Assembly: GCA_030684575.1 (NCBI GenBank) | Contig: JAUXVD010000008.1 | Location: 1 to 64,000, forward strand | Length of the DNA stretch: 64,000 nt | Origin: Nitrospirota bacterium | GTDB lineage: Bacteria; Nitrospirota; Nitrospiria; Nitrospirales; Nitrospiraceae | Direction of reading: 5' to 3' | Shown here: in pieces, positions 1-64,000 of the stretch | How the letters are laid out: every line of letters begins with the position of its first letter | How positions within the stretch are numbered: position 1 is the stretch's first letter | Notes under the pieces: generated by a model | Told to the model about the DNA's origin: nothing | Seen by the model: only the letters and a program-made list of their open reading frames with translations | Database searches by the model: none | Program-made: the position numbers and the translations under genes

Positions 1-1278
1 TATAATTGGCAACTGGGACGGAAGATGCTGTATCCCTACGAGGAGCGGCATCCCAAGTGGCAGTTTGCCTTTGTGTTCAACATCAACCGGTGCTTGGCCT
101 GTCAGACCTGTTCGATGGCAGACAAGTCCACCTGGCTCTTCTCGAAGGGGCAGGAATACATGTGGTGGAACAACGTGGAAACCAAGCCGTACGGCGGGTA
201 CCCCCAGTTCTACGATGTGAAGATCACCCAGCTCATCGAGCAGGTGAATCCGGGCGGCCAGGTGTGGAACGTCCGGGTCGGACGGAAGCACCATGCGCCG
301 TACGGCGTGTTCGAAGGGATGACCATTTTCGACGCGGGCGCCAAAGTGGGCCAGGCGGCGATCGGGTACATTCCGACGGACCAAGAATGGCGGTTCGTGA
401 ACATCTATGAAGACACGGCGACCTCGATGCGCGCCCTCGTGGAAGGCATCGACAAAACCGGGTTCTCACGGGACGAACCGTGGAAGATGACGGGCAGCAG
501 TCTGCCGGAGCATGAAACGTTCTTTTTCTATCTCCAGCGGATTTGCAACCACTGCACGTATCCGGGCTGCTTGGCCGCCTGCCCGCGGAAGGCGATCTAC
601 AAGCGACCCGAAGACGGGATCGTGTTGATCGACCAGAACCGGTGCCGTGGGTACAAGAAGTGCGTGGAGCAGTGCCCCTTTAAGAAGCCGATGTATCGGG
701 GCACCACACGCGTGTCTGAAAAGTGCATCGCGTGTTATCCGCGCATCGAAGGGAAAGACCCGTTGACGGGCGGCGAGCCGATGGAAACGCGGTGTATGGC
801 CGCCTGCGTCGGCAAGATCCGGATGCAGAGCCTGATGCGCATCGGCGACGACGGCCTGTGGGCGGAAGACCGCTGGCACCCGCTCTACTACGCGATTCGC
901 GTGGAGCAGGTGGCGCTGCCGCTGTACCCACAGTGGGGCACCGAGCCCAACGGGTTCTACATCCCGCCGCGGCACAGCCCTCGTGGCTATGCGCGTCAGA
1001 TGTTTGGCCCGGGCGTCGACAACGCCATCGAGAAGTATCTCGTGCCCAGCCGTGAGCTGTTGGCGGTCCTCCAGTTGTGGAGAGCCAGCCAGCAGATCAT
1101 CTTCCGGTACGATGTCATTCCGGGTCCGAAAGTGTTTGAAACCCAGATCCACGGGAAGCGGTTCGAGATGTACAACGATACCGTGTTGGGCTTCAACAAG
1201 TCGGGCAAGGAAGTGGCGCGTATTCAGGTCGAAGAGCCGATCTACATTCGGCCGGCCGAGCGCGTCACCTGGTTGTAA
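1..1278 (+). CDS. nxrB: Nitrite oxidoreductase beta subunit NxrB (5' end outside window)
   Basis: Iron-sulfur electron-transfer subunit of the nitrite oxidoreductase, which passes electrons from the molybdenum subunit NxrA toward the membrane. The reading frame is open from base 1 (Y-N-W-Q-L-G-R-K before the first in-window ATG at 25), so about four codons are missing; with them the length is about 429 residues, the usual Nitrospira NxrB length. Four cysteine groups that ligate three [4Fe-4S] and one [3Fe-4S]-type cluster in this family are visible: RCLACQTC (near base 88), CNHCTYPGCLAACP (near 544), CRGYKKCVEQCP (near 643) and CIACYP with CMAAC (724-810). No signal peptide is visible, as expected for a subunit exported by piggyback on its partner. 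nxrA would be expected just upstream, outside the window. Identification is very secure from sequence memory of the family. Confidence 0.97.
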   Translation, partial: YNWQLGRKMLYPYEERHPKWQFAFVFNINRCLACQTCSMADKSTWLFSKGQEYMWWNNVETKPYGGYPQFYDVKITQLIEQVNPGGQVWNVRVGRKHHAPYGVFEGMTIFDAGAKVGQAAIGYIPTDQEWRFVNIYEDTATSMRALVEGIDKTGFSRDEPWKMTGSSLPEHETFFFYLQRICNHCTYPGCLAACPRKAIYKRPEDGIVLIDQNRCRGYKKCVEQCPFKKPMYRGTTRVSEKCIACYPRIEGKDPLTGGEPMETRCMAACVGKIRMQSLMRIGDDGLWAEDRWHPLYYAIRVEQVALPLYPQWGTEPNGFYIPPRHSPRGYARQMFGPGVDNAIEKYLVPSRELLAVLQLWRASQQIIFRYDVIPGPKVFETQIHGKRFEMYNDTVLGFNKSGKEVARIQVEEPIYIRPAERVTWL

Positions 1279-1294
1279 GATCAATCGGTGCAGC

Positions 1295-1321
1295 GTGGGA
1301 GGGGGGAGTTCCCCCTCCCAC
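1295..1321 (+). terminator. GC-rich hairpin after nxrB
   Basis: An 11-bp perfect stem (GTGGGAGGGGG with CCCCCTCCCAC) closes a 5-base loop 17 bases after the nxrB stop. No U-tract follows, so it may act as an mRNA-stabilising 3' structure or weak terminator rather than a classic intrinsic terminator. Confidence 0.6.
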
Positions 1322-1348
1322 GAGAGAGAAGAGACTGTCGGCGGCACC

Positions 1349-2011
1349 ATGAACATGGATGTGAAACGTAAAATAACGGCGAGCCTCTCCGTGGTGATTC
1401 CGCTGTTGTGTATCCTGGCGATTCAGGCGAGCTGCCTAAGCTGGTGGCAGGCGATGCAAGATGATCGTGAAACATACACGCAGGTTAAAGAAGAACTGCT
1501 CCGGCTCGAGCGTCTCGTGCCGGCCGTGGATAACGGGTTTCGAGGCTATGTCCTGATGAAGGAATCGATGTTTTTAGATCCCATGGTTGCGGCTGAAGGG
1601 AAAATACCGAGGCTGTTGGATCGCCTGGACAGTATGACGGACCCCTGGCCAGATCTTCAGAGTCGTATCCGGGTGCTATCCGGACGGGTGAATGAGCTAC
1701 TGCAGGTCAAGCGCCGGCTCACGAAGGAGTTTGCTCAGGGGAATGAAGCGGAGGTGCTCTCCTACATCAGGGGAAAGGAAGGGGTGGTATTAGCCAATAC
1801 CATCGCCCTCGCGTTCGAAGATCTGGCCAACAGGGTGGATCAGCGTGAACGTGCACAGATGCGGGATCGGGCCCAAGCGAAAACGTGGACCCATGTGATG
1901 TTCGTCCTCACGACGCTCGGGACGCTCGGCTTAGGGATGGGCATGGGCCGGATCGTGAGGATCTCAAACCAGGCGACCTTCGTCTCCGGCGTCAGTGTCT
2001 ACGAGAAATAA
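1349..2011 (+). CDS. Membrane-anchored CHASE3-domain protein without output domain
   Basis: A 220-residue protein with an N-terminal transmembrane helix (about residues 9-31), an extracytoplasmic helical region (about 33-180) and a second transmembrane helix (about 184-205), then only some 15 cytoplasmic residues. The motif DNGFRGYVLM followed by an acidic helical stretch is typical of CHASE3 sensory domains, which normally precede histidine kinase, cyclase or chemoreceptor modules. Here no kinase, HAMP or GGDEF part follows; the frame ends with a clean stop. It lies 70 bases after nxrB on the same strand, past a hairpin. The start ATG at 1349 is chosen because it begins the hydrophobic leader; ATG 1355 is an alternative. 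The function is not known; it may sense a periplasmic signal and work through a partner. Confidence 0.75.
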   Translation: MNMDVKRKITASLSVVIPLLCILAIQASCLSWWQAMQDDRETYTQVKEELLRLERLVPAVDNGFRGYVLMKESMFLDPMVAAEGKIPRLLDRLDSMTDPWPDLQSRIRVLSGRVNELLQVKRRLTKEFAQGNEAEVLSYIRGKEGVVLANTIALAFEDLANRVDQRERAQMRDRAQAKTWTHVMFVLTTLGTLGLGMGMGRIVRISNQATFVSGVSVYEK

Positions 2012-2067
2012 GCCTGCCTCGATCATCCTGCCGTATCGCCAGAGGGTAGTTAGCGGGCATTGCTCGT

Positions 2068-2913
2068 TCACGGCTTTCGTGGTCTGTCCTTCAGGAGGGA
2101 TGAGGCCAGGCCGGCAGCTTCCTTGACGAGGATGCCCATCTTCGAATGTGAAGGCTCAAGGTCCACTGGCCAGCCATAATGGCGCAGGCGCTCGCTGGCG
2201 GTCGGCCCGATGGATGCCACCATCATTTTTTTGCAGGCCTCTTTGAACTGCGCTGTGGTGCCTTCCTGTTCGAGTAACTGCATGACATGATCGATCTGCG
2301 CGGCGTTGGTGATCAACATCACCTGAACGGTGCCTGCGATGATCTCGCCAAGTACCTGCTTCAACGGGCCTGTGTCTTCTGGCAGCGCCCAACGGTAGAT
2401 AGGCACGGGAAAGACTTCTGCGCCGCGTTGTCTCAGGGCTTCCAAGAGTTCAGGATTGGGTATGCCATATTCTTGCACGGCGACACGAAGGCCTTTGACT
2501 GGACGGTACTCGTCGAGCGTGGAGACCACCTCGATCCATGTATTCGGTTCCGGCACGGTGAGAGCCGGCGTAAGGCCCAGGGTCTTGAGGGCCGCGACCG
2601 ACTTGGGGCCACGAGCGACGAGGGCCGTGTGCGTGAGCCCCGCGATGATTGAGGCCATGGGATGGCACGAACGGAGAATGTCGAAGAGGGTTGTGGTGCC
2701 GATGCCCGTCATCAGGATGAGGATATCGACCGATCCATCGATCAATATTGCGCCGAACCGCAATGCCGCGAGGTTGTCCTGGATGGGAATTTCGTGGAGG
2801 GCAGGAGCCACGCGTGCATGCCCGCCATGATGCTCGATCAGCCGGGTCATCTCCCTGGCCATACGGCTTTCGAATGCTGCGACCGTCAGGCCAGAGAATC
2901 CCTGTCCGCTCAT
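2068..2913 (-). CDS. hemD: Uroporphyrinogen-III synthase family protein (HemD-like)
   Basis: A 281-residue protein with the two-lobed HemD pattern: an N-terminal lobe beginning GLTVAAFESRMAREM, the connecting segment around TGIGTTTLFDIL, and a second lobe with the VQEYGIPNPELLEAL and ITNAAQIDHVMQLL segments, ending with an IGPTASERLRHYG motif characteristic of the family. HemD closes hydroxymethylbilane to uroporphyrinogen III in tetrapyrrole synthesis. It is not next to hemC or other heme genes here; it follows the SUMF1-like gene by 8 bases on the same strand. Several Nitrospira HemD-like proteins are fused or partnered with other domains; this one stands alone. Enzymatic identity is likely but divergent members of this fold exist, so paralogous function cannot be excluded. 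Confidence 0.8.
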   Translation of the reverse strand: MSGQGFSGLTVAAFESRMAREMTRLIEHHGGHARVAPALHEIPIQDNLAALRFGAILIDGSVDILILMTGIGTTTLFDILRSCHPMASIIAGLTHTALVARGPKSVAALKTLGLTPALTVPEPNTWIEVVSTLDEYRPVKGLRVAVQEYGIPNPELLEALRQRGAEVFPVPIYRWALPEDTGPLKQVLGEIIAGTVQVMLITNAAQIDHVMQLLEQEGTTAQFKEACKKMMVASIGPTASERLRHYGWPVDLEPSHSKMGILVKEAAGLASSLLKDRPRKP

Positions 2914-2921
2914 GGCGATCT

Positions 2922-3767
2922 CTATTGGACCGGTGGCGTGATGGCGCAGCGGAAACCCGTCGATTCGTTCCGAATCGTCAGATCGCTGTCCACGCGCGTG
3001 AAGATGCGGACCGTGGGAGTCTCATTTTGCCATCCGGCGCCCCGAATGACTTTCTTGATGCCGCTCTCAGGGCCTTGGGGATTCTTCGCCGGGCTCTTCT
3101 CGTAGTAACGAGCGTCGTACCAGTCGTTGACCCATTCCCAGACGTTGCCGGCCATATCGTAGGCGCCGAAGGGGCTCTTGCCCAATTCATAACTTCCCAC
3201 GGGCATCAGCGTCTTTTCGCCGATCCACTTTTGATTGAAATTGAGATGTTTCACGGTGGGCTCGACATTCCCCCAGGGGAATCGTCGATCGGTCGTGCCC
3301 TTTGCCGCTTTTTCCCATTCGGCTTCGGTGGGGAGGCGTTTGCCGGCCCAGGCGCAATAGGCTTCCGCATCGAACCAATCCACATTGATCACGGGCCGGT
3401 CGGTCAGTGACTCAGCGATCGTGTTGCCTTGCCAGAGGTTGCGCGTCGGGTTCTTGGGATTTTGTGGAACACGATGGCCTGTGGCTTTGACGAATTCCAG
3501 ATATCGACCGTTCGTCACTTCGAATTTGTCGATAAAAAAGATGTCCACAAACACGTCATGCCGTGGGTACTCGTCGCGTCCGCCATCCCGGTCTCCATGT
3601 GGGACTCCCATCGGAAAAGAGCCGGCCGGGACCACGACCATCGGTGCGCCGTCTTTACCCGTTGGCGGTGTGAGCAGCGCCTGAGGCGATTGGTCGGCTG
3701 CGAAGACCGGAGAGAGGGTGAGCAGCGTACCGAGTACAGTCGAAACAAGCCGTAGTGGGATAGACAT
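2922..3767 (-). CDS. Exported SUMF1/FGE-like domain protein (formylglycine-enzyme fold)
   Basis: A 281-residue protein with a signal peptide (cleavage after SPVFA) and a full C-type-lectin-like SUMF1 domain: VPAGSFPMG, FFIDKFEVTNGRYLEFV, RPVINVDWFDAEAYCAWAG, RLPTEAEWEKAA, GNVWEWVNDWY and the closing TGFRCAI. The two active-site cysteines of true formylglycine-generating enzyme, expected after the RGAGW motif, are not present, so it is probably not a sulfatase activator. Related proteins of this fold include NirV-type and ergothioneine-type proteins. The ATG at 3767 is preferred over one 36 bases upstream because it begins the signal peptide and has a GGAG about 10 bases before it. It is followed by hemD on the same strand. 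Exact role unknown. Confidence 0.85.
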   Translation of the reverse strand: MSIPLRLVSTVLGTLLTLSPVFAADQSPQALLTPPTGKDGAPMVVVPAGSFPMGVPHGDRDGGRDEYPRHDVFVDIFFIDKFEVTNGRYLEFVKATGHRVPQNPKNPTRNLWQGNTIAESLTDRPVINVDWFDAEAYCAWAGKRLPTEAEWEKAAKGTTDRRFPWGNVEPTVKHLNFNQKWIGEKTLMPVGSYELGKSPFGAYDMAGNVWEWVNDWYDARYYEKSPAKNPQGPESGIKKVIRGAGWQNETPTVRIFTRVDSDLTIRNESTGFRCAITPPVQ

Positions 3768-3925
3768 CGTGGGGGACTCCTTATTCAAGATCTGAAGGAG
3801 CATCGTATCATAGCCGGGCGAGGAAGCGCAGCCGTCAGCTGTTCGAATTGTGTTCTCGTTCGTTGGGTTTTTCGTTGACGGAGGAGGAAGGGCTCCCTAC
3901 TATACGGACAGGATTGAGGATGATT

Positions 3926-4369
3926 ATGAGTGCTCCACTCCATCGAGGTTTGCGACATGTGGCGCTGCGCGTCACGAATCTCGTTCGTTCGCGCATGTTC
4001 TATGAACAGCTGCTGGGCATGAAGGTCGTATGGGAGCCGGATTCTGACAATGTGTATTTCAGCTCCGGTTCCGATAATTTTGCGCTGCACCAGATCCCGC
4101 CGTCGGAGCTAGCGGTCTATCAACCGGTGAAGGGGCAATTGTTGGATCACGTCGGCGTCATTCTTGAGAGCCCTGAGGCAGTCGATAGGATGTATCGAGA
4201 CGTCGAGCCTCGTCTTACGAAACTAGGCGGGCAGGTCGAGAAGCTGCCGAAGCAACATCGCGACGGGAGTTATTCCTTTTACTTTTCCGACCCCGATGGG
4301 AACGTCATTCAAGCTCTGTTCGAGCCCACCATCAGCAAGCTTACATGGGAAGTGACGAGTGATCGGTGA
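3926..4369 (+). CDS. Glyoxalase/VOC superfamily protein
   Basis: A 147-residue vicinal-oxygen-chelate fold protein with two beta-alpha-beta-beta-beta modules: LRHVALRVTNLVRSRMFYEQ at the N-terminus and LLDHVGVILESPEAVDRMY in the second half, closing with FSDPDGNVIQALFEP, where the glutamate is the usual metal ligand. Members of the family include lyases, epoxide-resistance proteins and dioxygenases, and the substrate cannot be told from sequence. The start at 3926 is chosen over ATG 3920 because GAGG at 3916-3919 then sits at a normal distance. It is transcribed away from the SUMF1-like gene. Confidence 0.85.
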   Translation: MSAPLHRGLRHVALRVTNLVRSRMFYEQLLGMKVVWEPDSDNVYFSSGSDNFALHQIPPSELAVYQPVKGQLLDHVGVILESPEAVDRMYRDVEPRLTKLGGQVEKLPKQHRDGSYSFYFSDPDGNVIQALFEPTISKLTWEVTSDR

Positions 4370-4441
4370 TGCGTGATCGGTTGAAAGACAGGCATCGGTC
4401 CGTTCCGCACCCATCACCCATCATTCTTCACACATCACGAT
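4362..4441. repeat. Imperfect inverted repeat rich in GTGAT/ATCAC
   Basis: ATCGGTGATGCGTGA (4362-4376) pairs with TCACACATCACGAT (4428-4441) with one mismatch and one gap; direct repeats of CATCACC lie between. It fills the gap between the VOC gene and the next gene and abuts that gene's ATG, where no Shine-Dalgarno is seen. Confidence 0.35.
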
Positions 4442-4442
4442 C

Positions 4443-6080
4443 ATGAAGATCTGGGACAGTCTGCCGAAACATCAGTATCTGAGTCTCGCGCCCTGGGCCT
4501 GGGTTCAACTCGAAAGCGCCGAGGCTCCGGGGCCCTTTCCCTTTGTTGCAGGGGTCGCGCCGGAAGTCGTCGCCAGTCTCCAAGAGGCCCATAGCCTCAT
4601 GGCCAGCGCGATTGATACGGCGATCAGCGATGTATTTTCCAAGCGGGCTCCGGTCGACGACCCTGATCGCCAGCGACGATTGGAAGATGCCTATGCGGAG
4701 GCGATCCGCGCACGTCCCTATCTGCAGCAGCACATTCGCTGTGGACGGAAGCCGGATGGGACGTTTCAATGGGAGTTTCCGACCGACCCCTCCAAGTCCA
4801 CCACGGTCACCAACGGTGGGCTCAGAATCTTCCACTCTGTGAAACGGCAAGCCATTCCGATCGGGTTCGACCAACGGCAGTTGGGGCCGGTGGTCGGCAA
4901 AGTTCTCGGGTTGTTGGACGGTACGCACCAGGCCGACGAAATACGAACGGTGGTGGCAACTTCGGGGCGAGACGGTGAACGCCTGCTCACACGATTGATC
5001 GAATCCCTTCACCAGCATGAATGTTTAGTCAGCTCGAACACCGCCTCTGTCAGATCCCGTTGGTTCGAGACGGTCCAGGATCAAGACATGGTCCATCTCG
5101 GTCATGCCGCGTTGCTGTACCGGCAACGGGAGCAGGCGCTGCTGTTCGATCCCTGGCTGCTTCCCTGGTTTGCGGAATCTTCTATCCCGTCGCTGTGGGG
5201 ATCGCTCTTGCCCAAGCCGGCTGCGGTGTTCTTAACGCATGATCACGACGATCATGTGGATCCTCGTACGCTGTTGCACCTGCCTAAAGACACGCCCATC
5301 GTCGTACCGAGCCGAAGGAATCGGCGGATGTTCTCCTACGATTACCTGTCGCTCTTGCGAGAACTGGGATTCGGTCGCGTGATCGAACTGGCCCATGGAG
5401 AACGTTGGGACTTCGAAGGAGGGGCCGTCTACTCCGTACCGTTCTATGGCGAAGATCCCTGCGATCTTGAGATGCCGCGCAATTGTTATCTCATCGCCGA
5501 TCGGGGCTATAACGTGCTCGTGCATGCGGACAGCGGGCCGACGAATAGCGGCAAGTCCGCCCTCAAGGATGGCGTGATCCAGTCACTCGTGCAGCAGCAT
5601 GGCCCGATCCCATTGGTATTTGCGTCACAACAGCAGCTACTCGAAATCCGTGGCCATGCGGCTCATGCTGCCTTGTCGCATCCTGGGAAATGGCTCGATG
5701 TGGGAGAGAACGGCTATCTCACGAACGAATATCTTGCCGAGGTGTGCGCGGCGGCGCAGGCCAAACTCTTCGTGTCCTATGCCACCGGCGGCGCAGATTG
5801 GTACCCGGACCATCTCTCGTTCATGTTCAGCCAACGGAATCCCGCCCGTACCGCCCTGTTGACGGCCCATTGGGAACGGCCCGAAATGCTCAAAGATCTT
5901 CTTTCCACGTACGGATGCGGGTATCATCACGGCCATGCCTTGGATCTGTTCCGCCGCACGACCGAGGGGCAGGTGGAACCGATGAAGACCGGGGAGTCCT
6001 TGACGCCTCTGTCGCTCTACCGTCTCGACCATGGCGATCCGCCGTTTATGAATGCCAGCCGCACCACACCATCTCGATAA
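4443..6080 (+). CDS. Metallo-beta-lactamase-fold hydrolase with N-terminal extension and PqqD-like segment
   Basis: A 545-residue protein. The C-terminal part carries a metallo-beta-lactamase/UlaG-like fold: [11 protein letters not shown] near residue 265 is the HxHxDH zinc motif, followed by further candidate ligands in [10 protein letters not shown] and near HLSFMF. The N-terminal 200 residues are not part of that fold; a stretch around residues 140-195 ([21 protein letters not shown] and a following winged-helix pattern) resembles the PqqD/RRE peptide-binding fold. Such fusions suggest action on a peptide-linked or carrier-linked substrate, but this is inference. No Shine-Dalgarno is evident before the ATG, which sits on the edge of an inverted repeat. 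It is followed after 17 bases by the UDP-glucuronate epimerase gene and probably shares its transcript. Confidence 0.75.
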
Positions 6081-6097
6081 CTCAAGAAGGACTCACT

Positions 6098-7129
6098 ATG
6101 GCCACGCGCAAGACTCAGAAGGCTCCGATCCTCGTGACCGGTGCCGCCGGATTCATCGGCTTTCATACCGCCACCAGATTGCTGGAGCGAGGCGAGCAAG
6201 TGATCGGGCTCGACAACCTGAACGACTACTACGACGTGCGATTGAAAAAGGCGCGGCTCGCGAAGCTCAAGGCCTTCAAGTCGTTCTCGTTCACGAAGCT
6301 CGATCTGGCCAATCGGGCCGGCATGAAGAAGCTGTTTGCGAAGCAACCGATCCGGCGTGTGGTCCATCTGGCGGCGCAAGCCGGGGTGCGCTATTCATTG
6401 GTCAACCCGCATGCCTACACCGATAGTAATATCGAAGGGTTTTTGAACATTCTGGAAGGCTGCCGGCATACGAAGGTCGAGCATCTGGTTTATGCCTCGT
6501 CGAGTTCCGTCTATGGCGGCAATACCCAGATGCCGTTTTCGATTCACGATAACGTCGACCATCCGGTGTCCCTCTACGCGGCCAGCAAGAAGGCCAACGA
6601 ACTGATGGCCCATTGTTACGCACATCTCTACCGGATGCCCTGTACGGGTCTGCGGTTTTTTACCGTCTATGGGCCCTGGGGAAGGCCTGACATGGCTCTC
6701 TTCATCTTTACGAAGGCGATTCTGGAGGGGAAGCCGATCGAGGTCTATAACCATGGAAAGATGCGCCGGGACTTTACCTATGTCGATGACATCGTCGAAG
6801 GCGTGATCAGAACCCTGGATCATACGGCGACGCCCAATCCTGCCTGGTCCGGAGACAAGCCCGATCCCGGAACCAGCTCAGCGCCGGCCCGGATCTACAA
6901 TATCGGGAATCATCAGCCGGTTGAGCTGTTACAGTTTATCGAGGTGTTGGAGCAGGCGTTAGGCAAGAAGGCGGTGAAGAAACTTTTGCCGATTCAGCCG
7001 GGCGATGTGCCGGCAACCTATGCGGATGTCGAAGACCTGACGCGAGATGTTGGATTTGCTCCAGCGACGTCGATCGAGGACGGCATCGGGCGGTTCGTGA
7101 AGTGGTATCGGGAGTTCTACAAAAAGTAA
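6098..7129 (+). CDS. UDP-glucuronate 4-epimerase-type NAD-dependent epimerase
   Basis: A 343-residue extended short-chain dehydrogenase. The Rossmann motif [12 protein letters not shown], the [15 protein letters not shown] segment typical of UDP-glucuronate/galacturonate epimerases, the catalytic YAASK (Tyr-x-x-x-Lys), and [13 protein letters not shown] are all present. It would interconvert UDP-glucuronate and UDP-galacturonate for surface polysaccharides. The substrate UDP-glucuronate could come from the UDP-glucose dehydrogenase encoded at 36107-37432, which is not linked. Start ATG 6098 has AAGAAGGA about 8 bases upstream; the longer open frame that begins at 5690 overlaps the preceding gene and is rejected. 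Confidence 0.9.
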
Positions 7130-7164
7130 GGGGCGCCAGCCCTTCAGATCAGCCGGCGCCCCTT
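7128..7164. terminator. Bidirectional hairpin between convergent genes
   Basis: AAGGGGCGCC (7128-7137) pairs perfectly with GGCGCCCCTT (7155-7164) and overlaps the stop codon of the epimerase gene. Read on the minus strand it is followed by TACTTTTTG, so it would best serve the minus-strand gene ending at 7189. Confidence 0.6.
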
Positions 7165-7188
7165 AGGTCTCTCGCTCTCAGCTGACTG

Positions 7189-7761
7189 TTAGGGGCAGCC
7201 GATCGGCACAAATCCCTGCCCGAACATTTTCGATAACGTGACGTATCGCGCGTTGTCGTAGAAGGAATAACTCGCGCCCCGTTGATTCCTGCCTGAAAGA
7301 TCTCCGCCATACGAGGGATCCGCCCCGTAGAAGAATCCGCCACGGGTTTTCTCCGCAAGATGGAGCCATTCCCCGTACTTTGCACAGACCTCAGCCTGAA
7401 CTGCCCCCGTTGACGCGACGCTGGCATGCCAATCTTTGGCCCAATCGGGGACGGTCTGCCCTCCACCGTTCGTACCAGCCTGATTGTGGTCAGAGTACGG
7501 AGGGATATCGTAGTGAGGTGCCATTGCCACGGTCGGGCGATAGGTCGGCATGTCATCAAGGGAGGGTACGACGGAGAGAGGTTTGAGGGTCATCATGGTG
7601 CAGCCAGGAAGGTCCTTATTCGTGTAGAGGGTGCTCCCGTCTGCTTGAGTACATTGGCGCATCTGTAAGGGATCGGAGGCGATGGTGGCATCGGAGAATG
7701 CCGGCGTGGAAGTCAGGGTGAGGACCGCAGATGCGATCACGAACGCCTGGGCTAGTTGCAT
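7189..7761 (-). CDS. Exported protein with DUF4124-like segment
   Basis: A 190-residue protein with a clear signal peptide (cleavage near TPAFSDA). After it, RQCTQADGSTLYTNKDLPGC resembles the short DUF4124 module found at the N-terminus of many exported proteobacterial proteins. The rest is tyrosine-, glycine- and serine-rich with two late cysteines (AEVCAKYG and the terminal IGCP), suggesting a disulfide. The start ATG at 7761 is preferred over 7809 since it is preceded by GGGGAGGTG and begins the signal peptide. Function unknown. Confidence 0.7.
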   Translation of the reverse strand: MQLAQAFVIASAVLTLTSTPAFSDATIASDPLQMRQCTQADGSTLYTNKDLPGCTMMTLKPLSVVPSLDDMPTYRPTVAMAPHYDIPPYSDHNQAGTNGGGQTVPDWAKDWHASVASTGAVQAEVCAKYGEWLHLAEKTRGGFFYGADPSYGGDLSGRNQRGASYSFYDNARYVTLSKMFGQGFVPIGCP

Positions 7762-7899
7762 AGGGCACCTCCCCTGAGACGGTGGAACAGACAGGAATTG
7801 CATCTTCATTCACCTTTGTAAAATGATACTCACCGATGGTGACGGTACGTTAGTCCACCGGAGACAAAACCGTCTATTCATCTTTCGAGGGGGGTTCTG

Positions 7900-8628
7900 C
7901 TATCGACCTGACTGTTGGCGGAGCGGTGTTGGTGGCCGATTTGCCGAGATGAGACGGAGGACTGCTTCCGGGGTGACGCCCGCGAGGTTCGGCAGGATAT
8001 AATCGGCTTCTCCCAATTTTTCAGCAGGATACGTCGTGGCGAGGGCGAGGACTGCCATTCCGGCTCCGTGAGCCGATTGAATGCCGGCCAGCGAGTCTTC
8101 GACGACCAGGCATTCCCCGGCTGTGATGAGGGGTGGGCGGGGTTCCTGGGCATTCACTAATTTGAGCGTGTGGCGATAGATTGCCGGGTCCGGTTTGCCG
8201 ATCGCGCAGTCGTCTGCCGACACCACGACCGGGAAGTCGCGCGCAATGGCCGTGTCGCGCAGGGCATGGTCGATTTGCTGTCGTCTGCCTCCGGTGGCAA
8301 TGGCTAATCGATACTGTGCTGTGGCTCGTTTCACAAACTCAACGACGCCGGGGAAGAGGGCTGGTTTGTGGCGGGAGGTGTATTCACGGAAGAGCGTCGC
8401 TTTGCGCTCCATGATGGCCGACAAGACATTCCGGTCACAGGTATGGTCGCGTACAGCGAGGAGCGCAGTGGCACAGGTCCGTTCATCCATACCCAGATAG
8501 GTGCCGTAGTATTCTTCTTTCGTGAGCGAGAGACCGGCCTCGGCCAATGCTTGCTGGAAACAATGCAGGTGCGGTGCCTCGTCGTCGGCGATGACGCCAT
8601 TGAAGTCGAAAATGATTGCACGGATCAT
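7900..8628 (-). CDS. HAD-superfamily hydrolase, beta-phosphoglucomutase-like
   Basis: A 242-residue HAD subfamily IA phosphatase/phosphomutase. Motif I is IFDFNGVIADDE, where the aspartate nucleophile is present but the second acidic position is Asn instead of Asp; motif II is AIATGG; motif III is GKPDP; and motif IV is VVEDSLAGIQSAHGAG. The helical cap sits between residues 15 and 90. Such proteins act on sugar phosphates such as beta-glucose-1-phosphate, but the substrate is not set by the sequence. It stands alone, divergent from the antiporter gene. Confidence 0.85.
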   Translation of the reverse strand: MIRAIIFDFNGVIADDEAPHLHCFQQALAEAGLSLTKEEYYGTYLGMDERTCATALLAVRDHTCDRNVLSAIMERKATLFREYTSRHKPALFPGVVEFVKRATAQYRLAIATGGRRQQIDHALRDTAIARDFPVVVSADDCAIGKPDPAIYRHTLKLVNAQEPRPPLITAGECLVVEDSLAGIQSAHGAGMAVLALATTYPAEKLGEADYILPNLAGVTPEAVLRLISANRPPTPLRQQSGR

Positions 8629-8828
8629 GTTGGGGCCTCGGCTCGTCGTTCAGTGCAGCCACTGTAGCGAAACCCATTTCATTGAACAAGCAGCTTTGCC
8701 TTGTTCCCGCATCGTGGCTAGGGTATTCTCCGGTCTGAGTTCGTGAAACGTGAGGCGTAAAACATGACGTGTTCGAAGAACCTCTCTTACCTAACATCCG
8801 CAGTCCTTACAGGTGATCAACTCCCTGT

Positions 8829-10835
8829 ATGACCGACTACGGCGTGCTCGCAAATCTGCTCGTGATCTTTTCGGTGTCGATTGCCGTCGTCTTCGTCTTC
8901 CATCAGTTCAGGCTTCCCTCGATCGCGGGATTTTTGGTCGCAGGCGCCCTCATTGGCCCCCACGGGTTGAACCTGATCTCGGATATCGGCACGGTCCAGG
9001 TGCTGGCGGAGATCGGGGTCGTGCTGCTCCTCTTCACGATCGGCATCGAATTCTCGCTGGCGCAATTGGCCTCGTTGCGCCGCCTCATGTTTCTGGCCGC
9101 ACCAATTCAGGTCGGCGGCGTGCTGGTGATTGCGTGGCTCGGGGCGATGCTTGTCGGACTGTCCTGGAGGCAGGGACTGTTCTGGGGATTTCTCTTCTCC
9201 CTGAGCAGCACGGCGATTGTGCTCAAGACCCTGGCCGAACGGGGAGACAGCGACTCGATCCATGGCCGGGCCACGATCGGGATTCTCGTTTTTCAGGACT
9301 TGGCCGTCGTTCCCATGATGCTCCTGACGCCGATTCTTGCCAGCCAATCGGACATAGGCGGGTTGGCGATTCTGCTCACCCTGGGGAAGTCGGTACTAGT
9401 CGTCATGCTCGTCATCGCCGCCGCCTGGTACCTGGTCCCTAAACTCTTAGAGCATATCGTCCGCAGCCGCAGTCGCGAGCTGTTCCTGTTGACGATCATC
9501 GTCCTCTGTCTCGGCATCGCCTGGCTCACCTCCCTCGGCGGGCTCTCGTTGGCGCTGGGCGCGTTCATTGCCGGAATGGTCATTTCCGAGTCGAAGTACA
9601 GCCATCAGGCCATGGCCGAAGTGCTGCCGTTCCGAGACAGTTTCAATAGCCTCTTTTTTGTGTCGATCGGCATCCTCATGGACTGGCGCGTGTTGTTCAC
9701 GCACCCGTTGCCGGTGGCTGGGCTCCTGGTGACGATACTGTTGGTGAAGTTTGTCGCCGGGGCCGGAGCGGTGTTGTTGGCGGATGTCCCTCCACGTTCG
9801 GCGGTATTGGTTGGCGTCGCCCTGGCCCAGGTCGGAGAGTTTAGTTTCTTGTTGGCCCAGCAGGGGCAGGAGACCGGCTTTCTGCGTGGGGATCCCTATC
9901 AGATTTTTCTGGCGGTCTCGGTGCTCTCCATGATCGTGACGCCGTTTCTCATGCAGTGGTCGCCGCACCTGGCCCGGCGCGTGGAGGCATGGCAACGGCT
10001 TCATCATTGGCTGCCCAGTCGCACCACCGCCCACGTCATGCAGACCGAGAGTAAGCAGATCCGGATGAAGGACCACGTCATTATTGTGGGGTATGGGTTG
10101 AACGGAAGGAATCTCGCACGTGTCCTGAGCGAAACGGAGATCCCGTACCTGGCTTTGGATCTCAATGGCGATACCGTTACTCGCGAAGCGAAACATGGGG
10201 TGCCGGTCTACTACGGCGATGCCACGAACCCGAACGTCTTGCGGCATATGAAGATCGATGATGCCAAGGTGTTGGTGGTTGCCATCTCAGATCCCTTTGT
10301 CACCAGACGGACGGTGCAGGTTGCCAAAGGACTCAATCCGAAAGTGCATGTCGTCGTGCGAACTCGGTATCTGCGCGAACTTGAGGAACTGCACCAGCTC
10401 GGCGCGGATGATGTGGTACCGGAGGAGTTTGAAACCTCCATCGAAATTTTCGCCCTGGTGCTCCGTACCTATAAATTGCCGCAGGACTTTGTCATGCAGA
10501 AGGCCGAACAGGTTCGCCGTGAAGGCTATGCGTTACTTCGGCGCAGCGAGTTGCCCGAACTGGCGCATCATCTTCGTGGCGGGACCTTAACCGATGCGGA
10601 AGTCGAAACATGCCGTATCGAGGACGATTCGCCGGCGCGGGGGAAGACGCTAACGGAGATTTCTCTCCGTCCTCGAACGGGCGCGTCGGTCATCGCCTGG
10701 ACCAGAGCGGGGGTGACGCAATCGAATCCATCGGAGAAGACTCGGCTGATGGCGGGCGATATTGTGGTGCTGCTCGGTTCGCGTGCCCAGATCAGGCAGG
10801 CGATGGGGCTCCTGGTGGAGACGGGTTCGAAGTGA
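8829..10835 (+). CDS. Monovalent cation:proton antiporter (CPA2/KefB type) with RCK domains
   Basis: A 668-residue membrane protein. Residues 1-385 form about a dozen transmembrane helices of the CPA2 family (for example FRLPSIAGFLVAGALIGPHG and the FTIGIEFS segment). Residues about 415-540 are a TrkA-N/RCK Rossmann domain (VIIVGYGLNGRNLARVLSE), and the last 85 residues a TrkA-C domain (LRPRTGASVIAW). The layout is that of KefB/KefC-like potassium efflux systems, gated by nucleotide or glutathione adducts. It is convergent with the next gene with a 4-base gap. Ion specificity is inferred. Confidence 0.9.
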   Translation: MTDYGVLANLLVIFSVSIAVVFVFHQFRLPSIAGFLVAGALIGPHGLNLISDIGTVQVLAEIGVVLLLFTIGIEFSLAQLASLRRLMFLAAPIQVGGVLVIAWLGAMLVGLSWRQGLFWGFLFSLSSTAIVLKTLAERGDSDSIHGRATIGILVFQDLAVVPMMLLTPILASQSDIGGLAILLTLGKSVLVVMLVIAAAWYLVPKLLEHIVRSRSRELFLLTIIVLCLGIAWLTSLGGLSLALGAFIAGMVISESKYSHQAMAEVLPFRDSFNSLFFVSIGILMDWRVLFTHPLPVAGLLVTILLVKFVAGAGAVLLADVPPRSAVLVGVALAQVGEFSFLLAQQGQETGFLRGDPYQIFLAVSVLSMIVTPFLMQWSPHLARRVEAWQRLHHWLPSRTTAHVMQTESKQIRMKDHVIIVGYGLNGRNLARVLSETEIPYLALDLNGDTVTREAKHGVPVYYGDATNPNVLRHMKIDDAKVLVVAISDPFVTRRTVQVAKGLNPKVHVVVRTRYLRELEELHQLGADDVVPEEFETSIEIFALVLRTYKLPQDFVMQKAEQVRREGYALLRRSELPELAHHLRGGTLTDAEVETCRIEDDSPARGKTLTEISLRPRTGASVIAWTRAGVTQSNPSEKTRLMAGDIVVLLGSRAQIRQAMGLLVETGSK

Positions 10836-10839
10836 GCCG

Positions 10840-11520
10840 TTACCGTCTTGCCGTCGTCATGAGCTGGTAGGCCTCCTCCAGCGTGGCCACTTCAAGGATC
10901 GTCACGTGCCATCTCGTTGCCAGCTGGGAGAGATCCCCGTCTGGTGAGTTGAGTTGCCCACGGGGGATGAGCAGGGTCTTAAACTGTGCGCGGGCTGCCG
11001 CTTCGATTTTGCTGGGAAGCGCACCGACCGCTTCGATCCGACCGTCCTGCATGATTTTTCCGGTCAGTGCGACGTCCGACGTGATTTCGTCGCCTCGCCA
11101 AGCCGCCACAATGCCCACCGCGACAGCGCTGCTTGCGCTGGCTCCCTCGGTCAACGAGTTGTATGACCGGTTCTTGATCGTGATCACCCATTCTCGTCCG
11201 TCCTCTCCCATGGCCTTCGTGGCAGCCGCGACTGCCTGCTTCACGCCTTCTTTCCAATCTTCGCTGACGGCTGAACCGCCACCGAGGTGAATTTCATTGA
11301 AGAGGATTGTCGGCCCCTCCCGTCGAGGGTCTTTGTCGAGTTGGAGCACGATGTAGTGGACCGTACCGGTCTGCCCATTGGCGAGCACGCCCAGGGCCGG
11401 CACCGTGGCAAAACGATGTTGATCGGCTGACCACAGGGGAACGGTTTGGGTGCAACACATGATGGTGGAGAGCAGGAGTATCAGCCGAAGTCTATGTCGA
11501 GTCGTGCCGTGGTCCGCCAT
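10840..11520 (-). CDS. Exported stand-alone Lon-type (S16) protease domain
   Basis: A 226-residue protein: a signal peptide (hydrophobic LRLILLLSTIMCC, cleavage near LWSA), then only the Lon proteolytic domain. The catalytic serine is seen in TEGASASSAVAVGI and the lysine of the dyad in ALPSKIEAAARA; DVALTGKIMQDGRIEAVGA matches the conserved Lon strand-turn. No AAA+ ATPase part is present. It follows the Rieske oxygenase gene by 14 bases on the same strand. The ATG at 11520 is chosen because the 100 upstream in-frame residues overlap the Rieske gene. An ATP-independent exported S16 protease is unusual, and its substrate is unknown. Confidence 0.8.
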   Translation of the reverse strand: MADHGTTRHRLRLILLLSTIMCCTQTVPLWSADQHRFATVPALGVLANGQTGTVHYIVLQLDKDPRREGPTILFNEIHLGGGSAVSEDWKEGVKQAVAAATKAMGEDGREWVITIKNRSYNSLTEGASASSAVAVGIVAAWRGDEITSDVALTGKIMQDGRIEAVGALPSKIEAAARAQFKTLLIPRGQLNSPDGDLSQLATRWHVTILEVATLEEAYQLMTTARR

Positions 11521-11534
11521 GGAAGTGAGTAGGC

Positions 11535-12623
11535 TTAACTCCTCCAGCGTAGCGTGACTCGTTCTTTGAGCGGATGGTCGAGGGGCTGCCCTGTCTGCAC
11601 CGATGCCAGATGTGCGGCCTTCAATTTGTAGTACCACTTGGCCGGCGTATCGGCATCGTCGATGAGCATCAAGGAGGGCTTGTAACGTAACCCCACCGCT
11701 TGGCGCTCCATCGCTTCTCGGTCCTGCGCCATGAAAATGTTGGCGAAGTAGCGAAAGATACTCTTGGAAAACGGCACCCAGCCGAGGCAGTTCCAGGCTG
11801 CAGTAAAATCGACGCGGCATTGCTGGTCCGTGATCGGCGTGACGGTGGCGCGGCTGGACACGAACAGCGATCCGGACTGGACGAACTCAAACCGCTGGTT
11901 GGGCAGCACAAAGTCGATGGTCGTCGTGAGCGGTCCGCCGTAAATCATGTTCAGGAGCTTATAGGGTCCGCTGTTCTTTGACGGCGCATGCGGCACCATG
12001 CGGAAGCCGTTGGGAATCGGTTCAAAGGCCTTGGCCTTTTCGTGCATGCTCGCCTGGGTGCGCCACCAGGAGCTCTGGTGCACAAAGGGGCCGTGAGCCG
12101 GGTCCATCAAGCCGACGATCCCGTCGTCGATGGTGCAATCCAGCAAGGTCGAGATGTGAGTCATCCGATAGGGGGATGAGGGCAGCGGCAGTGGCGGCAC
12201 GTCCGGGACGATCTGATTCGGTCGTTGTGGGTCGGGAATGAACACCCACACATAGCCGTCCCGTTCACGGCAGGCATAGGTGGTGATGCCGATTTTATCC
12301 GGTTGAATGGGGGAGTTGTCGACGAGCGCGGGAATCCCCTGACAGCGGCCTGCCTGATTGAATTGCCAACCATGGTAGGCACATTCGACGCAGTCGCCGT
12401 TCATTTTCCCAAACGAGAGCGGCATGCCTCGATGGGGACAAATGTCGCGCATGGCTGCGACCGCACCCTGCGCCGTCTTGCAGACCAGGATGGGCAGACC
12501 TAAGAGGACAGTCCCTTTCAGGCTGTCGGGAGCGAGTTCACTGCTCAGGCAGGCGGGATACCAAAAACCGAGCAGTGGCGCGCTCTTGGATGGCTTAATT
12601 TCGGTAATGAAGTCGCTATTCAT
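11535..12623 (-). CDS. Rieske non-heme iron oxygenase, alpha-subunit type
   Basis: A 362-residue protein with an N-terminal Rieske [2Fe-2S] domain (CPHRG around residue 62, CAYHGWQF around residue 81) and a C-terminal catalytic domain in which DGIVGLMDPAHGPFVHQSSW holds the mononuclear iron histidines. Family members such as chlorophyllide/pheophorbide or choline oxygenases act on varied ring or amine substrates; the substrate cannot be assigned. The region before the ATG reads CCTCCTTCC on the coding strand, the opposite of a Shine-Dalgarno, so translation initiation is unusual or the start is elsewhere. It is followed by the S16 protease gene. Confidence 0.85.
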   Translation of the reverse strand: MNSDFITEIKPSKSAPLLGFWYPACLSSELAPDSLKGTVLLGLPILVCKTAQGAVAAMRDICPHRGMPLSFGKMNGDCVECAYHGWQFNQAGRCQGIPALVDNSPIQPDKIGITTYACRERDGYVWVFIPDPQRPNQIVPDVPPLPLPSSPYRMTHISTLLDCTIDDGIVGLMDPAHGPFVHQSSWWRTQASMHEKAKAFEPIPNGFRMVPHAPSKNSGPYKLLNMIYGGPLTTTIDFVLPNQRFEFVQSGSLFVSSRATVTPITDQQCRVDFTAAWNCLGWVPFSKSIFRYFANIFMAQDREAMERQAVGLRYKPSLMLIDDADTPAKWYYKLKAAHLASVQTGQPLDHPLKERVTLRWRS

Positions 12624-12838
12624 GGAAAAAGGAAGGAGGCACGTGAGAGGACCAGCCTGCTTGTGAATATAACGAGCAGGTCACAGAACGTCAAGCCAGC
12701 AGGTGGTGGACCATCTTCTTTACCCATAGCAGGGAGTAGCCGGATCAACGATTCATTTTTTATCTTAGCGGGGTGGCCTGCTTGGGCTCCCATTGCGCGC
12801 GTCCAACGAGGGCCTTCCCCTTACATCACATCTGTTCA
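12624..12838. other. Intergenic sequence with partial copy of palindromic repeat A
   Basis: No gene is supported. Bases about 12793-12825 (TTGCGCGCGTCCAACGAGG) resemble the core of the full repeat that starts at 12839, so this looks like a decayed adjacent copy. Short open frames here are translations of repeat sequence. Confidence 0.4.
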
Positions 12839-12932
12839 GGGAGTCGCCAGACTGTCCTTCACTGCGCGCATCGGACGAGCACCGTTTCATCGTGCGCGTT
12901 CTGCGAGCAAGAAGGATGGTCTGGCGGCTCCC
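12839..12932. repeat. Palindromic repeat family A, copy 1
   Basis: A 94-base element with terminal arms GGGAGTCGCCAGACTGTCCTT and its near reverse complement at the right end (3 mismatches in 21). The reverse complement of its core (TTGCTCGCAGAACGCGCACG and GTGCTCGTCCGATGCGCGCA) recurs with few changes at 21361-21452. It lies between the Rieske gene and the promoter of the DsrE2 gene. Confidence 0.85.
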
Positions 12933-12949
12933 TGATCTTCCTCCCTTCC

Positions 12950-12979
12950 TTGACAGCAAAAAGAAGCAGAGACTATAGT
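12950..12979 (+). promoter_or_regulatory. Sigma-70-type promoter for dsrE2-tusA
   Basis: TTGACA (12950-12955), an 18-base spacer and TATAGT (12974-12979) precede the DsrE2 gene start at 13035 by about 55 bases. Confidence 0.65.
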
Positions 12980-13034
12980 TTAATTCGCGTTGAAATGGCC
13001 GGTTTCAGACGTTTCAGACAGAAAAGAGGTCGTT

Positions 13035-13565
13035 ATGACAATTGCGCAGATGGACCCGGCGGTGGCCTTGGCAGACTTGCAGGCTTCCAAGCCCGATAGA
13101 GTGACGATTGTGTTATTGAGCGGCGACATGGACAAGGCGATGGCGGCGTTCATCATTGCCACGGGGGCGGCTGCCATGGGAATGAAGGTCACCGTCTTTT
13201 TCACGTTCTGGGGCCTCAATACCATTCGCCGGAAAGGTGTCGCCAGCTCCGCGAAGGACTGGCTTCGTCGCATGTTCGGCCTGCTGAACACCGGAGGTGC
13301 GGATACTCTCCCTCTCTCCCGGTTCCATTTCTGGGGCCTGGGCACGAAGATGATGAAAAAGGTCATGAAGCAGAACCGGATGCCTGGTGTGCCGGAGCTG
13401 ATGGATACGGCGCTGGACCTCGGTGTGCACTTCATTGCCTGCACGACCACCATGGGGCTGATGGGGATCACGAAAGATACCCTTATCGAGGGTATCGATC
13501 AGTTCGCAGGGGTGACGACGTACCTTGCGGAGGCCAAGCAGGGTAGTGTGAATCTTTTTATTTAG
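13035..13565 (+). CDS. DsrE2-like sulfur-relay protein (DsrE/DsrF/DrsH family)
   Basis: A 176-residue protein of the DsrE2 type. It has the family's N-terminal strand VTIVLLSGDMDKAMAAFIIA, a hydrophobic MKVTVFFTFWGL stretch, and FIACTTTMGLMGI, where the cysteine is the conserved persulfide-carrying residue. Such proteins pass sulfane sulfur to TusA in sulfur trafficking. tusA follows by 62 bases, the typical pairing. The ATG at 13035 has AAGAGG upstream, and a consensus promoter lies about 55 bases before it. Its presence in a nitrite oxidiser points to intracellular sulfur trafficking rather than dissimilatory sulfur oxidation, which is an inference. Confidence 0.85.
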   Translation: MTIAQMDPAVALADLQASKPDRVTIVLLSGDMDKAMAAFIIATGAAAMGMKVTVFFTFWGLNTIRRKGVASSAKDWLRRMFGLLNTGGADTLPLSRFHFWGLGTKMMKKVMKQNRMPGVPELMDTALDLGVHFIACTTTMGLMGITKDTLIEGIDQFAGVTTYLAEAKQGSVNLFI

Positions 13566-13627
13566 ACGCGAGTGCTGAGTACTGAGTGAACTGTTCGGCT
13601 CACAGCACTGAGGATAGAGAGGACCGC

Positions 13628-13873
13628 ATGATTCAAGCCGATGTGAAGCTCGATACGCTCGGGTACTTTTGCCCGATGCCGATTATCATGACCTTGAAGA
13701 AGATCAAGGAACTGACGTTAGGCCAGGTTCTTGAAGTCGTGTCGGACGACGAAGGAATTAAAAAAGACATGCCGGCCTGGTGCGACACGACCGGACATCA
13801 AATGGTCGGGCTCGAAGAAGAACAGACGAAGTCGGGAATGATCTATAAAGCGTTTGTGAAAAAGACAAAATAA
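13628..13873 (+). CDS. tusA: TusA-family sulfur carrier protein
   Basis: An 81-residue protein with the SirA/TusA fold. LDTLGYFCPMPIIMTLKKIK holds the active cysteine in the CPMP motif near residue 15, followed by LGQVLEVVSDDEG and a second cysteine in MPAWCDTTGH. The carrier accepts persulfide sulfur and hands it to tRNA thiolation, molybdenum-cofactor or DsrE-type partners. It lies directly after the DsrE2 gene. The start has GGA-rich sequence (GAGAGGACCGC) before it. Confidence 0.85.
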   Translation: MIQADVKLDTLGYFCPMPIIMTLKKIKELTLGQVLEVVSDDEGIKKDMPAWCDTTGHQMVGLEEEQTKSGMIYKAFVKKTK

Positions 13874-13972
13874 TTGCACAGGCTCAGTGGAGACAGTTGG
13901 TGGAAGCCGGAGGGACGATGAGATGATCACGCCTCCGGCTTCGTCGTTTTCATGCGTGAAATGGAGTCGGAC

Positions 13973-15652
13973 GTGGATCGGATCGTCGAATGTGTGCCCA
14001 ACTTCAGTGAGGGGCGAAACCAGGCGACGGTGCTGGCGCTGGTACGCGCCGTGGAATCCGTGCCAGGGGTGTGGCTGTTGGATCACACGATGGATCGGGA
14101 CCACCATCGTTCCGTCCTGAGTTTTGCCGGCGAGCCAGATGCCGTGGCTGAAGCGGCGTTTCGTACCATTCGCGTGGCGACCGATCTCATCGATCTTCGC
14201 ACGCACGAGGGCGTGCATCCTCGTGTAGGGGCTACGGATGTCGTGCCCTTCGTGCCGGTGCGAGGCGCGACGATGCAGGATTGTATTCTTCTGGCGAAGC
14301 GCGTGGGACAGCGGGTCGGAACAGAGCTGGAGATCCCAGTCTTCCTGTATGAACAAGCGGCCCTACACCGTGATCATGCCCCGCTCGAATCGGTCCGTCG
14401 AGGCGGGCTGCAAGGCTTGGCCTTCCGCATGGCCTCCGATCCTGACTGGGCGCCGGATTTCGGTCCCCCCCGCCTCCATGAGACGGCCGGTGCCATCGTT
14501 ATCGGCGCGCGGCCTCCTTTGATCGCGTTCAATGTGAATCTCCGCTCGACAGACCTGGCACTGGCGCGATCTATCGCGAAGGATATTCGCCAATCGAACG
14601 GAGGGCTGCCCCATCTCAAAGCCATCGGGGTCGAGTTGCCCAGTCGTCGAATGGTTCAGGTCGCCATGAATCTTACCGATTACATCATCACGCCGATCCA
14701 TGTGGCGTTCGAAGCGGTCCGCACCCGTGCGGCCGCGCAAGGCGTGGCAGTCGCGGGGAGCGAAGTGATCGGACTGGTGCCTCAAGCGGCCTTGGTTCAG
14801 GTTGCTGCGCAGAGCCTGTCGCTCGAACAGTTCAATGCCACACAGGTATTGGAGACAAGGTTGGAGTCTCGGTTGGCAGGCAAGCAGGCCGATCATGTTC
14901 CGTCGCGCAAACAGGAGCCGGTTGATCTGCAGGCGCAATCGCTCGCGGATTTTCTGGAGGCTGTGGCTGCGGCCACTCCGCTTCCAGCTGGCGGCACGGT
15001 TGTGGCCTTCGTCGGTGCGCTTGCTGCGTCACTGGGGGTCATGGGGGCTCGACTGAGCAAGCAGCCAGCCGTCGAGCATCGGTTGAGTGAGATCAGCCGG
15101 CGACTGTGCGAATTGATGCAGGCAGACGGCGAAGCCTATCAGCGATTTCTTCAGGCCTCGACAGTCACGAAGTCAGACAAGACCCGTCCTGCCCTCTTGT
15201 CCTCGGCACTCCACCTGGCGACGGAGATTCCGCTCGAAATCGCCGAGCAGGCGACGGAGGCCGGAGTTCTTCTCCATGCCTGCTCGGCAGGAGTAAAGCC
15301 TCGGGTTCGGTCTGACGTGACCGTTGGGCTCATGCTGGCGATTGCTGCGGCCGATGCGGGACGGCACACCGTCGAAGGAAATATAAAAATTCAACTCAAT
15401 CAACGACTTAAGAATTCTCTGCAAGGTCGTATTGAACAGATGACAATCCGTCTTGAGGAACTCAAGGGGCTATGCTACAGTACGCCCCTTGGTCAGGGTC
15501 GTGCTGACACGAGAGAAAAACCTGTACAGGCATCGCCTGGGAAAGTAGACAGACGGGAAGAATGGAAATCAAAGTCTTCAATAATAACGTCGAGAAAGCC
15601 CTCAAAGTTGCCAAAAAGAAGCTCGCGGGGGAAGGCCTCTTCCGGGAACTGA
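13973..15652 (+). CDS. ftcD: Glutamate formimidoyltransferase / formimidoyl-THF cyclodeaminase (FtcD-like)
   Basis: A bifunctional folate enzyme-like protein of about 559 residues. The N-terminal half begins DRIVECVPNFSEGRN and carries the family motifs LRTHEGVHPRVGATDVVPF and GGLQGLAFRM; the C-terminal half (from about residue 325, LADFLEAVAAATPLPAGGTV) is the helical cyclodeaminase domain. It would link histidine breakdown or one-carbon units to tetrahydrofolate. The GTG at 13973 has GGAG six bases upstream and starts at the family's usual N-terminus; ATG 13952 and 13961 lack a site. The last roughly 60 residues after the normal domain end (RLEELKGLCY) are unrelated, basic and serine-rich, and read out of frame across the rpsU promoter and its first 30 codons. 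Confidence 0.85.
   Translation: MDRIVECVPNFSEGRNQATVLALVRAVESVPGVWLLDHTMDRDHHRSVLSFAGEPDAVAEAAFRTIRVATDLIDLRTHEGVHPRVGATDVVPFVPVRGATMQDCILLAKRVGQRVGTELEIPVFLYEQAALHRDHAPLESVRRGGLQGLAFRMASDPDWAPDFGPPRLHETAGAIVIGARPPLIAFNVNLRSTDLALARSIAKDIRQSNGGLPHLKAIGVELPSRRMVQVAMNLTDYIITPIHVAFEAVRTRAAAQGVAVAGSEVIGLVPQAALVQVAAQSLSLEQFNATQVLETRLESRLAGKQADHVPSRKQEPVDLQAQSLADFLEAVAAATPLPAGGTVVAFVGALAASLGVMGARLSKQPAVEHRLSEISRRLCELMQADGEAYQRFLQASTVTKSDKTRPALLSSALHLATEIPLEIAEQATEAGVLLHACSAGVKPRVRSDVTVGLMLAIAAADAGRHTVEGNIKIQLNQRLKNSLQGRIEQMTIRLEELKGLCYSTPLGQGRADTREKPVQASPGKVDRREEWKSKSSIITSRKPSKLPKRSSRGKASSGN
15453..15490 (+). promoter_or_regulatory. rpsU promoter with palindrome around the -10, inside the ftcD 3' end
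   Basis: TTGAGG (15453-15458), a 17-base spacer and TACAGT (15476-15481). The inverted repeat AAGGGGC (15464-15470) / GCCCCTT (15484-15490) flanks the -10 element and could be an operator or a structured 5' end. Confidence 0.5.
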
Positions 15653-15756
15653 AGCGTCGGCGGTTTTACGAGAAGCCGAGCGTCAGGAAGAAAGCCAAGG
15701 AGCGCGAGGCACAGCGTCGTCGTCAGAAGTGGTTGGCGAAGCGTAAGCCAGAGTAA
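15562..15756 (+). CDS. rpsU: 30S ribosomal protein S21
   Basis: A 64-residue, strongly basic protein starting MEIKVFNNNVEKALKVAKKK, with the S21 signature FRELKRRRFYEKPSVRKK and a lysine/arginine-rich tail. S21 binds the small subunit near the anti-Shine-Dalgarno region and aids initiation. GGGAAGA precedes the ATG. The first 91 bases overlap the end of the ftcD frame in another reading frame. Length and sequence are typical. Confidence 0.95.
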   Translation: MEIKVFNNNVEKALKVAKKKLAGEGLFRELKRRRFYEKPSVRKKAKEREAQRRRQKWLAKRKPE

Positions 15757-15830
15757 GCGTCCTTCCGCGGGTTTGCCCGTTCGGTTGAAGCTACGCACTC
15801 CCTATAGGCCTCCATATACTTTCCTTGTCC

Positions 15831-16490
15831 ATGCGCCAGGATCAGATCACTGCTGCGCTTCGCATCGTGAAGCGCGAGATTCGGCAGTGGGAGGAACCGG
15901 TCCTCGGCGTCGTGGCTCGCGAATCGAATCGGGATCCCTTCCGTATTCTCATTTCCTGTCTGCTCAGTCTCCGGACCAAAGATAAAACGACCGGTGAGGC
16001 CAGCGTCAGGCTCTATGCGCTCGCGCATCAGCCTGCCACGATGCTGACCATTCCGCTTCAGCAGATCGAGCAAGCGATCTACCCCGTCTGTTTCTACCGG
16101 ACGAAAGCCAAATCCATTCATGAAATTTGCCGTCGGCTGTTGGAGGTCTATGGCGGCGGCGTTCCCGATTCCATCGAGGAGCTGATCACGCTGTCAGGGG
16201 TCGGCAGGAAAACGGCGAATCTAGTGGTGACGGTCGCGTTTGGGAAACCAGGCATCTGTGTGGATATCCATGTCCATCGGATCAGCAATCGCTGGGGCTA
16301 TGTGAAGACGGAGACGCCGGATGAGACCGAAGTGGCGCTACGCAACAAGCTTCCCAGGCAACATTGGATTACTTTCAACGATCTGCTCGTTCCGTATGGT
16401 CAGCACCTTTGCCAGCCGGTCTCGCCGTTCTGCAGCAAGTGTAAACTCACAGAATATTGCGATCGGGTTGGAGTAACGCGCTCGCGATAA
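15831..16490 (+). CDS. nth: Endonuclease III (DNA glycosylase/AP lyase)
   Basis: A 219-residue HhH-GPD base-excision repair enzyme for oxidised pyrimidines. The helix-hairpin-helix LSGVGRKTANLVV carries the catalytic lysine, and VDIHVHR the catalytic aspartate. The iron-sulfur loop CQPVSPFCSKCKLTEYC has the C-x6-C-x2-C-x5-C ligands. Start ATG 15831 is in frame with TTG 15825; neither has a clear ribosome site. It stands behind rpsU and converges on a DsrE-type gene. Confidence 0.93.
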   Translation: MRQDQITAALRIVKREIRQWEEPVLGVVARESNRDPFRILISCLLSLRTKDKTTGEASVRLYALAHQPATMLTIPLQQIEQAIYPVCFYRTKAKSIHEICRRLLEVYGGGVPDSIEELITLSGVGRKTANLVVTVAFGKPGICVDIHVHRISNRWGYVKTETPDETEVALRNKLPRQHWITFNDLLVPYGQHLCQPVSPFCSKCKLTEYCDRVGVTRSR

Positions 16491-16601
16491 GCGAGTGCAA
16501 GCGAGATGGGCGGAACGGGCTCGACAAGCGGGACAAGTAGAATCAGAGTTTGCACGTCGCGCCTGCCTCGCTTTTCACGCGAGTCTTGCGCTAGCGTTTC
16601 A

Positions 16602-17021
16602 CTAGATGAAGAGTGTCGTTTCTGCGCCAGAGGTCAGGTTGATAATGGCAGGGAGTCCCATGACTTCGTCGACGTTCTTTGTGACGGCGGCATTATCCAC
16701 GCCCATATATTCCAGCCCGGCGCTGCAGGCGATCAGACGAAACTTCCCGACCTGTTTTGCATCGTGAAACATTTCCGAAATCTTCGGGACCTTCTTCTCT
16801 TTCAAGAGTCGAGCGACCTCGTCGGCTGATGACGCATATTCCGGCGGAAAATCGATCGCGTCGATGTTGCCTTCGGCCAGTTTCTTGATCGTCCAGAACA
16901 AGAGAATCACGATCACGTCTTTTCCCATCGCCGCAGCGGTGAGCCCCAGGGTTGCGACCTGGTGCAGCGTATCGTAGGTGGCGTGATGGGCGAAGATGAC
17001 GAACTTGGGTTGGGGTGGCAT
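16602..17021 (-). CDS. DsrE-family protein
   Basis: A 139-residue DsrE/DsrF-like protein. FVIFAHHATYDTLHQVATLGL and MGKDVIVILLFWTIKKL are the family strands, and LIACSAGLEYMGV carries the conserved cysteine at the same place as in the DsrE2 protein encoded at 13035. It is a distinct paralogue (about 40 residues shorter). It follows the small exported protein gene on the same strand by 9 bases. A role in sulfur transfer is inferred from family. Confidence 0.8.
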   Translation of the reverse strand: MPPQPKFVIFAHHATYDTLHQVATLGLTAAAMGKDVIVILLFWTIKKLAEGNIDAIDFPPEYASSADEVARLLKEKKVPKISEMFHDAKQVGKFRLIACSAGLEYMGVDNAAVTKNVDEVMGLPAIINLTSGAETTLFI

Positions 17022-17030
17022 CGGTGATCG

Positions 17031-17384
17031 TTATTTCTTCGGGGCGCGCGCTTTGACGCTGTTCACATAATCGGCAATGGCCGCATCGACTTCGCCCAGG
17101 GTCATGGGGCGGTCATGGGTTTCACTTTCGTCCACGAGATACCGCTCCTGCTCTTTTTCCTGCCGTAGAACCACAGAGTTTTCCGGGGTCACCTCGATCA
17201 GCATGAACCACTCGCGGGTTCCCTGTGTGATAACCACTTCCTTGCCCAGGCCCTTTTTCGTAATTTCAATGTGAAGATCGTCGGATGCGAGAACGGTAGA
17301 AGGAACTATGGAAAGTCCTGCGGCCAAGAATGCCACCCCGAGCAAGCGACTGACGAGTCTTATGAAGGGCGCGCGCGGCGACAT
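17031..17384 (-). CDS. Small exported protein of unknown function
   Basis: A 117-residue protein with a signal peptide (VAFLAAGLSIVPSTVLA, cleavage before SDD) and a mature part of about 85 residues with alternating beta-like segments (LHIEITKKGLGKEVVITQG, WFMLIEVTPENSVVL) and a helical acidic end. No domain is recognised. It lies upstream of the DsrE gene on the same strand, so a shared transcript is likely. Confidence 0.6.
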   Translation of the reverse strand: MSPRAPFIRLVSRLLGVAFLAAGLSIVPSTVLASDDLHIEITKKGLGKEVVITQGTREWFMLIEVTPENSVVLRQEKEQERYLVDESETHDRPMTLGEVDAAIADYVNSVKARAPKK

Positions 17385-17448
17385 CGTAGGGAGATTATAG
17401 CCCGTTGCGAAAGGCGCCGCAAACCGTCGATACCACCCGGTCGTTGGC

Positions 17449-17477
17449 TTGAGTGCCTCAAGGTCGCATGTTAGGAT
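17449..17477 (+). promoter_or_regulatory. Sigma-70-type promoter giving a near-leaderless transcript
   Basis: TTGAGT (17449-17454), a 17-base spacer and TAGGAT (17472-17477). The gene's ATG is at 17487, only ten bases after the -10, and no Shine-Dalgarno can be seen between them. Confidence 0.5.
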
Positions 17478-17486
17478 GCGCGTCCC

Positions 17487-17918
17487 ATGGATGGTCTACT
17501 CGCAACAATTCAGCAATGGATTCCGGTCGAAGTGCTGATCGGGCTCACCGTGGCCTCGGTCATCGGTTTTATCGGCTCGCTGATTGCTATCCCGTTGATT
17601 CTCGTCCGCTTGCCGGCCAATTATTTCGACACGCGCACTCCCCGCCATTGGATGAAAGACCATCATCCCCTACTGCGCCTGTTGGGGCTGGTCGTGAAGA
17701 ACGTCGTGGGTGTGGTGTTTGTCGTCGTCGGCTTGTTGATGGTTTTTTTGCCGGGGCAGGGTCTGCTCACCATGCTGATCGGGGTGTCGCTCATGGATTT
17801 CCCCAGAAAACGCGAGTTGGAGGCCAAAATGGTCGGCCAGCCGACCCTGCTGGGCATCATCAATTCCATGCGCCACAAGTTCAATAAACCACCGCTGACA
17901 TTAGCGCCCGATCCCTAA
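17487..17918 (+). CDS. Small inner-membrane protein, PGPGW-like
   Basis: A 143-residue protein with two or three transmembrane segments: residues about 14-40 (LIGLTVASVIGFIGSLIAIP) and 65-100 (VVGVVFVVVGLLMVFLPGQG, then LLTMLIGVSL). The LPGQGLLTMLIG turn resembles the PGPGW family of putative transmembrane proteins. A basic C-terminus lies in the cytoplasm. It precedes polA by 17 bases. Function unknown. Confidence 0.75.
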   Translation: MDGLLATIQQWIPVEVLIGLTVASVIGFIGSLIAIPLILVRLPANYFDTRTPRHWMKDHHPLLRLLGLVVKNVVGVVFVVVGLLMVFLPGQGLLTMLIGVSLMDFPRKRELEAKMVGQPTLLGIINSMRHKFNKPPLTLAPDP

Positions 17919-17935
17919 CGCCTATTTCCAACACC

Positions 17936-20596
17936 ATGCCGAGCCTCGAATCCAACCGCAAGACGCTCTATCTCATCGATGGGAGCGCCTATATCTATCG
18001 TGCCTTCTTCGCCCTCCCGGCGATGAATAATTCCAAGGGCCTCCAGACCAACGCCATCCTCGGCTTCACGACGATGTTGCTGAAGATTCTGCGCGAAAAG
18101 AAGCCGGACGGCCTCGTCGTGGCGTTCGACGAAAAGGGTCCGACCTTGCGTCACGCGGAGTTCACCGCCTATAAGGCGCAGCGTCCACCGATGCCGGACG
18201 GCATGAGTGCCCAGATTCCCTACATCCACCGTGTTGTGGATGCCCTGAATATTCCCGCTGTCCGGCAGTCCGGGCATGAGGCAGACGATTTGATCGGCAC
18301 CCTCGCGCATCAGGCCGAACAGGCCGGCTTCGACGTCGTCATCGTCACCGGCGACAAAGATATGTTCCAACTCCTGACGCCCCACGTGCGTATCTACGAT
18401 CCGGTGAAAGACAAATGGCTGGGCGAAGCGGAATGCCGTGAGCGCTTCGGCGTCGAGCCGGCGCGTGTCGTCGAGATCATGGGGCTCATGGGCGATGCCG
18501 CAGATAATATTCCTGGCGTGAAGGGCATCGGTGAAAAGACGGCGATGAAGCTGATCGCCCAGTTCAATACGATCGAAGAACTGCTCCGTCGTGTCGAAGA
18601 GGTGACGCCACCCCGGATCAAGGCGATGTTGATCGATCAAGCCGAGAATGCCCGCCTCAGCCGAAGGCTGGCGACCATCCAGCTGGATAGCCCCATCCCC
18701 TTCGAGCCCGAGACCTATCATCTGAAACCGCCGCATCAGGACCAGCTCACCGACCTCTTGCGTGAGTTGGGATTCACCTCGTTGCTGAAGACGTTTCAGT
18801 CCTCGTTCACACAGACTGAGAAGGAGGTGGTGGAGACGGCGCTCGTGCAGGATGAACCCTCCGCCCAGCGATTTGTGGAGAGTTTGCCGAAGGGCGGCGA
18901 CCTCGGCCTGCAATGTCTGTTGACTCCCGGGCCCGTCGTCCAGGCAGATGTGCAGGGCATCGCGCTGTCCACCGGAGAGAAGACCGCCTTCATTCCGCTC
19001 GACGTCCATGCCTATATGCGGCCCATCATTGCCTTGCTGCATGACTCCACGAGAACCAAGGTGGTCCATGACCTGAAAGCAACCTTGCTGGTGTTTCACC
19101 GTATCGGCGTGACCCTCGCAGGCCCGTACCTGGACACGATGGTCGCGGACTATCTGCTCAATCCCAACCGCCGAGATCACCAGCTCGAAACCATCGCGTT
19201 GGAAGTGCTGGACCATCGGCTTGGGACAGGGAAGAAGGAGAAGGCTGCGCCGAAATCGCTGTTCGATGCCGAGGATACCGGGTCACAAGAGGAGGCCACA
19301 GAGGCCGCGTCGGTGCTGGCCAAGCTGGCGCAGCCTTTGACGGAACGGTTGGCGGAACAGGGGAGCCTCAATCTCTTTCACGAAATTGAAATGCCGCTGG
19401 TGGCGGTCTTGGCGGAGATCGAGCGGAATGGATTCTTGTTGGATGTCGAGGGGCTGCAGCGGCTCAGCAAAGAACTGGAGCATGACCTCGACAAGATGAT
19501 CGAGACGATCCAGGGATTGGCCGGCGGCGAGTTCAACATCAATTCGCCGAAGCAGCTCGCCACGGTGCTCTTCGAGAAGTTGGGGCTCAAGCCGATCAGA
19601 AAGACTAAGACCGGCTACTCGACCGATGAAGACACGCTCACGCAGCTCGCCACACAGCATGAATTGCCTGCGCAGATCGTGAACTACCGGAGCCTCAGCA
19701 AACTCAAGTCCACCTATGTGGATGCCTTGCCTGAGATGGTGAATCCGGAGACCAAGCGGCTCCATACGTCGCTCAATCAGACCGTCGCGGCGACCGGGCG
19801 GCTCTCCTCCACCGAACCGAATCTGCAGAATATTCCGGTCAAGGGTGAGTACGGATTACGAATCAGAGAAGCCTTCATTGCGCCGCCTGGCCATACCCTG
19901 CTCTGCGCCGACTACAGCCAGATCGAGCCGCGCATCCTCGCGCACCTGTCACAAGACCCGCGGTTGCTCGCCGTATTTGCGAAGGGAGAGGACATCCACA
20001 TGGCGACGGCCATGGAGATTTTCGGTCTGCCCTCCAGCCAGATCACGCGAGACATGCGGCGCGTGGCCAAGACGGTCGTCTTCGGCATTGTGTACGGGAT
20101 CAGCCCGTTCGGCCTGGCTTCGAACATCGGCGTGACGCAGGCGGAGGCCAAGAAGTATATCGAGACGTTCTTCGAGAAGTTCTCAGCCGTGCGCGCCTTG
20201 ATGGACCGGAACATCGAAGAAGGTAAAACGAAGGGCTACACGACCACGATCCTCGGCCGGCGTCGCCCGATCCCCGAGTTGCAGAGCGGCGATCCGGTGC
20301 AGCGCGGTTTTGGCGAACGAATGGCCGTGAACAGTCCGATCCAGGGGTCAGCGGCGGATCTCATCAAAGTGGCGATGATCGACGTGAATCGGCGGCTGAG
20401 CCACGAGATGCCGCATACGAAGATGATTCTCCAAGTGCACGACGAGTTGATCTTCGAAGTGCCGGAGAAGGATCTGGACGAGGCAAAGCACCTCGTGAAG
20501 ACGGAAATGGAAGCGACGGGGAAGAAGATAGGCCTGTCGGTGCCCTTAAAGGTCGATCTAGGGACAGGCCACAACTGGCGCGTGGCGCATCCATGA
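17936..20596 (+). CDS. polA: DNA polymerase I, proofreading site degenerate
   Basis: An 886-residue family A polymerase. The N-terminal 5'-3' exonuclease (LIDGSAYIYRAFFALP, VVAFDEKGPTLRHAEFTAYK, ADDLIGTLA, VTGDKDMFQLL, and an HhH GVKGIGEKTA) is intact. Polymerase motifs A (CADYSQIEPRILAHLSQD), B (RRVAKTVVFGIVYGI) and C (LQVHDELIFEV) are present. The middle 3'-5' exonuclease domain lacks its metal-binding DxE (LGLQCLL stands at that place) and the N-x-x-x-D partners, so proofreading is likely lost, as in several thermophile Pol I enzymes. The last 42 bases are duplicated at 21009-21050, downstream of a toxin-antitoxin remnant. Confidence 0.97.
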   Translation: MPSLESNRKTLYLIDGSAYIYRAFFALPAMNNSKGLQTNAILGFTTMLLKILREKKPDGLVVAFDEKGPTLRHAEFTAYKAQRPPMPDGMSAQIPYIHRVVDALNIPAVRQSGHEADDLIGTLAHQAEQAGFDVVIVTGDKDMFQLLTPHVRIYDPVKDKWLGEAECRERFGVEPARVVEIMGLMGDAADNIPGVKGIGEKTAMKLIAQFNTIEELLRRVEEVTPPRIKAMLIDQAENARLSRRLATIQLDSPIPFEPETYHLKPPHQDQLTDLLRELGFTSLLKTFQSSFTQTEKEVVETALVQDEPSAQRFVESLPKGGDLGLQCLLTPGPVVQADVQGIALSTGEKTAFIPLDVHAYMRPIIALLHDSTRTKVVHDLKATLLVFHRIGVTLAGPYLDTMVADYLLNPNRRDHQLETIALEVLDHRLGTGKKEKAAPKSLFDAEDTGSQEEATEAASVLAKLAQPLTERLAEQGSLNLFHEIEMPLVAVLAEIERNGFLLDVEGLQRLSKELEHDLDKMIETIQGLAGGEFNINSPKQLATVLFEKLGLKPIRKTKTGYSTDEDTLTQLATQHELPAQIVNYRSLSKLKSTYVDALPEMVNPETKRLHTSLNQTVAATGRLSSTEPNLQNIPVKGEYGLRIREAFIAPPGHTLLCADYSQIEPRILAHLSQDPRLLAVFAKGEDIHMATAMEIFGLPSSQITRDMRRVAKTVVFGIVYGISPFGLASNIGVTQAEAKKYIETFFEKFSAVRALMDRNIEEGKTKGYTTTILGRRRPIPELQSGDPVQRGFGERMAVNSPIQGSAADLIKVAMIDVNRRLSHEMPHTKMILQVHDELIFEVPEKDLDEAKHLVKTEMEATGKKIGLSVPLKVDLGTGHNWRVAHP

Positions 20597-20653
20597 GATG
20601 ATTTGAAGGCGAAGAGATACCCGTGCCACACTATGCCCAACGATGGTGATCGG

Positions 20654-20917
20654 ATGAAAGTCGCAACCATTAGACAGTTTCGTGGTCGTGCGACAAGTCT
20701 GTTCAAACAAGAAGAGCCGGTAATCGTCACGAGGTACGGGAAAATTGTCGGGTTTTACCTGCCGGCTGTTGGTGAAGCGAGTTCACTCAAAACCAAGCAA
20801 GATTTGTTTTTGACGCTCACCGATGAGATTCGAGCCACAGTGAAGGGCCGTGGTCTCACTGAGGGTGCCATTCTTGACGACTTCGAGAAAACTAGAAAAG
20901 CTCGTCATCGACGTTAA
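20654..20917 (+). CDS. Phd/YefM-like antitoxin
   Basis: An 87-residue protein. ATIRQFRGRATSLFKQEEP followed by VIVTRYGKIVGFYLP is the pattern of Phd/YefM-type antitoxins that bind DNA through the N-terminus and neutralise a toxin through the C-terminus. Residues 60-87 are basic and helical. ATG 20654 is preferred; ATG 20633 and 20603 give longer, unsupported N-termini. It lies right after polA, and its 3' end overlaps a PIN-like frame, the usual toxin position. Confidence 0.7.
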   Translation: MKVATIRQFRGRATSLFKQEEPVIVTRYGKIVGFYLPAVGEASSLKTKQDLFLTLTDEIRATVKGRGLTEGAILDDFEKTRKARHRR

Positions 20918-21032
20918 TCTGACTCTCCCTGCATTGCTCGGAAGGAAAGCCAAACGGCTGGTGGAACACGTGGGAAAGCGACTGAGACTCTTCGTTCCGC
21001 TCATAGTGGATCTAGGGACAGGCCATAACTGA
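20874..21032 (+). pseudogene. Truncated PIN-domain toxin fused to a polA-like tail
   Basis: From a possible TTG at 20874 the frame reads KLVIDVNLTLPALLGRKAK and then RLVEHVGKRLRLFVP, which matches the first strand and helix of PIN nucleases (first catalytic Asp in VIDVN). The rest of the PIN fold and its other acidic residues are missing: the frame passes straight into LIVDLGTGHN and stops. That tail is homologous to the end of polA (LKVDLGTGHN). The junction therefore lies near 20995-21008. It overlaps the antitoxin gene by 44 bases. It cannot be an active nuclease. Confidence 0.7.
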
Positions 21033-21050
21033 CGCATGGCGCATCCATAA
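21009..21050 (+). repeat. Second copy of the polA 3' end
   Basis: Matches 20555-20596 at 38 of 42 positions (GATCTAGGGACAGGCCA and TGGCGCATCCAT are identical). Codons just upstream are also similar at protein level (VPL-x-VD) with synonymous differences. A ten-base GCGCATCCAT occurs a third time at 21727-21736 in less clear context. Confidence 0.85.
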
Positions 21051-21097
21051 TGAAGTACTCCCTCGCCCCATCGGGGAGAGGGAAAGGGAGGTGATCT

Positions 21098-21355
21098 ATG
21101 CAGAACATACGACTATCAGTTTCATGGGTGATCGCAGGCATGAGCCTTGGCGCATTAGGATTCCTGTTGCTCATGGGGCAGCCGTTTGCAGCTAAGGCGC
21201 AGGAGCCGAAACGGTTCCAGTACAAGGTGGTCCAGGTCCTTCCCGACAGCCAGAATATGCAAACCGCGCTGAACGAGTTGGGCGCAAGTGGGTGGGAACT
21301 GGTCACGGTCTCGATGGGGGACATGACGGAGCCGAGGATGATCTTTAAGAAGTGA
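21098..21355 (+). CDS. Exported DUF4177-like small protein
   Basis: An 85-residue protein with a signal peptide (SLGALGFLLLMGQPFAAKA) and a mature domain FQYKVVQVLPDSQNMQTALN then ELGASGWELVTVS, the hallmark of DUF4177-type small proteins. The ATG has AGGGAGGTGATCT before it, a strong ribosome site, preceded by a CCCTCGCCCC/CGGGGAGAGGG hairpin. It is followed by palindromic repeat A six bases after its stop. Confidence 0.8.
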   Translation: MQNIRLSVSWVIAGMSLGALGFLLLMGQPFAAKAQEPKRFQYKVVQVLPDSQNMQTALNELGASGWELVTVSMGDMTEPRMIFKK

Positions 21356-21360
21356 GAGAA

Positions 21361-21452
21361 AGGGCAGCCTGGTCGTCCTCCTGCTCGCGGAACGCGCACG
21401 ATGGGAATGTGCTCGTTCGACGCGCGCAATCGAGGATCGACCAGGCTACCCT
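21361..21452. repeat. Palindromic repeat family A, copy 2
   Basis: A 92-base element with arms AGGGCAGCCTGGTCGTCCTC and a near-perfect reverse complement ending at 21452. The core CTGCTCGCGGAACGCGCACG matches the reverse complement of copy 1 (12839-12932). It could serve as a terminator for the preceding gene. Confidence 0.85.
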
Positions 21453-21789
21453 TAAAATGAGGTGGGGAGATTGGGAGAACGCGCGCAGTGGAAGATCAAT
21501 CAGCCCCCATCCCTGGAGAGATAGCGAGTGAGTTTGGAAGGCTGGTTCGTGCTGATAAAAGCGGTGAGTGCTCGATGCTCCTAGTAAAGGACGGTCCGGC
21601 CACTCTCGATGAAGGTTGAAATGGTGGATAAGACCAGAGGGAAGAGTTTGGTTCAAAAGCCGCAGTCGGAACCGCTTCACAGGCCCGCACGAGGCGAGAG
21701 AGGGAAAACCGACAACAATTGAGAGTAGCGCATCCATAGCCCAGATATTTCTGTGTAATTGAAATCAAGCGAGCAGAGTGATTGATAGC
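21453..21789. other. Gene-free stretch
   Basis: No supported coding sequence. Open frames on the minus strand lack ribosome sites and homology. The only notable word is GCGCATCCAT at 21727-21736, shared with the two polA ends. Confidence 0.35.
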
Positions 21790-22323
21790 ATGAGCGAAAG
21801 TGGACTGCGGAATCAGATCCTAGGAACGGTAATCGGAGGTGTGATTCTTACTGCCCTCGGTTGGATCATGGGTATTTTCCCCACCATTTGGGGCTGGATC
21901 GTTCTGGCAGTTTCGATATTTTGGTTCTTAGTCAAGACAGAGATACCCATTCCAATCGGTCTTCTGTTTTTGTTGTCAGCTTCGATACTGTGGCAGGCAT
22001 ACAAGTTTCTTCAGCCTAGTGAAAAATCAAGAGCAGCATTGGGCGTTCCCACAGCTGTATTGAACGCGCCAATACAATCACGACCGCTGTCTTCCCTTGA
22101 GGATAAGGTGTTAAGAGCGTTTGCTCGTTCAGATGGCCGCACCTTCCAGATGGATAGCCTCGTCCATATGGTTGGAGAGAAAAACCTGTTGGTTGATCAG
22201 GCTCTAGATTCCCTCCAGTCGCGTAGTTACATCGGTGTGACCCACAATTATATACATGGCACTTACTATTCTCTGACTGCGAAAGGCCGTGATGTTGTGA
22301 TTCGGCTCGGCTACGTCAGCTAA
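21790..22323 (+). CDS. Membrane protein with C-terminal winged-helix-like domain
   Basis: A 177-residue protein. Two transmembrane hairpins lie in the first 80 residues (ILGTVIGGVILTALGWIMGI; WIVLAVSIFWFLVKTEIPIP; IGLLFLLSASILW). The last 80 residues (LEDKVLRAFARSDG to YSLTAKGRDVVIRLGYVS) read like a winged helix, with the closing YYSLTAKG turn often seen in such domains. Base composition is less GC-rich than its neighbours, suggesting recent acquisition. Start ATG 21790; GTG 21778 is an alternative. Function unknown. Confidence 0.65.
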   Translation: MSESGLRNQILGTVIGGVILTALGWIMGIFPTIWGWIVLAVSIFWFLVKTEIPIPIGLLFLLSASILWQAYKFLQPSEKSRAALGVPTAVLNAPIQSRPLSSLEDKVLRAFARSDGRTFQMDSLVHMVGEKNLLVDQALDSLQSRSYIGVTHNYIHGTYYSLTAKGRDVVIRLGYVS

Positions 22324-22537
22324 TAGATTCCATAGTCCATTGGAAGAGGTTGCGGTGCTTTCAATTCGCTCCTCAGCATCGGATTTCCCGTTCAAACCTG
22401 TCCTTATCGTTGGTCACCGCCTTCAGCCTGTATGTATCTAGAGAGCGTTTGCGCGGGGTTAGGAGGGGCATCCCTCTTGCTGATCTCCTCGTGGCGTTCA
22501 TGTGCAAGAAGGGGCGTTCTATGAAAAGGGGGATCCG

Positions 22538-23404
22538 ATGGCACCAGTGTTGGAACTCGATCGGCAGACAGCCGCGTTTGTGCGACAACTGGAAGACCAG
22601 CGAAAGCTTGAAAAGACTCTTCTGGTCGAACGGGTTCGCGGAACGAAGGAAGGGTTGGAGTCGGTCTTCAGCGACATCAAGAGCCGTGTGGCGGTGCTGG
22701 AGAGGCTGAACGGGTTGGCGAGTGCGACCTGCATTGCGCCGATCGGCTGGAGCAAGATGATCTTTACGGGAATGGATAGTGTCTCAGCGCCGAACACCAT
22801 TGGATTTGGCGATCGGGACGAAACCCTGTGCAGGCTCGATCAGATTAAATACCTCGAAGGCACGCAGTATCTCCGTCTTGCGGCGAATCCTCATTACGTG
22901 GAGCAGGTGCTCCCGTATAAATCGCTGATGGCTCGCGTCGGCGCGAATCCTTCGTTCTGGGATACGTTCGGTTATGTCCACGCAGGTTATCAGACCCAGT
23001 TGCAGATTCCCGCTTCGTTGGAATCGACGACGGTGTCGATCATGTCGCGGGTGAATACGTTGTTTAATTGGGTTGAAAGTAACGCGGTCGGAGACGAGTG
23101 GTATGCCCATGTGTCGGCCACGGCGCGATTGTGGGTGGCCTACGATGGCGAGTTGCGCCAGACGCCGCCCGCCCGGCTGGTCAACCTGTCGGCCACGCCG
23201 ACACAATTGCGGACGCATCAGGACATTGCGTCGTGCGCGCCGAGCGCGGCCCTCACGATGCAAGTCTCTGTCTCAGCCGGCAGCGGCACGACGATCAGCC
23301 TGTACGAATCCATCGAACTCGTCGCGACCACCCCGAACGGCCATGCCTACCTGGATGGCATTTTTTCTTGGGAGCCGTTGGCGGTGCAACTCAGGGAAGG
23401 GTAG
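22538..23404 (+). CDS. Hypothetical protein with N-terminal coiled coil
   Basis: A 288-residue protein not recognised. Residues 1-55 are a charged helical stretch (VRQLEDQRKLEKTLLVERVR) likely to form a coiled coil. The rest seems globular and mixed alpha/beta, with IAPIGWSKMIFTGM and WDTFGYVHAGYQTQLQ segments and a C-terminal beta-rich part. No signal peptide. ATG 22538 is preferred for its AAAAGGGGG ribosome site. Its stop codon abuts the first base of palindromic repeat B. Confidence 0.6.
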   Translation: MAPVLELDRQTAAFVRQLEDQRKLEKTLLVERVRGTKEGLESVFSDIKSRVAVLERLNGLASATCIAPIGWSKMIFTGMDSVSAPNTIGFGDRDETLCRLDQIKYLEGTQYLRLAANPHYVEQVLPYKSLMARVGANPSFWDTFGYVHAGYQTQLQIPASLESTTVSIMSRVNTLFNWVESNAVGDEWYAHVSATARLWVAYDGELRQTPPARLVNLSATPTQLRTHQDIASCAPSAALTMQVSVSAGSGTTISLYESIELVATTPNGHAYLDGIFSWEPLAVQLREG

Positions 23405-23530
23405 CAGGATGCTGAAAAAGTCCGCCAGCGTCGTTCTCGCCTCGAAAGCATCCTCAACGTAGCCAGGGGCTACGCCTCCGGTGCTTCCATCGGCTGCGGC
23501 CTTGCTGGACAGCCTTTTTGAGCATTCTGC
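23404..23530. repeat. Palindromic repeat family B, copy 1
   Basis: A 127-base element bounded by GCAGGATGCTGAAAAAG and CTTTTTGAGCATTCTGC, inverted repeats with two mismatches. A second copy in the same orientation is at 25613-25736, sharing ends and the internal CGCCAGC, TCGTTCTCGC and CTGCGGCCTTGCTG words. Confidence 0.9.
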
Positions 23531-23653
23531 GAGTATTTTGACATCGGCGCCCGTGGAATACTCCATCGACGATTTGTGTATGAAATGAGTTTCTTCGCAG
23601 CCTGCTAGCTCTTTTGAACATCCTTGGAGCGAGTAGCGGTCGAGGATGATCCC

Positions 23654-23734
23654 CTAGGAATAGAAGGTGCGCACGATCTCAGTCGTGTTGAAGAGCATCG
23701 TGTCGAGGCGCGTATCGCCCTCATGGTCATCGAA
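23654..23734 (-). pseudogene. 3' fragment of a paralogue of the gene at 24294-25565
   Basis: The minus-strand frame ends RFDDHEGDTRLDTMLFNTTE then IVRTFYS-stop. The end of the protein encoded at 24294-25565 reads DHYFGHAVYTRLDTMLFNTN then VIAESFYSSR-stop. The shared TRLDTMLFNT and the matching position of the stop mark this as the last roughly 26 codons of a lost paralogue. Upstream of it the similarity ends, where the toxin-antitoxin genes lie on the other strand. Confidence 0.75.
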
Positions 23735-23798
23735 TCGGAGAATCTTGACTCTCTTTATGGTGAGGCCTAGACTTTGGGCGAAGGATAGAAAGACGTAC

Positions 23799-23978
23799 AT
23801 GTCGACCGCAAAGAAACAGGCATTGGAGATGGTGAAGAAGTTGCCGGAGAAGGCGACGTGGGATGACATCATGTACGAAATCTATGTCCGCAAGAAGATT
23901 GCGGCCGGCATTCTGGCCGCCGATGAAGGGCGGGTCGTCCCGCACGAAACTGTGAAGAAGCGTTTCATTAAAAAATAA
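23799..23978 (+). CDS. Small antitoxin of a ParE-type module
   Basis: A 59-residue helical protein: KKQALEMVKKLPEKATWDDI then MYEIYVRKKIAAGI and EGRVVPHETVKKRF. This is the usual antitoxin found directly before ParE/RelE toxins of plasmid-stabilisation type. It starts at ATG 23799, with GAAAGA upstream, and its TAA overlaps the first codon of the toxin frame. It lies between a truncated paralogue fragment and the intact gene at 24294. Confidence 0.75.
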   Translation: MSTAKKQALEMVKKLPEKATWDDIMYEIYVRKKIAAGILAADEGRVVPHETVKKRFIKK

Positions 23979-24286
23979 CCCGCCTTGAGTGGACCGAGCC
24001 CGCCGTCGCCGACCTCGAAAATATCCAAGACTACATCGCGAGAGACTCCGCCGAGTATGCGGATGCTCTGATCGAACGGCTCATTCTGTCCGTCGATCAG
24101 CTCGAGTCGTTTCCTGAAAGCGGTCGGCGGGTGCCGGAATCTTCAGATCCAAAGGTTCGGGAGCTACTCGTCGAAGGATATCGCGTGATGTATCGGGTGA
24201 AGAAGGGGACGGTTCAAATTCTCGCGGTGACTCATGGCGCGCGGGATCTCGCCGGCATGAAGCCCAAGCCGTGGGCCAAGCGATGA
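23975..24286 (+). CDS. ParE/RelE-family toxin with only an ATA start available
   Basis: The frame encodes TRLEWTEPAVADLENIQDYI near the start, then FPESGRR, ELLVEGYRVMYRVKKG and ILAVTHGARDL, the full pattern of ParE/RelE-type toxins, about 103 residues. Upstream it is closed by a stop at 23969-23971, and the only codon at the right place is ATA (23975), overlapping the antitoxin TAA as ATAA. No ATG, GTG or TTG exists before conserved residues. The gene may use an AUA start, be made by slippage on the preceding A6 run, or be silenced. Coding sequence beyond the start is intact. Confidence 0.75.
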   Translation: MTRLEWTEPAVADLENIQDYIARDSAEYADALIERLILSVDQLESFPESGRRVPESSDPKVRELLVEGYRVMYRVKKGTVQILAVTHGARDLAGMKPKPWAKR

Positions 24287-24293
24287 GCGCCTG

Positions 24294-25565
24294 TTATCGG
24301 GAAGAGTAGAATGACTCGGCAATGACGTTGGTGTTAAAGAGCATTGTGTCGAGGCGGGTATAGACCGCGTGGCCGAAGTAATGGTCGCGCACATTCGTCG
24401 AGCCGGTGGAATCTTTGTAGTCGGCGAGAATTCCCAGTCCTTCACTCGGGATACGGACGGCACGGCGGGCACATTCGAGCCATCGTTCGAATCCATCGAG
24501 CGGCTCCACGATTTCCCACAGAGCTTTATTGGCTGCCTTGGCCGCTTCGGTCGTCGGCACGGCATCGCTGCTGGCCACGGCCAGCTCCTGGACATAATCT
24601 CCGCCCCAGGCGATCGGCATTTCCATCGTGATCTGCGGCAACTCCATCTTCGCGAGCCAGGTCTTGCCATCGGTTCGAAGATTTCGATGGTTGACGATGT
24701 GCAGGAGTTTGCCCAATCCTGACGGATCCCACCCGTAGCGTACCGGCATGCCGAAGGTGACGACGTCCAGCGTCGCCCCATTGAGCAGGGTGCCGTTCGC
24801 CAACAACGGAGTGATTCGTTGGATCGTCGAGGTGAGGTCCGGTCGATTGACTTGTAAGGCATAGGCCGACAAGAGGTCGAGCAGCCTGGTCCTGCTGCTG
24901 TTCGCGGTGACACATAGAAGGTTTGAGATGAGGGCGAGGACGAGTCCGGCCTGCCCGTGAGCCTCGACCAGGATCCGATCTCCTTGGCCCAGCTTATGGG
25001 TTTCGATCCAATCGCGCAGGCGCCCAAGCAGCGAGATGGCCGCCATCGCACGGCCCAGGTGATGGTGCTCACAGGCCCAGAGTTCGCGGATGCAAGAGAT
25101 CGGACGATCCAGGCCCCGGTTGAGCGACTGTTTCATCTGCTCCACATAGGCGTTGGTGAAGTTGCCGGCATCTCCAAGCTGCTCATCGAGGAGCCGCTTG
25201 GTGGCGTCATCGTTTGCGAGCGGTGGCTTCAATCCTCCGGACAGCGAGGAGATGCCATTGCTGCCGTCGCGGAGCAGCGCTAAGAGAGAATCGAGGCCTG
25301 TTACGCCGCGTGAGTACCCCCGTTTGAGCCCGCCCAATTCATCCAGCCGTTGAGCCCCGAAAAGATCGGTGCCCATGATGGAGCCGTGGAGCAACACGAT
25401 GAGGCGGACACCGGCCTGGGAGAGGCGCTTGCCGGCAAGGGCCATCGCCTCCTGTCCGGATGGCGATTCTGAGAGGGTGGTCGGGGTGACCTCACGAACT
25501 GAGAGGCGTTCGCCAGGATTTTTCCGGGACATCTCGTCGTGCTGGAAACTGTTTTCAATCGGCAT
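24294..25565 (-). CDS. Alpha/beta-hydrolase-like protein lacking the nucleophile serine
   Basis: A 423-residue protein, not assigned to a named family. RLIVLLHGSIMGTDLFGAQR looks like an alpha/beta-hydrolase first strand with its HG oxyanion motif, and ILVEAHGQAGLVLALISNLL occupies the nucleophile elbow, but the GxSxG serine is replaced by Gly (AHGQAG). A histidine near the end (VRDHYFGHAVY) could be the triad histidine. So it may be a non-catalytic fold. No signal peptide. It converges with the toxin gene with a 7-base gap and is flanked by repeat B copies; a truncated paralogue lies at 23654-23734. Confidence 0.6.
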   Translation of the reverse strand: MPIENSFQHDEMSRKNPGERLSVREVTPTTLSESPSGQEAMALAGKRLSQAGVRLIVLLHGSIMGTDLFGAQRLDELGGLKRGYSRGVTGLDSLLALLRDGSNGISSLSGGLKPPLANDDATKRLLDEQLGDAGNFTNAYVEQMKQSLNRGLDRPISCIRELWACEHHHLGRAMAAISLLGRLRDWIETHKLGQGDRILVEAHGQAGLVLALISNLLCVTANSSRTRLLDLLSAYALQVNRPDLTSTIQRITPLLANGTLLNGATLDVVTFGMPVRYGWDPSGLGKLLHIVNHRNLRTDGKTWLAKMELPQITMEMPIAWGGDYVQELAVASSDAVPTTEAAKAANKALWEIVEPLDGFERWLECARRAVRIPSEGLGILADYKDSTGSTNVRDHYFGHAVYTRLDTMLFNTNVIAESFYSSR

Positions 25566-25612
25566 GGGGAGTTACATACCTGATCTTGATCACGGACTGC
25601 AACGGAAGATGA

Positions 25613-25736
25613 GCAGGATGCTGAAAAAGCCCGCCAGCATCGTTCTCGCTTCGCTCAGAGGCTCAACGTACCGCAAGGGTACGCCTCGCCTCTTCGCTCG
25701 CTGCGGCCTTGCTGACGGACTTTTTGAGCATCCTGC
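25613..25736. repeat. Palindromic repeat family B, copy 2
   Basis: A 124-base element with GCAGGATGCTGAAAAAG at the left and CTTTTTGAGCATCCTGC at the right (one mismatch as an inverted repeat). Internally it holds a further stem (CAACGTACC / GGGTACG). Same orientation as copy 1. Confidence 0.9.
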
Positions 25737-25765
25737 GATGGTCAGCCTGTTAGAGGGGAGATGGT

Positions 25766-26344
25766 TTAGCGAAGGACTGTCGGGGTGGATTCCTGGCGGT
25801 CTGGTGCAGGCTTGGGCTGAACCTGGCTCTTGGGCATGACGGCGGTTGCGCTGCAGATCTTGCCCTCTTCGTCGATCTGGCGGTCCACGATCTTGACGCC
25901 TTGGAGATATTCCTGGACGATTTCTTCCCTGGTGAGTTCGATGTCCTGCTCGGTTTCCCTGCCGGTCCGGTCGCGCACCCGGTCGACCATGTGCTCCTTG
26001 ACCATCACGCGAATTTGTTTCGCAAGATCGGTCCGCGCCGACAGTTCCGATACCCGTTGGCAGACCATCTTGCCTTTATTGAGATCTCCCTGGCCTTTTC
26101 CGATGAGGTACTGTTCTTCGGAGTACTGGCCATCGCGTTCTGAGACGCTGCCCCTGCTGCCCGCTTGCCGGTTCGTTGTACTGCTTCGTTCTGCCTGTTG
26201 GAGTTGTTGGAATGACTGCTCGGCATGGTGGCTGACCGCGGGCGATCCGTTGCCTGACTCAGCCGCTGTCATGCCGGATTGCCAGAAGCAGGTGATGGCC
26301 ACCAGGCTACAATAGAGTGGGACGAAGGCTATTCTGCTCTGCAC
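25766..26344 (-). CDS. Exported LPP20/FlgT-like protein
   Basis: A 192-residue protein with a signal peptide and a low-complexity Gln/Ser region (residues 40-75), then a compact domain: YLIGKGQGDLNKGKMVCQRV and SARTDLAKQIRVMVKEHMVD, then TREEIVQEYLQGVKIVDRQI. This is the pattern of LPP20-type lipoprotein/exported domains found with flagellar FlgT-like proteins. A GTG at 26344 starts it, with AAGGAAAG upstream; it lies 3 bases after the preceding gene's stop on the same strand. Cleavage without a lipobox Cys is expected, so it is probably soluble periplasmic. Confidence 0.7.
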   Translation of the reverse strand: MQSRIAFVPLYCSLVAITCFWQSGMTAAESGNGSPAVSHHAEQSFQQLQQAERSSTTNRQAGSRGSVSERDGQYSEEQYLIGKGQGDLNKGKMVCQRVSELSARTDLAKQIRVMVKEHMVDRVRDRTGRETEQDIELTREEIVQEYLQGVKIVDRQIDEEGKICSATAVMPKSQVQPKPAPDRQESTPTVLR

Positions 26345-26347
26345 GAG

Positions 26348-27616
26348 TTACTTTCCTTTCCCTCTGCTGCCCCCGCCTCCTCGTCCACCCCCTCCGCCTT
26401 GACCTCCGCCTCCCTGTGGGCGTGGCGCAATCTGATAGGGGGCCCGTGGGACCTGGTGCGAGGTTGGAGGATGGATCTGGTTGATGGTTGGAGGCAGGCG
26501 ATTCGCCATGGGTGGCTGGCCTGCTTGCTGTTGGTGCTGTAAAAATTGTTGGAGCGCACGTGCCGATCTGGAGTTCGGGGGTGCACCGTTCGCTGGGGGC
26601 AGGAAGGGATTGAGCTGGTGGATGTCCGTCAGCGTTCGTGAGCCTGGCTGATGCGATGGCTGACCTGATTGGGGTTGATTGCCAATTTGCGGCGGCCCCG
26701 TCGGTGTGTTGTGAGAAATTTCATTGAGTGTTCGCGGGGCCGTCTGAGACCCAGGCCCCGGCACGATTTGATAACTCGGCATGGTTGGCGGTCTCATCCC
26801 CGGTGCGGGAGGGGACGGTGGCTGTGGCGGTGCCGGCGGCTGTTTCGTGGCAAATACTTGTTGTGCCGCGAGGACATGGGGGCTGGCGGGATAGAGGCCC
26901 CGTGCGACGTTCAAGAGCGCTTGGGTTTGGGCTAGTCCCACCCAGGGAGAAGGATAGACCGCCGGCGAGACGAGCACCCAATCCGTCCAGGCTTGCGAGA
27001 CCATGGCGTTGGATTGCACCCGATTCAGGATCTCTTGGCGTTGCTGAGAGGCTTGTTGTGTTTGTTCCGCCGTTGAGGCTTTTGCTAGGGTCTGGTTCGC
27101 CGCGTCGAGTTCTTGTTGTAATTGCTCATTTTCCTGCTGCAGCGCAACGAGCTGATGCCGGGCATCCTCGTTCTCCCGTAAGGCTGCGATGGCATTGCGT
27201 ACTTCTTCCGTATCGATCTGGGCCACCAGATCTGTTTTGACCACTATGGTGTCTCCGTCGAGCATCGTGTTGGTGTTTTGTTCCAGGATGAGGACGAGAC
27301 CGGCGGTATAGGTTCGAATTTCGTCTTTCGTGACATCAAGACCGTCCACAACGGTGATGCTTTCGAGGTAGACGGCGACCTGCTCCAGGGCTGCCCGTTT
27401 GGCTGCTTCGGTGGCCAGGCGGATCGCGTCTTCTCTGGTGTCCCGGTCCCCCATCCGATATTCACCCTGGGCGGTCACGATTCGGACCTCTGCCAGAGTG
27501 ACTGCTGGCCAGACAGACAGGACGGTCAATAGGAGGATGAGGCTGAAGTTCGATGGTGTGAGGTGAGGGAGCGCCCAGCGGGGGGGGGCCTGTGAAGTAA
27601 GAAAAATGTCCGGCAT
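26348..27616 (-). CDS. Exported protein: FlgT-N-like domain, coiled coil, Pro/Gly-rich tail
   Basis: A 422-residue protein. After a signal-like hydrophobic segment (SLILLLTVLSVWPAVTLA) comes a domain with EDAIRLATEAAKRAALEQVA, VYLESITVVDGLDVTKDEIR and TIVVKTDLVAQID, typical of FlgT N-terminal/LPP20-like domains. Residues about 140-200 are a Gln/Glu-rich coiled coil. The last 160 residues are rich in Pro, Gln and Ser and end in GGGGQGGGGGRGGGG. It is likely at the cell surface or periplasm. ATG 27616 is preferred over GTG 27625 for ribosome-site spacing. It is followed by the LPP20-like gene, probably one operon. Confidence 0.7.
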   Translation of the reverse strand: MPDIFLTSQAPPRWALPHLTPSNFSLILLLTVLSVWPAVTLAEVRIVTAQGEYRMGDRDTREDAIRLATEAAKRAALEQVAVYLESITVVDGLDVTKDEIRTYTAGLVLILEQNTNTMLDGDTIVVKTDLVAQIDTEEVRNAIAALRENEDARHQLVALQQENEQLQQELDAANQTLAKASTAEQTQQASQQRQEILNRVQSNAMVSQAWTDWVLVSPAVYPSPWVGLAQTQALLNVARGLYPASPHVLAAQQVFATKQPPAPPQPPSPPAPGMRPPTMPSYQIVPGPGSQTAPRTLNEISHNTPTGPPQIGNQPQSGQPSHQPGSRTLTDIHQLNPFLPPANGAPPNSRSARALQQFLQHQQQAGQPPMANRLPPTINQIHPPTSHQVPRAPYQIAPRPQGGGGQGGGGGRGGGGSRGKGK

Positions 27617-27837
27617 CGCCCTCACCTTCTGGATAGAACTGACGCGTCAGGCGCCGATTCGGCGACAGCCACGAGGTGGAATGTCAGCATAACACCGGCA
27701 TCGACTTTTCTGCCAGAAGTCGTTCCTTCGCTGCACGAACCCTTATGAATCCTGCCTGTGGAGCCCTTGCCTCCCTTGCCTTGGCTGAAAACGCCATGAT
27801 AGCTTAGAAGTTCCATTGGAATAGAAAGGACTGATCT

Positions 27838-28857
27838 GTGAAACTAGCACTCAGCCTCCATCGCGGATGGTCGACTCGAATACTGATCACCTCGTGGTTC
27901 TCTCTCTGTTTGCTCTTCCAAGGCGGAGCCGCGGTCGAGGCTGCCCCGGCGGCAGTTCCTACGGTACCGGTTCAGACCGAGCATGTGATTCTATTTGTTC
28001 TCGAAGGGTTCGGTCAGGACTCGTTGAAGGGTGGCACGATGCCGGCTCTCAGCCGGTTGATCAAGGATGGCTCTGTCACCTGGTCTGCCACGGCGGTGAA
28101 GCCTGCATTGCGGTTGCCTACGATGGCCTCGCTGATTACGGGGCTGCCGGTCGAAAAACACGGCATTAGCTGGAACGTCTTTGAATTCAGCCGCGGCTAT
28201 CCACGCGCCCCGAGCCTGTTCGACTATCTCGACTTGAGTGGGGGACGCGACAGTGCGATTTTCCTCATGGACGAATCGCTCTATCAGTTGGCGAGACCGG
28301 AGCCTTACACCGACTATCAGATGTGCGGACCTCTGAAGCCTGAATGCAGCACGGACCGGATCGTGTCCTACATCCGTCAATATTTCAAGAAAGCGACCAG
28401 CGGTCATGGGTATGGACATGCCATCCCTGCGCTCCCGCATTTCCTGGTTGTCCATCTTCCCGAGGCCGGTCGAGTGGGTACGGCAAAAGGCTGGACCTCG
28501 AAGGAGTATCGCGAGGCCCTTCGCTCGGTGGATAAGGCGATCAATTCCGTATTGGATCTCTATACAGAAAAGGGGCTGACCAAGGGGACGACCCTGTTCG
28601 TGACCTCGCTCAGCGCTGAGGGAAGTGACCCGGGCCAGGACCAGGCCGACGCAGCAGTGCCGATGGTGCCCTGGATTGCCTCGGGGGTGGGGATCAAACA
28701 TGGTTACGCCATTCATCAGCCTGTCTCTATCTTAGATACAGGCGCGACGGTGATGCGGACGCTGGGATTACAGACCCATACAGAATGGGAAAGCCATGCC
28801 GTGGAAGAAATCTTTCAGGCTGCCTTTGTTGCGGCCCCACGCATATCCTTGGAATAG
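27838..28857 (+). CDS. Exported alkaline-phosphatase-superfamily protein, degenerate metal sites
   Basis: A 339-residue protein with a signal peptide (cleavage near AVEAA). The AlkP/phosphodiesterase core is recognisable: HVILFVLEGFGQDSL, MPALSRLIKDGS, LRLPTMASLITGLPVEKHGI and SILDTGATVMRTLGL. However the first metal aspartate is Glu (FVLEG), and the usual SDHGM motif is LSAEGSDPG without His. The nucleophile position in LPTMAS is still Thr/Ser. This suggests a non-catalytic or altered enzyme. GTG 27838 has AGAAAGGA upstream. Two further genes follow closely (6 and 13 bases), so it heads a probable operon with a HEAT-repeat protein. Confidence 0.7.
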   Translation: MKLALSLHRGWSTRILITSWFSLCLLFQGGAAVEAAPAAVPTVPVQTEHVILFVLEGFGQDSLKGGTMPALSRLIKDGSVTWSATAVKPALRLPTMASLITGLPVEKHGISWNVFEFSRGYPRAPSLFDYLDLSGGRDSAIFLMDESLYQLARPEPYTDYQMCGPLKPECSTDRIVSYIRQYFKKATSGHGYGHAIPALPHFLVVHLPEAGRVGTAKGWTSKEYREALRSVDKAINSVLDLYTEKGLTKGTTLFVTSLSAEGSDPGQDQADAAVPMVPWIASGVGIKHGYAIHQPVSILDTGATVMRTLGLQTHTEWESHAVEEIFQAAFVAAPRISLE

Positions 28858-28863
28858 GTCATC

Positions 28864-29301
28864 ATGATGAAGCATGTGAAACGCAGCAGGATTCGTTCTC
28901 TCGTTGGAGGGTTGCTGGTCATCGCAGCGATGGCCTCACCGGCCTTGGCCGGTCCACCGGCCGCCTATACCCAGGAGCATGCCATCATCATCGATGCGAC
29001 GACCATCACTCCTCAGACCTGGTGGTACGTGCCTGGCGTAACACCCCCTATTCAGGCCTCGGACCCAGAGTCCATGGATGCCTTCAGGACGACCGAGCCT
29101 CGTACGCTCAAATTGAAGCCGGGGAAATATAAGTTCATCAGCTTCACCTTTGACTTTCCGTTCACCGTGAATTTAGAGGGAAAGCTAGAGGTTGCCCAGT
29201 CGCTCGACCAATGTGTGGAGGGACGAGGGACCCAAACCTTAATCATCCGTTGTAGCCGAACCTATCCGTATGGCGGCCAGCGCGATAACTACTATCAGTA
29301 G
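28864..29301 (+). CDS. Exported protein of unknown function
   Basis: A 145-residue protein with signal peptide (GGLLVIAAMASPALA, cleavage before GPPA). The mature part is beta-rich (EHAIIIDATTITPQTWWYVP, KYKFISFTFDFPFTVNLEGK) with two late cysteines (DQCVEGRG, IIRCSRTY) that may form a disulfide. No domain recognised. It sits between the AlkP-like gene (6 bases) and the first HEAT gene (13 bases). Confidence 0.65.
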   Translation: MMKHVKRSRIRSLVGGLLVIAAMASPALAGPPAAYTQEHAIIIDATTITPQTWWYVPGVTPPIQASDPESMDAFRTTEPRTLKLKPGKYKFISFTFDFPFTVNLEGKLEVAQSLDQCVEGRGTQTLIIRCSRTYPYGGQRDNYYQ

Positions 29302-29314
29302 AGGAGCCGCACCC

Positions 29315-30679
29315 ATGGCCCAGGCGCTTGATGACCTGTTAGAAGCACTCGAGGATGTCGACGACGCGACCCGCGAGGAGGCGTCCAAGGCACTCGCCGA
29401 GCTTGCCGATCCGACGACATTGGATGCGCTGGTCGGCGCCTGCGGAGACGAGTATTGGGCTGTGCGAGCCCATGCGGGCAGGGCCGTGGCGAAGATCGGC
29501 GGCGCCAAAGCCGTAGAAGCGCTCATCGGTTTGTTTAACGACTCCATCATGGATGTGCGGAACGATGTCGTGGTTGCCGTCGCCTCGATGGGTTCGGCTG
29601 TCGTCGATCGCCTGATTGCCGCGTTGAAGGACGAGCGGTGGCGTGTTCGTGAGCATGCTGCAAAAGCTTGTGGCGACATCAAGGACCCGAAAGCGGTCGA
29701 GGCTCTCATGCTTGTCTGTCGAGATCGCGATGGCGCCGTGAAGAGTGCGGCGACAGAGGCGCTGGGCAAAATCGGCGATCCGAAAGCGATCCCGACCCTG
29801 ACCAAGCTCTTCCGCGATCCTTCGAAAACGGTGAGAGAAACAGCCGGGACCGCCCTCATTCTTATCGGCCAGCCCTCCGTCGATCCGTTGCTGGAATGTC
29901 TGACTGATAAAGATTTCGTGGTCCGCTGCCATGCGGCCCGCGCGCTCGGTGGGATGACGACCGACTATCAAATCGGTCGAACCTGGGTACGGGACGCCAA
30001 AGTCGTCGATGCCTTGATTGCCACGCTGAAAGATCCGGATCGGGCGGTGCGAGAAGATGCGACGATTGCCCTGGGCCAGATCGGCGATCCGCGAGCGATC
30101 GATGCCTTGATCGAGGCGATGAAGGACGGGGTCGTGAAACGGCATGCCATTGCATCGCTCGGCATGATCGGCGATCCTCGTGCGTTGCCTCCGGTGTTGG
30201 ACGCGTTGAAGGGGAAGGGCATTCGGCAGGATGGGACCCCGACGCCAGGTTGTATCGTCAGCGAAGACGCCTTCATCAAGGAAGCCGCGGCGACGGCGCT
30301 CGGCCAGTTCCGCGATCCGCGCGTCATTCCTGACTTGATCATGCTGTTGAAGGACGGCGTCTTGCGTGAAAAGGCCAGTGCCGCCTTGGCGACCATCGGT
30401 GATACGGCGATCGAGCCGTTGATTGCCTTTCTCTATGATCCGAAAGCCTCCGAAGTCATCGCAGAAGGGGAGCGCGTGCTTTCTTATGCGTCGGTTCGAC
30501 TCACGGCGAAAGACGCCTTACGGCTCCTGGCGCTTGAAACATTGGAAAAGTTGGGCTGGATGCCGGCGCCGGAAGACGTCATCGTCAATTCGAGCGTAGT
30601 CGATAATGCCCGGGTGGACATGCCCCTTGGCGACACCGGTCGATTTGGTCCTTCGGGAGATTTCGCGCAGAGGGGTTAG
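29315..30679 (+). CDS. HEAT-repeat protein 1
   Basis: A 454-residue protein built almost wholly of PBS-lyase-like HEAT repeats of about 31 residues, with the recurring pattern ALGxIGDPRAxxxLIxxLKD (for example EALGKIGDPKAIPTLTKLF). Around residues 210-230 a break (MTTDYQIGRTWVRDAK) separates two repeat blocks. Such solenoids bind proteins or act as scaffolds; a few are lyases or hydroxylases, but no catalytic signature is visible. GAGGAG precedes the ATG at 29315. Last gene of a run with two exported proteins, though it has no signal peptide itself. Confidence 0.85.
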   Translation: MAQALDDLLEALEDVDDATREEASKALAELADPTTLDALVGACGDEYWAVRAHAGRAVAKIGGAKAVEALIGLFNDSIMDVRNDVVVAVASMGSAVVDRLIAALKDERWRVREHAAKACGDIKDPKAVEALMLVCRDRDGAVKSAATEALGKIGDPKAIPTLTKLFRDPSKTVRETAGTALILIGQPSVDPLLECLTDKDFVVRCHAARALGGMTTDYQIGRTWVRDAKVVDALIATLKDPDRAVREDATIALGQIGDPRAIDALIEAMKDGVVKRHAIASLGMIGDPRALPPVLDALKGKGIRQDGTPTPGCIVSEDAFIKEAAATALGQFRDPRVIPDLIMLLKDGVLREKASAALATIGDTAIEPLIAFLYDPKASEVIAEGERVLSYASVRLTAKDALRLLALETLEKLGWMPAPEDVIVNSSVVDNARVDMPLGDTGRFGPSGDFAQRG

Positions 30680-30778
30680 TGTACTGTCAGAGGTTGAGCG
30701 GTCGGTCTTGTGAGCCCGTCACCGGACAGTGTGACCCATCCGGCGACGTGGCTCAAAGGCCAGGAACAATCGTTCAGA

Positions 30779-32107
30779 CTATTTTTGTTTCTTCTTCGGA
30801 AGTGCCCCACCCTGGATAATAGAGCCCAGAGGGATTTGCAAAATCGTCCGGGACTCACCTGTTGTCCGGATCCCGATGCCGTGCGTATCGGCGGTTTCTT
30901 TTCCATCCTTCATATTCGTGATGGCGGCCTGTCCTTTATAGTGCCCGACCTTCCCGTCCGCGTCGACGTGGATCACGCCCACTCCTGGAATCGTGCCTTT
31001 GGCATTGTTCACCGTCTTGTCATTGCCCGTGAGGGGAGCCGGTCCACGGAGGCCTACGAACACATATTGGCCGTCCGGGGAGACGTCCATGAGATCAGGC
31101 GCCGGATCTTTGTTGGCATCGGTCGTCAGATCTACCGAGCCGACGCTGAGATGACTCAAGGTATCGATAATCTCCACGTTGTTACCAGCCCGGTCTGCGC
31201 TCCAGAGATAACGGCCTACCGCGGCCATTCCATGTGAATCTGCAAAGTGCTGGTCCCGCTGCGAGATCCGTTTCGCCGACACCGACTTCGGGAGATTCGA
31301 CAGGTCGAGGGCATAGACATCGTAGGAGAGCGGAGCGATGGGCCAGCCGCCGCCTGAGTTGATGTACATCGTGTCATCGATTTGCACGCCCCCGCAGCCG
31401 GCGGGATGGATCTGATTGTTGTCCAGAGTGGCCACGACGTTCATCGGTGTCACTGTGACGTCGACCACCAGCAGACCGCCGCCACGGAGCGTGACGAAGG
31501 CATACTTGCTCGACGCTTCTGTGATGGGGCAAATCGGGGAGGCGTCAGGCCGCTCACCGCCTTCGAGGGCGGCGAGATTTAGCGCGTCTTTCTCAGGGTC
31601 GAACGAGAAGGTGTGCGCGGCGTAGTCGGTCCAAATCCGGATAAACTTCTTTTCTGCGATGTTGGCCGCGATCACCATCTTCTGATCCGGCGTCGGCCAG
31701 GCGGCATGGACGTTCTTGCCCATCGACAGACAGGCTTCAGGTTTTTTAGTGGCCGCGTCCATGATCAAGACCTGCCCGCTGAGAAACGAAATAATGACAT
31801 GGGCCTGATCTTCGGTGAAAAACAGCATGTGCGGCCGGCGAACGGCTTTCTTCGTGGCCTCCTCGCAGAATTTGTTGATGTCGCCTGCGACATCGATCGT
31901 GGTTGTCGGTTTGGTTGTCGTGGGGTTTGCCGCCAGAGCGGCTCCGTCATAGATGTAAATGAAACCCCCGCTTTCTTTTGCGGTATCCGACTGGTCGGTC
32001 AGCCAGACTTCGTAGGCCTCTGCTGAGGTACCGAGAGCCGTCACGAAGATGATGAGTAGAATCGTCAGGACAGCACATGTCCCGAGCTGTGGTCTCCACG
32101 TAGTCAT
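30779..32107 (-). CDS. Exported YVTN/NHL-type beta-propeller protein
   Basis: A 442-residue protein with a signal peptide (LLIIFVTALGTSAEA) and about six or seven repeated blade motifs such as HVIISFLSGQVLIMDAATKK, KYAFVTLRGGGLLVVDV and PDGQYVFVGLRGPAPL. The proteins are often surface or periplasmic binding platforms. The ATG at 32107 is preferred because it has GGAGG six bases upstream, over ATG 32119. It is on the opposite strand within the HEAT cluster. Ligand unknown. Confidence 0.8.
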   Translation of the reverse strand: MTTWRPQLGTCAVLTILLIIFVTALGTSAEAYEVWLTDQSDTAKESGGFIYIYDGAALAANPTTTKPTTTIDVAGDINKFCEEATKKAVRRPHMLFFTEDQAHVIISFLSGQVLIMDAATKKPEACLSMGKNVHAAWPTPDQKMVIAANIAEKKFIRIWTDYAAHTFSFDPEKDALNLAALEGGERPDASPICPITEASSKYAFVTLRGGGLLVVDVTVTPMNVVATLDNNQIHPAGCGGVQIDDTMYINSGGGWPIAPLSYDVYALDLSNLPKSVSAKRISQRDQHFADSHGMAAVGRYLWSADRAGNNVEIIDTLSHLSVGSVDLTTDANKDPAPDLMDVSPDGQYVFVGLRGPAPLTGNDKTVNNAKGTIPGVGVIHVDADGKVGHYKGQAAITNMKDGKETADTHGIGIRTTGESRTILQIPLGSIIQGGALPKKKQK

Positions 32108-32304
32108 GAGGGCCTCCATTTCAAAATAAGGATATGCCTGTGGGGCGAGATATTGAGCATGGCGAAGATATCGTAGGCGTCGGTCGATGCGCTGTCAATT
32201 ATCGTCGCCGCCTGTCCTGAACGGGCATCAGCGCCGGTCTCTGTGCGTTGACCCTGTGAAAATGGCTATGTTAGGCTCATCGATCCCGGACCAGGAGATT
32301 CTGC

Positions 32305-33387
32305 ATGGCAGATGCGGTAGCTGAACAGATCGCGGCGCTGAAGGACGAGGACTGGGCGATTCGCGAAGAAGCCGCCACGATGCTTGGCACGTTTCGGGAT
32401 CCGAGGGCGGTCGCGCCGCTGGTCTCCGTCCTTCGTGACGGCGATCGCGCGGTGCGCGATGCGGCGATCGGCGCGCTCTTAGCCATTGGAGAACCGGCGG
32501 TCACGACGCTCGGCGCCTGCCTCTCCGATCCGGTGCTCACGGTTCAGGAATTGGCCTCGTCGGTGTTGGCCACTATTGCCGATGTGCGGGTGCTGGCACC
32601 GCTCGTCAAGGCACTCAAGAGTCCCGACTGGATTGTGCGGATGCATGCGGCCAAGGCGTTGGGTCGAATTAAAGATTCGGGAGCGGTCTCGCCGTTGGTG
32701 CCGTTGTTACAAGATAAAGTGAAAGCCGTCCGCGCGGAGACGTCGACCGCTCTTGCGGCGATCGGCGAGGCGGCGCTCGCATCGTTACTGGCCGCGCTGA
32801 CCCATACAGACTGGCTGGTGCGGTTGCATGCGGTAGAAGCCTTGGGGAAAACCAAGTCTCCGGAGGCGGTGGCCCCTCTGTTGTCGGTGTTGTTCAACGA
32901 TCAGGACAGGGCGGTTCGCGAGGACGCAGTCCGTGCGTTGGGTCAGATCGGCGATGCGCGCGCCGTAGAGTTTCTCGTGACGGCGATGCAGACACCTGGC
33001 CTGCGCCCGTTAGCGGTTGAGGCATTGGGCCGGATCGGCGATCGTAGTGCCGTGCCGGTGTTGATCGCCGTGCTTGAACGAGTCGACCAACCGGAAATCT
33101 CGCGTCCTATCGAGGGCTGCAGCGATCAGTGGGAGGAAGAGCGATTCACGTTAGGAGAGGTGGTTCGGGCGTTGGGTGCGATCCGGGACGAAGCGGCAAT
33201 CCCGTCTCTGATGAAGGCGCTTCGGTATACGGTGACCCGAGCGGAAGCGGCCGATGCGCTGACTCGATTCGGCTCTGCCGTGATTGCGCCGTTGCTGGCG
33301 GTACTGGCCCGTGAGTCGGATGATAATGTTCGATACCATGTCAAAGATACGTTAGCCAAAGTCGGCTGGCGCGCCGGACGTGTGTAA
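32305..33387 (+). CDS. HEAT-repeat protein 2
   Basis: A 360-residue protein of about eleven HEAT repeats (MLGTFRDPRAVAPLVSVLRD, ALGRIKDSGAVSPLVPLL, ALGQIGDARAVEFLVTAM). AGGAGATTCTGC precedes the ATG. No signal peptide, so cytoplasmic. The repeat consensus closely matches the neighbouring HEAT genes, pointing to tandem duplication. First gene of a four-gene HEAT run. Confidence 0.85.
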   Translation: MADAVAEQIAALKDEDWAIREEAATMLGTFRDPRAVAPLVSVLRDGDRAVRDAAIGALLAIGEPAVTTLGACLSDPVLTVQELASSVLATIADVRVLAPLVKALKSPDWIVRMHAAKALGRIKDSGAVSPLVPLLQDKVKAVRAETSTALAAIGEAALASLLAALTHTDWLVRLHAVEALGKTKSPEAVAPLLSVLFNDQDRAVREDAVRALGQIGDARAVEFLVTAMQTPGLRPLAVEALGRIGDRSAVPVLIAVLERVDQPEISRPIEGCSDQWEEERFTLGEVVRALGAIRDEAAIPSLMKALRYTVTRAEAADALTRFGSAVIAPLLAVLARESDDNVRYHVKDTLAKVGWRAGRV

Positions 33388-33500
33388 GAAAAGGCGAGGG
33401 GCGCAAGGCTAGAGGCGAAAGATCTGTAAGCTCGAGGGTTGTCGGCAAAGACTTCCCCCTGCCTCTCACCGTTGGCTTCGTGCCTGTTTCGAAAGAAATT

Positions 33501-34601
33501 ATGTCTAAAGAAACGATTGAAACGCTGGTCTCCGAGCTCACCCATGAAGAGGATTGGCGTCGGATGCGCGCGACCGCGGCCTGTTTGTCGGGCGGACCTC
33601 GTGCGGTGCAGGCCTTGGTGCAGGTACTGGAGACCGGTTCGCCTGCGCTGAAAGCTGAAGCGGCGGCCATGCTGGCGCGCGTGAACGATCCTTTGTGTGG
33701 TGTACCCTTGGTCGGCTTGCTCCGGGATGAGGATGAGGCAGTCCGCAAGGCCGGCGCCTCAGCGTTAGAACATATGGCGGGGGTGTTGGACGTGACGACT
33801 GCGTCGGCGTTGACCTCGTTGCTCTATGAGTCGAAGGATGATGGGATTCGCGTGGCGGCTTCGCATTTGCTGGGGATGATTCCGAATGCGATCGCCCCAC
33901 TCAGCGAGATGCTGACCCATCCGGATCCGGAAGCGCAGATCATGGCGGCGAAGATGCTGGAGCATCTGCTCGATCCCCGCTCATCGGATGCCTTTATCAC
34001 GGCCATGGGGCAGCCGGCTATTCGCGACATCGCGGTGCGGACGCTCAAGAAGTTGACGGCCATTCGTGAGCGCATCAACGAGGTCTTCGACGCGCTGCGC
34101 GAGGTTGAGGAACTGAGTGAACGGGAAGAGGCTCGCATGAGCACCGTGATCAATCTCCTGGCGATCGGGCGCCCCAGTGTGGAGATTTTGATCGAGTATC
34201 TGGAGGATGACGATTGGGTCATCCGTGAAGCCGCCGCTGATCTGTTAGGCAAGATCGGCGATGTGCGGGCCGTTGAGCCGTTGATGGAGCGGTTGCGGAT
34301 CGATAAGGATACGGGAGTCAAAGAGCTGGCGATGAAATCGTTGGGCTTGATCGGCGATGCCAGGCCTGCCCAACTCTATATCGAGGCCATTCCCATTCGG
34401 CCCCTCCGGGTTTTTGCCATGGAAGCCTTGGCCAAAGTGAAGGATGTGGAGGTGTTGCGGCCATACAAGGAACTGTTCGATCGGTTGAGGACAGACCGGG
34501 ACGGCCTCGTCGCATACAATTCCGGCTTGATTGCCGATAAACTGGAAGCGCTCGACGGGACGCCTGTCGAGAGTCAGGGAGGGCAGGACGACGATGAGTG
34601 A
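33501..34601 (+). CDS. HEAT-repeat protein 3
   Basis: A 366-residue helical solenoid with less regular repeats than its neighbours, e.g. LRDEDEAVRKAGASALEHM, MLTHPDPEAQIMAAKMLEHL and the clearer LGKIGDVRAVEPLMERLRID near the C-terminus. A linker around residues 175-215 is rich in Glu and Arg. ATG 33501 is chosen; GTG 33480 in frame is possible. It overlaps the next gene by 8 bases, so the two are translationally coupled. Confidence 0.8.
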   Translation: MSKETIETLVSELTHEEDWRRMRATAACLSGGPRAVQALVQVLETGSPALKAEAAAMLARVNDPLCGVPLVGLLRDEDEAVRKAGASALEHMAGVLDVTTASALTSLLYESKDDGIRVAASHLLGMIPNAIAPLSEMLTHPDPEAQIMAAKMLEHLLDPRSSDAFITAMGQPAIRDIAVRTLKKLTAIRERINEVFDALREVEELSEREEARMSTVINLLAIGRPSVEILIEYLEDDDWVIREAAADLLGKIGDVRAVEPLMERLRIDKDTGVKELAMKSLGLIGDARPAQLYIEAIPIRPLRVFAMEALAKVKDVEVLRPYKELFDRLRTDRDGLVAYNSGLIADKLEALDGTPVESQGGQDDDE

Positions 34602-35358
34602 CGAGATGCAGGCAGAACGGATTGAGCAGCTGATCGGGGCCCTTCGGGACGACAATGAAGCGCTCCGCAATCATGCGATCGCCAGTTTGAGTCAGGTGGG
34701 TGAGGATGCGGTGGGGCCGTTGATCGGGCTCATGGCAGACGAAGATGTCCTGATTCGGGAGGCGGCGACCAGCGCCATTGTGCGAATCGGCCCCTCGGTC
34801 GTTGATCCATTAATCGAAGCATTGACGGACGATGAATGGGCGATTCGTGAACAGGCTGCCGCGGGATTAGGGAAGCTGAAGGATCCCAGGGGGATCGATC
34901 CCCTCGTGAAGGCGCTCAAGGACAAAGATGGCGCGGTGCGGACCGCCGCCGTGTGGGCGCTGGAGCGTATCGGCGATGCGCGGGCTGTGCCTGGATTGAT
35001 CGAGGCGCTCACGGACAACACGGTGCGTGAGGATGTGGCGCGTGTGCTGAAGAAGATCGGCGATGCGCGGGCCGTCGATGCCTTGATCGAGGGGCTGCTG
35101 GGCAACAATTGGATGGTGCGGCGCCATGCGGCCGAAGCGCTGGGCAAGATCGGCGATGCCCGCGGAGCCGGTCCGTTGATCGAATCGCTCAAGGATGAAG
35201 ATTGGCTCGTACGGCGGAATGCGGCGGAGTCGCTCGCGCGGCTTGGGGCGAAGCAGGCGATCGACCCCTTGCTTCCGCTGCTCGAAGATGAGAATACGAT
35301 GGTGCAGGAGACGGTAGAAGGGGTATTGGCAAGTCTCGGATGGAAAGCGAAGCCGTAA
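34594..35358 (+). CDS. HEAT-repeat protein 4
   Basis: A 254-residue protein of about eight very regular 31-residue HEAT repeats (LGKIGDARGAGPLIESLKDE, LERIGDARAVPGLIEALTD). Its start overlaps the stop of HEAT protein 3. The very regular repeats resemble PBS-lyase HEAT-like domains, but no chromophore lyase context exists here. Cytoplasmic, function unknown. Confidence 0.85.
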   Translation: MSDEMQAERIEQLIGALRDDNEALRNHAIASLSQVGEDAVGPLIGLMADEDVLIREAATSAIVRIGPSVVDPLIEALTDDEWAIREQAAAGLGKLKDPRGIDPLVKALKDKDGAVRTAAVWALERIGDARAVPGLIEALTDNTVREDVARVLKKIGDARAVDALIEGLLGNNWMVRRHAAEALGKIGDARGAGPLIESLKDEDWLVRRNAAESLARLGAKQAIDPLLPLLEDENTMVQETVEGVLASLGWKAKP

Positions 35359-35387
35359 TCTTTATTTCGACGTAAAGGATACACATC

Positions 35388-36098
35388 ATGGCGGATGAAG
35401 CTCCTCCAAAGCTTATTCAGATCGGTCCCAAGGGCGGCGTGAAGAAAGACGGATTCAATCTCGTCACGGAACGAGTCGTCGCGGTGAACCTCGAAGCGAA
35501 GCAGCTCGAAGTCGAACTGTTGGCCTACGACGGGAAGACGGTTGTGTTGGATGTGGATGACGAAGCGCTTGAAGATCTCAAGAAGCTCAAGGTGGGAGAT
35601 GGCGCCACGATTCGCGTCGTCGAAGAAGGCGGGAAGCGGGTCGCCAAGAGCTTCCGGATTCGTGCGAAGGATCCCAATGCGGCGCGCGCCGATGCGATGT
35701 TGTTGGATCTGAAAGACAGTCATTGGCTCAATCGAAAGTATGCAGCGGAAGTGCTGGGCGAGCTCAAGGAAGTTCGCGCGGTGCGGCCGTTGGTTGAGGC
35801 GTTGGCGGATGAAGTGGGCGATGTCCGGCAGCGTGCCTACGATTCCTTGATCAAGATCGGCGGACCGGCCGTGTCATCCCTCGTGCCGTTGCTGGTTTCT
35901 GAAGAGGATGAGGTCAGGCAATCCGTGACGGAAATCATTCGCAAGATCGGAAAGCCTGCCGTCGAGCCGTTGGCCACGGCGCTTGCCGAGGCCGACGACC
36001 GTTTGAAAACGAGGGTGATGAAGGTGTTGGACCGGATGGGCTACAAGCCCAAGGTCAAAGAGGAAGCCAAGGAAGCTGAAGCGCCGCGGCTCACGTAA
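35388..36098 (+). CDS. HEAT-repeat protein 5 with N-terminal beta domain
   Basis: A 236-residue protein. Residues 1-95 are not HEAT: LVTERVVAVNLEAKQLEVEL and GDGATIRVVEEGGKRVAKSF read as a small beta barrel. Residues 100-220 hold about four HEAT repeats (VLGELKEVRAVRPLVEALAD, IIRKIGKPAVEPLATALAE), and the tail is Lys/Glu-rich. It ends the HEAT run 29 bases after HEAT protein 4. The extra domain could be the piece that recognises a target, an inference. Confidence 0.75.
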   Translation: MADEAPPKLIQIGPKGGVKKDGFNLVTERVVAVNLEAKQLEVELLAYDGKTVVLDVDDEALEDLKKLKVGDGATIRVVEEGGKRVAKSFRIRAKDPNAARADAMLLDLKDSHWLNRKYAAEVLGELKEVRAVRPLVEALADEVGDVRQRAYDSLIKIGGPAVSSLVPLLVSEEDEVRQSVTEIIRKIGKPAVEPLATALAEADDRLKTRVMKVLDRMGYKPKVKEEAKEAEAPRLT

Positions 36099-36113
36099 CG
36101 CGTCGGTTACGTG
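36092..36113. terminator. Perfect palindrome overlapping two convergent stop codons
   Basis: CACGTAAC (36092-36099) pairs with GTTACGTG (36106-36113), loop of six. It includes the stop codon of HEAT protein 5 and that of ugd. No U-tract follows on either strand, so termination strength is uncertain. Confidence 0.4.
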
Positions 36114-37432
36114 GACTGAGAAGGAGTCTTCGTTGGTCTCCCGACAGAGATGTGGCGGAAGCCAAATCCCGCGACGCGGTCCGGTTCATAGACATTCCGT
36201 AAGTCGAAGAATATGGGCTGACGTAAGAGGGCTTTCAGTCTGTCGAAGTCGAGCGTTCGGAACTGGTTCCATTCGGTCATGAGGATCAGGGCATCCGCCC
36301 CCTCTGCCGTGTCATAGGCGTCTTTACAGGGAACGAGGCCCGAAACAATCTGACAGGCTTCTTCCAGCCCGGCAGGATCGTAGGCGCGAACGGTCGCGCC
36401 CTGTTTCATCAGCTCCTGCGCAATGGCCAGGGCCGGCGCATCCCGTAAGTCGTTGGTGTTGGGCTTGAACGACAGGCCCAACATCGCGAAGGTCTTTCCC
36501 TTGAGCTGCCCCATCTCCTTCAGAATCTTTGCAATCATCCGGCCCCGTTGCTGCTCGTTGACGAGGGCGGCGGCTCCGGCGATTTGCATGGGATAGCCGG
36601 CTCGCTCTCCCGTCTGCACTAAGGCGGCCAAATCTTTGGGGAAGCAGGACCCCCCGAACCCCGGTCCTGCATGGAGAAACTTCGATCCAATCCGGTTGTC
36701 GAGCCCCATCCCTTTCGCCACCATCTGTACGTCGGCGCCCACTTTTTCGCAGACCGTCGCAATTTCATTGATGAACGAAATCTTAGTGGCCAGGAAGGCG
36801 TTGGAGGCATATTTGATCATTTCGGCCGTGGGGATGTCGGTGACGACGAAGGGCGTTTCGATGAGGTAGAGCGGACGATAGAGGTCTTTCATGATCGCTA
36901 TCGCCTGCTCGCTGTCTGCGCCGATGACGATCCGGTTCGGCCGCATGAAGTCTTCGATCGCAGACCCTTCACGAAGAAATTCCGGGTTGGAGACGATATC
37001 GAAACGGAATTTGCCCGATTGATTGGCGTTGATAACTTCACGTAGTTTTGCGCCTGTTCCCACCGGGACGGTCGACTTGGTGACGATCACCTTGTACCCG
37101 GTCATGGTTCTGGCGATGCCACGGCCGACTTCTTCAACGTACGAGAGGTCGGCTGATCCGTCTGCTCGTGGCGGGGTTCCGACCGCAATGAAAATGACGA
37201 GCGCCTTGTCGACGGCTTTGGCCACGTCGGTGGTAAAGGTGATTCGGCCCTCTCGAATGCCTTTGGCAACGAGCTCCGTGATCCCTGGTTCGTAGAAGGG
37301 CACATCGCCTTTTTCAAGTCTCGCGATCCGTTTGGCGTCGGTGTCCATGCAGGTCACGCTCACGCCGAATTCAGAAAAACAGGCTCCTGTGACCAATCCG
37401 ACATAGCCGGTTCCGATGACACTGATATGCAT
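36107..37432 (-). CDS. ugd: UDP-glucose 6-dehydrogenase
   Basis: A 441-residue nucleotide-sugar dehydrogenase that oxidises UDP-glucose to UDP-glucuronate. The N-terminal Rossmann motif ISVIGTGYVGLVTGACFSEF, the central KYASNAFLATKISFINEI, and the catalytic cysteine in GPGFGGSCFPKDLAAL are present, as is the C-terminal SFKPNTNDLRDAPALAIAQE domain. The product could feed the epimerase encoded at 6098-7129. Start ATG 37432 begins the Rossmann strand. Divergent from the CBS protein gene. Confidence 0.95.
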   Translation of the reverse strand: MHISVIGTGYVGLVTGACFSEFGVSVTCMDTDAKRIARLEKGDVPFYEPGITELVAKGIREGRITFTTDVAKAVDKALVIFIAVGTPPRADGSADLSYVEEVGRGIARTMTGYKVIVTKSTVPVGTGAKLREVINANQSGKFRFDIVSNPEFLREGSAIEDFMRPNRIVIGADSEQAIAIMKDLYRPLYLIETPFVVTDIPTAEMIKYASNAFLATKISFINEIATVCEKVGADVQMVAKGMGLDNRIGSKFLHAGPGFGGSCFPKDLAALVQTGERAGYPMQIAGAAALVNEQQRGRMIAKILKEMGQLKGKTFAMLGLSFKPNTNDLRDAPALAIAQELMKQGATVRAYDPAGLEEACQIVSGLVPCKDAYDTAEGADALILMTEWNQFRTLDFDRLKALLRQPIFFDLRNVYEPDRVAGFGFRHISVGRPTKTPSQST

Positions 37433-37548
37433 GGGTCCCTATCCTCCTAGTAAGCAAGTACGATCTGGCCGAGTATAGCAACGGTATCGAGGGTGAGCAA
37501 CGAGTTATGGATTGTCCTGTTCGCCGGATAAGCAGCTTGAACCGCTCG

Positions 37549-37577
37549 TTGACAGCTGCACGAGGGCTGAGTACTAT
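37549..37577 (+). promoter_or_regulatory. Sigma-70-type promoter for the CBS gene
   Basis: TTGACA (37549-37554), a 17-base spacer and TACTAT (37572-37577), about 30 bases before the ATG at 37609. Confidence 0.7.
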
Positions 37578-37608
37578 TTGCTCCCTTCATTTGGACGGAT
37601 TCTCGCGT

Positions 37609-38019
37609 ATGGAAATTCAAAGCAGCCCTATTCAGCGGCCACTCGCCGTGATGATGTGCAGGACCCTCAGCACGATCGGTCAGGACGCAACATTGTTGGA
37701 GGCGGCCAAGCTGATGCGCGATGCAAAGGTTGGCGCATTATTAGTAGTCGAGGGCGGTCACTATAGCGGCCTCGTGAGCGAATCAGATTTGGTTCGCAAG
37801 GGGGTAGCCGAGTCCCGTTCGGCACAAGAGACGTTAGTCCGTGACGTTATGAGCAGTCCGTTGTTATCGATAGACAGTGCGAGCTCAGCCCATGAGGCGA
37901 GCGAAAAAATGGCCGAATGTGGTATTCGGCATCTGGCCGTTTCTGACGATGGCGAGATTGTCGGGGTTATCTCTGTTCGCGACCTCTTACGGTACTTCAA
38001 AAATTGGGGCGGCCTATGA
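37609..38019 (+). CDS. Two-CBS-domain protein
   Basis: A 136-residue protein made of a pair of CBS motifs: TIGQDATLLEAAKLMRDAKV / GALLVVEGGHYSGLVSESDL, and the second ending HLAVSDDGEIVGVISVRDLL. Such modules bind adenine nucleotides and regulate partners. No attached enzyme. The ATG at 37609 follows a consensus promoter; longer in-frame starts cross it. Partner unknown. Confidence 0.85.
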   Translation: MEIQSSPIQRPLAVMMCRTLSTIGQDATLLEAAKLMRDAKVGALLVVEGGHYSGLVSESDLVRKGVAESRSAQETLVRDVMSSPLLSIDSASSAHEASEKMAECGIRHLAVSDDGEIVGVISVRDLLRYFKNWGGL

Positions 38020-38080
38020 TCGGTTTGAACCGTCTGTGTGTATCGGTGGATTGTTGTTCTACCCGGTGTGATGTTTCTGT

Positions 38081-39652
38081 ATGAGCCCCGTCAACCGGTC
38101 GGTTCATACGCCTCGGTGGTTTCTTCTGGTGACGGCGCTGGTGACCGGCGCGGTGGTCATGGCGCTCGAAATCTTGGGAAGCCGACTCTTAGCTCCCGTG
38201 TTCGGAAACTCCCTCTTCGTCTGGGGTGCATTGATCGGAGTCATTCTTGCCGCCATGAGTGGCGGGTATGCCTTTGGCGGCTGGGTCTCCGACCGGTATC
38301 CTGGCGCGCAGGTCCTGGCAGGGCTGCTGTTGTTTTCGGGATCCTGGACCTTTCTGATCGCCTGGCTTGGTCAGCCGGTGCTCTTTGCGGTAGCGAAAGC
38401 GATTGAGGACCCCCGGTGGGGCCCCTGTGTCGCCGCGGCGCTGCTCCTCGGTCCGCCAGCCTTTGGCCTGAGCGGCGTCTTGCCGGCTATGTTGCGGTTG
38501 GCCGTATTAGACCTCGAGTATTTCGGCCGGCATACCGGCCGGATGATCGCGCTCTCGACCATGGGGAGTTTGGCTGGAACCTGGGGGACGGCCTTTTTCT
38601 TTCTCTCCTGGATTGGCAGCCAGGCGCTTGTGGCGTGGCTCGGGGCTATTCAAGTGGGGCTGGGCCTCTGGTGGTTGGTCCGTGGGACAACAGCACGGCC
38701 GGTCGTGATCGGCCTCATCATTCTGTGCATCGGAGGCTTGGGAGCCGGTGCCTTGTCTCCAATCCAGAAGCTGAAGGCGCCGGTCTATCAGGAAGACAGC
38801 CCCTACCAGCAAGTACGAATCCGCGACGACGATCTCTTTCGCTATCTCGTCCTGGACCGGACCTTCCATGCGGTCATGTGGAGGGCGGATCCGGTCGCGC
38901 TATTTCTTCCCTATAGTCAATTGATGGTTGCGTCGCTGGCCTTGGTGCCTGAGCCGAAACGAGGGTTGATCCTTGGCCATGGAGGAGGGTCGCTGGCGAA
39001 GTGGGTCGCCCACCGGTGGCCTGAACTCGAGTTGGATGTGGTCGAGTTCGATCCGGTGGTCGTTCGCATGGCCGAAGAGTATTTTGCCTATCAGCCGCCT
39101 CCTCAGCATCACGTCCATGCCCGTGACGCCCGGGTCTTTCTCAATTCCACGGAGCGGACCTACGACTTTATCTGGGTTGATGCGTTCGCCAGACATATGA
39201 TTCCGTTTCACCTGACCACTGTGGAATTCTTTGCGGAGTTGCGGGCCCACCTGTCGCCGAATGGCGTTCTCGCAGTGAATTTGGCCTCGTCGGGCGAGGG
39301 AGGAGACCTGTTGCGGGCTAATGCAGTTGTGCAGACGATGAGAGGGTCGTTTCCCCACGTCGAGTCTTTTGCGGTCAAGGGGCCATGGAAATCCGCTCAG
39401 ACGAAATCGGAGAATTTGATTTTCTTTGCTGGTACTCCGCTCGCGCAGCACCAGCTCTCTGTCACGACGGACAAGGTCAATGCATTGGTCGAACAACAGC
39501 GCCTCCCGGTCGAAGCGATTGCTTTGTTGAGTACCCATCGTACGGAACCCTGGGAGGCAGGTGTTGTGTTAACCGACAACTATGCGCCCTATGATCTTTT
39601 GATGGGATCTACGGTTCAAGGGGTACAGCCTGAGGCAGTGATCACGCACTAA
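38081..39652 (+). CDS. Membrane-fused spermidine synthase-like methyltransferase-fold protein
   Basis: A 523-residue protein. Residues 10-235 contain about seven transmembrane helices (VTALVTGAVVMALEILGSRL, VWGALIGVILAAMSGGYAFG), of the type found fused to spermidine synthase domains. Residues 250-500 hold the Rossmann-like synthase domain: LILGHGGGSLAKWVAHRWPE, DVVEFDPVVVRMAEEYF and VHARDARVFLNSTERTYDFI. The GGGxxxxK and D/E pattern of the family is largely kept (GHGGGSLAK). Polyamine synthesis or another aminopropyl/methyl transfer is uncertain. Confidence 0.8.
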   Translation: MSPVNRSVHTPRWFLLVTALVTGAVVMALEILGSRLLAPVFGNSLFVWGALIGVILAAMSGGYAFGGWVSDRYPGAQVLAGLLLFSGSWTFLIAWLGQPVLFAVAKAIEDPRWGPCVAAALLLGPPAFGLSGVLPAMLRLAVLDLEYFGRHTGRMIALSTMGSLAGTWGTAFFFLSWIGSQALVAWLGAIQVGLGLWWLVRGTTARPVVIGLIILCIGGLGAGALSPIQKLKAPVYQEDSPYQQVRIRDDDLFRYLVLDRTFHAVMWRADPVALFLPYSQLMVASLALVPEPKRGLILGHGGGSLAKWVAHRWPELELDVVEFDPVVVRMAEEYFAYQPPPQHHVHARDARVFLNSTERTYDFIWVDAFARHMIPFHLTTVEFFAELRAHLSPNGVLAVNLASSGEGGDLLRANAVVQTMRGSFPHVESFAVKGPWKSAQTKSENLIFFAGTPLAQHQLSVTTDKVNALVEQQRLPVEAIALLSTHRTEPWEAGVVLTDNYAPYDLLMGSTVQGVQPEAVITH

Positions 39653-39916
39653 GCCATTGAAGTCATTGGGACTTGTCTAGATTATGAACGGCTATTCTGG
39701 ATGGCGGCCATTTGAAAAATTACAGATTAACCTTCTTGCTTCCGTTTTCGTTGCTGTGCTATAAGGTTGCCTCTTGAAGAGCGGGAAATCTGGCAGAACA
39801 TAAATAAGTGTTACTCGTAGAGAAGTAGTAGTCAGCATGGTGTAGGCTACCAGGTCGTGGCGGTAGTTATTTACCAACCTAATCACATCTCTTCTTCTTT
39901 CTTAAGGAGGTAGGTC
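39653..39916. other. AT-rich intergenic region before cupredoxin gene
   Basis: No gene seen. The stretch is AT-rich relative to the rest of the window and ends in a strong ribosome site (TAAGGAGGTAGG) for the gene at 39917; no confident promoter pair was recognised. Confidence 0.3.
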
Positions 39917-40396
39917 ATGGGCAAGACGATGTTAGGGGTCTTCTTCGGCCTCGTGATGGTCATGGCTGGAGCATCTTCAGCATTTGCGCTCCAGGCAGGC
40001 GGAGTCGAAATCGGAGATTTGGAGACTGGCTCAGTCGTAGGGCAGTCGTTCAAAGAACTGGATATGGATGCGCATCTGTATGCGGTCGAGATCGGAAACT
40101 TAAAGACGTGGTACCCGCCCATCACGATCATTGATTTCAAAGTTCGGCCAGGTCGTCCCGTCCTGCTCGTGGTCACGAACAATTCGACTGCCGAGCATGG
40201 ATTTCAGCTTACCGATGCAGTCAATTCAGATACGCCAACGGTCATGAAGGCGCAAGTCGTCTTGAAGCCTGGCGAGACCAAGTACATCGGGATTCCAACC
40301 AGCGATATGTTCTATGCGACGCAGGGGAATACCTTGACCTACCGTTGTCACTTGCACCCGGCCCATGTTGGTGGCAAGATTTTGATGATCAAGTAG
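39917..40396 (+). CDS. Exported cupredoxin-like protein
   Basis: A 159-residue protein with a signal peptide (MVMAGASSAFA). The mature protein carries a cupredoxin-like domain whose copper site would be formed by a histidine in NSTAEHGFQL and the CHLHPAHVGGKILM end (Cys, one or two His). It may be a periplasmic copper or electron-transfer protein for nitrogen metabolism. Start ATG follows AAGGAGGTAGGTC. A perfect terminator follows. Confidence 0.8.
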   Translation: MGKTMLGVFFGLVMVMAGASSAFALQAGGVEIGDLETGSVVGQSFKELDMDAHLYAVEIGNLKTWYPPITIIDFKVRPGRPVLLVVTNNSTAEHGFQLTDAVNSDTPTVMKAQVVLKPGETKYIGIPTSDMFYATQGNTLTYRCHLHPAHVGGKILMIK

Positions 40397-40419
40397 TCGT
40401 TTTTGGTAGAAGTGTTTGA

Positions 40420-40464
40420 CCACCGCCCTCTTTGCGATACCGCAAAGAGGGCGGTGGTTTTTTT
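40420..40464 (+). terminator. Strong intrinsic terminator
   Basis: CCACCGCCCTCTTTGCG (40420-40436) and its exact reverse complement (40441-40457) with a four-base loop, followed by seven T. It lies 24 bases after the cupredoxin stop. Confidence 0.95.
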
Positions 40465-40495
40465 ATGCAAAGGACTCTGAATTCAAGAGCGACAA

Positions 40496-40828
40496 TTACA
40501 CATCTTCTTCGGCTCGGCAGTCAGCGCCAGGCTCGATCGGAATGTTCTGGACCCCTCTGAGCTCTCCCGCCACGATCAGCAGCAGGAAATGGCGTAATGT
40601 CGGCTCCGCTTCTCGCCTCTCACTGACGATGGTGTGCATGTCCACAACCATTTCATCTCCGTCCCATTGTGTCCCATTGATTACCCAATAGTGGCTGGCT
40701 GCATCGGGGAATTGCCGAACCACAAACGATTCGATAATGGTCCCCAGGTCAGCGGTACTGGCCTGCGTCAACGTTGGCATGGTGAGGATTCCGCAGAGCG
40801 CACTCATGACGATCCATTGATATCGCAT
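40496..40828 (-). CDS. Small exported protein of unknown function
   Basis: A 110-residue protein with a signal peptide (IVMSALCGILTMPTLTQA) and a beta-alpha mature part with a WVINGTQWDGDEMVVDMHT segment and a terminal acidic cluster. No domain recognised. AAGGAGGTGCCCC precedes the ATG at 40828, favouring this start over 40876. Confidence 0.65.
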   Translation of the reverse strand: MRYQWIVMSALCGILTMPTLTQASTADLGTIIESFVVRQFPDAASHYWVINGTQWDGDEMVVDMHTIVSERREAEPTLRHFLLLIVAGELRGVQNIPIEPGADCRAEEDV

Positions 40829-40980
40829 GGGGCACCTCCTTGCGCGGGGGCGAACAAACGCTGGTGGCTCCATCAAGAGAAAAGAGCCGGATGAGCATTC
40901 AATACGTTACGAATAATCTTACGCCTGACAGGGAGTAAGAATCTATAAGGGGGTCGTTGTAGCGGTGACTGTAGAAACAG

Positions 40981-41011
40981 GAAAGCCCTGCTTCTCATGG
41001 AAAAGCAGGGC
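40981..41011 (-). terminator. Hairpin downstream of the ferredoxin gene
   Basis: GCCCTGCTT (40985-40993) pairs with AAGCAGGGC (41003-41011); on the minus strand the stem is followed by TTTC. It lies about 25 bases past the ferredoxin stop. Confidence 0.65.
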
Positions 41012-41036
41012 CCTCTTGTTGACAGATGAATGAGGA

Positions 41037-41384
41037 CTAGTTGCGCACGCCACTCCAGATTTTGGCAGGATCAATGGCCTTATCAGGATTGAGCGTCTTG
41101 GCTTTATCAAGAAGGACTTCCGTCGTTTCCGGATAGAGTGGATCGGCGATACAGCAGTTATCAACCGGGCAGACAGCGGCGCACTGGGGCTCGTCGAAGT
41201 GTCCGACGCACTCGGTGCAACGGTCGTGCGTTATGATATAAATACTATCGCCGACTCCCTGGCCGTCGCCCACATGATTGCCCTTTGCTTCCGCGTCGCT
41301 GCGAGTTTCAAAAATCGCCTCGTTCGGACATTCGGGCAAGCAGGCCCCACAGGAGATACATTCATCAGTAATCAGCAGCGCCAT
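41037..41384 (-). CDS. Two-[4Fe-4S] ferredoxin, Allochromatium type
   Basis: A 115-residue ferredoxin. Cluster I ligands sit in CISCGACLPECPNEAI, and cluster II uses CTECVGHFDEPQCAAVCP, where the spacing C-x2-C-x8-C-x3-C is that of the low-potential Allochromatium-type ferredoxins. The C-terminal helix extension is also typical. Such ferredoxins drive the reductive TCA cycle, the CO2-fixing pathway in Nitrospira, an inference for this copy. ATG 41384 follows GGAGG; the longer frame is rejected. Confidence 0.9.
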   Translation of the reverse strand: MALLITDECISCGACLPECPNEAIFETRSDAEAKGNHVGDGQGVGDSIYIITHDRCTECVGHFDEPQCAAVCPVDNCCIADPLYPETTEVLLDKAKTLNPDKAIDPAKIWSGVRN

Positions 41385-41595
41385 GACCCTCGCCTCCTTC
41401 TCACTACAATAGAGACACACACGGTTGACAAGTCCGCCCCGCCACGACATAGTGCGTGCCGCGACGTGAAGGCCATTCTAGTCTGTCGCTCTTTTCCAAG
41501 TCAACAGAACGGCACCTGCTCAGAAGGCCTAGCCGCCCTAGATGAATGGGCCTTTGGGCCCACTGACTCATGACGAGTCGCGAGATGAAATAGCC

Positions 41596-42090
41596 ATGGC
41601 CACCATGTCGATCAGCGAGCGCGAGCAGAAAAAGAAGCGCATCATCACGCTCGTTCTCATGGCGATTTTCTTGATGAGCGCGTCATTCTTTTTCATCGAT
41701 CGGAAAGACGAGACGATCATTATCGTGTCGTTTCCGAACGGTCATGTGCTGGAGACGGAAGTCGCGGACACACCGGAGAAGCTGCTCTTCGGTCTTGCCT
41801 TTCGAGAGACGTTGCCAGCGAATAGCGGAATGCTTTATATCTTCGAGTCGACCGGACAAAACCATATTTGGACAAAGGCTTATCGGTTTCCAGTGGACAT
41901 CATATGGGTTGATGAGAGTCATCACATCGTGGGGCTCAAGGAAGATGTCGCTCCTTGTGGGGAAGATGAGTGCCCCAAGTTTAGTTCCTCTCCGGAAGTG
42001 GTCCGCTACGCGATTCAAGCAGAGGCAGGCTTCATCAAGCGCGAAGGGGTTACCGTGGGACAGGAGTTGAAATATACACTTCGGATGTAA
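41596..42090 (+). CDS. DUF192 protein with N-terminal membrane anchor
   Basis: A 164-residue protein. One transmembrane helix (LVLMAIFLMSASFFFI) is followed by a DUF192 domain: VLETEVADTPEKLLFGLAFR, MLYIFESTGQNHIWTKAYRF, PVDIIWVDESHHIVGLKEDV. DUF192 proteins are extracytoplasmic and of unknown function. Start ATG 41596 or 41605. First of a run with the Rieske ferredoxin, inhibitor-like protein and aminotransferase genes. Confidence 0.85.
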   Translation: MATMSISEREQKKKRIITLVLMAIFLMSASFFFIDRKDETIIIVSFPNGHVLETEVADTPEKLLFGLAFRETLPANSGMLYIFESTGQNHIWTKAYRFPVDIIWVDESHHIVGLKEDVAPCGEDECPKFSSSPEVVRYAIQAEAGFIKREGVTVGQELKYTLRM

Positions 42091-42136
42091 GGCGCACGAG
42101 GGTGGTGCGAAGCATGAAGAGAGGAGTCGGTGTGGC

Positions 42137-42457
42137 ATGTTAGAAGGGTTTCAGTCCGTTGCTCAGGTTGAAGAGCTCCCGCCCGGGCAGGCAAAGGTCG
42201 TGACGGTGAACAAGCGCGAGATTGCGCTCTTCAATATTGATGGGGCCTATTTTGCGATCCATAATTTGTGTCCCCATGAGGGCGGTCCCTTGTGTGAAGG
42301 GCGGGTCAAGGGCTTTGTCGTGGCCTGTCCCTGGCACGATCTGGCATTCGACGTTCGAAATGGACAAGGGACGGATGGCGGGGGATATTGTGTGGGAAGT
42401 TATGACGTGCGGATAGAAGGCGCGGAGATTTGCGTCGGACCCAGGCGGAAACCATAA
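42137..42457 (+). CDS. Rieske [2Fe-2S] ferredoxin-type protein
   Basis: A 106-residue single-domain Rieske protein: NLCPHEGGPLCEG and VVACPWHDLAFDV give the C-x-H and C-x2-H ligands. It is like the small subunit of assimilatory nitrite reductase (NirD) or aromatic-dioxygenase ferredoxins. The start has GAGGAG upstream. No partner oxygenase adjoins; the Rieske oxygenase at 11535-12623 is a possible electron acceptor, not shown. Confidence 0.9.
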   Translation: MLEGFQSVAQVEELPPGQAKVVTVNKREIALFNIDGAYFAIHNLCPHEGGPLCEGRVKGFVVACPWHDLAFDVRNGQGTDGGGYCVGSYDVRIEGAEICVGPRRKP

Positions 42458-42507
42458 TACGTTATGATCAGGCGAATGATAAGGCGCGGGTTGCCGCGTA
42501 CGTGACG

Positions 42508-42864
42508 ATGAGTATGACCTCCAGTTCCGACCATGATGGTCTCAAATCCTCAGATGGGGTAAAGGTAATTGAGACGACTCTTGAGCGTCCCCTCCAGATT
42601 CGTCTCTGGGAGGATAGGACGCGAGGGGAACTCTGGGTCCCGACCTATGATTCGGCGGGGCTGGCCCTGTTGGCTGACGACTACCAGCGCATCGCGGGAA
42701 ACAATGCGGTCGATAATGGACAGCGGACGTTCGAGTTTAAGGTGATGAAGCCGGGAACTCATCGGGTGTTGTTTGAAAAACGCATGGGGTGGAAGTTTAC
42801 GGCTGAAGACCGGCGGGTCTTCGAGGTGACGGCTCCCGATTCTTCGTCTCGGAGGAGTGCGTAG
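42508..42864 (+). CDS. Chagasin-like (I42) peptidase inhibitor-type protein
   Basis: A 118-residue protein. LQIRLWEDRTRGELWVPTYD resembles the chagasin loop normally reading NPTTGYxW, followed by GLALLADDYQ, FEFKVMKPGTHRVLFEKRM and a GWKF that takes the place of RPW. The fold match is fairly good, but the binding loop is not canonical (DRTRGELW). No signal peptide from the chosen ATG (42508); upstream in-frame codons give a longer N-terminus. It follows the Rieske gene, overlapping none. Confidence 0.55.
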   Translation: MSMTSSSDHDGLKSSDGVKVIETTLERPLQIRLWEDRTRGELWVPTYDSAGLALLADDYQRIAGNNAVDNGQRTFEFKVMKPGTHRVLFEKRMGWKFTAEDRRVFEVTAPDSSSRRSA

Positions 42865-42866
42865 CC

Positions 42867-43706
42867 GTGCCGGATGTCGCGTTCGTCAATGGATTGTTTG
42901 TGCCGTTGGCCGAAGCCAAGATCTCGATCGACGATCGAGGCGTTCAGTTCGGCGACGGCGTCTACGAAGTGATCCGCACCTACAAGGGGCGTCCATTCGC
43001 ACTCGAGGCCCATTGGGCTCGACTCGAGCGTAGTGCTGCGGCGCTTGATTTGACGCAGCCCTATTCTCGTGCCGACTGGACAAGCCATGTCTTGGAAGGA
43101 ATTAAACGGGCGACCTATCCTGAAGCCAAAATCTACATTCAGCTGAGCAGGGGCGCCGCTCCCCGTGATCATGTCTATCCGGCGCACGTGGCGCCCACGG
43201 TTGTCATGACGGTTCGCGAATTCCACCCTCTCGACAAGTCGGTGCCGGCCGACGGTGTGGAGGCCATGACGATCGAGGACATTCGATGGGGGCGCTGCGA
43301 TATCAAGAGCCTGAATTTGTTAGCGAATGTGCTCGCACGTCAGCAGGCCAAGCAGGCTCATGTGTTCGAGGCCATTTTGGTCAAAGAGGGCTTGGTGACT
43401 GAGGGGGCGGTCACCAACGTGATGGTGGTCCGTGGGGGAGCGGTGGTGACGGCTCCGGAAGGGCCGCGCATTTTGTCCGGGGTTACGCGGGCCGTCCTGT
43501 TGGAGCTGGCTCGAAATGAGGGTCTGCCGATTCACGAGCGCGGGGTCTCGCAAGCCGAACTGTATAGTGCCGACGAAGTGTTTCTCACCGGAACCACAGT
43601 CGAGGTCCTGGCCGTTGTCCGCGTGGATGGACAAATCATTGGGGATGGGCGGCCTGGTCCAATCACGCAACGACTTGCCGCAGGCTTTACGAGGCTGGCC
43701 GGCTAG
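42867..43706 (+). CDS. D-amino-acid aminotransferase-like class IV transaminase
   Basis: A 279-residue fold-type IV PLP enzyme. The PLP lysine is in CDIKSLNLLANVLA, and the preceding residues FVNGLFVPLAEAKISIDDRG, QFGDGVYEVIR and the C-terminal FLTGTTVEVLAVVRV are diagnostic. The IKSLNLL motif is that of D-alanine/branched-chain members; D-amino-acid transaminase is favoured. GTG 42867 is two bases after the previous stop, with GGAGGAG upstream. Confidence 0.88.
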   Translation: MPDVAFVNGLFVPLAEAKISIDDRGVQFGDGVYEVIRTYKGRPFALEAHWARLERSAAALDLTQPYSRADWTSHVLEGIKRATYPEAKIYIQLSRGAAPRDHVYPAHVAPTVVMTVREFHPLDKSVPADGVEAMTIEDIRWGRCDIKSLNLLANVLARQQAKQAHVFEAILVKEGLVTEGAVTNVMVVRGGAVVTAPEGPRILSGVTRAVLLELARNEGLPIHERGVSQAELYSADEVFLTGTTVEVLAVVRVDGQIIGDGRPGPITQRLAAGFTRLAG

Positions 43707-43710
43707 GCTC

Positions 43711-43739
43711 TTGCTTTGGCATAGGGGGCATGTTATGGT
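43711..43739 (+). promoter_or_regulatory. Sigma-70-type promoter before rimP
   Basis: TTGCTT (43711-43716), a 17-base spacer and TATGGT (43734-43739), five bases after the stop of the upstream aminotransferase gene. The terminator at 43751-43774 lies immediately downstream. Confidence 0.5.
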
Positions 43740-43750
43740 CCCCGCACTGG

Positions 43751-43774
43751 AAGTGGGCTCGGGCCCACTTTTTT
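43751..43774 (+). terminator. Intrinsic terminator before the rimP-nusA operon
   Basis: AAGTGGGC (43751-43758) pairs with GCCCACTT (43763-43770), loop TCGG, with six T ending at 43774. It would stop the aminotransferase transcript, but sits between the rimP promoter and rimP. Confidence 0.8.
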
Positions 43775-43789
43775 GTTTGATCACTTGCA

Positions 43790-44302
43790 ATGAGCTATTC
43801 CAAAGAAGCAGGGCGAGGGGTGTCGGTGAAAGAATCCCGACCAGTCGTCGATCGCATCAGCGAAGTGGTGTCGCCCATCCTGTGGGCCTTGGGTCTAGAA
43901 TTAGTCGACGTCGTCTGTGTCGGGCAAGGTACGCGGTCAGTCGTTCGCGTATACATCGATAAGGTGGGCGGCATCACGGTAGAAGATTGTGGGCGTGCAC
44001 ATCTCGAGATCAGTCCGGCCTTGGATGTGGCTGATCCGTTTCCCCATACTTATACGCTGGAAGTCTCCTCACCTGGTCTGGATCGGGCCTTCAGGCGGGC
44101 TCAGGATTATCGCCGGGCAGTGGGCAAAGAGGTGAGCGTCAAGCTCAAACAGCCGATCGACGGACAATGGCGTGTGGTCGGACTGTTGACGGAAGTGAGT
44201 GAGCAGGGCATTACGGTCGTGGTGAGCGATGCGCGCCCTGAGCGGACAGTCATTCTTGAGTTCGACTCGATTGCTGAAGCGCGACGCGTCGTCACGTTTT
44301 AG
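43790..44302 (+). CDS. rimP: Ribosome maturation factor RimP
   Basis: A 170-residue 30S maturation factor. The two-domain pattern is clear: VSPILWALGLELVDVVCVGQ, RVYIDKVGGITVEDCGRAHL, then SSPGLDRAFRRAQDYRRAVG and the C-terminal SH3-like part VSVKLKQPIDG. It is the first gene of the rimP-nusA-infB operon in most bacteria. ATG 43790 has no Shine-Dalgarno; GTG 43826 in frame has AGGGG five bases upstream and is a credible alternative. A terminator and a promoter lie just before it. Confidence 0.93.
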   Translation: MSYSKEAGRGVSVKESRPVVDRISEVVSPILWALGLELVDVVCVGQGTRSVVRVYIDKVGGITVEDCGRAHLEISPALDVADPFPHTYTLEVSSPGLDRAFRRAQDYRRAVGKEVSVKLKQPIDGQWRVVGLLTEVSEQGITVVVSDARPERTVILEFDSIAEARRVVTF

Positions 44303-44386
44303 GGGTACGGGAGTCGATTACCGAGGTATGAGCATATCGCTGCTTTTAGGAGGGTGGCTGCAGGGGCAGCTGCCGGAGAGTGAGCT

Positions 44387-45550
44387 ATGAATCGAGAATT
44401 GATTTCGGTCATCGACGAACTTGGTCGGTCAAAGGGCATTGAGAAGAGCCGAGTGATTGGGGCGATTGAGGCGGCCCTTCAAATGGCTGCCAAGAAACGG
44501 TTCGGGCAGGCTGAGAACATTCAGGTCGAGATAGACTCCAAGACCGGTGAAATCTCCGTCGTGTCGAAGAAGATCATTGTTGACGTGGTCGCCAATCCCA
44601 AAACTGAGGTCTCCCTACAGGAAGCACGCCAGTTCGATAGCGAGGCAGAGGTCGGTGACGAGATCGGGTCGGTCATCGAGATGAGCGATTTGGGGCGGAT
44701 CGCGGCGCAAACTGCCAAGCAAGTGATTTTCCAGAAGGTCCGTGAGGCCGAATGGGAAGCAGTCCAAAAGGAATATTCGACGCGGCAGGGTGATCTGGTC
44801 AACGGCATTATTCTCGGGATGGAGCGTCGGAACTACTTGGTGGATTTGGGCAAGACGGAGGCGGTGTTGCCGATTCAGGAGCAGATTCCGCGGGAAACCT
44901 ATCGCCGTGGCGATCGAGTGAAGGCGATGCTCCTGGAAGTGCGCCGGACGCCAAAGGATGTTCAGGTCATCTTGACGCGGAGTCACCCCCAGTTCGTCTC
45001 GAAGTTATTTGAGTTGGAAGTGCCGGAAGTGCTCGAGAAAATCGTGGAGATCAAGTCCATTGTGCGGGAGCCTGGCGATCGAACCAAGATTGCCGTCACG
45101 TCTCGCGAGAAAGCAGTCGATCCGGTCGGGGCCTGTGTGGGGATCAAGGGGTCGCGGGTGCAGGCGGTGGTTCGCGAGCTGCGCGGAGAGAAAATAGACA
45201 TCATTACCTGGACATCGGATCCGCGTGTGTTCATTGCCGAGGCGTTGAATCCGGCGAGTATTGAGAAGGTCGGCGTCGATGAGGAGAAGAAGTCGGCGTT
45301 GGTCGTCGTGGCGGATTCTCAGCTGTCGTTAGCGATCGGAAAGAATGGCCAGAACGTGCGATTGGCTGCCCGTCTGACCGGCTGGAAGATCGATATTATC
45401 AGCGCGACGGAGTACGAAAAAGAAAAAGCCGAGCGGGATAACGATATCAAGGCGGCATTGGCAGAGGAAACCGAGGCGTTGCATCAGCAACAAGAAGCCA
45501 GGGAACAGGAATTACAAGCTCGGGCAGAATCGGAGTCGGATGCCGGGTAA
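44387..45550 (+). CDS. nusA: Transcription termination/antitermination factor NusA
   Basis: A 387-residue NusA. The N-terminal RNA polymerase-binding domain starts [20 protein letters not shown]; the S1 domain is around residues 135-200 ([20 protein letters not shown]); and two KH domains follow ([39 protein letters not shown]). The acidic C-terminal repeats of E. coli NusA are absent, common outside gammaproteobacteria. RimP precedes, InfB follows by 23 bases. Confidence 0.97.
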
Positions 45551-45573
45551 AGAAGAACAGGTGTCAAATCCTC

Positions 45574-48111
45574 ATGCGCGTTTACGAATTGGCTAAGCAG
45601 CTCGGGATGGAAAACCGTGAACTCATTCCTGAATTGAAGCGGATGGGTGTCGCCGTCGCTTCGCACAGTAGTGCGTTGGAGGACGACGTGGTGCAGAAAG
45701 CGATGGAGAAGCTCGGTTCGAAAGCCAAAACCGCCGCGAAAGCAACAGGCAAAGAAGCCGATGCTGGTCGGGGTAAGGTTGTCGCGGGGGCAAAAACCGG
45801 GTCGGCCCAGGCCTCTCCGGCAGTGGAAGATGCTTCTAAGTCCGATAAGCGCCGCATTTTGATTAAGCGCAAGCGGGAGGACGAGCCGTCTACTGAAGTC
45901 GTCGCATCCCAGCCCGCAGTTGAAGCGTTCGGCAGCGGTGGAACGACCGCCGATGCTCCTGTCGTCAGTCCTGTGTTGTCCCATCCCATTATTGAGACGC
46001 CAATCGCTCCACATCCTGAGTTGACGCCGATGCCGGACCTGACGCCTATTGTGGGAGTCCAGGTCGCTTCACCTCCAGTTATTGCGGTCAAGCCTGCTGC
46101 CGTGCCCATCCCAGACCTCACTGTTGGGAAAAAGAAACCCCTCTCGCTCGAAGAGTTACAAGCTGAAGGCTTGAAAGAAAAAGCGAAGAAGGCTCGCAAG
46201 CCTGGCCGTACTCGAGAAGAAGAAGAGCTTCGATTGCGTGAGGATGCGGCTCGCTGGCAGGATCTTCGTGCCATTCCGTTGCACCAGCGCCGTGACGACC
46301 GTAGTAAGCACGTGCATCACAGCGCGCCAGGGGAAGTGACCAAGCCGCGGCGGAAGGGTTTCAAGTTTACGGCTGGTATGACGGTGAAGGAGTTTGCCGA
46401 GCTGATCGGGCAGCGTCCGGCTGATATTATGCGTAAGCTGATGGATATGGGGCAGATGCTCACGTTCAATCAGACGATGAACGTGGATGCGGCCGTCATC
46501 ATTGCTGAGGAGAACGGAATCAAACTCGATCTCTCGACGGAAAAGGTCGGAGAAGAATTGTTGGAGTCCGTCGTACAGACGGATGAAGACGCTCAGCTCG
46601 AATCGCGGCCACCGGTGGTGACGATCATGGGCCATGTCGATCACGGCAAGACGTCGCTGCTCGATGCGATCCGGCAAACAAAAGTGGCGGAAGGTGAGGC
46701 CGGTGGGATTACGCAGCATATCGGCGCGTACACCGTCGCGGTTCGTGGAAAGCAGGTGACCTTCCTGGATACGCCTGGTCACGAAGCCTTCACGGCGATG
46801 CGCGGTCGTGGCGCAAAGATTACCGATATTGTTATCCTGGTCGTGGCGGCAGACGATGGCGTGATGCCGCAAACGATCGAAGCGATCAATCATGCCAGGG
46901 CCGCGTCCGTTCCGATTATTGTGGCCATCAACAAGATCGATAAGCCTGGCGCCAATGCCGATCGTGTGAAGAACGCCTTGTCCGAGCATGGACTGATCTC
47001 CGAGTCCTGGGGCGGGGATACGATCATGGTTGAGGTCTCAGCCAAGGAAAAGACCGGTTTGGATACGTTGCTGGAGATGATTCTTCTGCAGTCCGAAGTG
47101 CTGGAGCTCAAGGCGGACCCGCATCGGATGGCCAAAGGCGTTGTGGTGGAAGCCAAGCTGGAACGAGGACGTGGCCCTGTGGCAACCGTGCTGGTTCAGA
47201 GCGGGACCCTTCGCGTCGGTGATGTGTTCGTCGTCGGAGTATTTAGCGGAAAAGTTCGCGCGTTGATAGCGCACACGGGCGCTAAGGTACAAGCAGCCGG
47301 TCCTTCCATCCCTGTCGAAGTGGCCGGGCTTCCTGGTGTGCCCTCGGCAGGCGATGTCTTTCAGGTTGTGAAGGATGAACGGGTTGCGCGTGACATTGCG
47401 GAAGATCGAGCGCATAAGCAGCGAACGACAGATTTGTCAGGGTCCGCGAAGGTCACCCTCGACGACTTGTTTGCCAAGATCAAGGAAGGGTCGGTCAAGG
47501 AACTGGCGCTTGTGATCAAGTCTGACGTGCAAGGGTCGGCTGAAGCGCTGACCGCCAGTGTCGAAAAACTTGCCACTGCTGCGGTCAAGCTGCGCGTCAT
47601 TCACAGCGGCGTAGGCGGGATTACAGAGTCCGACGTGTTGCTGGCTGCCGCATCGAACGCCATCGTGATCGGATTCAATGTTAGGCCGGAGCCGAAGGCG
47701 TTGGCCCTGGCTGAGCAGCAAGGCGTCGATATCCGCCAATACACGATTATTTACGATGCGATGACCGAGATTAAGGCCGCGATGGAAGGGCTGCTCGAAC
47801 CGACGCTCAAGGAGCGGATCTTGGGACGGGCCGAGGTACGGCAGGTCTTCACGGTGTCCAAAGCCGGTGTCATTGCCGGGGCCTATGTGGTGGATGGCAC
47901 GATTTCCCGTGCGGCGGTCGGAGTTCGGGTGCTTCGCGACAATGTTGTGGCCTACGAAGGGAAGCTCGGGTCGTTGCGCCGCTTTAAGGACGATGTCCGT
48001 GAAGTGCAGCAAGGCTACGAATGCGGTATCAGCGTCGAGAATTTCAACGACATCAAGGCCGGGGACATCATCGAAGCCTACGCGATCGATAAGATCGCCG
48101 CAAAGCTCTAA
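45574..48111 (+). CDS. infB: Translation initiation factor IF-2
   Basis: An 845-residue GTPase. The N-terminal domain ([20 protein letters not shown]) is followed by a long, Ala/Pro/Lys-rich linker (residues 50-240). The G domain starts near residue 348: [18 protein letters not shown] (G1), [12 protein letters not shown] (G3), NKIDKPGAN (G4). Domains II-IV follow ([37 protein letters not shown]). It delivers initiator tRNA to the 30S subunit. Confidence 0.97.
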
Positions 48112-48127
48112 GGTGTGAGTCTGCCCT

Positions 48128-48415
48128 GTGGGTATCATTGTCGGACTCTGTACGGTCGAGCTGTTTATCCCAGGAAGTCAGTCGTTGAAGGATAAGCGGC
48201 AGGTGCTGTTGAGTCTCAAAGATCGATTGCGTGAGAAGTTCAATCTCTCCGTCGCTGAGGTTGATGGGCAGGATTTGTGGCAGAAGGCCGTATTGGGGTT
48301 GGCCTGCGTGGCCAACGAAGGGCGATACGTCAACCAAGTGTGTGACCAAGCGCTGAACCTGATTCGGAGCGTCCCAGCCGTGGAAGTCGTCCAGTCTCGT
48401 GTGGAATTGTTGTGA
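48128..48415 (+). CDS. ylxP: DUF503/YlxP family protein
   Basis: A 95-residue protein. VGLCTVELFIPGSQSLKDKR, VLLSLKDRLREKFNLSVAEV and the closing VEVVQSRVELL are the full DUF503/YlxP pattern, usual between infB and rbfA, where B. subtilis YlxP also sits. Role in ribosome maturation is suspected, not shown. Start GTG 48128. Confidence 0.93.
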   Translation: MGIIVGLCTVELFIPGSQSLKDKRQVLLSLKDRLREKFNLSVAEVDGQDLWQKAVLGLACVANEGRYVNQVCDQALNLIRSVPAVEVVQSRVELL

Positions 48416-48441
48416 CGGCGGCATGCCTGGTGGAGTGCACG

Positions 48442-48837
48442 GTGGCCAAGACAGGATATCATCGGGCTGATCGTGTGGCCGATCAAATTCGCATGGAAGT
48501 GGCCGATATCCTCATGCGGAAGATCAAGGACCCCCGTGTGCAAGCCGTGACCGTGACCGACGTCAAGCTGACGAGCGATCTGCGGATCGCTCGCGTGTTT
48601 GTGACGACCATGGGCACGAAAGACGAAGAGCGGAACGTCTTTGTCGGGTTGGAGCAAGCCAGTGGATTTGTGCGCGGTGAGCTAGGGCGCCGACTCTCGC
48701 TCCGGTATCTGCCGGAAATCGTCTTCGCCAAGGATGTCAGCGGGCCGAGAGGCGATCGCGTGTTGCAGTTGCTGGAGGAGCTCCACGTCGATACGGAGGC
48801 CGAAGGCGGGTCGTCCGAAGAGAAGACGAGTTCGTAG
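48442..48837 (+). CDS. rbfA: Ribosome-binding factor A
   Basis: A 131-residue KH-fold protein for 16S rRNA maturation and cold adaptation. RADRVADQIRMEVADILMRK, VTDVKLTSDLRIARVFVTTM and GRRLSLRYLPEIVFAKDVS are typical. GTG 48442 is chosen for GGAG just upstream and the usual N-terminus; GTG 48412, which overlaps the ylxP stop, is an alternative that adds ten residues. Confidence 0.93.
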   Translation: MAKTGYHRADRVADQIRMEVADILMRKIKDPRVQAVTVTDVKLTSDLRIARVFVTTMGTKDEERNVFVGLEQASGFVRGELGRRLSLRYLPEIVFAKDVSGPRGDRVLQLLEELHVDTEAEGGSSEEKTSS

Positions 48838-48850
48838 TATCGGGGGCGTG

Positions 48851-49807
48851 ATGATGGATCTCGCGCAGAGCTGTGCCGTGGTCGACGGCGTATTGATCAT
48901 CAAAAAAGAAACAGGGTGGACCTCGCATGATGTCGTGGCGAAGGTGCGGCATCTTCTCGGCGGAGTGAAAGTCGGTCATGCCGGGACCCTCGATCCTGCC
49001 GCAACGGGAGTTTTGCCCGTGCTGATCGGGCGGGGAACCCGCATTGCCGAATATCTGGTTGAGTGGGATAAAGAATATTGTGCCGTGCTTCGACTCGGCG
49101 AAACTACCGACACGCAGGATGCGACGGGAACGGTCCTCGTCAGGCAGGCGACGGAACATCTGACATCGGCGGCGATCCATGAAGCGGTCGGTCGATTTCT
49201 CGGACCGATCGAGCAAGTTCCTCCGATGTATTCGGCGGTAAAAGTCGCAGGCGTTCCTCTCTATAAGTCCGCTCGCGCGGGCAAAACGATTGCACGGGAT
49301 GCCCGGACCATTGTCATCCACACCCTTGAGGTGTTGGGGATCGAAGGCCGGGATGTGGCGTTGCGGATCGTCTGCTCCAAAGGGACCTATGTGCGGACGT
49401 TGTGTGCCGACATTGGAGCAGCCTTAGGCGTCGGTGGTCACATGTTGGCGTTGGAGCGAACGCGAGTGGGGCCCTTGAGGATCGACCAGGCGCTGACGAT
49501 CGATGAGGTGGCCACCCGTCATGCTCTCGGACGGTTGGGGGACGATCTGTTATCGCTGGATTTGTCGTTAAATCGGTTTGCGCTGGCGGTGGTGGATGAA
49601 CAGACGGCTGATCGCGTCCGACATGGCGCTCCAGTGCCTGCGGGAAAAATCCTGCGTTGGGAAGGGGCGGGCGCTAGTGAGCGCCAGTCACACATGCCGG
49701 TTCGCATCCATGATAGCGACGGACGTTTGATCGCGATCGGGAAGTGTCCGGCGAATGCGGGAGATGCGCTCAAGGTGGAGAAGGTATTAATCGATCAGGA
49801 CGTATGA
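48851..49807 (+). CDS. truB: tRNA pseudouridine(55) synthase TruB
   Basis: A 318-residue pseudouridine synthase acting on U55 of tRNA. GVLIIKKETGWTSHDVVAKV and the catalytic-aspartate motif VGHAGTLDPAATGVLPVLIG are present, with the VPPMYSAVKVAGVPLYKSAR and KGTYVRTLCADIG motifs. A C-terminal PUA-like extension (HGAPVPAGKILR) is seen. ATG 48851 or 48854; the longer frame overlaps rbfA. It precedes rpsO by 44 bases. Confidence 0.95.
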   Translation: MMDLAQSCAVVDGVLIIKKETGWTSHDVVAKVRHLLGGVKVGHAGTLDPAATGVLPVLIGRGTRIAEYLVEWDKEYCAVLRLGETTDTQDATGTVLVRQATEHLTSAAIHEAVGRFLGPIEQVPPMYSAVKVAGVPLYKSARAGKTIARDARTIVIHTLEVLGIEGRDVALRIVCSKGTYVRTLCADIGAALGVGGHMLALERTRVGPLRIDQALTIDEVATRHALGRLGDDLLSLDLSLNRFALAVVDEQTADRVRHGAPVPAGKILRWEGAGASERQSHMPVRIHDSDGRLIAIGKCPANAGDALKVEKVLIDQDV

Positions 49808-49851
49808 GCGTTCGTTGCGGATGACGGAAAGGAACAGGAAGGAAGGAAACC

Positions 49852-50121
49852 ATGGCATTACTCAAAGAAGCAAAAACTGAGTTGATCAAACAGTATCAGC
49901 AGCATGAGACGGATTCCGGCTCACCGGAAGTCCAGATCGCGGTGTTGACCACCCGGATCACCTATTTGACGGAGCATTTCAAGACCCACAAGAAGGATCA
50001 TCACTCGCGGCGTGGCCTGCTGCTCTTGGTCGGCCGCCGTCGGCGGTTGCTCGACTATCTTCGTGGCGTCAGCGATGCGCGGTATCGTGCAGTGATCGAG
50101 CGATTGGGCATCAGGAAATAG
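49852..50121 (+). CDS. rpsO: 30S ribosomal protein S15
   Basis: An 89-residue protein that binds 16S rRNA early in 30S assembly. Characteristic segments are [40 protein letters not shown] and [30 protein letters not shown] precedes the ATG. It is followed by pnp, the usual pair, across a strong hairpin. Confidence 0.97.
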
Positions 50122-50127
50122 TATTCC

Positions 50128-50163
50128 GTCCCGCTGTCGCGCCAGGAGGCGCAACAGCGGGAC
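50128..50163 (+). promoter_or_regulatory. rpsO-pnp intergenic hairpin
   Basis: GTCCCGCTGT-C-GCGCC pairs with GGCGC-A-ACAGCGGGAC around an AGGA loop (15 bp with one internal C/A mismatch). No U-tract follows, so it looks like a processing or decay-control structure. A second stem (ACAGAG...CTCTCTGT, about 50190-50240) follows. Confidence 0.6.
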
Positions 50164-50269
50164 CGTAGTCGTCAGTCGCACAGGTGAACACGGACAGAGA
50201 CTGGAGTGTTCCTCATCGCTCGAGTCCCTCTCTGTGGGCATCTGTGGGGCCTAACCAGAGGAGACTCAG

Positions 50270-52387
50270 ATGGTACACACAGTTGAAATAGAGGTTGCGG
50301 GGCGCATCTTGCGACTCGAGACCGGTCGTGTGGCACGACAAGCAGATGGTTCGATTTGGGCTACGTACGGCGACACGGTCGTCTTGGCGACGGCTGTTGC
50401 GTCACAGACTGCCAAGCCAGGCATCGATTTTCTCCCCCTCACCGTCGATTATCAGGAAAAATCATTCGCAGCCGGAAAGATTCCCGGCGGGTATTTCAAG
50501 CGAGAAGCTCGTCCATCGGAAAAGGCCGTGCTGACCAGCCGGCAGATTGATCGGGGGCTCCGCCCGCTCTTTCCTGAGGGCTATTATTTCGAGACCCAAG
50601 TCATTGCGTCAGTTCTTTCGGCCGATCAGACCGGCTCCTCCGACATCCTCGGCATTATCGCCTCCTCTGCTGCCCTGACCGTTTCGAATATTCCGTTCGA
50701 TAATCCGATCGCGGGCGTGAGGATCGGGCGGCTGGACGGCAAGTTCGTGGTCAACCCTGATCTTGAGACGGTGGCGAAGAGCGAGTTGCACCTCGTAGTG
50801 GCGGGGACGGCCGATGCGGTCATGATGGTCGAAGCAGGGGCGAACGAACTGTCCGAAGCCATCATGCTCGAAGCGATCGAACTCGCCCATAGCGAGATCA
50901 AGAAGATTGTGGCCAAGATTCGCGAACTGCAAGCCCTTGCCGGCAAGCCCAAGCGAAAGGTGGCGAAGGAGCAGATCGACAGCGCGCTTGCGGCGCAAGT
51001 GAAGGCGCTGGTGGCGCAAGGTATCCGTGATGCCATCATGATCCCCAATAAAGCGGCCAGGCAGGAGCGGTTGGACGAGGTCAAGAATGACGCGGTCCAA
51101 AAGCTCAAGAGCGCAGACGATCCGAATCGGGAGCGGCACGTCAAGCTGGTGTTCCATGAGTTGGAATATACCGAAGTCCGGAACATGATCCTGGAGAAGG
51201 GATCTCGGGCGGATGGACGTGGCCCGGCTGATATCCGTGCGATTACCTGCGAAGTCAGCGCATTGCCCAGGACACATGGCTCGGCGATTTTCACCAGAGG
51301 CGAGACCCAAAGTTTAGCCGTGGTCACCTTGGGGACCTCGGACGATGAACAGCGAATCGATGCGTTAGAAGGGGAGTACATGAGGACCTTCATGCTCCAT
51401 TACAATTTCCCGCCGTTCAGTGTCGGTGAAGCGCGGCCTCTTCGCTCGCCGGGACGCCGGGAAGTGGGTCATGGTGCGTTAGCGGAACGGGCATTGGCCC
51501 CGGTCATTCCGAGCAAGGAAGCCTTTCCTTATACGCTTCGTATCGTGTCGGACATCCTCGAATCCAATGGGTCGTCGTCGATGGCGACCGTCTGTGGCGG
51601 GAGCCTTGCGTTGATGGATGCCGGCGTGCCGGTCAGCAAAGCCGTGGCCGGGATCGCGATGGGATTGATCAAAGAGGGCGACCGGGTCATGATTCTCTCC
51701 GATATTCTCGGGCTCGAGGATCACCTGGGCGATATGGACTTTAAGGTCTGCGGAACCAGGCAGGGCGTCACGGCCCTCCAGATGGATATCAAAATCGGCG
51801 GCATTACGTCGGCCTTGATGCAGAAGGCATTGGAGCAGGCAAAAGCCGGACGGTTACACATTTTGGGTTGCATGGAAAAAGCTCTCCAAGCGCCGAGAAC
51901 CACCCTGTCGGCTTACGCGCCCAGGATCTTCACGATGAAGGTGAAGCAGGACAAGATTCGCGAAATCATCGGGCCGGGCGGCAAGACGATCCGCGGTATC
52001 ATTGCGGATTGCGGGGTCAAGATCAATGTCGATGACAGTGGAACTGTGACGATCGCGTCGGTCGACGGCGCTTCGGCCGAGAAGGCCAAAGAAATGATCA
52101 GCCGGATTACCGAAGAGGTCGAGATCGGAAAGATCTACATGGGCACGGTTCGAAAGATCATGGATTTCGGCGCGTTCGTCGAGGTCCTTCCGGGAACCGA
52201 TGGGCTGGTGCATATCTCACAGTTGGCACACCATCGGGTCCAAGCGGTATCCGACGAGGTGAAGGAAGGGGATCAAATCTTGGTGAAGGTCATGGAAGTG
52301 GACCGTCAAGGGAAGATCCGCCTGAGCCGCAAGGAAGCCATGCCGGCTCCGGCTGGGGCCGCTACGCCTGATCCATCAGCCGGGTAA
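50270..52387 (+). CDS. pnp: Polyribonucleotide nucleotidyltransferase (PNPase)
   Basis: A 705-residue phosphorolytic 3'-5' exoribonuclease. Two RNase PH domains (YQEKSFAAGKIPGGYFKREA, then MLHYNFPPFSVGEARPL with GRREVGHGALAERAL) flank a helical linker. A KH domain (IREIIGPGGKTIRGI) and an S1 domain (YMGTVRKIMDFGAFVEVLPG) end the protein. It degrades mRNA in the degradosome. Start ATG has GAGGAGA upstream. Confidence 0.97.
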   Translation: MVHTVEIEVAGRILRLETGRVARQADGSIWATYGDTVVLATAVASQTAKPGIDFLPLTVDYQEKSFAAGKIPGGYFKREARPSEKAVLTSRQIDRGLRPLFPEGYYFETQVIASVLSADQTGSSDILGIIASSAALTVSNIPFDNPIAGVRIGRLDGKFVVNPDLETVAKSELHLVVAGTADAVMMVEAGANELSEAIMLEAIELAHSEIKKIVAKIRELQALAGKPKRKVAKEQIDSALAAQVKALVAQGIRDAIMIPNKAARQERLDEVKNDAVQKLKSADDPNRERHVKLVFHELEYTEVRNMILEKGSRADGRGPADIRAITCEVSALPRTHGSAIFTRGETQSLAVVTLGTSDDEQRIDALEGEYMRTFMLHYNFPPFSVGEARPLRSPGRREVGHGALAERALAPVIPSKEAFPYTLRIVSDILESNGSSSMATVCGGSLALMDAGVPVSKAVAGIAMGLIKEGDRVMILSDILGLEDHLGDMDFKVCGTRQGVTALQMDIKIGGITSALMQKALEQAKAGRLHILGCMEKALQAPRTTLSAYAPRIFTMKVKQDKIREIIGPGGKTIRGIIADCGVKINVDDSGTVTIASVDGASAEKAKEMISRITEEVEIGKIYMGTVRKIMDFGAFVEVLPGTDGLVHISQLAHHRVQAVSDEVKEGDQILVKVMEVDRQGKIRLSRKEAMPAPAGAATPDPSAG

Positions 52388-52392
52388 CTGCC

Positions 52393-53646
52393 TTGTATCG
52401 CAAGCTCGTCCTGGACAACGGGGTGCGGGTCGTAACCGAACGGATACCGACGTTAAAGTCGGTGACCGTCGGTGTATGGGTTAACACTGGGTCGCGGGAC
52501 GAGCAGTCTCCCCAAGCGGGCTATTCCCACTTTATCGAGCACATGCTCTTCAAGGGAACGCGCAAGCGTACCTCCGCCGAGATTTCGCGCGAAATCGACG
52601 CACTCGGCGGAGAGATGAATGCCTTCACCTCGCGTGAGACGACGACCTATTACGTGAAGGTGCTGGATCAGCAGCTGCCTCAAGCATTGGAGCTCCTCTC
52701 CGATCTGTTTCACCATTCCCGGTTCGTACCCAAAGACATCGAAAAAGAAAAACAGGTCGTCCTGGAAGAAATCCGCATGGTGCAGGATGACCCGGAAGAT
52801 CTCGTGCAAGAGCTCCACATGGGGCAGGTACTGGGGCGTCACCCACTCGGTCGCTCTATCTTGGGCCGGGAGAAGACGGTCAGAGGGCTGCGACGCCAGG
52901 ATCTGCTGAGCTATATCGAGACCCACTACGATTCGAGTCAGACCGTGGTGTCGATTGCCGGAAACTTTGCGCAGGGCAAGCTTGATCTCTTGGTCGCGAA
53001 GTATTTCGGCAAGGGCCGATCTGCCAAGGCGACTCCTGTCAACGGGCGCCGTCCTCCTGACTTGCGCGGCGGTGTCCTGCTGAAGAAGAAGAAGCTAGAA
53101 CAAGTCCATCTATGTCTAGGCCTCAAAGGCGTTCCCGCCGGACATCAGGATCGGTATGCCTTATATGCGCTGAACAGTGTGTTAGGGGGCAGTGTGAGTT
53201 CGCGATTATTTCAGGAAGTCCGTGAGAAACGAGGTCTTGTCTATTCCGTCTACTCCTACTTGTCCGGCTATTCTGACGGCGGCATGATCACCGTCTATGC
53301 GGCGACTAGGCCGAAAGAAGTGGATCGCGTGGTGGATCTTGTCTGCCGTGAAATCAGACGGCTGGGGAGCAAAGGCGTTGTCGGAAAAGAGCTTGAGCGG
53401 GCGAAGGTCCAGATGAAGGGCAGCCTCATGTTGAGTCTGGAGAGTTCGCATAGCCGCATGAGTAAATTGGCCAAGGACGAATTGACATACGGAAAGCATA
53501 CGTCGATGAACGAGATGTTGGCGCGCATTGATCGTGTGAGCGAAGAGCAGATGTTCGACGTGGGCCGTCAATTTTTCAAGGTAGACTCACTCGCCATCAC
53601 CGGGTTGGGTCCTCTCGCGCCAGGTACGCTTCAGTCGTACAGATGA
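52393..53646 (+). CDS. M16 zinc metallopeptidase (processing-peptidase-like)
   Basis: A 417-residue M16 peptidase with the inverted zinc motif HFIEH near residue 46 and the more distal Glu in EKQVVLEEIRM. The C-terminal half carries LFQEVREKRGLVYSVYSY. It resembles the YmxG/mitochondrial processing-peptidase beta type, often next to pnp. Starts with TTG at 52393, 5 bases after pnp. No signal peptide, so cytoplasmic. Confidence 0.92.
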   Translation: MYRKLVLDNGVRVVTERIPTLKSVTVGVWVNTGSRDEQSPQAGYSHFIEHMLFKGTRKRTSAEISREIDALGGEMNAFTSRETTTYYVKVLDQQLPQALELLSDLFHHSRFVPKDIEKEKQVVLEEIRMVQDDPEDLVQELHMGQVLGRHPLGRSILGREKTVRGLRRQDLLSYIETHYDSSQTVVSIAGNFAQGKLDLLVAKYFGKGRSAKATPVNGRRPPDLRGGVLLKKKKLEQVHLCLGLKGVPAGHQDRYALYALNSVLGGSVSSRLFQEVREKRGLVYSVYSYLSGYSDGGMITVYAATRPKEVDRVVDLVCREIRRLGSKGVVGKELERAKVQMKGSLMLSLESSHSRMSKLAKDELTYGKHTSMNEMLARIDRVSEEQMFDVGRQFFKVDSLAITGLGPLAPGTLQSYR

Positions 53647-53986
53647 GAATTTTCTAATAGATGCGAGTTGAGCACTCAAATATGGTAAAAATTTCGAGTG
53701 AACTAATTTTCGTAAGCATTTGATTAATAATATTTATTATGACTAAATTCGAAGTTATGCACAGAGCAAACATTTCCTTGACAGTATTTCGTGGTTTCAG
53801 TACCATGACGGAACTTTTTGACAACGATTCTCAATCGAGGGACTCAACGCGAGAGACAGCAAAGGAGGTGGCGAAACCCATCGCTCGTGATTGGAGGAGC
53901 TCTGAAACTGTTTCTGTTCATTCATCGCACTTAAACTAGTGTCATCGGTTATTTCGGTTGTTATTTTTATGAAGGAGGGACTAGGT
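53647..53986. other. AT-rich gap holding promoter and long leader
   Basis: No supported gene; the short frame at 53739-53939 has no ribosome site or homology. The stretch is unusually AT-rich (53680-53760) and holds a consensus promoter, then about 175 bases of leader that include AAGGAGG at 53863-53869 ahead of no long gene. Confidence 0.4.
53778..53806 (+). promoter_or_regulatory. Consensus sigma-70-type promoter
   Basis: TTGACA (53778-53783), exactly 17 bases, TACCAT (53801-53806), with AT-rich sequence upstream that could act as an UP element. The next gene starts at 53987. Confidence 0.7.
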
Positions 53987-54496
53987 ATGAAAAGGGTTGC
54001 AGTTTTAGCCTCCGTGGCAATGTTGTCCATGTTCGGTATGTTGACGGCTGAATTTGCCGTTGCGGCCGATGCCCCCAAAGTGACTGGCCCAACCGATAAC
54101 ATTGTCGGCGGAAAGCCGATGAAGGGTGAAGTCGCCAAGACCTTGAAGGGTCGTGTCTGGTCGCAATGGGCGGACAATCCAGATGGCGAATTGCTTTTCG
54201 GGATTCAATATTGGAACACCGGTGAGCCGGCGTCAGGGACCCCGTCGGGCCGTTCATCTTCCGATCTCGATGTGAAGCCGCCAGATCCATTGTTCTCTTG
54301 CTGCGGCTGGGGTTTTGTGGGCGGAACCGATAAGAACAATCCTTATTCCGGTTGGTACCATGCTGCCACGACCGTTCGTCTGGCAGTGAAGGACAAAGCG
54401 TTGATGGACCAGATCATCAAGGCCTCTCAGGAGCTCGTCGCCATGGAAGTGAGCCTGGACGGTCGGACGATCACCGGGTTTAAGGTTATTAAGTAA
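53987..54496 (+). CDS. Exported protein of unknown function A
   Basis: A 169-residue protein with a signal peptide (MLSMFGMLTAEFAVAA, then DAPK). The mature part includes a proline- and serine-rich stretch (GEPASGTPSGRSSSDLDVKP), a CCGWGFVGG turn with two adjacent cysteines, and a beta-rich end. No domain recognised. GAAGGAGGGACTAGGT precedes the ATG. Pairs with the next gene after 51 bases. Confidence 0.65.
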   Translation: MKRVAVLASVAMLSMFGMLTAEFAVAADAPKVTGPTDNIVGGKPMKGEVAKTLKGRVWSQWADNPDGELLFGIQYWNTGEPASGTPSGRSSSDLDVKPPDPLFSCCGWGFVGGTDKNNPYSGWYHAATTVRLAVKDKALMDQIIKASQELVAMEVSLDGRTITGFKVIK

Positions 54497-54547
54497 TCGA
54501 CCTCGACAAGCCTTAATTCATTTATGTCCAGCAAGGAGGACGCGATT

Positions 54548-55219
54548 ATGAAGTTTCATGCGAAAGGTTGGGCCATGGTGGCCGTTGTAGCGCTGGGGGT
54601 ATCCGTCGCCTCCACTGCGTTTGCCATCGAGTCGTTCCAGGAGCGTTTTGAGTGGGGAGATCTGAGCAAGCCGACCACTATCCAGGGTCGCGTTATTGTG
54701 CTCGATCCCTACGATGAAGCGGTTTGGATCAATGTGGCCGTATTCGGCGGAAATGCCGAGAGTGGCCTCTTTTGGCAGAAGATTCACCCGGGCAAGAACC
54801 TCAAGTTCTACGCCGACAAGGGAGCCTGGGAAGAGTTGAAGAAGATGGGCCGCGTGCATTCCGGGCCCGCTGCAGCTAAAGAAGTGCCGCCCTCCAGCAC
54901 GACAGACCTGATTGAGTTTGTCGCGACGGAGCCTGAGCAGAACCACCGGGTTATTTCTTCGGTCAAGAAGCTCCCGGAAGTTGCTGGTTCTATGGGGAAG
55001 CCGCTCAGTATCTCTGCCCTTCGCTTGAAGGAATGTACAGGAAAGAGCGAAGTTGAAGCAGGCTGCGCCGCAGCGAAGCAGCAGCTCAATACTTCACCGA
55101 AATCTCCGGATGGGGCCCTTGTCCCCATGTTGTACGATGTGTTGCTCCCAGGTGGTCAGCCTATTGGAGGCCTGATCCCTTGGACCGCGGAGTATAACAA
55201 GGCCGCGGCTGCTCACTAA
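54548..55219 (+). CDS. Exported protein of unknown function B
   Basis: A 223-residue protein with a signal peptide (VVALGVSVASTAFA). The mature part is mixed: IQGRVIVLDPYDEAVWINVA and GLFWQKIHPGKNLKFYADKG look beta-rich, and two cysteines (LKECTG, AGCAAAKQ) may pair. It is not recognised. AAGGAGGACGCGATT precedes the ATG. A terminator follows, so with protein A it forms a two-gene unit. Confidence 0.65.
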   Translation: MKFHAKGWAMVAVVALGVSVASTAFAIESFQERFEWGDLSKPTTIQGRVIVLDPYDEAVWINVAVFGGNAESGLFWQKIHPGKNLKFYADKGAWEELKKMGRVHSGPAAAKEVPPSSTTDLIEFVATEPEQNHRVISSVKKLPEVAGSMGKPLSISALRLKECTGKSEVEAGCAAAKQQLNTSPKSPDGALVPMLYDVLLPGGQPIGGLIPWTAEYNKAAAAH

Positions 55220-55241
55220 GCTAAGCGAGTTGTTGTTTGGG

Positions 55242-55276
55242 AAGGCGGCATCTCCGAAAGGGGATGCCGCCTTTCT
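55242..55276. terminator. Bidirectional terminator between protein B and mutS
   Basis: AAGGCGGCATCTCC (55242-55255) pairs with GGGGATGCCGCCTT (55260-55273) with one G-T pair, followed by TCTT on the plus strand. The tail touches the mutS stop codon. Confidence 0.75.
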
Positions 55277-57945
55277 TATGTGTCGAGATCGTCTTGGCCT
55301 GCAGGGCCGATCCGGCGTTGGATGTCAGCGAGGCGGTTGAGTGCATCGAGCGGCGTCATGGAGAAGAGGTCGATTTGCTTCATTTCCTCGATGATTGGAT
55401 GGGGTTTGGGCAGTGAGGCCTGTGGTGTCTCTTTCTCCAAGGATACGGGCGTACCCTCAATGGTGGCATCCGGTTGTTCCAGTTGGGCAAGGACTTGTTG
55501 CGCCCTGGCGATGACCGCGGGAGGGAGTCCTGCCAGTTTGGCCACGTGAATACCGTAACTGCGGTCTGCGCCGCCCGGTATAATCTTGCGCAAGAAGACC
55601 ACGTCTCCATCCCGTTCCTGGACCGCGACGCAATAGTTTTTAATCCCTTCCCGTAACCCTTCCAGTTGCGTCATCTCGTGATAATGCGTGGCGAACAAGG
55701 TTCTGGCTCCCACGTGCTGGCGGTCTTGAATATATTCCGCGATGGCCCAGGCGATGCTGAGTCCATCGTAGGTGCTGGTTCCCCGACCGATCTCATCCAG
55801 GAGAATCAAGCTGCGGGAGGTCGCACTGTTTAAGATATGAGCCGATTCGATCATCTCCACCATGAAGGTGCTCTGGCCCGCTGATAGGTTGTCTGAAGCG
55901 CCGACACGCGTGAAAATTCGATCAACCAGTCCGATATGGGCCTCGGTTGCCGGGACGAAACTCCCGATTTGCGCCAGCAAAACAATCAGTGCGACCTGGC
56001 GGAGATAGGTGCTTTTTCCCGCCATGTTGGGCCCGGTGAGGATCACCAGCCTGTTGCCCTCACAGTCGAGGGCGGTATCGTTGGGCACGAAGGTGAGATC
56101 ACTGCTGAGCTGTTCCACGACAGGGTGCCGGCCTTCTCGAATGTGGATCGTGCCGCTCTTATCGACGAGCGGTTTGACGTAGCGATGCAAGGCGGCGGTC
56201 TCGGCCAAACCGGCGAGGACGTCGAGTAACGCAACGGTCTGGGCCATCGCTTGAAGGCGAGGCACCTCGTGCGCTAAACAACTGCGGACCTGATCGAACA
56301 GTTCCTGCTCGAGCGCCAGCAGTTTACTTTCAGCGCCTGTGACCCGTTCTTCCAACTCTTTCAGTTCCGCTGTCATGAACCGTTCGGCATTCACCAGCGT
56401 CTGTTTGCGAATGTAATCAGGCGGGACGCGGGAGAGGTGCGTCTTGGTAATTTCGATGTAGTAGCCGAACACTTGATTGTAGCGAACCTTTAACGAATCG
56501 ATTCCCGTTCGTTCCCGTTCTTTGGCTTCTAGCGCGGCGATCCAGCCCTTGCCTTCGGTGCTGGCCTTGCGCAGTTCATCGACTCCGGCATGGTATCCCT
56601 CCCGAATCACACCGCCGTCACGGAGAGACAGCGGCGCCTCCGGCTTGATGGCCTGCTCAATCGAGTCATGAACATCGCAGCAGTCGTCCCAGGATTCACG
56701 GACAGCAGCCAGCAGCGAAGCGGAGAAGGGTTGGAGGTGGGACAGTAATTCTGGCAGGGCGCCCACGGATTGTTTCAGTGCGAGTAGTTCGCGAGGTCCT
56801 GCGACGCCGAGCGTCAGGCGGCTACTGAGACGGGCGATATCTTGCACATCGCGGAGTGTGGTCCTGAGCGACACCCGTTGTTGTATCCGGTCTTTCAACT
56901 CGCCGACTGCGTCGAGCCTGGCCTGAATAGCGCCTCGATCGAGGAGTGGCCTGACGAGCCAGTCACGCAACAGGCGACTGCCCATCGCCGTCGCGGTACG
57001 GTCCAACACCGACAGGACCGTCGACTGGTTCTGCCCCGACCGGGGCTCGCCGAAGCCGAGCGGCCGCACGAGTTCGAGATTGCGAATCGTGGCGCTATCC
57101 AGATGCATGGAGTCGCTGCTCCAGCGCGTGTGCAGACGGCGGAGATGTGCGAGCGAGGCGGTCGGCTGGGTCTCACGAACGTATCGCAGGATCGATCCGG
57201 CGGCTCCGATCCCGGCGGTCAGGCCGCGGCAGCCGAATCCGTCGAGCGACTGCACCGCAAATTGTGTCTGGAGTAGTTGCGCGGCATCTTTGGGATTGAA
57301 GGCATCCGAAGGTTGTGCGCAGAGGCGGGGCCCACGCAGGTGAGTCAGGCAGGTTCCGGCATCTGTCGTGGAATCTTGATGCAGGACTTCACGCGGTTCT
57401 AGTCGAGCCAGTTCATCCATGAGCTGGGTTTCCGCCTGCGCCCCCTGGAACTCCGTCATCCAAAACTCGCCCGTGGAGACATCCAGACAGGCCAGCCCAA
57501 TGATGGATTGTCCCTTGGCAGATGAGCCTATAGCGTCGGAGAAGGCGACCGCGACTAGGAAATGCGATTCGCTGGGAGAAAGGAATTCGGTATCGACCAA
57601 TGTGCCAGGCGTATAGAGACGAACGACTTCTCGGCGTACGAGACCCTTTGCGAGTTTCGGGTCTTCCACCTGTTCGCAGAGTGCGACGGTTCGTCCGGCC
57701 TTAAGGAGCTTCGCGATGTAACCTTGCGCGGCATGGTACGGCACGCCACACAATGGAATGGGGGTGGCGCTTGTTTTGTCGCGAGACGTGAGGGCAATGG
57801 AGAGCAGTTTTGAGGCGACCTGCGCATCCTCGTAAAACATTTCGTAAAAGTCGCCGACGCGGAATAACAGAATGGCGTCGGGATACCCGCGTTTGATTTC
57901 CCGGTATTGCCGCATTAACGGTGAGGCGTCTGCGTCACTCATCAT
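55276..57945 (-). CDS. mutS: DNA mismatch repair protein MutS
   Basis: An 889-residue mismatch-recognition ATPase. The mismatch-binding segment is VGDFYEMFYEDAQVA (Phe-x-Glu); the ATPase has Walker A TGPNMAGKSTYLRQVALI near residue 635 and LILLDEIGRGTSTYDGLSIA Walker B/signature. A MutS family C-terminal helix-turn-helix follows. Overlaps the lapA-like gene by 11 bases at its start. Full length. Confidence 0.97.
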   Translation of the reverse strand: MMSDADASPLMRQYREIKRGYPDAILLFRVGDFYEMFYEDAQVASKLLSIALTSRDKTSATPIPLCGVPYHAAQGYIAKLLKAGRTVALCEQVEDPKLAKGLVRREVVRLYTPGTLVDTEFLSPSESHFLVAVAFSDAIGSSAKGQSIIGLACLDVSTGEFWMTEFQGAQAETQLMDELARLEPREVLHQDSTTDAGTCLTHLRGPRLCAQPSDAFNPKDAAQLLQTQFAVQSLDGFGCRGLTAGIGAAGSILRYVRETQPTASLAHLRRLHTRWSSDSMHLDSATIRNLELVRPLGFGEPRSGQNQSTVLSVLDRTATAMGSRLLRDWLVRPLLDRGAIQARLDAVGELKDRIQQRVSLRTTLRDVQDIARLSSRLTLGVAGPRELLALKQSVGALPELLSHLQPFSASLLAAVRESWDDCCDVHDSIEQAIKPEAPLSLRDGGVIREGYHAGVDELRKASTEGKGWIAALEAKERERTGIDSLKVRYNQVFGYYIEITKTHLSRVPPDYIRKQTLVNAERFMTAELKELEERVTGAESKLLALEQELFDQVRSCLAHEVPRLQAMAQTVALLDVLAGLAETAALHRYVKPLVDKSGTIHIREGRHPVVEQLSSDLTFVPNDTALDCEGNRLVILTGPNMAGKSTYLRQVALIVLLAQIGSFVPATEAHIGLVDRIFTRVGASDNLSAGQSTFMVEMIESAHILNSATSRSLILLDEIGRGTSTYDGLSIAWAIAEYIQDRQHVGARTLFATHYHEMTQLEGLREGIKNYCVAVQERDGDVVFLRKIIPGGADRSYGIHVAKLAGLPPAVIARAQQVLAQLEQPDATIEGTPVSLEKETPQASLPKPHPIIEEMKQIDLFSMTPLDALNRLADIQRRIGPAGQDDLDT

Positions 57946-58279
57946 GTCGGTCTCTCGGTGGTTCGACGATCATTGTCGTTGGAGAGCGGCCGGTGACTTT
58001 GTCGAGCGAGAGGCGTAGCCGTTCTAAGTCCACTTCAGCCTCTTGCAGCGCTTTGGTTTTTCGGCGGAGTTCGATTCGGCCTCTCACCCATGGAGGAAAG
58101 AGCAGAATGCCGGAGACCAACAGTCCCACCGCAAATCCAGTGAGGATAGGCTTGTAGATCGGCGTTGAGGCTTCAAGCAGACCGAAGAAGTACCGGAGCG
58201 TCACTTCCTGTTCCTGATTTTGAAGGAAAAATGCCAGGGAGAGGAGGAGGAGGACCCCGACCAGAATCAGCCTTATCAT
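57935..58279 (-). CDS. LapA/DUF1049 membrane protein
   Basis: A 114-residue protein with two transmembrane helices (LILVGVLLLLSLAFFLQNQE; ILTGFAVGLLVSGILLF), separated by a short loop with QNQEQEVTLRYFFG, the LapA/DUF1049 hallmark, and a helical cytoplasmic tail. LapA acts with LapB in lipopolysaccharide control in E. coli. Starts at ATGA overlapping the tsaE stop and overlaps the mutS start. Confidence 0.85.
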   Translation of the reverse strand: MIRLILVGVLLLLSLAFFLQNQEQEVTLRYFFGLLEASTPIYKPILTGFAVGLLVSGILLFPPWVRGRIELRRKTKALQEAEVDLERLRLSLDKVTGRSPTTMIVEPPRDRHDE

Positions 58280-58878
58280 GACCTCGTTGCCCCCTTCTTG
58301 TCCGAGCCTTGGTGCGGTGGTGCCTGATGCGTTTTGCGCGCTCGCGTGAGGACAGCCTCAGACGTCGGACCCGTCGCATGCAACTGAATCGATCGACTCT
58401 GCGCGGTTCGATGACTCAGGGTCACCTCAATCCGGTCCTGCGGCAGCAGGTCAAGCCCCTTATCCGCCCATTCGATGGCTGTCACGGTCTGGCCGGATAA
58501 ATACTCCATCACACCTGTTGATTCAAGCTCGCGGAGCGAGCGGATGCGGTACCAATCCATGTGGGCCAGTGACAGCCGCCCCTGGTATTCGTGAATTACG
58601 ACGAAGGTCGGGCTGGTCACTGCAGTCGGCGATGCGCCAAGGCCCTGCGCGATTCCGCGAACGAGCGCCGTCTTGCCGGCTCCGAGCGGTCCGTAGAGTG
58701 CGATCGTTTCCCCTCCTTGAAGCGTACGTCCGAGCACTTGGCCTAACCAGTCGGTCTGCTGGTGCGAGGAGGAGGTCAGTTTCCACGGCAGGCTCGACGC
58801 GGCGCGTCGGCGAGCGGCAGGCTCTGTTGCCTTGGCAGGCTTAGTGACGTTCAATCGTTGTGGTTCGCTGGAGCGCAT
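58276..58878 (-). CDS. tsaE: tRNA threonylcarbamoyl-adenosine ATPase TsaE
   Basis: A 200-residue protein with the P-loop ALYGPLGAGKTALVRGIAQG near residue 61, the SPTFVVIHEYQG segment, HMDWYRIRSLREL and ATAIEWADKG-type sequence (VTAIEWADKGLDLLP), all TsaE marks. It works with TsaB/TsaD in t6A37 tRNA modification. The N-terminal 40 residues are an unusual basic/Ala extension. Overlaps nnrD by 38 bases and lapA by 4. Confidence 0.93.
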   Translation of the reverse strand: MRSSEPQRLNVTKPAKATEPAARRRAASSLPWKLTSSSHQQTDWLGQVLGRTLQGGETIALYGPLGAGKTALVRGIAQGLGASPTAVTSPTFVVIHEYQGRLSLAHMDWYRIRSLRELESTGVMEYLSGQTVTAIEWADKGLDLLPQDRIEVTLSHRTAQSRSIQLHATGPTSEAVLTRARKTHQAPPHQGSDKKGATRS

Positions 58879-60403
58879 AGGGAATCTGGGCAATCAGATC
58901 ACGGGCAAGTATCCCGGCCTGCCCGAGTTGTCGGGCGGCCATGTCGCCGGCTGACCCATGAAAATAGGTGGCGGCACAGGCGGCGTCCCATGCGGGAACC
59001 CCTTGTGCCAGTAGGCCGACAATCATGCCGGTCAACACATCGCCGGTTCCAGCCGTGGCCATGCCGGGATTCCCGGTCGGGCAAACGGCGACAAGTCCAT
59101 CAGGGCGGGCGATGACGGTTCGTGCGCCTTTTAAGACGACGAATACACCGCGCTCTCGGGCGAACCGTCTGGCCGTACCGATGCGGTCTGCGTTGACGCT
59201 CTGCGTGGTGGCATCAACGTCGAGCCGAGCCATCTCGCCGGGGTGCGGAGTGAGAATGGGCGGCGTCTGACATTCGGTCAACAACGACACGCGGCCAGTC
59301 AACGCGTTGAGCGCATCGGCATCGAGGACGGAGGGCCGATCCAGATATTTCATCAAGGCCTGCACGAGTTCAACGGTCTCAGGATGGGTCGAGAGTCCAG
59401 GGCCGATGGCGATTGCCGTACGTGCCTGGATGAAGGCGGCAACACGATCGAGTCCTGAGCGAGCCAATGTCCGTGCTTTCGTTTCCGGGAGCGGCAGGGT
59501 CATCGCTTCCAGCAGTTTGGCCTCCAATACGTCGTTGACGCTGCTGGGGGTGGCGACGGTCACCAGGCCGGATCCGATTCTGAGAGCCGCTTGAGCGGCT
59601 AAGGCCGCTGCGCCGGTTTTTCCCACGGAGCCTGCAATAATCCCTGCATGGCCAAAGGTCCCTTTATGTGCGGAGAGCCGGCGCTCCGGGAGAGCGTTGA
59701 AGGCGCTGTCGCTTGTCAGGAGGGATGTCCGGCTCTCGATAGCCTCCACAAAAGCAGAGGGAATGCCGATATCGACGATACGGATGACGCCAGCCTGGTC
59801 GATCCCTGCCCCGACATAGAGCCCGAGTTTTGGGAGGCCTAACGTAATGGTCAACGTGGCGCGGATCGCTTGACCGAGGATGGCGCCGCTGTCGGCATGG
59901 AGACCGGACGGGAGATCGATGGCGATGATGGGTTTCCCGGCTCCGTTGATGAGTTCGATGGCTTCACGGTAGGTCCCGGTCACTTCGGAGGACAATCCGG
60001 TTCCAAGGAGGGCATCGACGAGGATGTCGCTGGAGGCGAGAAGGGATCGTGTCTGGTCAGTGGAGCGGAAGCGAACAGTTGCGGCTCGTCCTGCAACCCG
60101 AACGAGTCGACGATACATGGTTGTGGCATCGCGGCTGAGCTCGGTGATCGGCGTGAGGAGTATCACGTGTACTTTTGCGCGTCGGCGGCGCAGGAGGCGA
60201 GCCACAACCAATCCGTCTCCTCCATTGTTCCCTTTTCCGCAGAGGATGGTGATGGTCTTGCCTTGTGCTGGCCCATAATGCTCTTCCAGATGCCTGACAA
60301 TGCCCTCGCCGGCCCGTTCCATCAAGACAGCACCGGGAATATGCGCCTCGGTGATCGTGCGGCGATCGAGCGACTGCATCTCGGCTCCCGTCACAATCTT
60401 CAT
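58841..60403 (-). CDS. nnrD: Bifunctional NAD(P)HX epimerase/dehydratase
   Basis: A 520-residue fusion. The N-terminal epimerase domain has GAVLMERAGEGIVRHLEEHY and ITILCGKGNNGGDGLVVARL; the C-terminal ADP-dependent dehydratase has PHPGEMARLDV, GNPGMATAGTGDVLTGMIVG and the closing VAAATYFHGSAGD-like segment (CAATYFHGSAGDMAARQLG). It repairs hydrated nicotinamide nucleotides. AAGG precedes the ATG. Followed by tsaE, as in many genomes. Confidence 0.95.
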   Translation of the reverse strand: MKIVTGAEMQSLDRRTITEAHIPGAVLMERAGEGIVRHLEEHYGPAQGKTITILCGKGNNGGDGLVVARLLRRRRAKVHVILLTPITELSRDATTMYRRLVRVAGRAATVRFRSTDQTRSLLASSDILVDALLGTGLSSEVTGTYREAIELINGAGKPIIAIDLPSGLHADSGAILGQAIRATLTITLGLPKLGLYVGAGIDQAGVIRIVDIGIPSAFVEAIESRTSLLTSDSAFNALPERRLSAHKGTFGHAGIIAGSVGKTGAAALAAQAALRIGSGLVTVATPSSVNDVLEAKLLEAMTLPLPETKARTLARSGLDRVAAFIQARTAIAIGPGLSTHPETVELVQALMKYLDRPSVLDADALNALTGRVSLLTECQTPPILTPHPGEMARLDVDATTQSVNADRIGTARRFARERGVFVVLKGARTVIARPDGLVAVCPTGNPGMATAGTGDVLTGMIVGLLAQGVPAWDAACAATYFHGSAGDMAARQLGQAGILARDLIAQIPYALQRTTTIERH

Positions 60404-60550
60404 CTGTGGCCTTGCGTGCGGGATCGATACCGCATGAGGAATCGGGTGGGTGCGGGGAGGAGATACATCGTTTCGCTACGTTGCAATGTCATGACAAGGG
60501 CGAATCGTGTGGTCCATGGAGGAGCGAGGGTGATACTGCGGCACGATGGG
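60404..60550. other. Intergenic between pdxJ and nnrD
   Basis: About 147 bases with no recognised gene or hairpin. Confidence 0.3.
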
Positions 60551-61264
60551 TTACCCGAGCAACGCTTTCATTTCCCTGACGGCTTGGTCGAGGCCTACCA
60601 GCACTGCGCGGGCAATGATGCTGTGACCGATGTTGTATTCGACGATTTCAGGAATGTTCAGCAACCGTGTCACGTTGCGATAGTCCAAGCCATGTCCGGC
60701 GTTGACGCCCATGCCCAGCTTGTACGAGAGTTTCGCGGCCTGTGTAATGGCTTCGACTTCGGCATCGGCTTCTTTCGAGCGCTTGGCATTCGCATAACGA
60801 CCGGTATGGAGCTCGACGAAGTCTGCTGAGACTCGGTGCGCGGCTTTGACCTGAGCCAAATCCGGTTCGATGAAGAGGCTGACGGGAATGCCGCCATCAT
60901 GGAGCATGGTGACGATCTGTTGGATGCGATCTCTGTGGCTGGCTACATCCAGGCCTCCTTCGGTCGTGAGTTCCTGGCGTTGTTCCGGAACGAGCGTGAC
61001 CATATCAGGTTTGATGGTCAGGGCAATTTTGGCCATGGTCTCATCGGCAGCCATCTCCAGATCGAGCTTGGTACGGATGAGCTCTCGCAAGAGACGAAGA
61101 TCGCGATCTTGAATATGCCGCCGATCTTCTCTGAGGTGAACGACAATACCGTCGGCGCCGGCCAATTCCACCAGCACGGAGGCAGTAAGAGGGTCCGGGT
61201 CGGTTCCGCCACGGGCTTGCCGCAACGTGGCCACATGGTCGATGTTCACCCCAAGTCGTGGCAC
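60551..61264 (-). CDS. pdxJ: Pyridoxine 5'-phosphate synthase PdxJ
   Basis: A 237-residue TIM-barrel enzyme making pyridoxine 5'-phosphate from deoxyxylulose phosphate and aminoacetone phosphate. Motifs: [64 protein letters not shown] and [12 protein letters not shown]. The GTG at 61264 has GGAGG 5 bases upstream and gives the standard N-terminus; a 55-residue upstream extension is spurious. Confidence 0.95.
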
Positions 61265-61547
61265 GGATCCTCCGTTTGGCGATGTAAAGCAAGAAGAAGT
61301 TGAGTTGCGCGATGAGTGCGAACGCGTTCCAGTTGTAACAGAAATAGACTGGGAGGGGCAAGGATTGGGAGGGGAAGTCGGTGCTGTGCTGGTTCTGTCA
61401 GTTTGAAGGGTCGGAATGTCGAACCCCACAGAATCACGGGATAATTTGACTCGACGCGCCCCTCGCCATTAGAATAGGTCCCCTGATAGAGCGGCGGGCG
61501 GTTTCTGTGCGCCTTCCTGCATACATGAATTGTCGATAAGGGATACG

Positions 61548-62744
61548 ATGGGACTAGGCGACGGATTTTATCGCATCAAACGGCTACCGCCGTATGTGTT
61601 TGCCCAGGTGCAGAGCCTCAAGCTCGAGGCGCGCCAACAGGGTGAAGACATTATCGATTTCGGCATGGGCAACCCTGACCAACCGACGCCGAGTCATATC
61701 GTCGAGAAGATGATTGAGGCGGCGCGGAAGGGGAAAAACCATCGCTACTCGGCCTCGCGCGGCATCACCAAACTGCGGCAGGCGATCGCGGGGTGGTATA
61801 AGCGGAATTACAACGTCGATCTGGATCCTGAGACCGAAACCATTGTAACGATCGGCTCCAAGGAAGGGTTAGCGCATTTGGCCTTGGCGCTGATCGGTCC
61901 AGGCGACGTGGTCCTGACGCCGACGCCGAGCTATCCGATTCATATGTACAGTTTTATCATTGCAGGGGGAGAGGTTCGCGGAATCGAGTTGCGCCAGGAC
62001 AGTGACTTCTTTGACGATTTACAGCGGGTCTACCGCCAGACGTTCCCGCGGCCGAAGATTTTGGTCATCAATTTTCCGCATAACCCCACCACTGCCGTGG
62101 TGGATCTTGAGTTTTTTAAGAAAATTGTCGCCTTTGCCAAAGAGCATAACGTCATTGTCATTCATGACCTGGCATATGCGGACCTAGTGTTCGACGGATA
62201 TAAGGCGCCGAGCTTCTTGCAAGTTCCTGGGGCGAAAGATATCGGCGTCGAGTTCTATACCCTCTCGAAGGCCTACAATATGCCAGGCTGGCGGGTGGGC
62301 TTCTGTTGCGGCAATCGTGAGGTTGTTGGCGCTCTGGCCAAGATTAAGAGTTACCTCGACTATGGCATTTTCCAGCCTCTGCAGATTGCCAGCGTCATTG
62401 CGCTGAATGGACCACAAGAATGTGTCAAAGAGACGGTCTTGCGCTATCAGAAACGCCGGGATGTGTTGGTCGGCGGCCTGAATCGCATCGGCTGGCAGGT
62501 GACGAAGCCCGTGGCCACCATGTTTGTCTGGGCCAGGATTCCGTTGCCCTATCGATCGATGGGCTCGTTGGAGTTCTCCAAGCTTCTGCTCCGCGAGGCG
62601 AAAGTGGCGGTGTCTCCCGGGATCGGGTTCGGGGAAGGCGGGGATGAATATGTGCGGTTCGGCCTTGTCGAAAATGAGCATCGCACAAGGCAAGCCGTGC
62701 GCGGTATTCGCAAGGCCCTGAAGCTTGGGGGGGCGGAAGAATGA
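61548..62744 (+). CDS. Class I/II aminotransferase (alanine/LL-DAP type)
   Basis: A 398-residue PLP enzyme. [34 protein letters not shown] and [16 protein letters not shown], with its PLP lysine, define the fold. It is close to LL-diaminopimelate/alanine aminotransferases of the AlaA-like type; exact substrate uncertain. ATG 61548 is chosen for AAGGGA before it. It overlaps hom by 4 bases (ATGA), suggesting amino-acid synthesis. Confidence 0.9.
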
Positions 62745-64000
62745 TTGCGCGTGTGGGTGTCGGCATCATCGGATTCGGTACGGTTGGGACGGGTGTCGCG
62801 AAGATTCTTTTGGAGAATGCCGCCTTGATCAGCCGTCGGGTCGGTGTGCCGATCGAACTCGTTCGAATTGCGGATCTCGATGTCACGCGCGACCGCGGAC
62901 TGACCCTGCCACCAGGCCTGCTCACGACTGATGCGAAGCAGATTCTCAACGATCCCTCGATCGATATCGTCGTGGAGTTGGTCGGAGGCTGCGACTTTGC
63001 CAAACGCATCATTCTGGAATCCATTGCAGCCGGGAAACATGTCGTCACGGCGAATAAGGCCTTGTTGGCGATACATGGGGAAGAAATATTTGCCGCGGCG
63101 TCCAGCAAGGGAGTCGACCTGGGGTTCGAAGCGAGCGTGGGAGGGGGGATTCCCGTTATCCAGGCCTTGCGAGAGGGGCTGGCGGCGAACACCATCCAAT
63201 CCATTTACGGGATCATCAACGGGACGGCCAATTATATTCTCTCGCGTATGACCCATGAAGGTCAGAACTTTGAGGCAGTCCTCGACGAAGCGAAGAAGGC
63301 CGGTTATGCCGAAGCGGATCCGACCTTCGATGTGGCCGGTATCGATTCGGCGCATAAGCTGGCGATCCTGGTGGCGCTGGCCTATGGAACACCGGTGAAT
63401 GTGAAAGAGGTGTACACCGAGGGGATCACGCATATTACGCCGCTCGATATTGCGTACGCCAAAGAGTTCGGCTGTACGATCAAGCTGCTCGGGATTGCCA
63501 AGTTGGTGGGCAACGAAGTGGAGGCCCGCGTGCATCCGACGATGCTGCCGTCTTCGTCTCCGATCGCTCAAGTCGAAGGGGTCTACAACGCGATTCAACT
63601 CGTCGGCGATGCGGTGGGCGATGTGGTGCTCTATGGCCGTGGTGCGGGGTCGATGCCGACGGGCAGTGCGGTGGTCGGCGATCTCATCGCCATCGCGCGT
63701 AATCAGTTGCAAGGAGCGGCTGGGCGAGTGCCACCCGCCTCATTTAAGCAGGATCAGCGGCGTCCGCTTCGTATGCGGCCGATGGAAGAGATCAGCTCGC
63801 TCTATTACCTCCGGTTTATGGTCCTGGATCGCCCTGGGGTGTTGTCGCAGATTGCAGGGGAACTGGGCCGGTGCGGCATCAGTATCTCGTCGGTTCTTCA
63901 GCAGGGGCGCCGCGAAGGACAGACGGTTCCCGTCGTGATCAAGACCCATACTGCGACAGAGCGCGATGTCCAAACGGCGTTGCGGGCGATCAATCAGATG
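62741..64000 (+). CDS. hom: Homoserine dehydrogenase (3' end outside window)
   Basis: At least 420 codons; no stop before the edge. [20 protein letters not shown] is the Rossmann site, [16 protein letters not shown] and [14 protein letters not shown] the catalytic part, [14 protein letters not shown] the signature, and [20 protein letters not shown] starts the regulatory ACT domain. It makes homoserine for threonine and methionine. ATG 62741 overlaps the aminotransferase stop, so translation is coupled. The ACT domain is cut at the edge. Confidence 0.95.

Follow-up and report, generated by a model that had tools for sequence, protein, structure and literature searches.

Proteins with a CHASE3 domain (PF05227) carry it between two hydrophobic helices and are usually completed by a HAMP, GAF, kinase, cyclase or other output domain. 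Helix-bundle receptors are also found among the nitrate/nitrite sensors, where NarQ is a kinase and where sensors of the NarX/NarQ type have a conserved nitrate-binding arginine in the sensor bundle, while anti-activators of the NifL type are composed of PAS and GHKL-like domains. Directly behind nxrB of a Nitrospirota bacterium we have identified a protein that shares with the CHASE3 proteins both the profile match and the seat between two hydrophobic helices, yet has none of the output domains listed above. The window analysed here, a stretch of 64,000 nucleotides, is the start of contig C8 in a 3.79-Mb genome of 23 contigs; since the contig begins at the nxrB start, nxrA and the upstream regulator of this copy lie outside the view. 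The features of the locus are as follows:

1..1278, + strand: nxrB, encoding the nitrite oxidoreductase (NXR) beta subunit; the frame is already open at the contig edge, with its first ATG at 25
about 1293..1322, + strand: GC-rich stem-loop in the gap that separates nxrB from the receptor gene; no T-run follows (folding and terminator scan)
1349..2011, + strand: stand-alone CHASE3 receptor gene, ATG start, TAA stop, 220 aa
1373..1429, + strand: first hydrophobic helix, residues 9-27 (hydropathy; helix 3-70 in the model)
1478..1846, + strand: CHASE3 domain, residues 44-166, predicted periplasmic four-helix bundle (Pfam, predicted model, fold match)
1901..1957, + strand: second hydrophobic helix, residues 185-203 (hydropathy)
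1958..2008, + strand: predicted cytoplasmic tail of 17 residues, unconserved across the family (hydropathy, alignment)

The window nxrB encodes 417 aa counted from position 25, with Fer4 Pfam matches and 95-100% identity to full-length NxrB of related genomes, and its end is separated from the receptor gene by 70 nt. A sequence-only reading of the window had described two membrane helices around a CHASE3-like domain, a stop after about 15 cytoplasmic residues, the lack of an output domain, the position behind nxrB and a hairpin at 1295-1321, and this description stands. The CHASE3 profile matches residues 44-166 at E 5e-12, with 46.3 bits against a gathering cut-off of 28, and is the sole Pfam match of the protein over its cut-off, which places it neither with the NifL-type anti-activators nor, as a cytoplasmic output domain is missing, with the CHASE3 sensor kinases and cyclases. 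The predicted model, built on 16 sequences (mean pLDDT 83, pTM 0.65, mostly 88-95 in the CHASE3 part), has two long helices running through membrane and bundle, with the helical bundle between them. Its best fold match is the sensor domain of the kinase HK9 of Rhodopseudomonas palustris (3va9; Z 18.1, 127 residues aligned, rmsd 1.8, next rows at 16.4), at 14% identity. NarQ, also a helix-bundle receptor (5jeq and 5iji), aligns over 190 and 192 residues with Z of 13.6 and 12.4, but at 7% identity and at a Z level common among helical bundles, so that the likeness is one of fold overlap alone. By sequence, the only solved relative was a lemA chain at E 0.03, taken as a chance match.

A homologue search at E <= 1e-12, a cut-off at which more diverged members may be missed, covered 175 genomes of the taxonomic family and gave matches in 55 of them. 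By open-frame length the matches fall into two sets, one of 695-1125 aa and one of <= 430 aa; the 38 frames of the shorter set, the window protein included, are stand-alone proteins found in 32 of the 175 genomes and in seven genera, with Nitrospira moscoviensis NSP M-1 (NZ_CP011801.1) and Nitrospira defluvii (FP929003.1) among the carriers. With start codons picked by hand, family lengths are 212-232 aa. Every one of the 38 aligned members matches CHASE3 at E <= 0.01 and has hydropathy peaks on both sides of the domain, and none has an output domain, only 5-36 aa (median 16) following the second helix. This tail is unconserved across lineages. When 395 genomes of the phylum were searched with a profile, the places at E <= 1e-25 were bimodal: short frames scored >= 217 bits and all fell within this family, while frames of 647-726 aa (kinases) scored <= 165 bits.

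The position behind nxrB, which the sequence-only reading had noted in a single locus, proved to be conserved: 36 of the 38 members, among them that of the window, directly follow nxrB in the same orientation or, at contig edges, follow what is visible of its tail, with gaps of 61-266 nt (median 158) in the 35 cases measured. For L096 the contig is cut 64 bp before the receptor gene, and L116 (3836-4516, G039), which has a long branch in the tree, is the sole clade member away from nxrB. In L107 (10507-11747, G070) the nxrB before the receptor is interrupted by frame changes and a TGA. In L124 (11674-11811, G063) just 46 nxrB codons precede the receptor in a single-contig assembly where a full nxrB was not found genome-wide; this shortfall is probably an assembly fault. 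The reverse association does not hold, as receptor-free nxrB copies are common: N. moscoviensis (G086) has four among its five, and in G084 both copies lack the receptor. Profile searches for a diverged receptor found none in eleven nxrB loci from ten genomes that belong to the genus of the window, and none in seven loci of receptor-free genomes with a NifA-like regulator gene; in one of these seven (G094) the contig ends ~300 bp before the gene and thus short of the site where a receptor would lie. In the open-access papers searched, no description of a stand-alone CHASE3 protein behind nxrB was found. The window protein groups with the other orphans in the tree described below and lies directly behind nxrB, and thus belongs to the nxrB-trailing stand-alone CHASE3 clade defined here. 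We regard the anatomy and the family of the receptor, as read from sequence and predicted structure, as practically certain.

In a midpoint-rooted tree of the 38 orphans with 36 CHASE3 kinase sensors, for which the program gave a long-branch warning (L116, L113 and some kinases), the orphans form one side of a branch with support of 94/96. Their neighbours, under the same rooting, are 21 kinases of about 690-790 aa (95/93), several of which sit upstream of nxrA, and the 15 other CHASE3 kinases fall outside both groups (100/99). According to this tree the stand-alone receptor is of single origin and sister to the sensor half of histidine kinases. Orphans and sister kinases have 18 columns in common at >= 85%, including F64, R65, G66, Y67, P78, K121, Y139 and G145; R65 and Y67 are invariant in the other kinases too, and so mark CHASE3 generally. 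By a simple Nei-Gojobori count over the 84 of 703 pairs with dS of 0.1-1.3, the median dN/dS was 0.153, indicating purifying selection, with 0.111 in CHASE3, 0.185 in the second helix and 0.331 in the tail. Across 37 rows (L116 left out), all positions conserved at >= 90% are at residues 33-158, on the predicted periplasmic side, and none is in either membrane helix or in the tail.

These results bear on the suggestion, also made in the sequence-only reading, that the receptor may be the remnant of a kinase. The receptor and the sensor half of a kinase family are homologous, and the genome of the window keeps such a kinase elsewhere, as a product of decay could be expected to show. Against this, the length and stop position are similar in seven genera, the dN/dS is low and the family is one clade. 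Moreover, the gene that follows in the window (2068-2913, of uroporphyrinogen-III synthase type) is on the opposite strand, so that no kinase or kinase fragment lies behind the receptor, and no clade member has a kinase in its frame. A decaying remnant or a frameshifted kinase was rejected as extremely improbable; of the earlier interpretation the orphan receptor behind nxrB is retained, its other suggestion of signalling via a separate partner may apply, and the remnant is dropped. As judged from this conservation, the stand-alone receptor is a conserved, working protein and not a broken kinase, and it shows the conversion of a kinase sensor domain into a lasting stand-alone protein.

The explanation that we tentatively prefer, at somewhat less than even probability, is that nxrB is accompanied by a dedicated CHASE3 receptor, a stand-alone protein that works via a partner, most likely a CHASE3 histidine kinase. 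Transcription running on past the hairpin would yield the receptor along with NXR. The receptor would detect a periplasmic condition such as nitrite, nitrate or NXR itself and, having no signalling part of its own, would pair within the membrane with a different CHASE3 protein, on which it would act as a modulating or decoy subunit. The amount of receptor would follow the transcription of nxrAB, so that such pairing could give feedback on nxrAB expression. The near-absent and unconserved cytoplasmic tail, as short as 5 aa, makes contact in the membrane or periplasm the likeliest, and by descent a CHASE3 kinase would be the most natural partner. The pairing itself is possible but doubtful, at odds no better than those of the explanation as a whole. 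In 21 of the 21 orphan-bearing genomes checked (of 32), two or more other CHASE3-containing frames of >= 480 aa are present as candidate kinases.

The nxr neighbourhoods give further information about possible partners. The genome of the window has at least three nxr copies, with nxrB 3' ends at the contig ends of C8, C20 and C21, and nxrA is on contig C2, whose start overlaps with C9 at either end and with the beginning of C21; three upstream and three downstream flanks meet in collapsed repeats, so that more than one nxrA copy could be joined to the C8 nxrB. The receptor is found on the C8 copy only and is missing from the 12-kb flanks of the other two nxrB copies. At the right end of C9 (L136, 8134-11714) a CHASE3-HAMP-GAF-HATPase histidine kinase and an NtrC-type sigma-54 regulator are located directly upstream of one nxrA. 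This kinase, with relatives at E <= 1e-100 in 32 of the 175 genomes, resembles the receptor in its sister sensor domain and nxr neighbourhood, but it has retained an output part and is located upstream of nxrA, whereas the orphan stands behind nxrB. Among the 16 orphan loci whose nxrA upstream side is visible, none has the sister kinase beside nxrA, and the five fetched nxr loci with the sister kinase upstream (L140-L143, L152) have no receptor downstream; the receptor-free loci L140-L155 were selected partly for carrying the kinase and are no random sample. At E <= 1e-100 none of the g14 genomes has the sister kinase type, and neither do G082, G085, G122 and G123, all of them receptor carriers. 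The sister kinase as one universal partner was therefore rejected, and its absence from many carriers keeps two rivals of kinase pairing alive. In the ten g14 and g9 genomes of the 21 searched, another CHASE3 kinase with a regulator is located either close to the NifA-like gene or no more than ~14 kb from the receptor; it scores 63-72 bits, like a general CHASE3 kinase and unlike the sister type.

NifL and the membrane proteins of the Psp system restrain their activators. The receptor could similarly control a NifA-like (GAF, AAA+, Fis) sigma-54 activator directly, as a kinase-free membrane sensor. In fact, the regulator that adjoins the receptor is usually NifA-like and not a kinase pair, which argues against kinase pairing. 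A NifA-like gene is present in 12 of the 16 orphan loci with a visible upstream side, either directly after the receptor (g4, g15 and g16) or upstream of nxrA (g14), and in N. moscoviensis (L104) the receptor lies between nxrB and the NifA-like gene on the same strand. The main text of PMC6606698 ranks this adjoining gene, NITMOv2_4531, 14th in the N. moscoviensis transcriptome and calls it upstream of nxrAB, contrary to its strand, by which it is downstream. Several observations speak against such control: 1- three of the 16 loci have an NtrC-type regulator alone and one has neither, 2- at E <= 1e-140 a NifA-like match is missing from both the window genome (G000) and G151, 3- the tail has just 5-12 residues in the N. 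moscoviensis group (L100-L106), and 4- in G154 a NifA-like gene is found behind nxrB without a receptor. We consider direct control of the activator unlikely, and the NifA-like regulator as an obligatory partner was rejected on the absence from G000 and G151 and the receptor-free arrangement of G154. In the latter genome (L180, 1-1788) the NifA-like regulator follows nxrB directly, with no receptor between.

Whatever the regulators, nxrB is the only constant neighbour of the receptor. This agrees with the second rival, in which the receptor is a partner of NXR that docks, assembles or stabilises periplasmic NXR, with the CHASE3 bundle as binding surface. The conserved part of the receptor is on the predicted periplasmic side, and NxrA of the same genome starts with SRRQFLK, a twin-arginine-like stretch that would suit a periplasmic location of NXR. 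The main text of PMC6606698 notes, moreover, that NXR has been reported to be membrane-associated and that the gamma subunit with the highest expression lacks a membrane helix. Yet the many nxrB copies without a receptor speak against this role, and the closest kin of the receptor are kinase sensors; we give it a low probability. The two ideas could perhaps be joined in an NXR-dedicated membrane subunit derived from a kinase sensor, whose bundle would dock periplasmic NXR and report NXR load to the nxr regulators in one assembly, which we hold to be quite unlikely. The main text of PMC6606698 treats both the differential regulation of near-identical nxrAB copies and the membrane attachment of NXR in Nitrospira as unsettled, and the receptor gene would offer one gene for testing both.

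The preferred reading of a receptor working through a CHASE3 partner includes its joint production with NXR. The 70-nt gap folds at -37.4 kcal/mol (z -4.5 against 200 shuffles), the hairpin has no following T-run, and a scan of 1100-2200 revealed neither terminator-like nor sigma-70-like sites. Behind nxrB, every row reported has a stem of 8-23 pairs. At least five T in the nine bases after the stem are seen in 1 of 35 nxrB copies with a receptor and in 10 of 30 without (Fisher p 0.0017, or 0.065 at four or more T, relatedness being ignored); one further L104 nxrB was dropped from both sides, and L096, L116 and L125 gave no row. In the genome of the window, the T count after the stem is 0 for the window copy, 4 for the C20 copy and 6 for the C21 copy. 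With the caveat of relatedness, this pattern would fit read-through from nxrB into the receptor. Strong stem-loops also follow the scanned nxrB copies at the high ends of L129 and L130, a T-run being the commoner without a receptor.

In N. moscoviensis, expression among the nxrB copies is highest for the fused nxrB_4/5 (NITMOv2_4533/4537) according to the main text of PMC6606698, so the receptor of this organism follows the nxrB copy reported as most transcribed. Being located between this nxrB and NITMOv2_4531 on the same strand, the orphan should be NITMOv2_4532, a tag that is absent from the main text of that paper. Converted from the coordinates of L104 and L161, its gene occupies 4273128-4273766 of NZ_CP011801.1 on the complement, stop codon excluded. 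The high expression of NITMOv2_4531, which lies beyond the receptor, indirectly suggests read-through past the hairpin.

Away from nxr, a second CHASE3 membrane protein was observed that is likewise stand-alone and short-tailed (L209-L218, for example L209 3836-4579). It scores 20-35 bits with the profile of the nxrB-trailing clade and is present in all ten g14 and g9 genomes of the 21 searched.

Follow-up and report, generated by a model that had tools for sequence, protein, structure and literature searches.

A ParE-type toxin gene with ATA at its start position in a Nitrospirota genome: a probable recent start-codon mutation in a decaying toxin–antitoxin module

How is the toxin of a toxin–antitoxin (TA) pair translated when its reading frame is whole and the codon at its start position is ATA? 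This question is raised by a locus of a Nitrospirota bacterium, related most closely, among named genomes, to Nitrospira assemblies, within the 64,000-nucleotide stretch of DNA analyzed here (the window). A preliminary description of this DNA had reported a ParE-type toxin frame with ATA where ATG belongs, overlapping the antitoxin stop as ATAA and preceded by another stop two codons earlier. It had proposed that AUA initiation, slippage on a neighboring A6 run or silencing was needed, each being a way to keep the toxin low. The features of the locus are collected in Table 1.

Table 1. Features of the ParE-type toxin–antitoxin locus (positions in the window)
Feature	Position	Strand	Remarks
Incomplete copy of the 3′ terminus of the downstream gene on the opposite strand	23685..23726		42 nt; other copy 24331-24372
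Antitoxin gene	23799..23978	+	59 aa (MSTAKKQALEMVKKLPEKATWDDIMYEIYVRKK...), ATG start, TAA stop
In-frame TAA	23969..23971	+	two codons 5′ of the ATA; rules out any start further upstream
A6 run	23970..23975	+	final AAA AAA of the antitoxin gene, before its stop; neither conserved nor a canonical slippery site
ATAA junction	23975..23978	+	ATA (23975-23977) overlaps the antitoxin stop TAA (23976-23978); relatives have ATGA
ParE-type toxin frame	23975..24286	+	103 codons plus TGA; intact except for the start codon

The sequence bears out this description of the frame and its junction. The antitoxin gene ends with ...GTG AAG AAG CGT TTC ATT AAA AAA TAA, and the toxin frame, which reads ...CAT TAA AAA ATA ACC CGC CTT GAG TGG across the same junction, is open until its TGA at 24284-24286. 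The toxin coordinates first given were right to within 5 nt, the start codon beginning at 23975 and not at 23970. No ATG, GTG or TTG was found in the toxin frame 5′ of the ATA, back to the in-frame TAA, and within the toxin such codons occur only at positions 53, 71, 72, 75, 85 and 95, which is too late for a ParE fold. An alternative true start was therefore rejected, and ATA is left as the only candidate, so that the toxin cannot be translated from a recognized start codon. A strong Shine-Dalgarno sequence was not found before the ATA; the best match (4/6) lies 19–20 nt upstream, with a duplex energy of −1.7 kcal/mol.

The toxin matched the Pfam ParE_toxin family (PF05016) with E=8e-19 and 68.5 bits against a cut-off of 23, covering positions 1-88 of the 89 in the profile, and a further 20 genomes of the family carry orthologues at E<=1e-25. 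Since the match is full-length and the orthologues are this numerous, the frame is more than a chance occurrence. An AlphaFold2 model reached a mean pLDDT of 92.8 and a pTM of 0.84, and superseded a poor earlier model built from eight close relatives (pLDDT 48). In a Foldseek search with this model, the top matches were the ParE structures 6x0a, 5ceg, 5czf and 5cw7, all in complex with antitoxins (E 1e-8 to 1e-6), and matches to RelE, YoeB and YafQ were weaker. The toxin is thus predicted to adopt the ParE/RelE fold and to be closer to ParE than to RelE. It resembles Mesorhizobium opportunistum ParE (6x0a, 5ceg) and E. coli ParE2 of the PaaA2–ParE2 system (5cw7, 5czf) in fold (TM about 0.8, 30–35% identity) and in having a small antitoxin gene immediately 5′. 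It differs from these systems in its ATA start, in an antitoxin that has no Pfam, NCBIfam or PADLOC model, and in that gyrase is here a putative target.

The 59-residue antitoxin matched none of the Pfam, NCBIfam or PADLOC models. Orthologues at E<=1e-15 were nevertheless found in 29 more genomes of the family, mostly directly 5′ of a ParE frame; this group of antitoxins, with its KKLPEKATWDDIMYEIYVRKKI core, is conserved and paired with ParE across the family. As 23 other loci carry both parts in the same order, we conclude that the locus is a chromosomal type II TA pair of the ParE superfamily. Beyond the family, a Cohnella plasmid carries a relative of the antitoxin that is labeled a hypothetical protein and lies next to a RelE/ParE toxin; all plasmid matches were below 60% identity, and a search of viral contigs returned no relative. 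The pair itself stands between two 42-nt direct repeats that correspond to the 3′ terminus of the gene on the opposite strand at 24294-25565. The copies are 83% identical, are spaced 646 nt apart and are the only two in the genome, and the same arrangement is present in the nearest relative (locus L003). This layout suggests that the TA pair was inserted long ago where that gene ends, accompanied by a partial duplication.

To establish the ancestral start, 175 genomes of the family and a genome collection were searched, and 23 other loci were found to keep the antitoxin together with the whole or a portion of the toxin. Comparison of the start codons of these homologous loci gave a normal one throughout: the toxin starts with ATG in 23/23, ATA occurs in none of them and is private to the window genome, and in 22/23 the ATG overlaps the antitoxin TGA as ATGA. 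In the single exception, G076, the ATG lies two bases 3′ of the antitoxin stop. The nearest relative, G028, whose toxin and antitoxin are each 95% identical to those of the window, has ATCAAAAAATGACC at the junction where the window has ATTAAAAAATAACC, or, in the antitoxin frame, ATC AAA AAA TGA versus ATT AAA AAA TAA. The ancestral junction was ATGA. The loss of the ATG and the gain of the TAA therefore go back to one and the same G-to-A change; what had been taken for two oddities is a single substitution from ATGA to ATAA. The in-frame TAA that blocks upstream starts results from the adjoining ATC/ATT difference. Reinitiation after termination at ATGA overlaps has been demonstrated for other gene pairs (PMC6728339). 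The ancestral junction of the window has the same four-base overlap as those pairs, whereas the present ATAA has its reinitiation codon weakened or lost.

The rest of the toxin frame shows no sign of decay. Compared with G028, and with the start excluded, the window toxin has 13 synonymous and about 5 non-synonymous changes (in 4 codons), giving a dN/dS of 0.12. Outgroups place three of these four amino-acid replacements on the G028 side, the fourth (N91D) being ambiguous. Had the whole branch been unconstrained, about 14–28 amino-acid changes would be expected in the window toxin, and 0–1 are observed. Consequently, the loss of the start is recent, or else toxin synthesis continues to some extent; a simple Poisson bound puts the neutral time at most at roughly 10–35% of the branch. 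Judged by these substitutions, the toxin frame is either still under constraint or released from it only recently.

In order to determine whether toxin loss extends to other members of the family, we scored the 30 relatives that bear an antitoxin, that is, the 29 at E<=1e-15 and G105, in which the antitoxin is partial. The toxin is intact in 15, broken in 8 and absent in 7. The lesions vary in type and place: G002 has a TGA at codon 6, G122 and G046 carry stops, G008 has an internal deletion, G096 and G061 have frameshifts, and G116 and G105 are truncated. Next to these broken toxins the antitoxin is uninterrupted, that of G105 being matched only partly. The opposite order was seen once, in L063 (G040; 1501-1674), where the antitoxin has a stop at codon 21 and the toxin is apparently intact. 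A sign test for the antitoxin outlasting the toxin versus the reverse gave p=0.04. At the loci that lack the toxin, most antitoxins have decayed as well (G018, G088, G090, G169 and G144), and in L065 (G144; 260-262) the start of the antitoxin itself is now ATA. Independent lesions in orthologues, with the toxin going before the antitoxin, characterize this module as a decaying one, and toxin-first is the order expected in the loss of a TA pair. At two toxin-less loci, L032 and L033 (G004 and G018), the antitoxin stop is lost too and the frame extends by a few codons. In both, the next frame resembles a helix-turn-helix regulator (MTAKQFRQARVRLGYTQAKLAEVLQLSRMTISRYEAG). We also considered constraint on the antitoxin after toxin death (G002 versus G019: dN/dS 0.29 for the toxin and 0.07 for the antitoxin), a comparison that involves few changes and that we do not press.

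TA systems on chromosomes have been described as decaying before (PMC7167474). As in ccdO157 of E. coli, cited there, the toxin is inactivated and the antitoxin stays, with several independent lesions among the relatives of the window. Unlike in ccdO157, the lesion of the window is at the start codon in a stop–start overlap and leaves the remainder of the toxin untouched.

A second ParE locus of the same subfamily in the window genome (L002/L086; G000:C16:195192-195506, minus strand) carries CTG at the codon that is ATG in 18 relatives. The remaining frame is open, the antitoxin is related to that of the window, and the CTG sits in another type of overlap, within the 3′-terminal part of the antitoxin gene. 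This toxin is altered at positions conserved in the relatives compared (FIARDS to FIAHDS, and the R of GARDL to Q), which, from the sequence, looks like relaxed constraint. For each of the five other Pfam ParE-family matches in the genome, of which one falls below the cut-off, there is a candidate ATG or GTG start. As a control, we compared contig G000:C8 with G008:C8 and obtained 121 orthologous gene pairs with aligned ATG, GTG or TTG starts. No clean start substitution in the window genome was found in this comparison, and four starts called as lost were apparently diverged N-termini or shadow frames. Given these 121 normally aligned starts, a genome-wide relaxation of the start code or a poor assembly is unlikely as the cause, and we rejected both. 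Of the 44 substitutions able to inactivate the window toxin through start loss or a nonsense codon, 7 are start losses, so that two of two would arise by chance with a probability of about 2.5%, a post hoc figure from two loci that is suggestive and no more.

The single base that departs from all relatives could be a base-call error or a minor assembly variant hiding an ATG, the more so as one genome of the species was compared. We hold this to be very improbable, since the difference is a substitution and not a homopolymer indel, the genome is 99.84% complete in 23 contigs, the orthologous genes on the contig have normally aligned starts, and a second, independent start change lies on another contig. 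Slippage, as first proposed, would join antitoxin to toxin by a −1 ribosomal shift after AAA AAA or by an extra A in the mRNA, and either event would indeed link the frames (...KKITRLEW...). However, the heptamer is T AAA AAA and does not conform to X XXY YYZ, and the P-site tRNA would have to re-pair, poorly, with UAA. Besides the window, the A6 run is found only in G028, G110 and G100, each of which has the ATG, most others having AAGAAATGA or similar, and a fused frame was not seen in any relative with the toxin. With the wrong heptamer in an unconserved run, the site is not that of a programmed −1 frameshift, and we rejected slippage as extremely improbable.

A weak start at the AUA deserves more weight, although we regard it as unlikely. 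Ribosomes reinitiating at AUAA would use the AUA weakly and give a low dose of functional toxin, making the change an attenuating and possibly selected allele instead of a null. Natural AUA/AUU starts limit expression in infC, ccpN and citZ of Staphylococcus aureus and in infC and pcnB of E. coli. With these genes the window has in common a near-cognate codon in front of an intact frame; its toxin is constrained in sequence and intact in predicted fold, and the G000:C16 toxin likewise pairs a near-cognate codon with an otherwise intact frame. The three S. aureus genes show that AUA starts exist in bacteria, and in reporters non-canonical starts gave about 10%, and the AUA of ccpN up to 30%, of the expression from AUG (PMC13009471). 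Yet the conserved S. aureus sites have extended Shine-Dalgarno support, and those of infC, ccpN and cvfC1 are described as guided by such a motif (PMC13009471); none is seen in the window, where the codon is private to one genome, unlike that of ccpN, and the ribosome site is weak. Neither the conserved codon nor the strong Shine-Dalgarno sequence of a regulatory AUA start is thus found here, and the changes at conserved positions in the G000:C16 toxin are more like relaxed constraint. An extension of the same idea, that both toxins of this subfamily are tuned down by near-cognate starts (AUA at AUAA, and CUG in the other overlap) so that reinitiating ribosomes make intact toxins at very low levels, we consider improbable. 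If true, start-codon attenuation would be a route to the domestication of TA toxins.

Taken together, these results make it likely that the toxin start codon of a decaying ParE module was mutated recently, with the toxin abolished or strongly lowered and the antitoxin left intact. The ancestral toxin was probably made by termination–reinitiation at the ATGA overlap. One G-to-A transition in the window lineage turned ATGA into ATAA, keeping the antitoxin stop (TGA to TAA) and losing the toxin start codon. Because no other start lies in frame, toxin synthesis would now be zero or limited to the small amount that AUA permits, the antitoxin being unaffected. The loss of the start would represent an early stage of decay in a module that has lost its toxin repeatedly and independently across the family, and the cause would be drift or selection against the toxin, not regulation. 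Two observations speak against this explanation: the remaining toxin frame is without decay, and a toxin that is still translated would look identical; and two start losses in one genome, where the dozen or so broken toxins of relatives include none, hint at a cause other than chance inactivation.

The alternatives first named, AUA initiation, slippage or silencing, were right as a list, with silencing or strong reduction fitting best, an AUA leak possible and slippage unlikely. The implication that each is an evolved device for keeping the toxin low is not supported, the ATA being private, the A6 run unconserved, and relatives losing the toxin by nonsense mutation, frameshift or deletion. Gene callers that require ATG, GTG or TTG would miss or shorten the window toxin. 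The loss of a toxin through its start codon is here a tidy case of a known type of event, to which the paired CTG locus adds modest interest. It would provide a one-base example of how a TA pair can be disarmed safely, a G-to-A change at ATGA dropping the toxin start while keeping the antitoxin stop.
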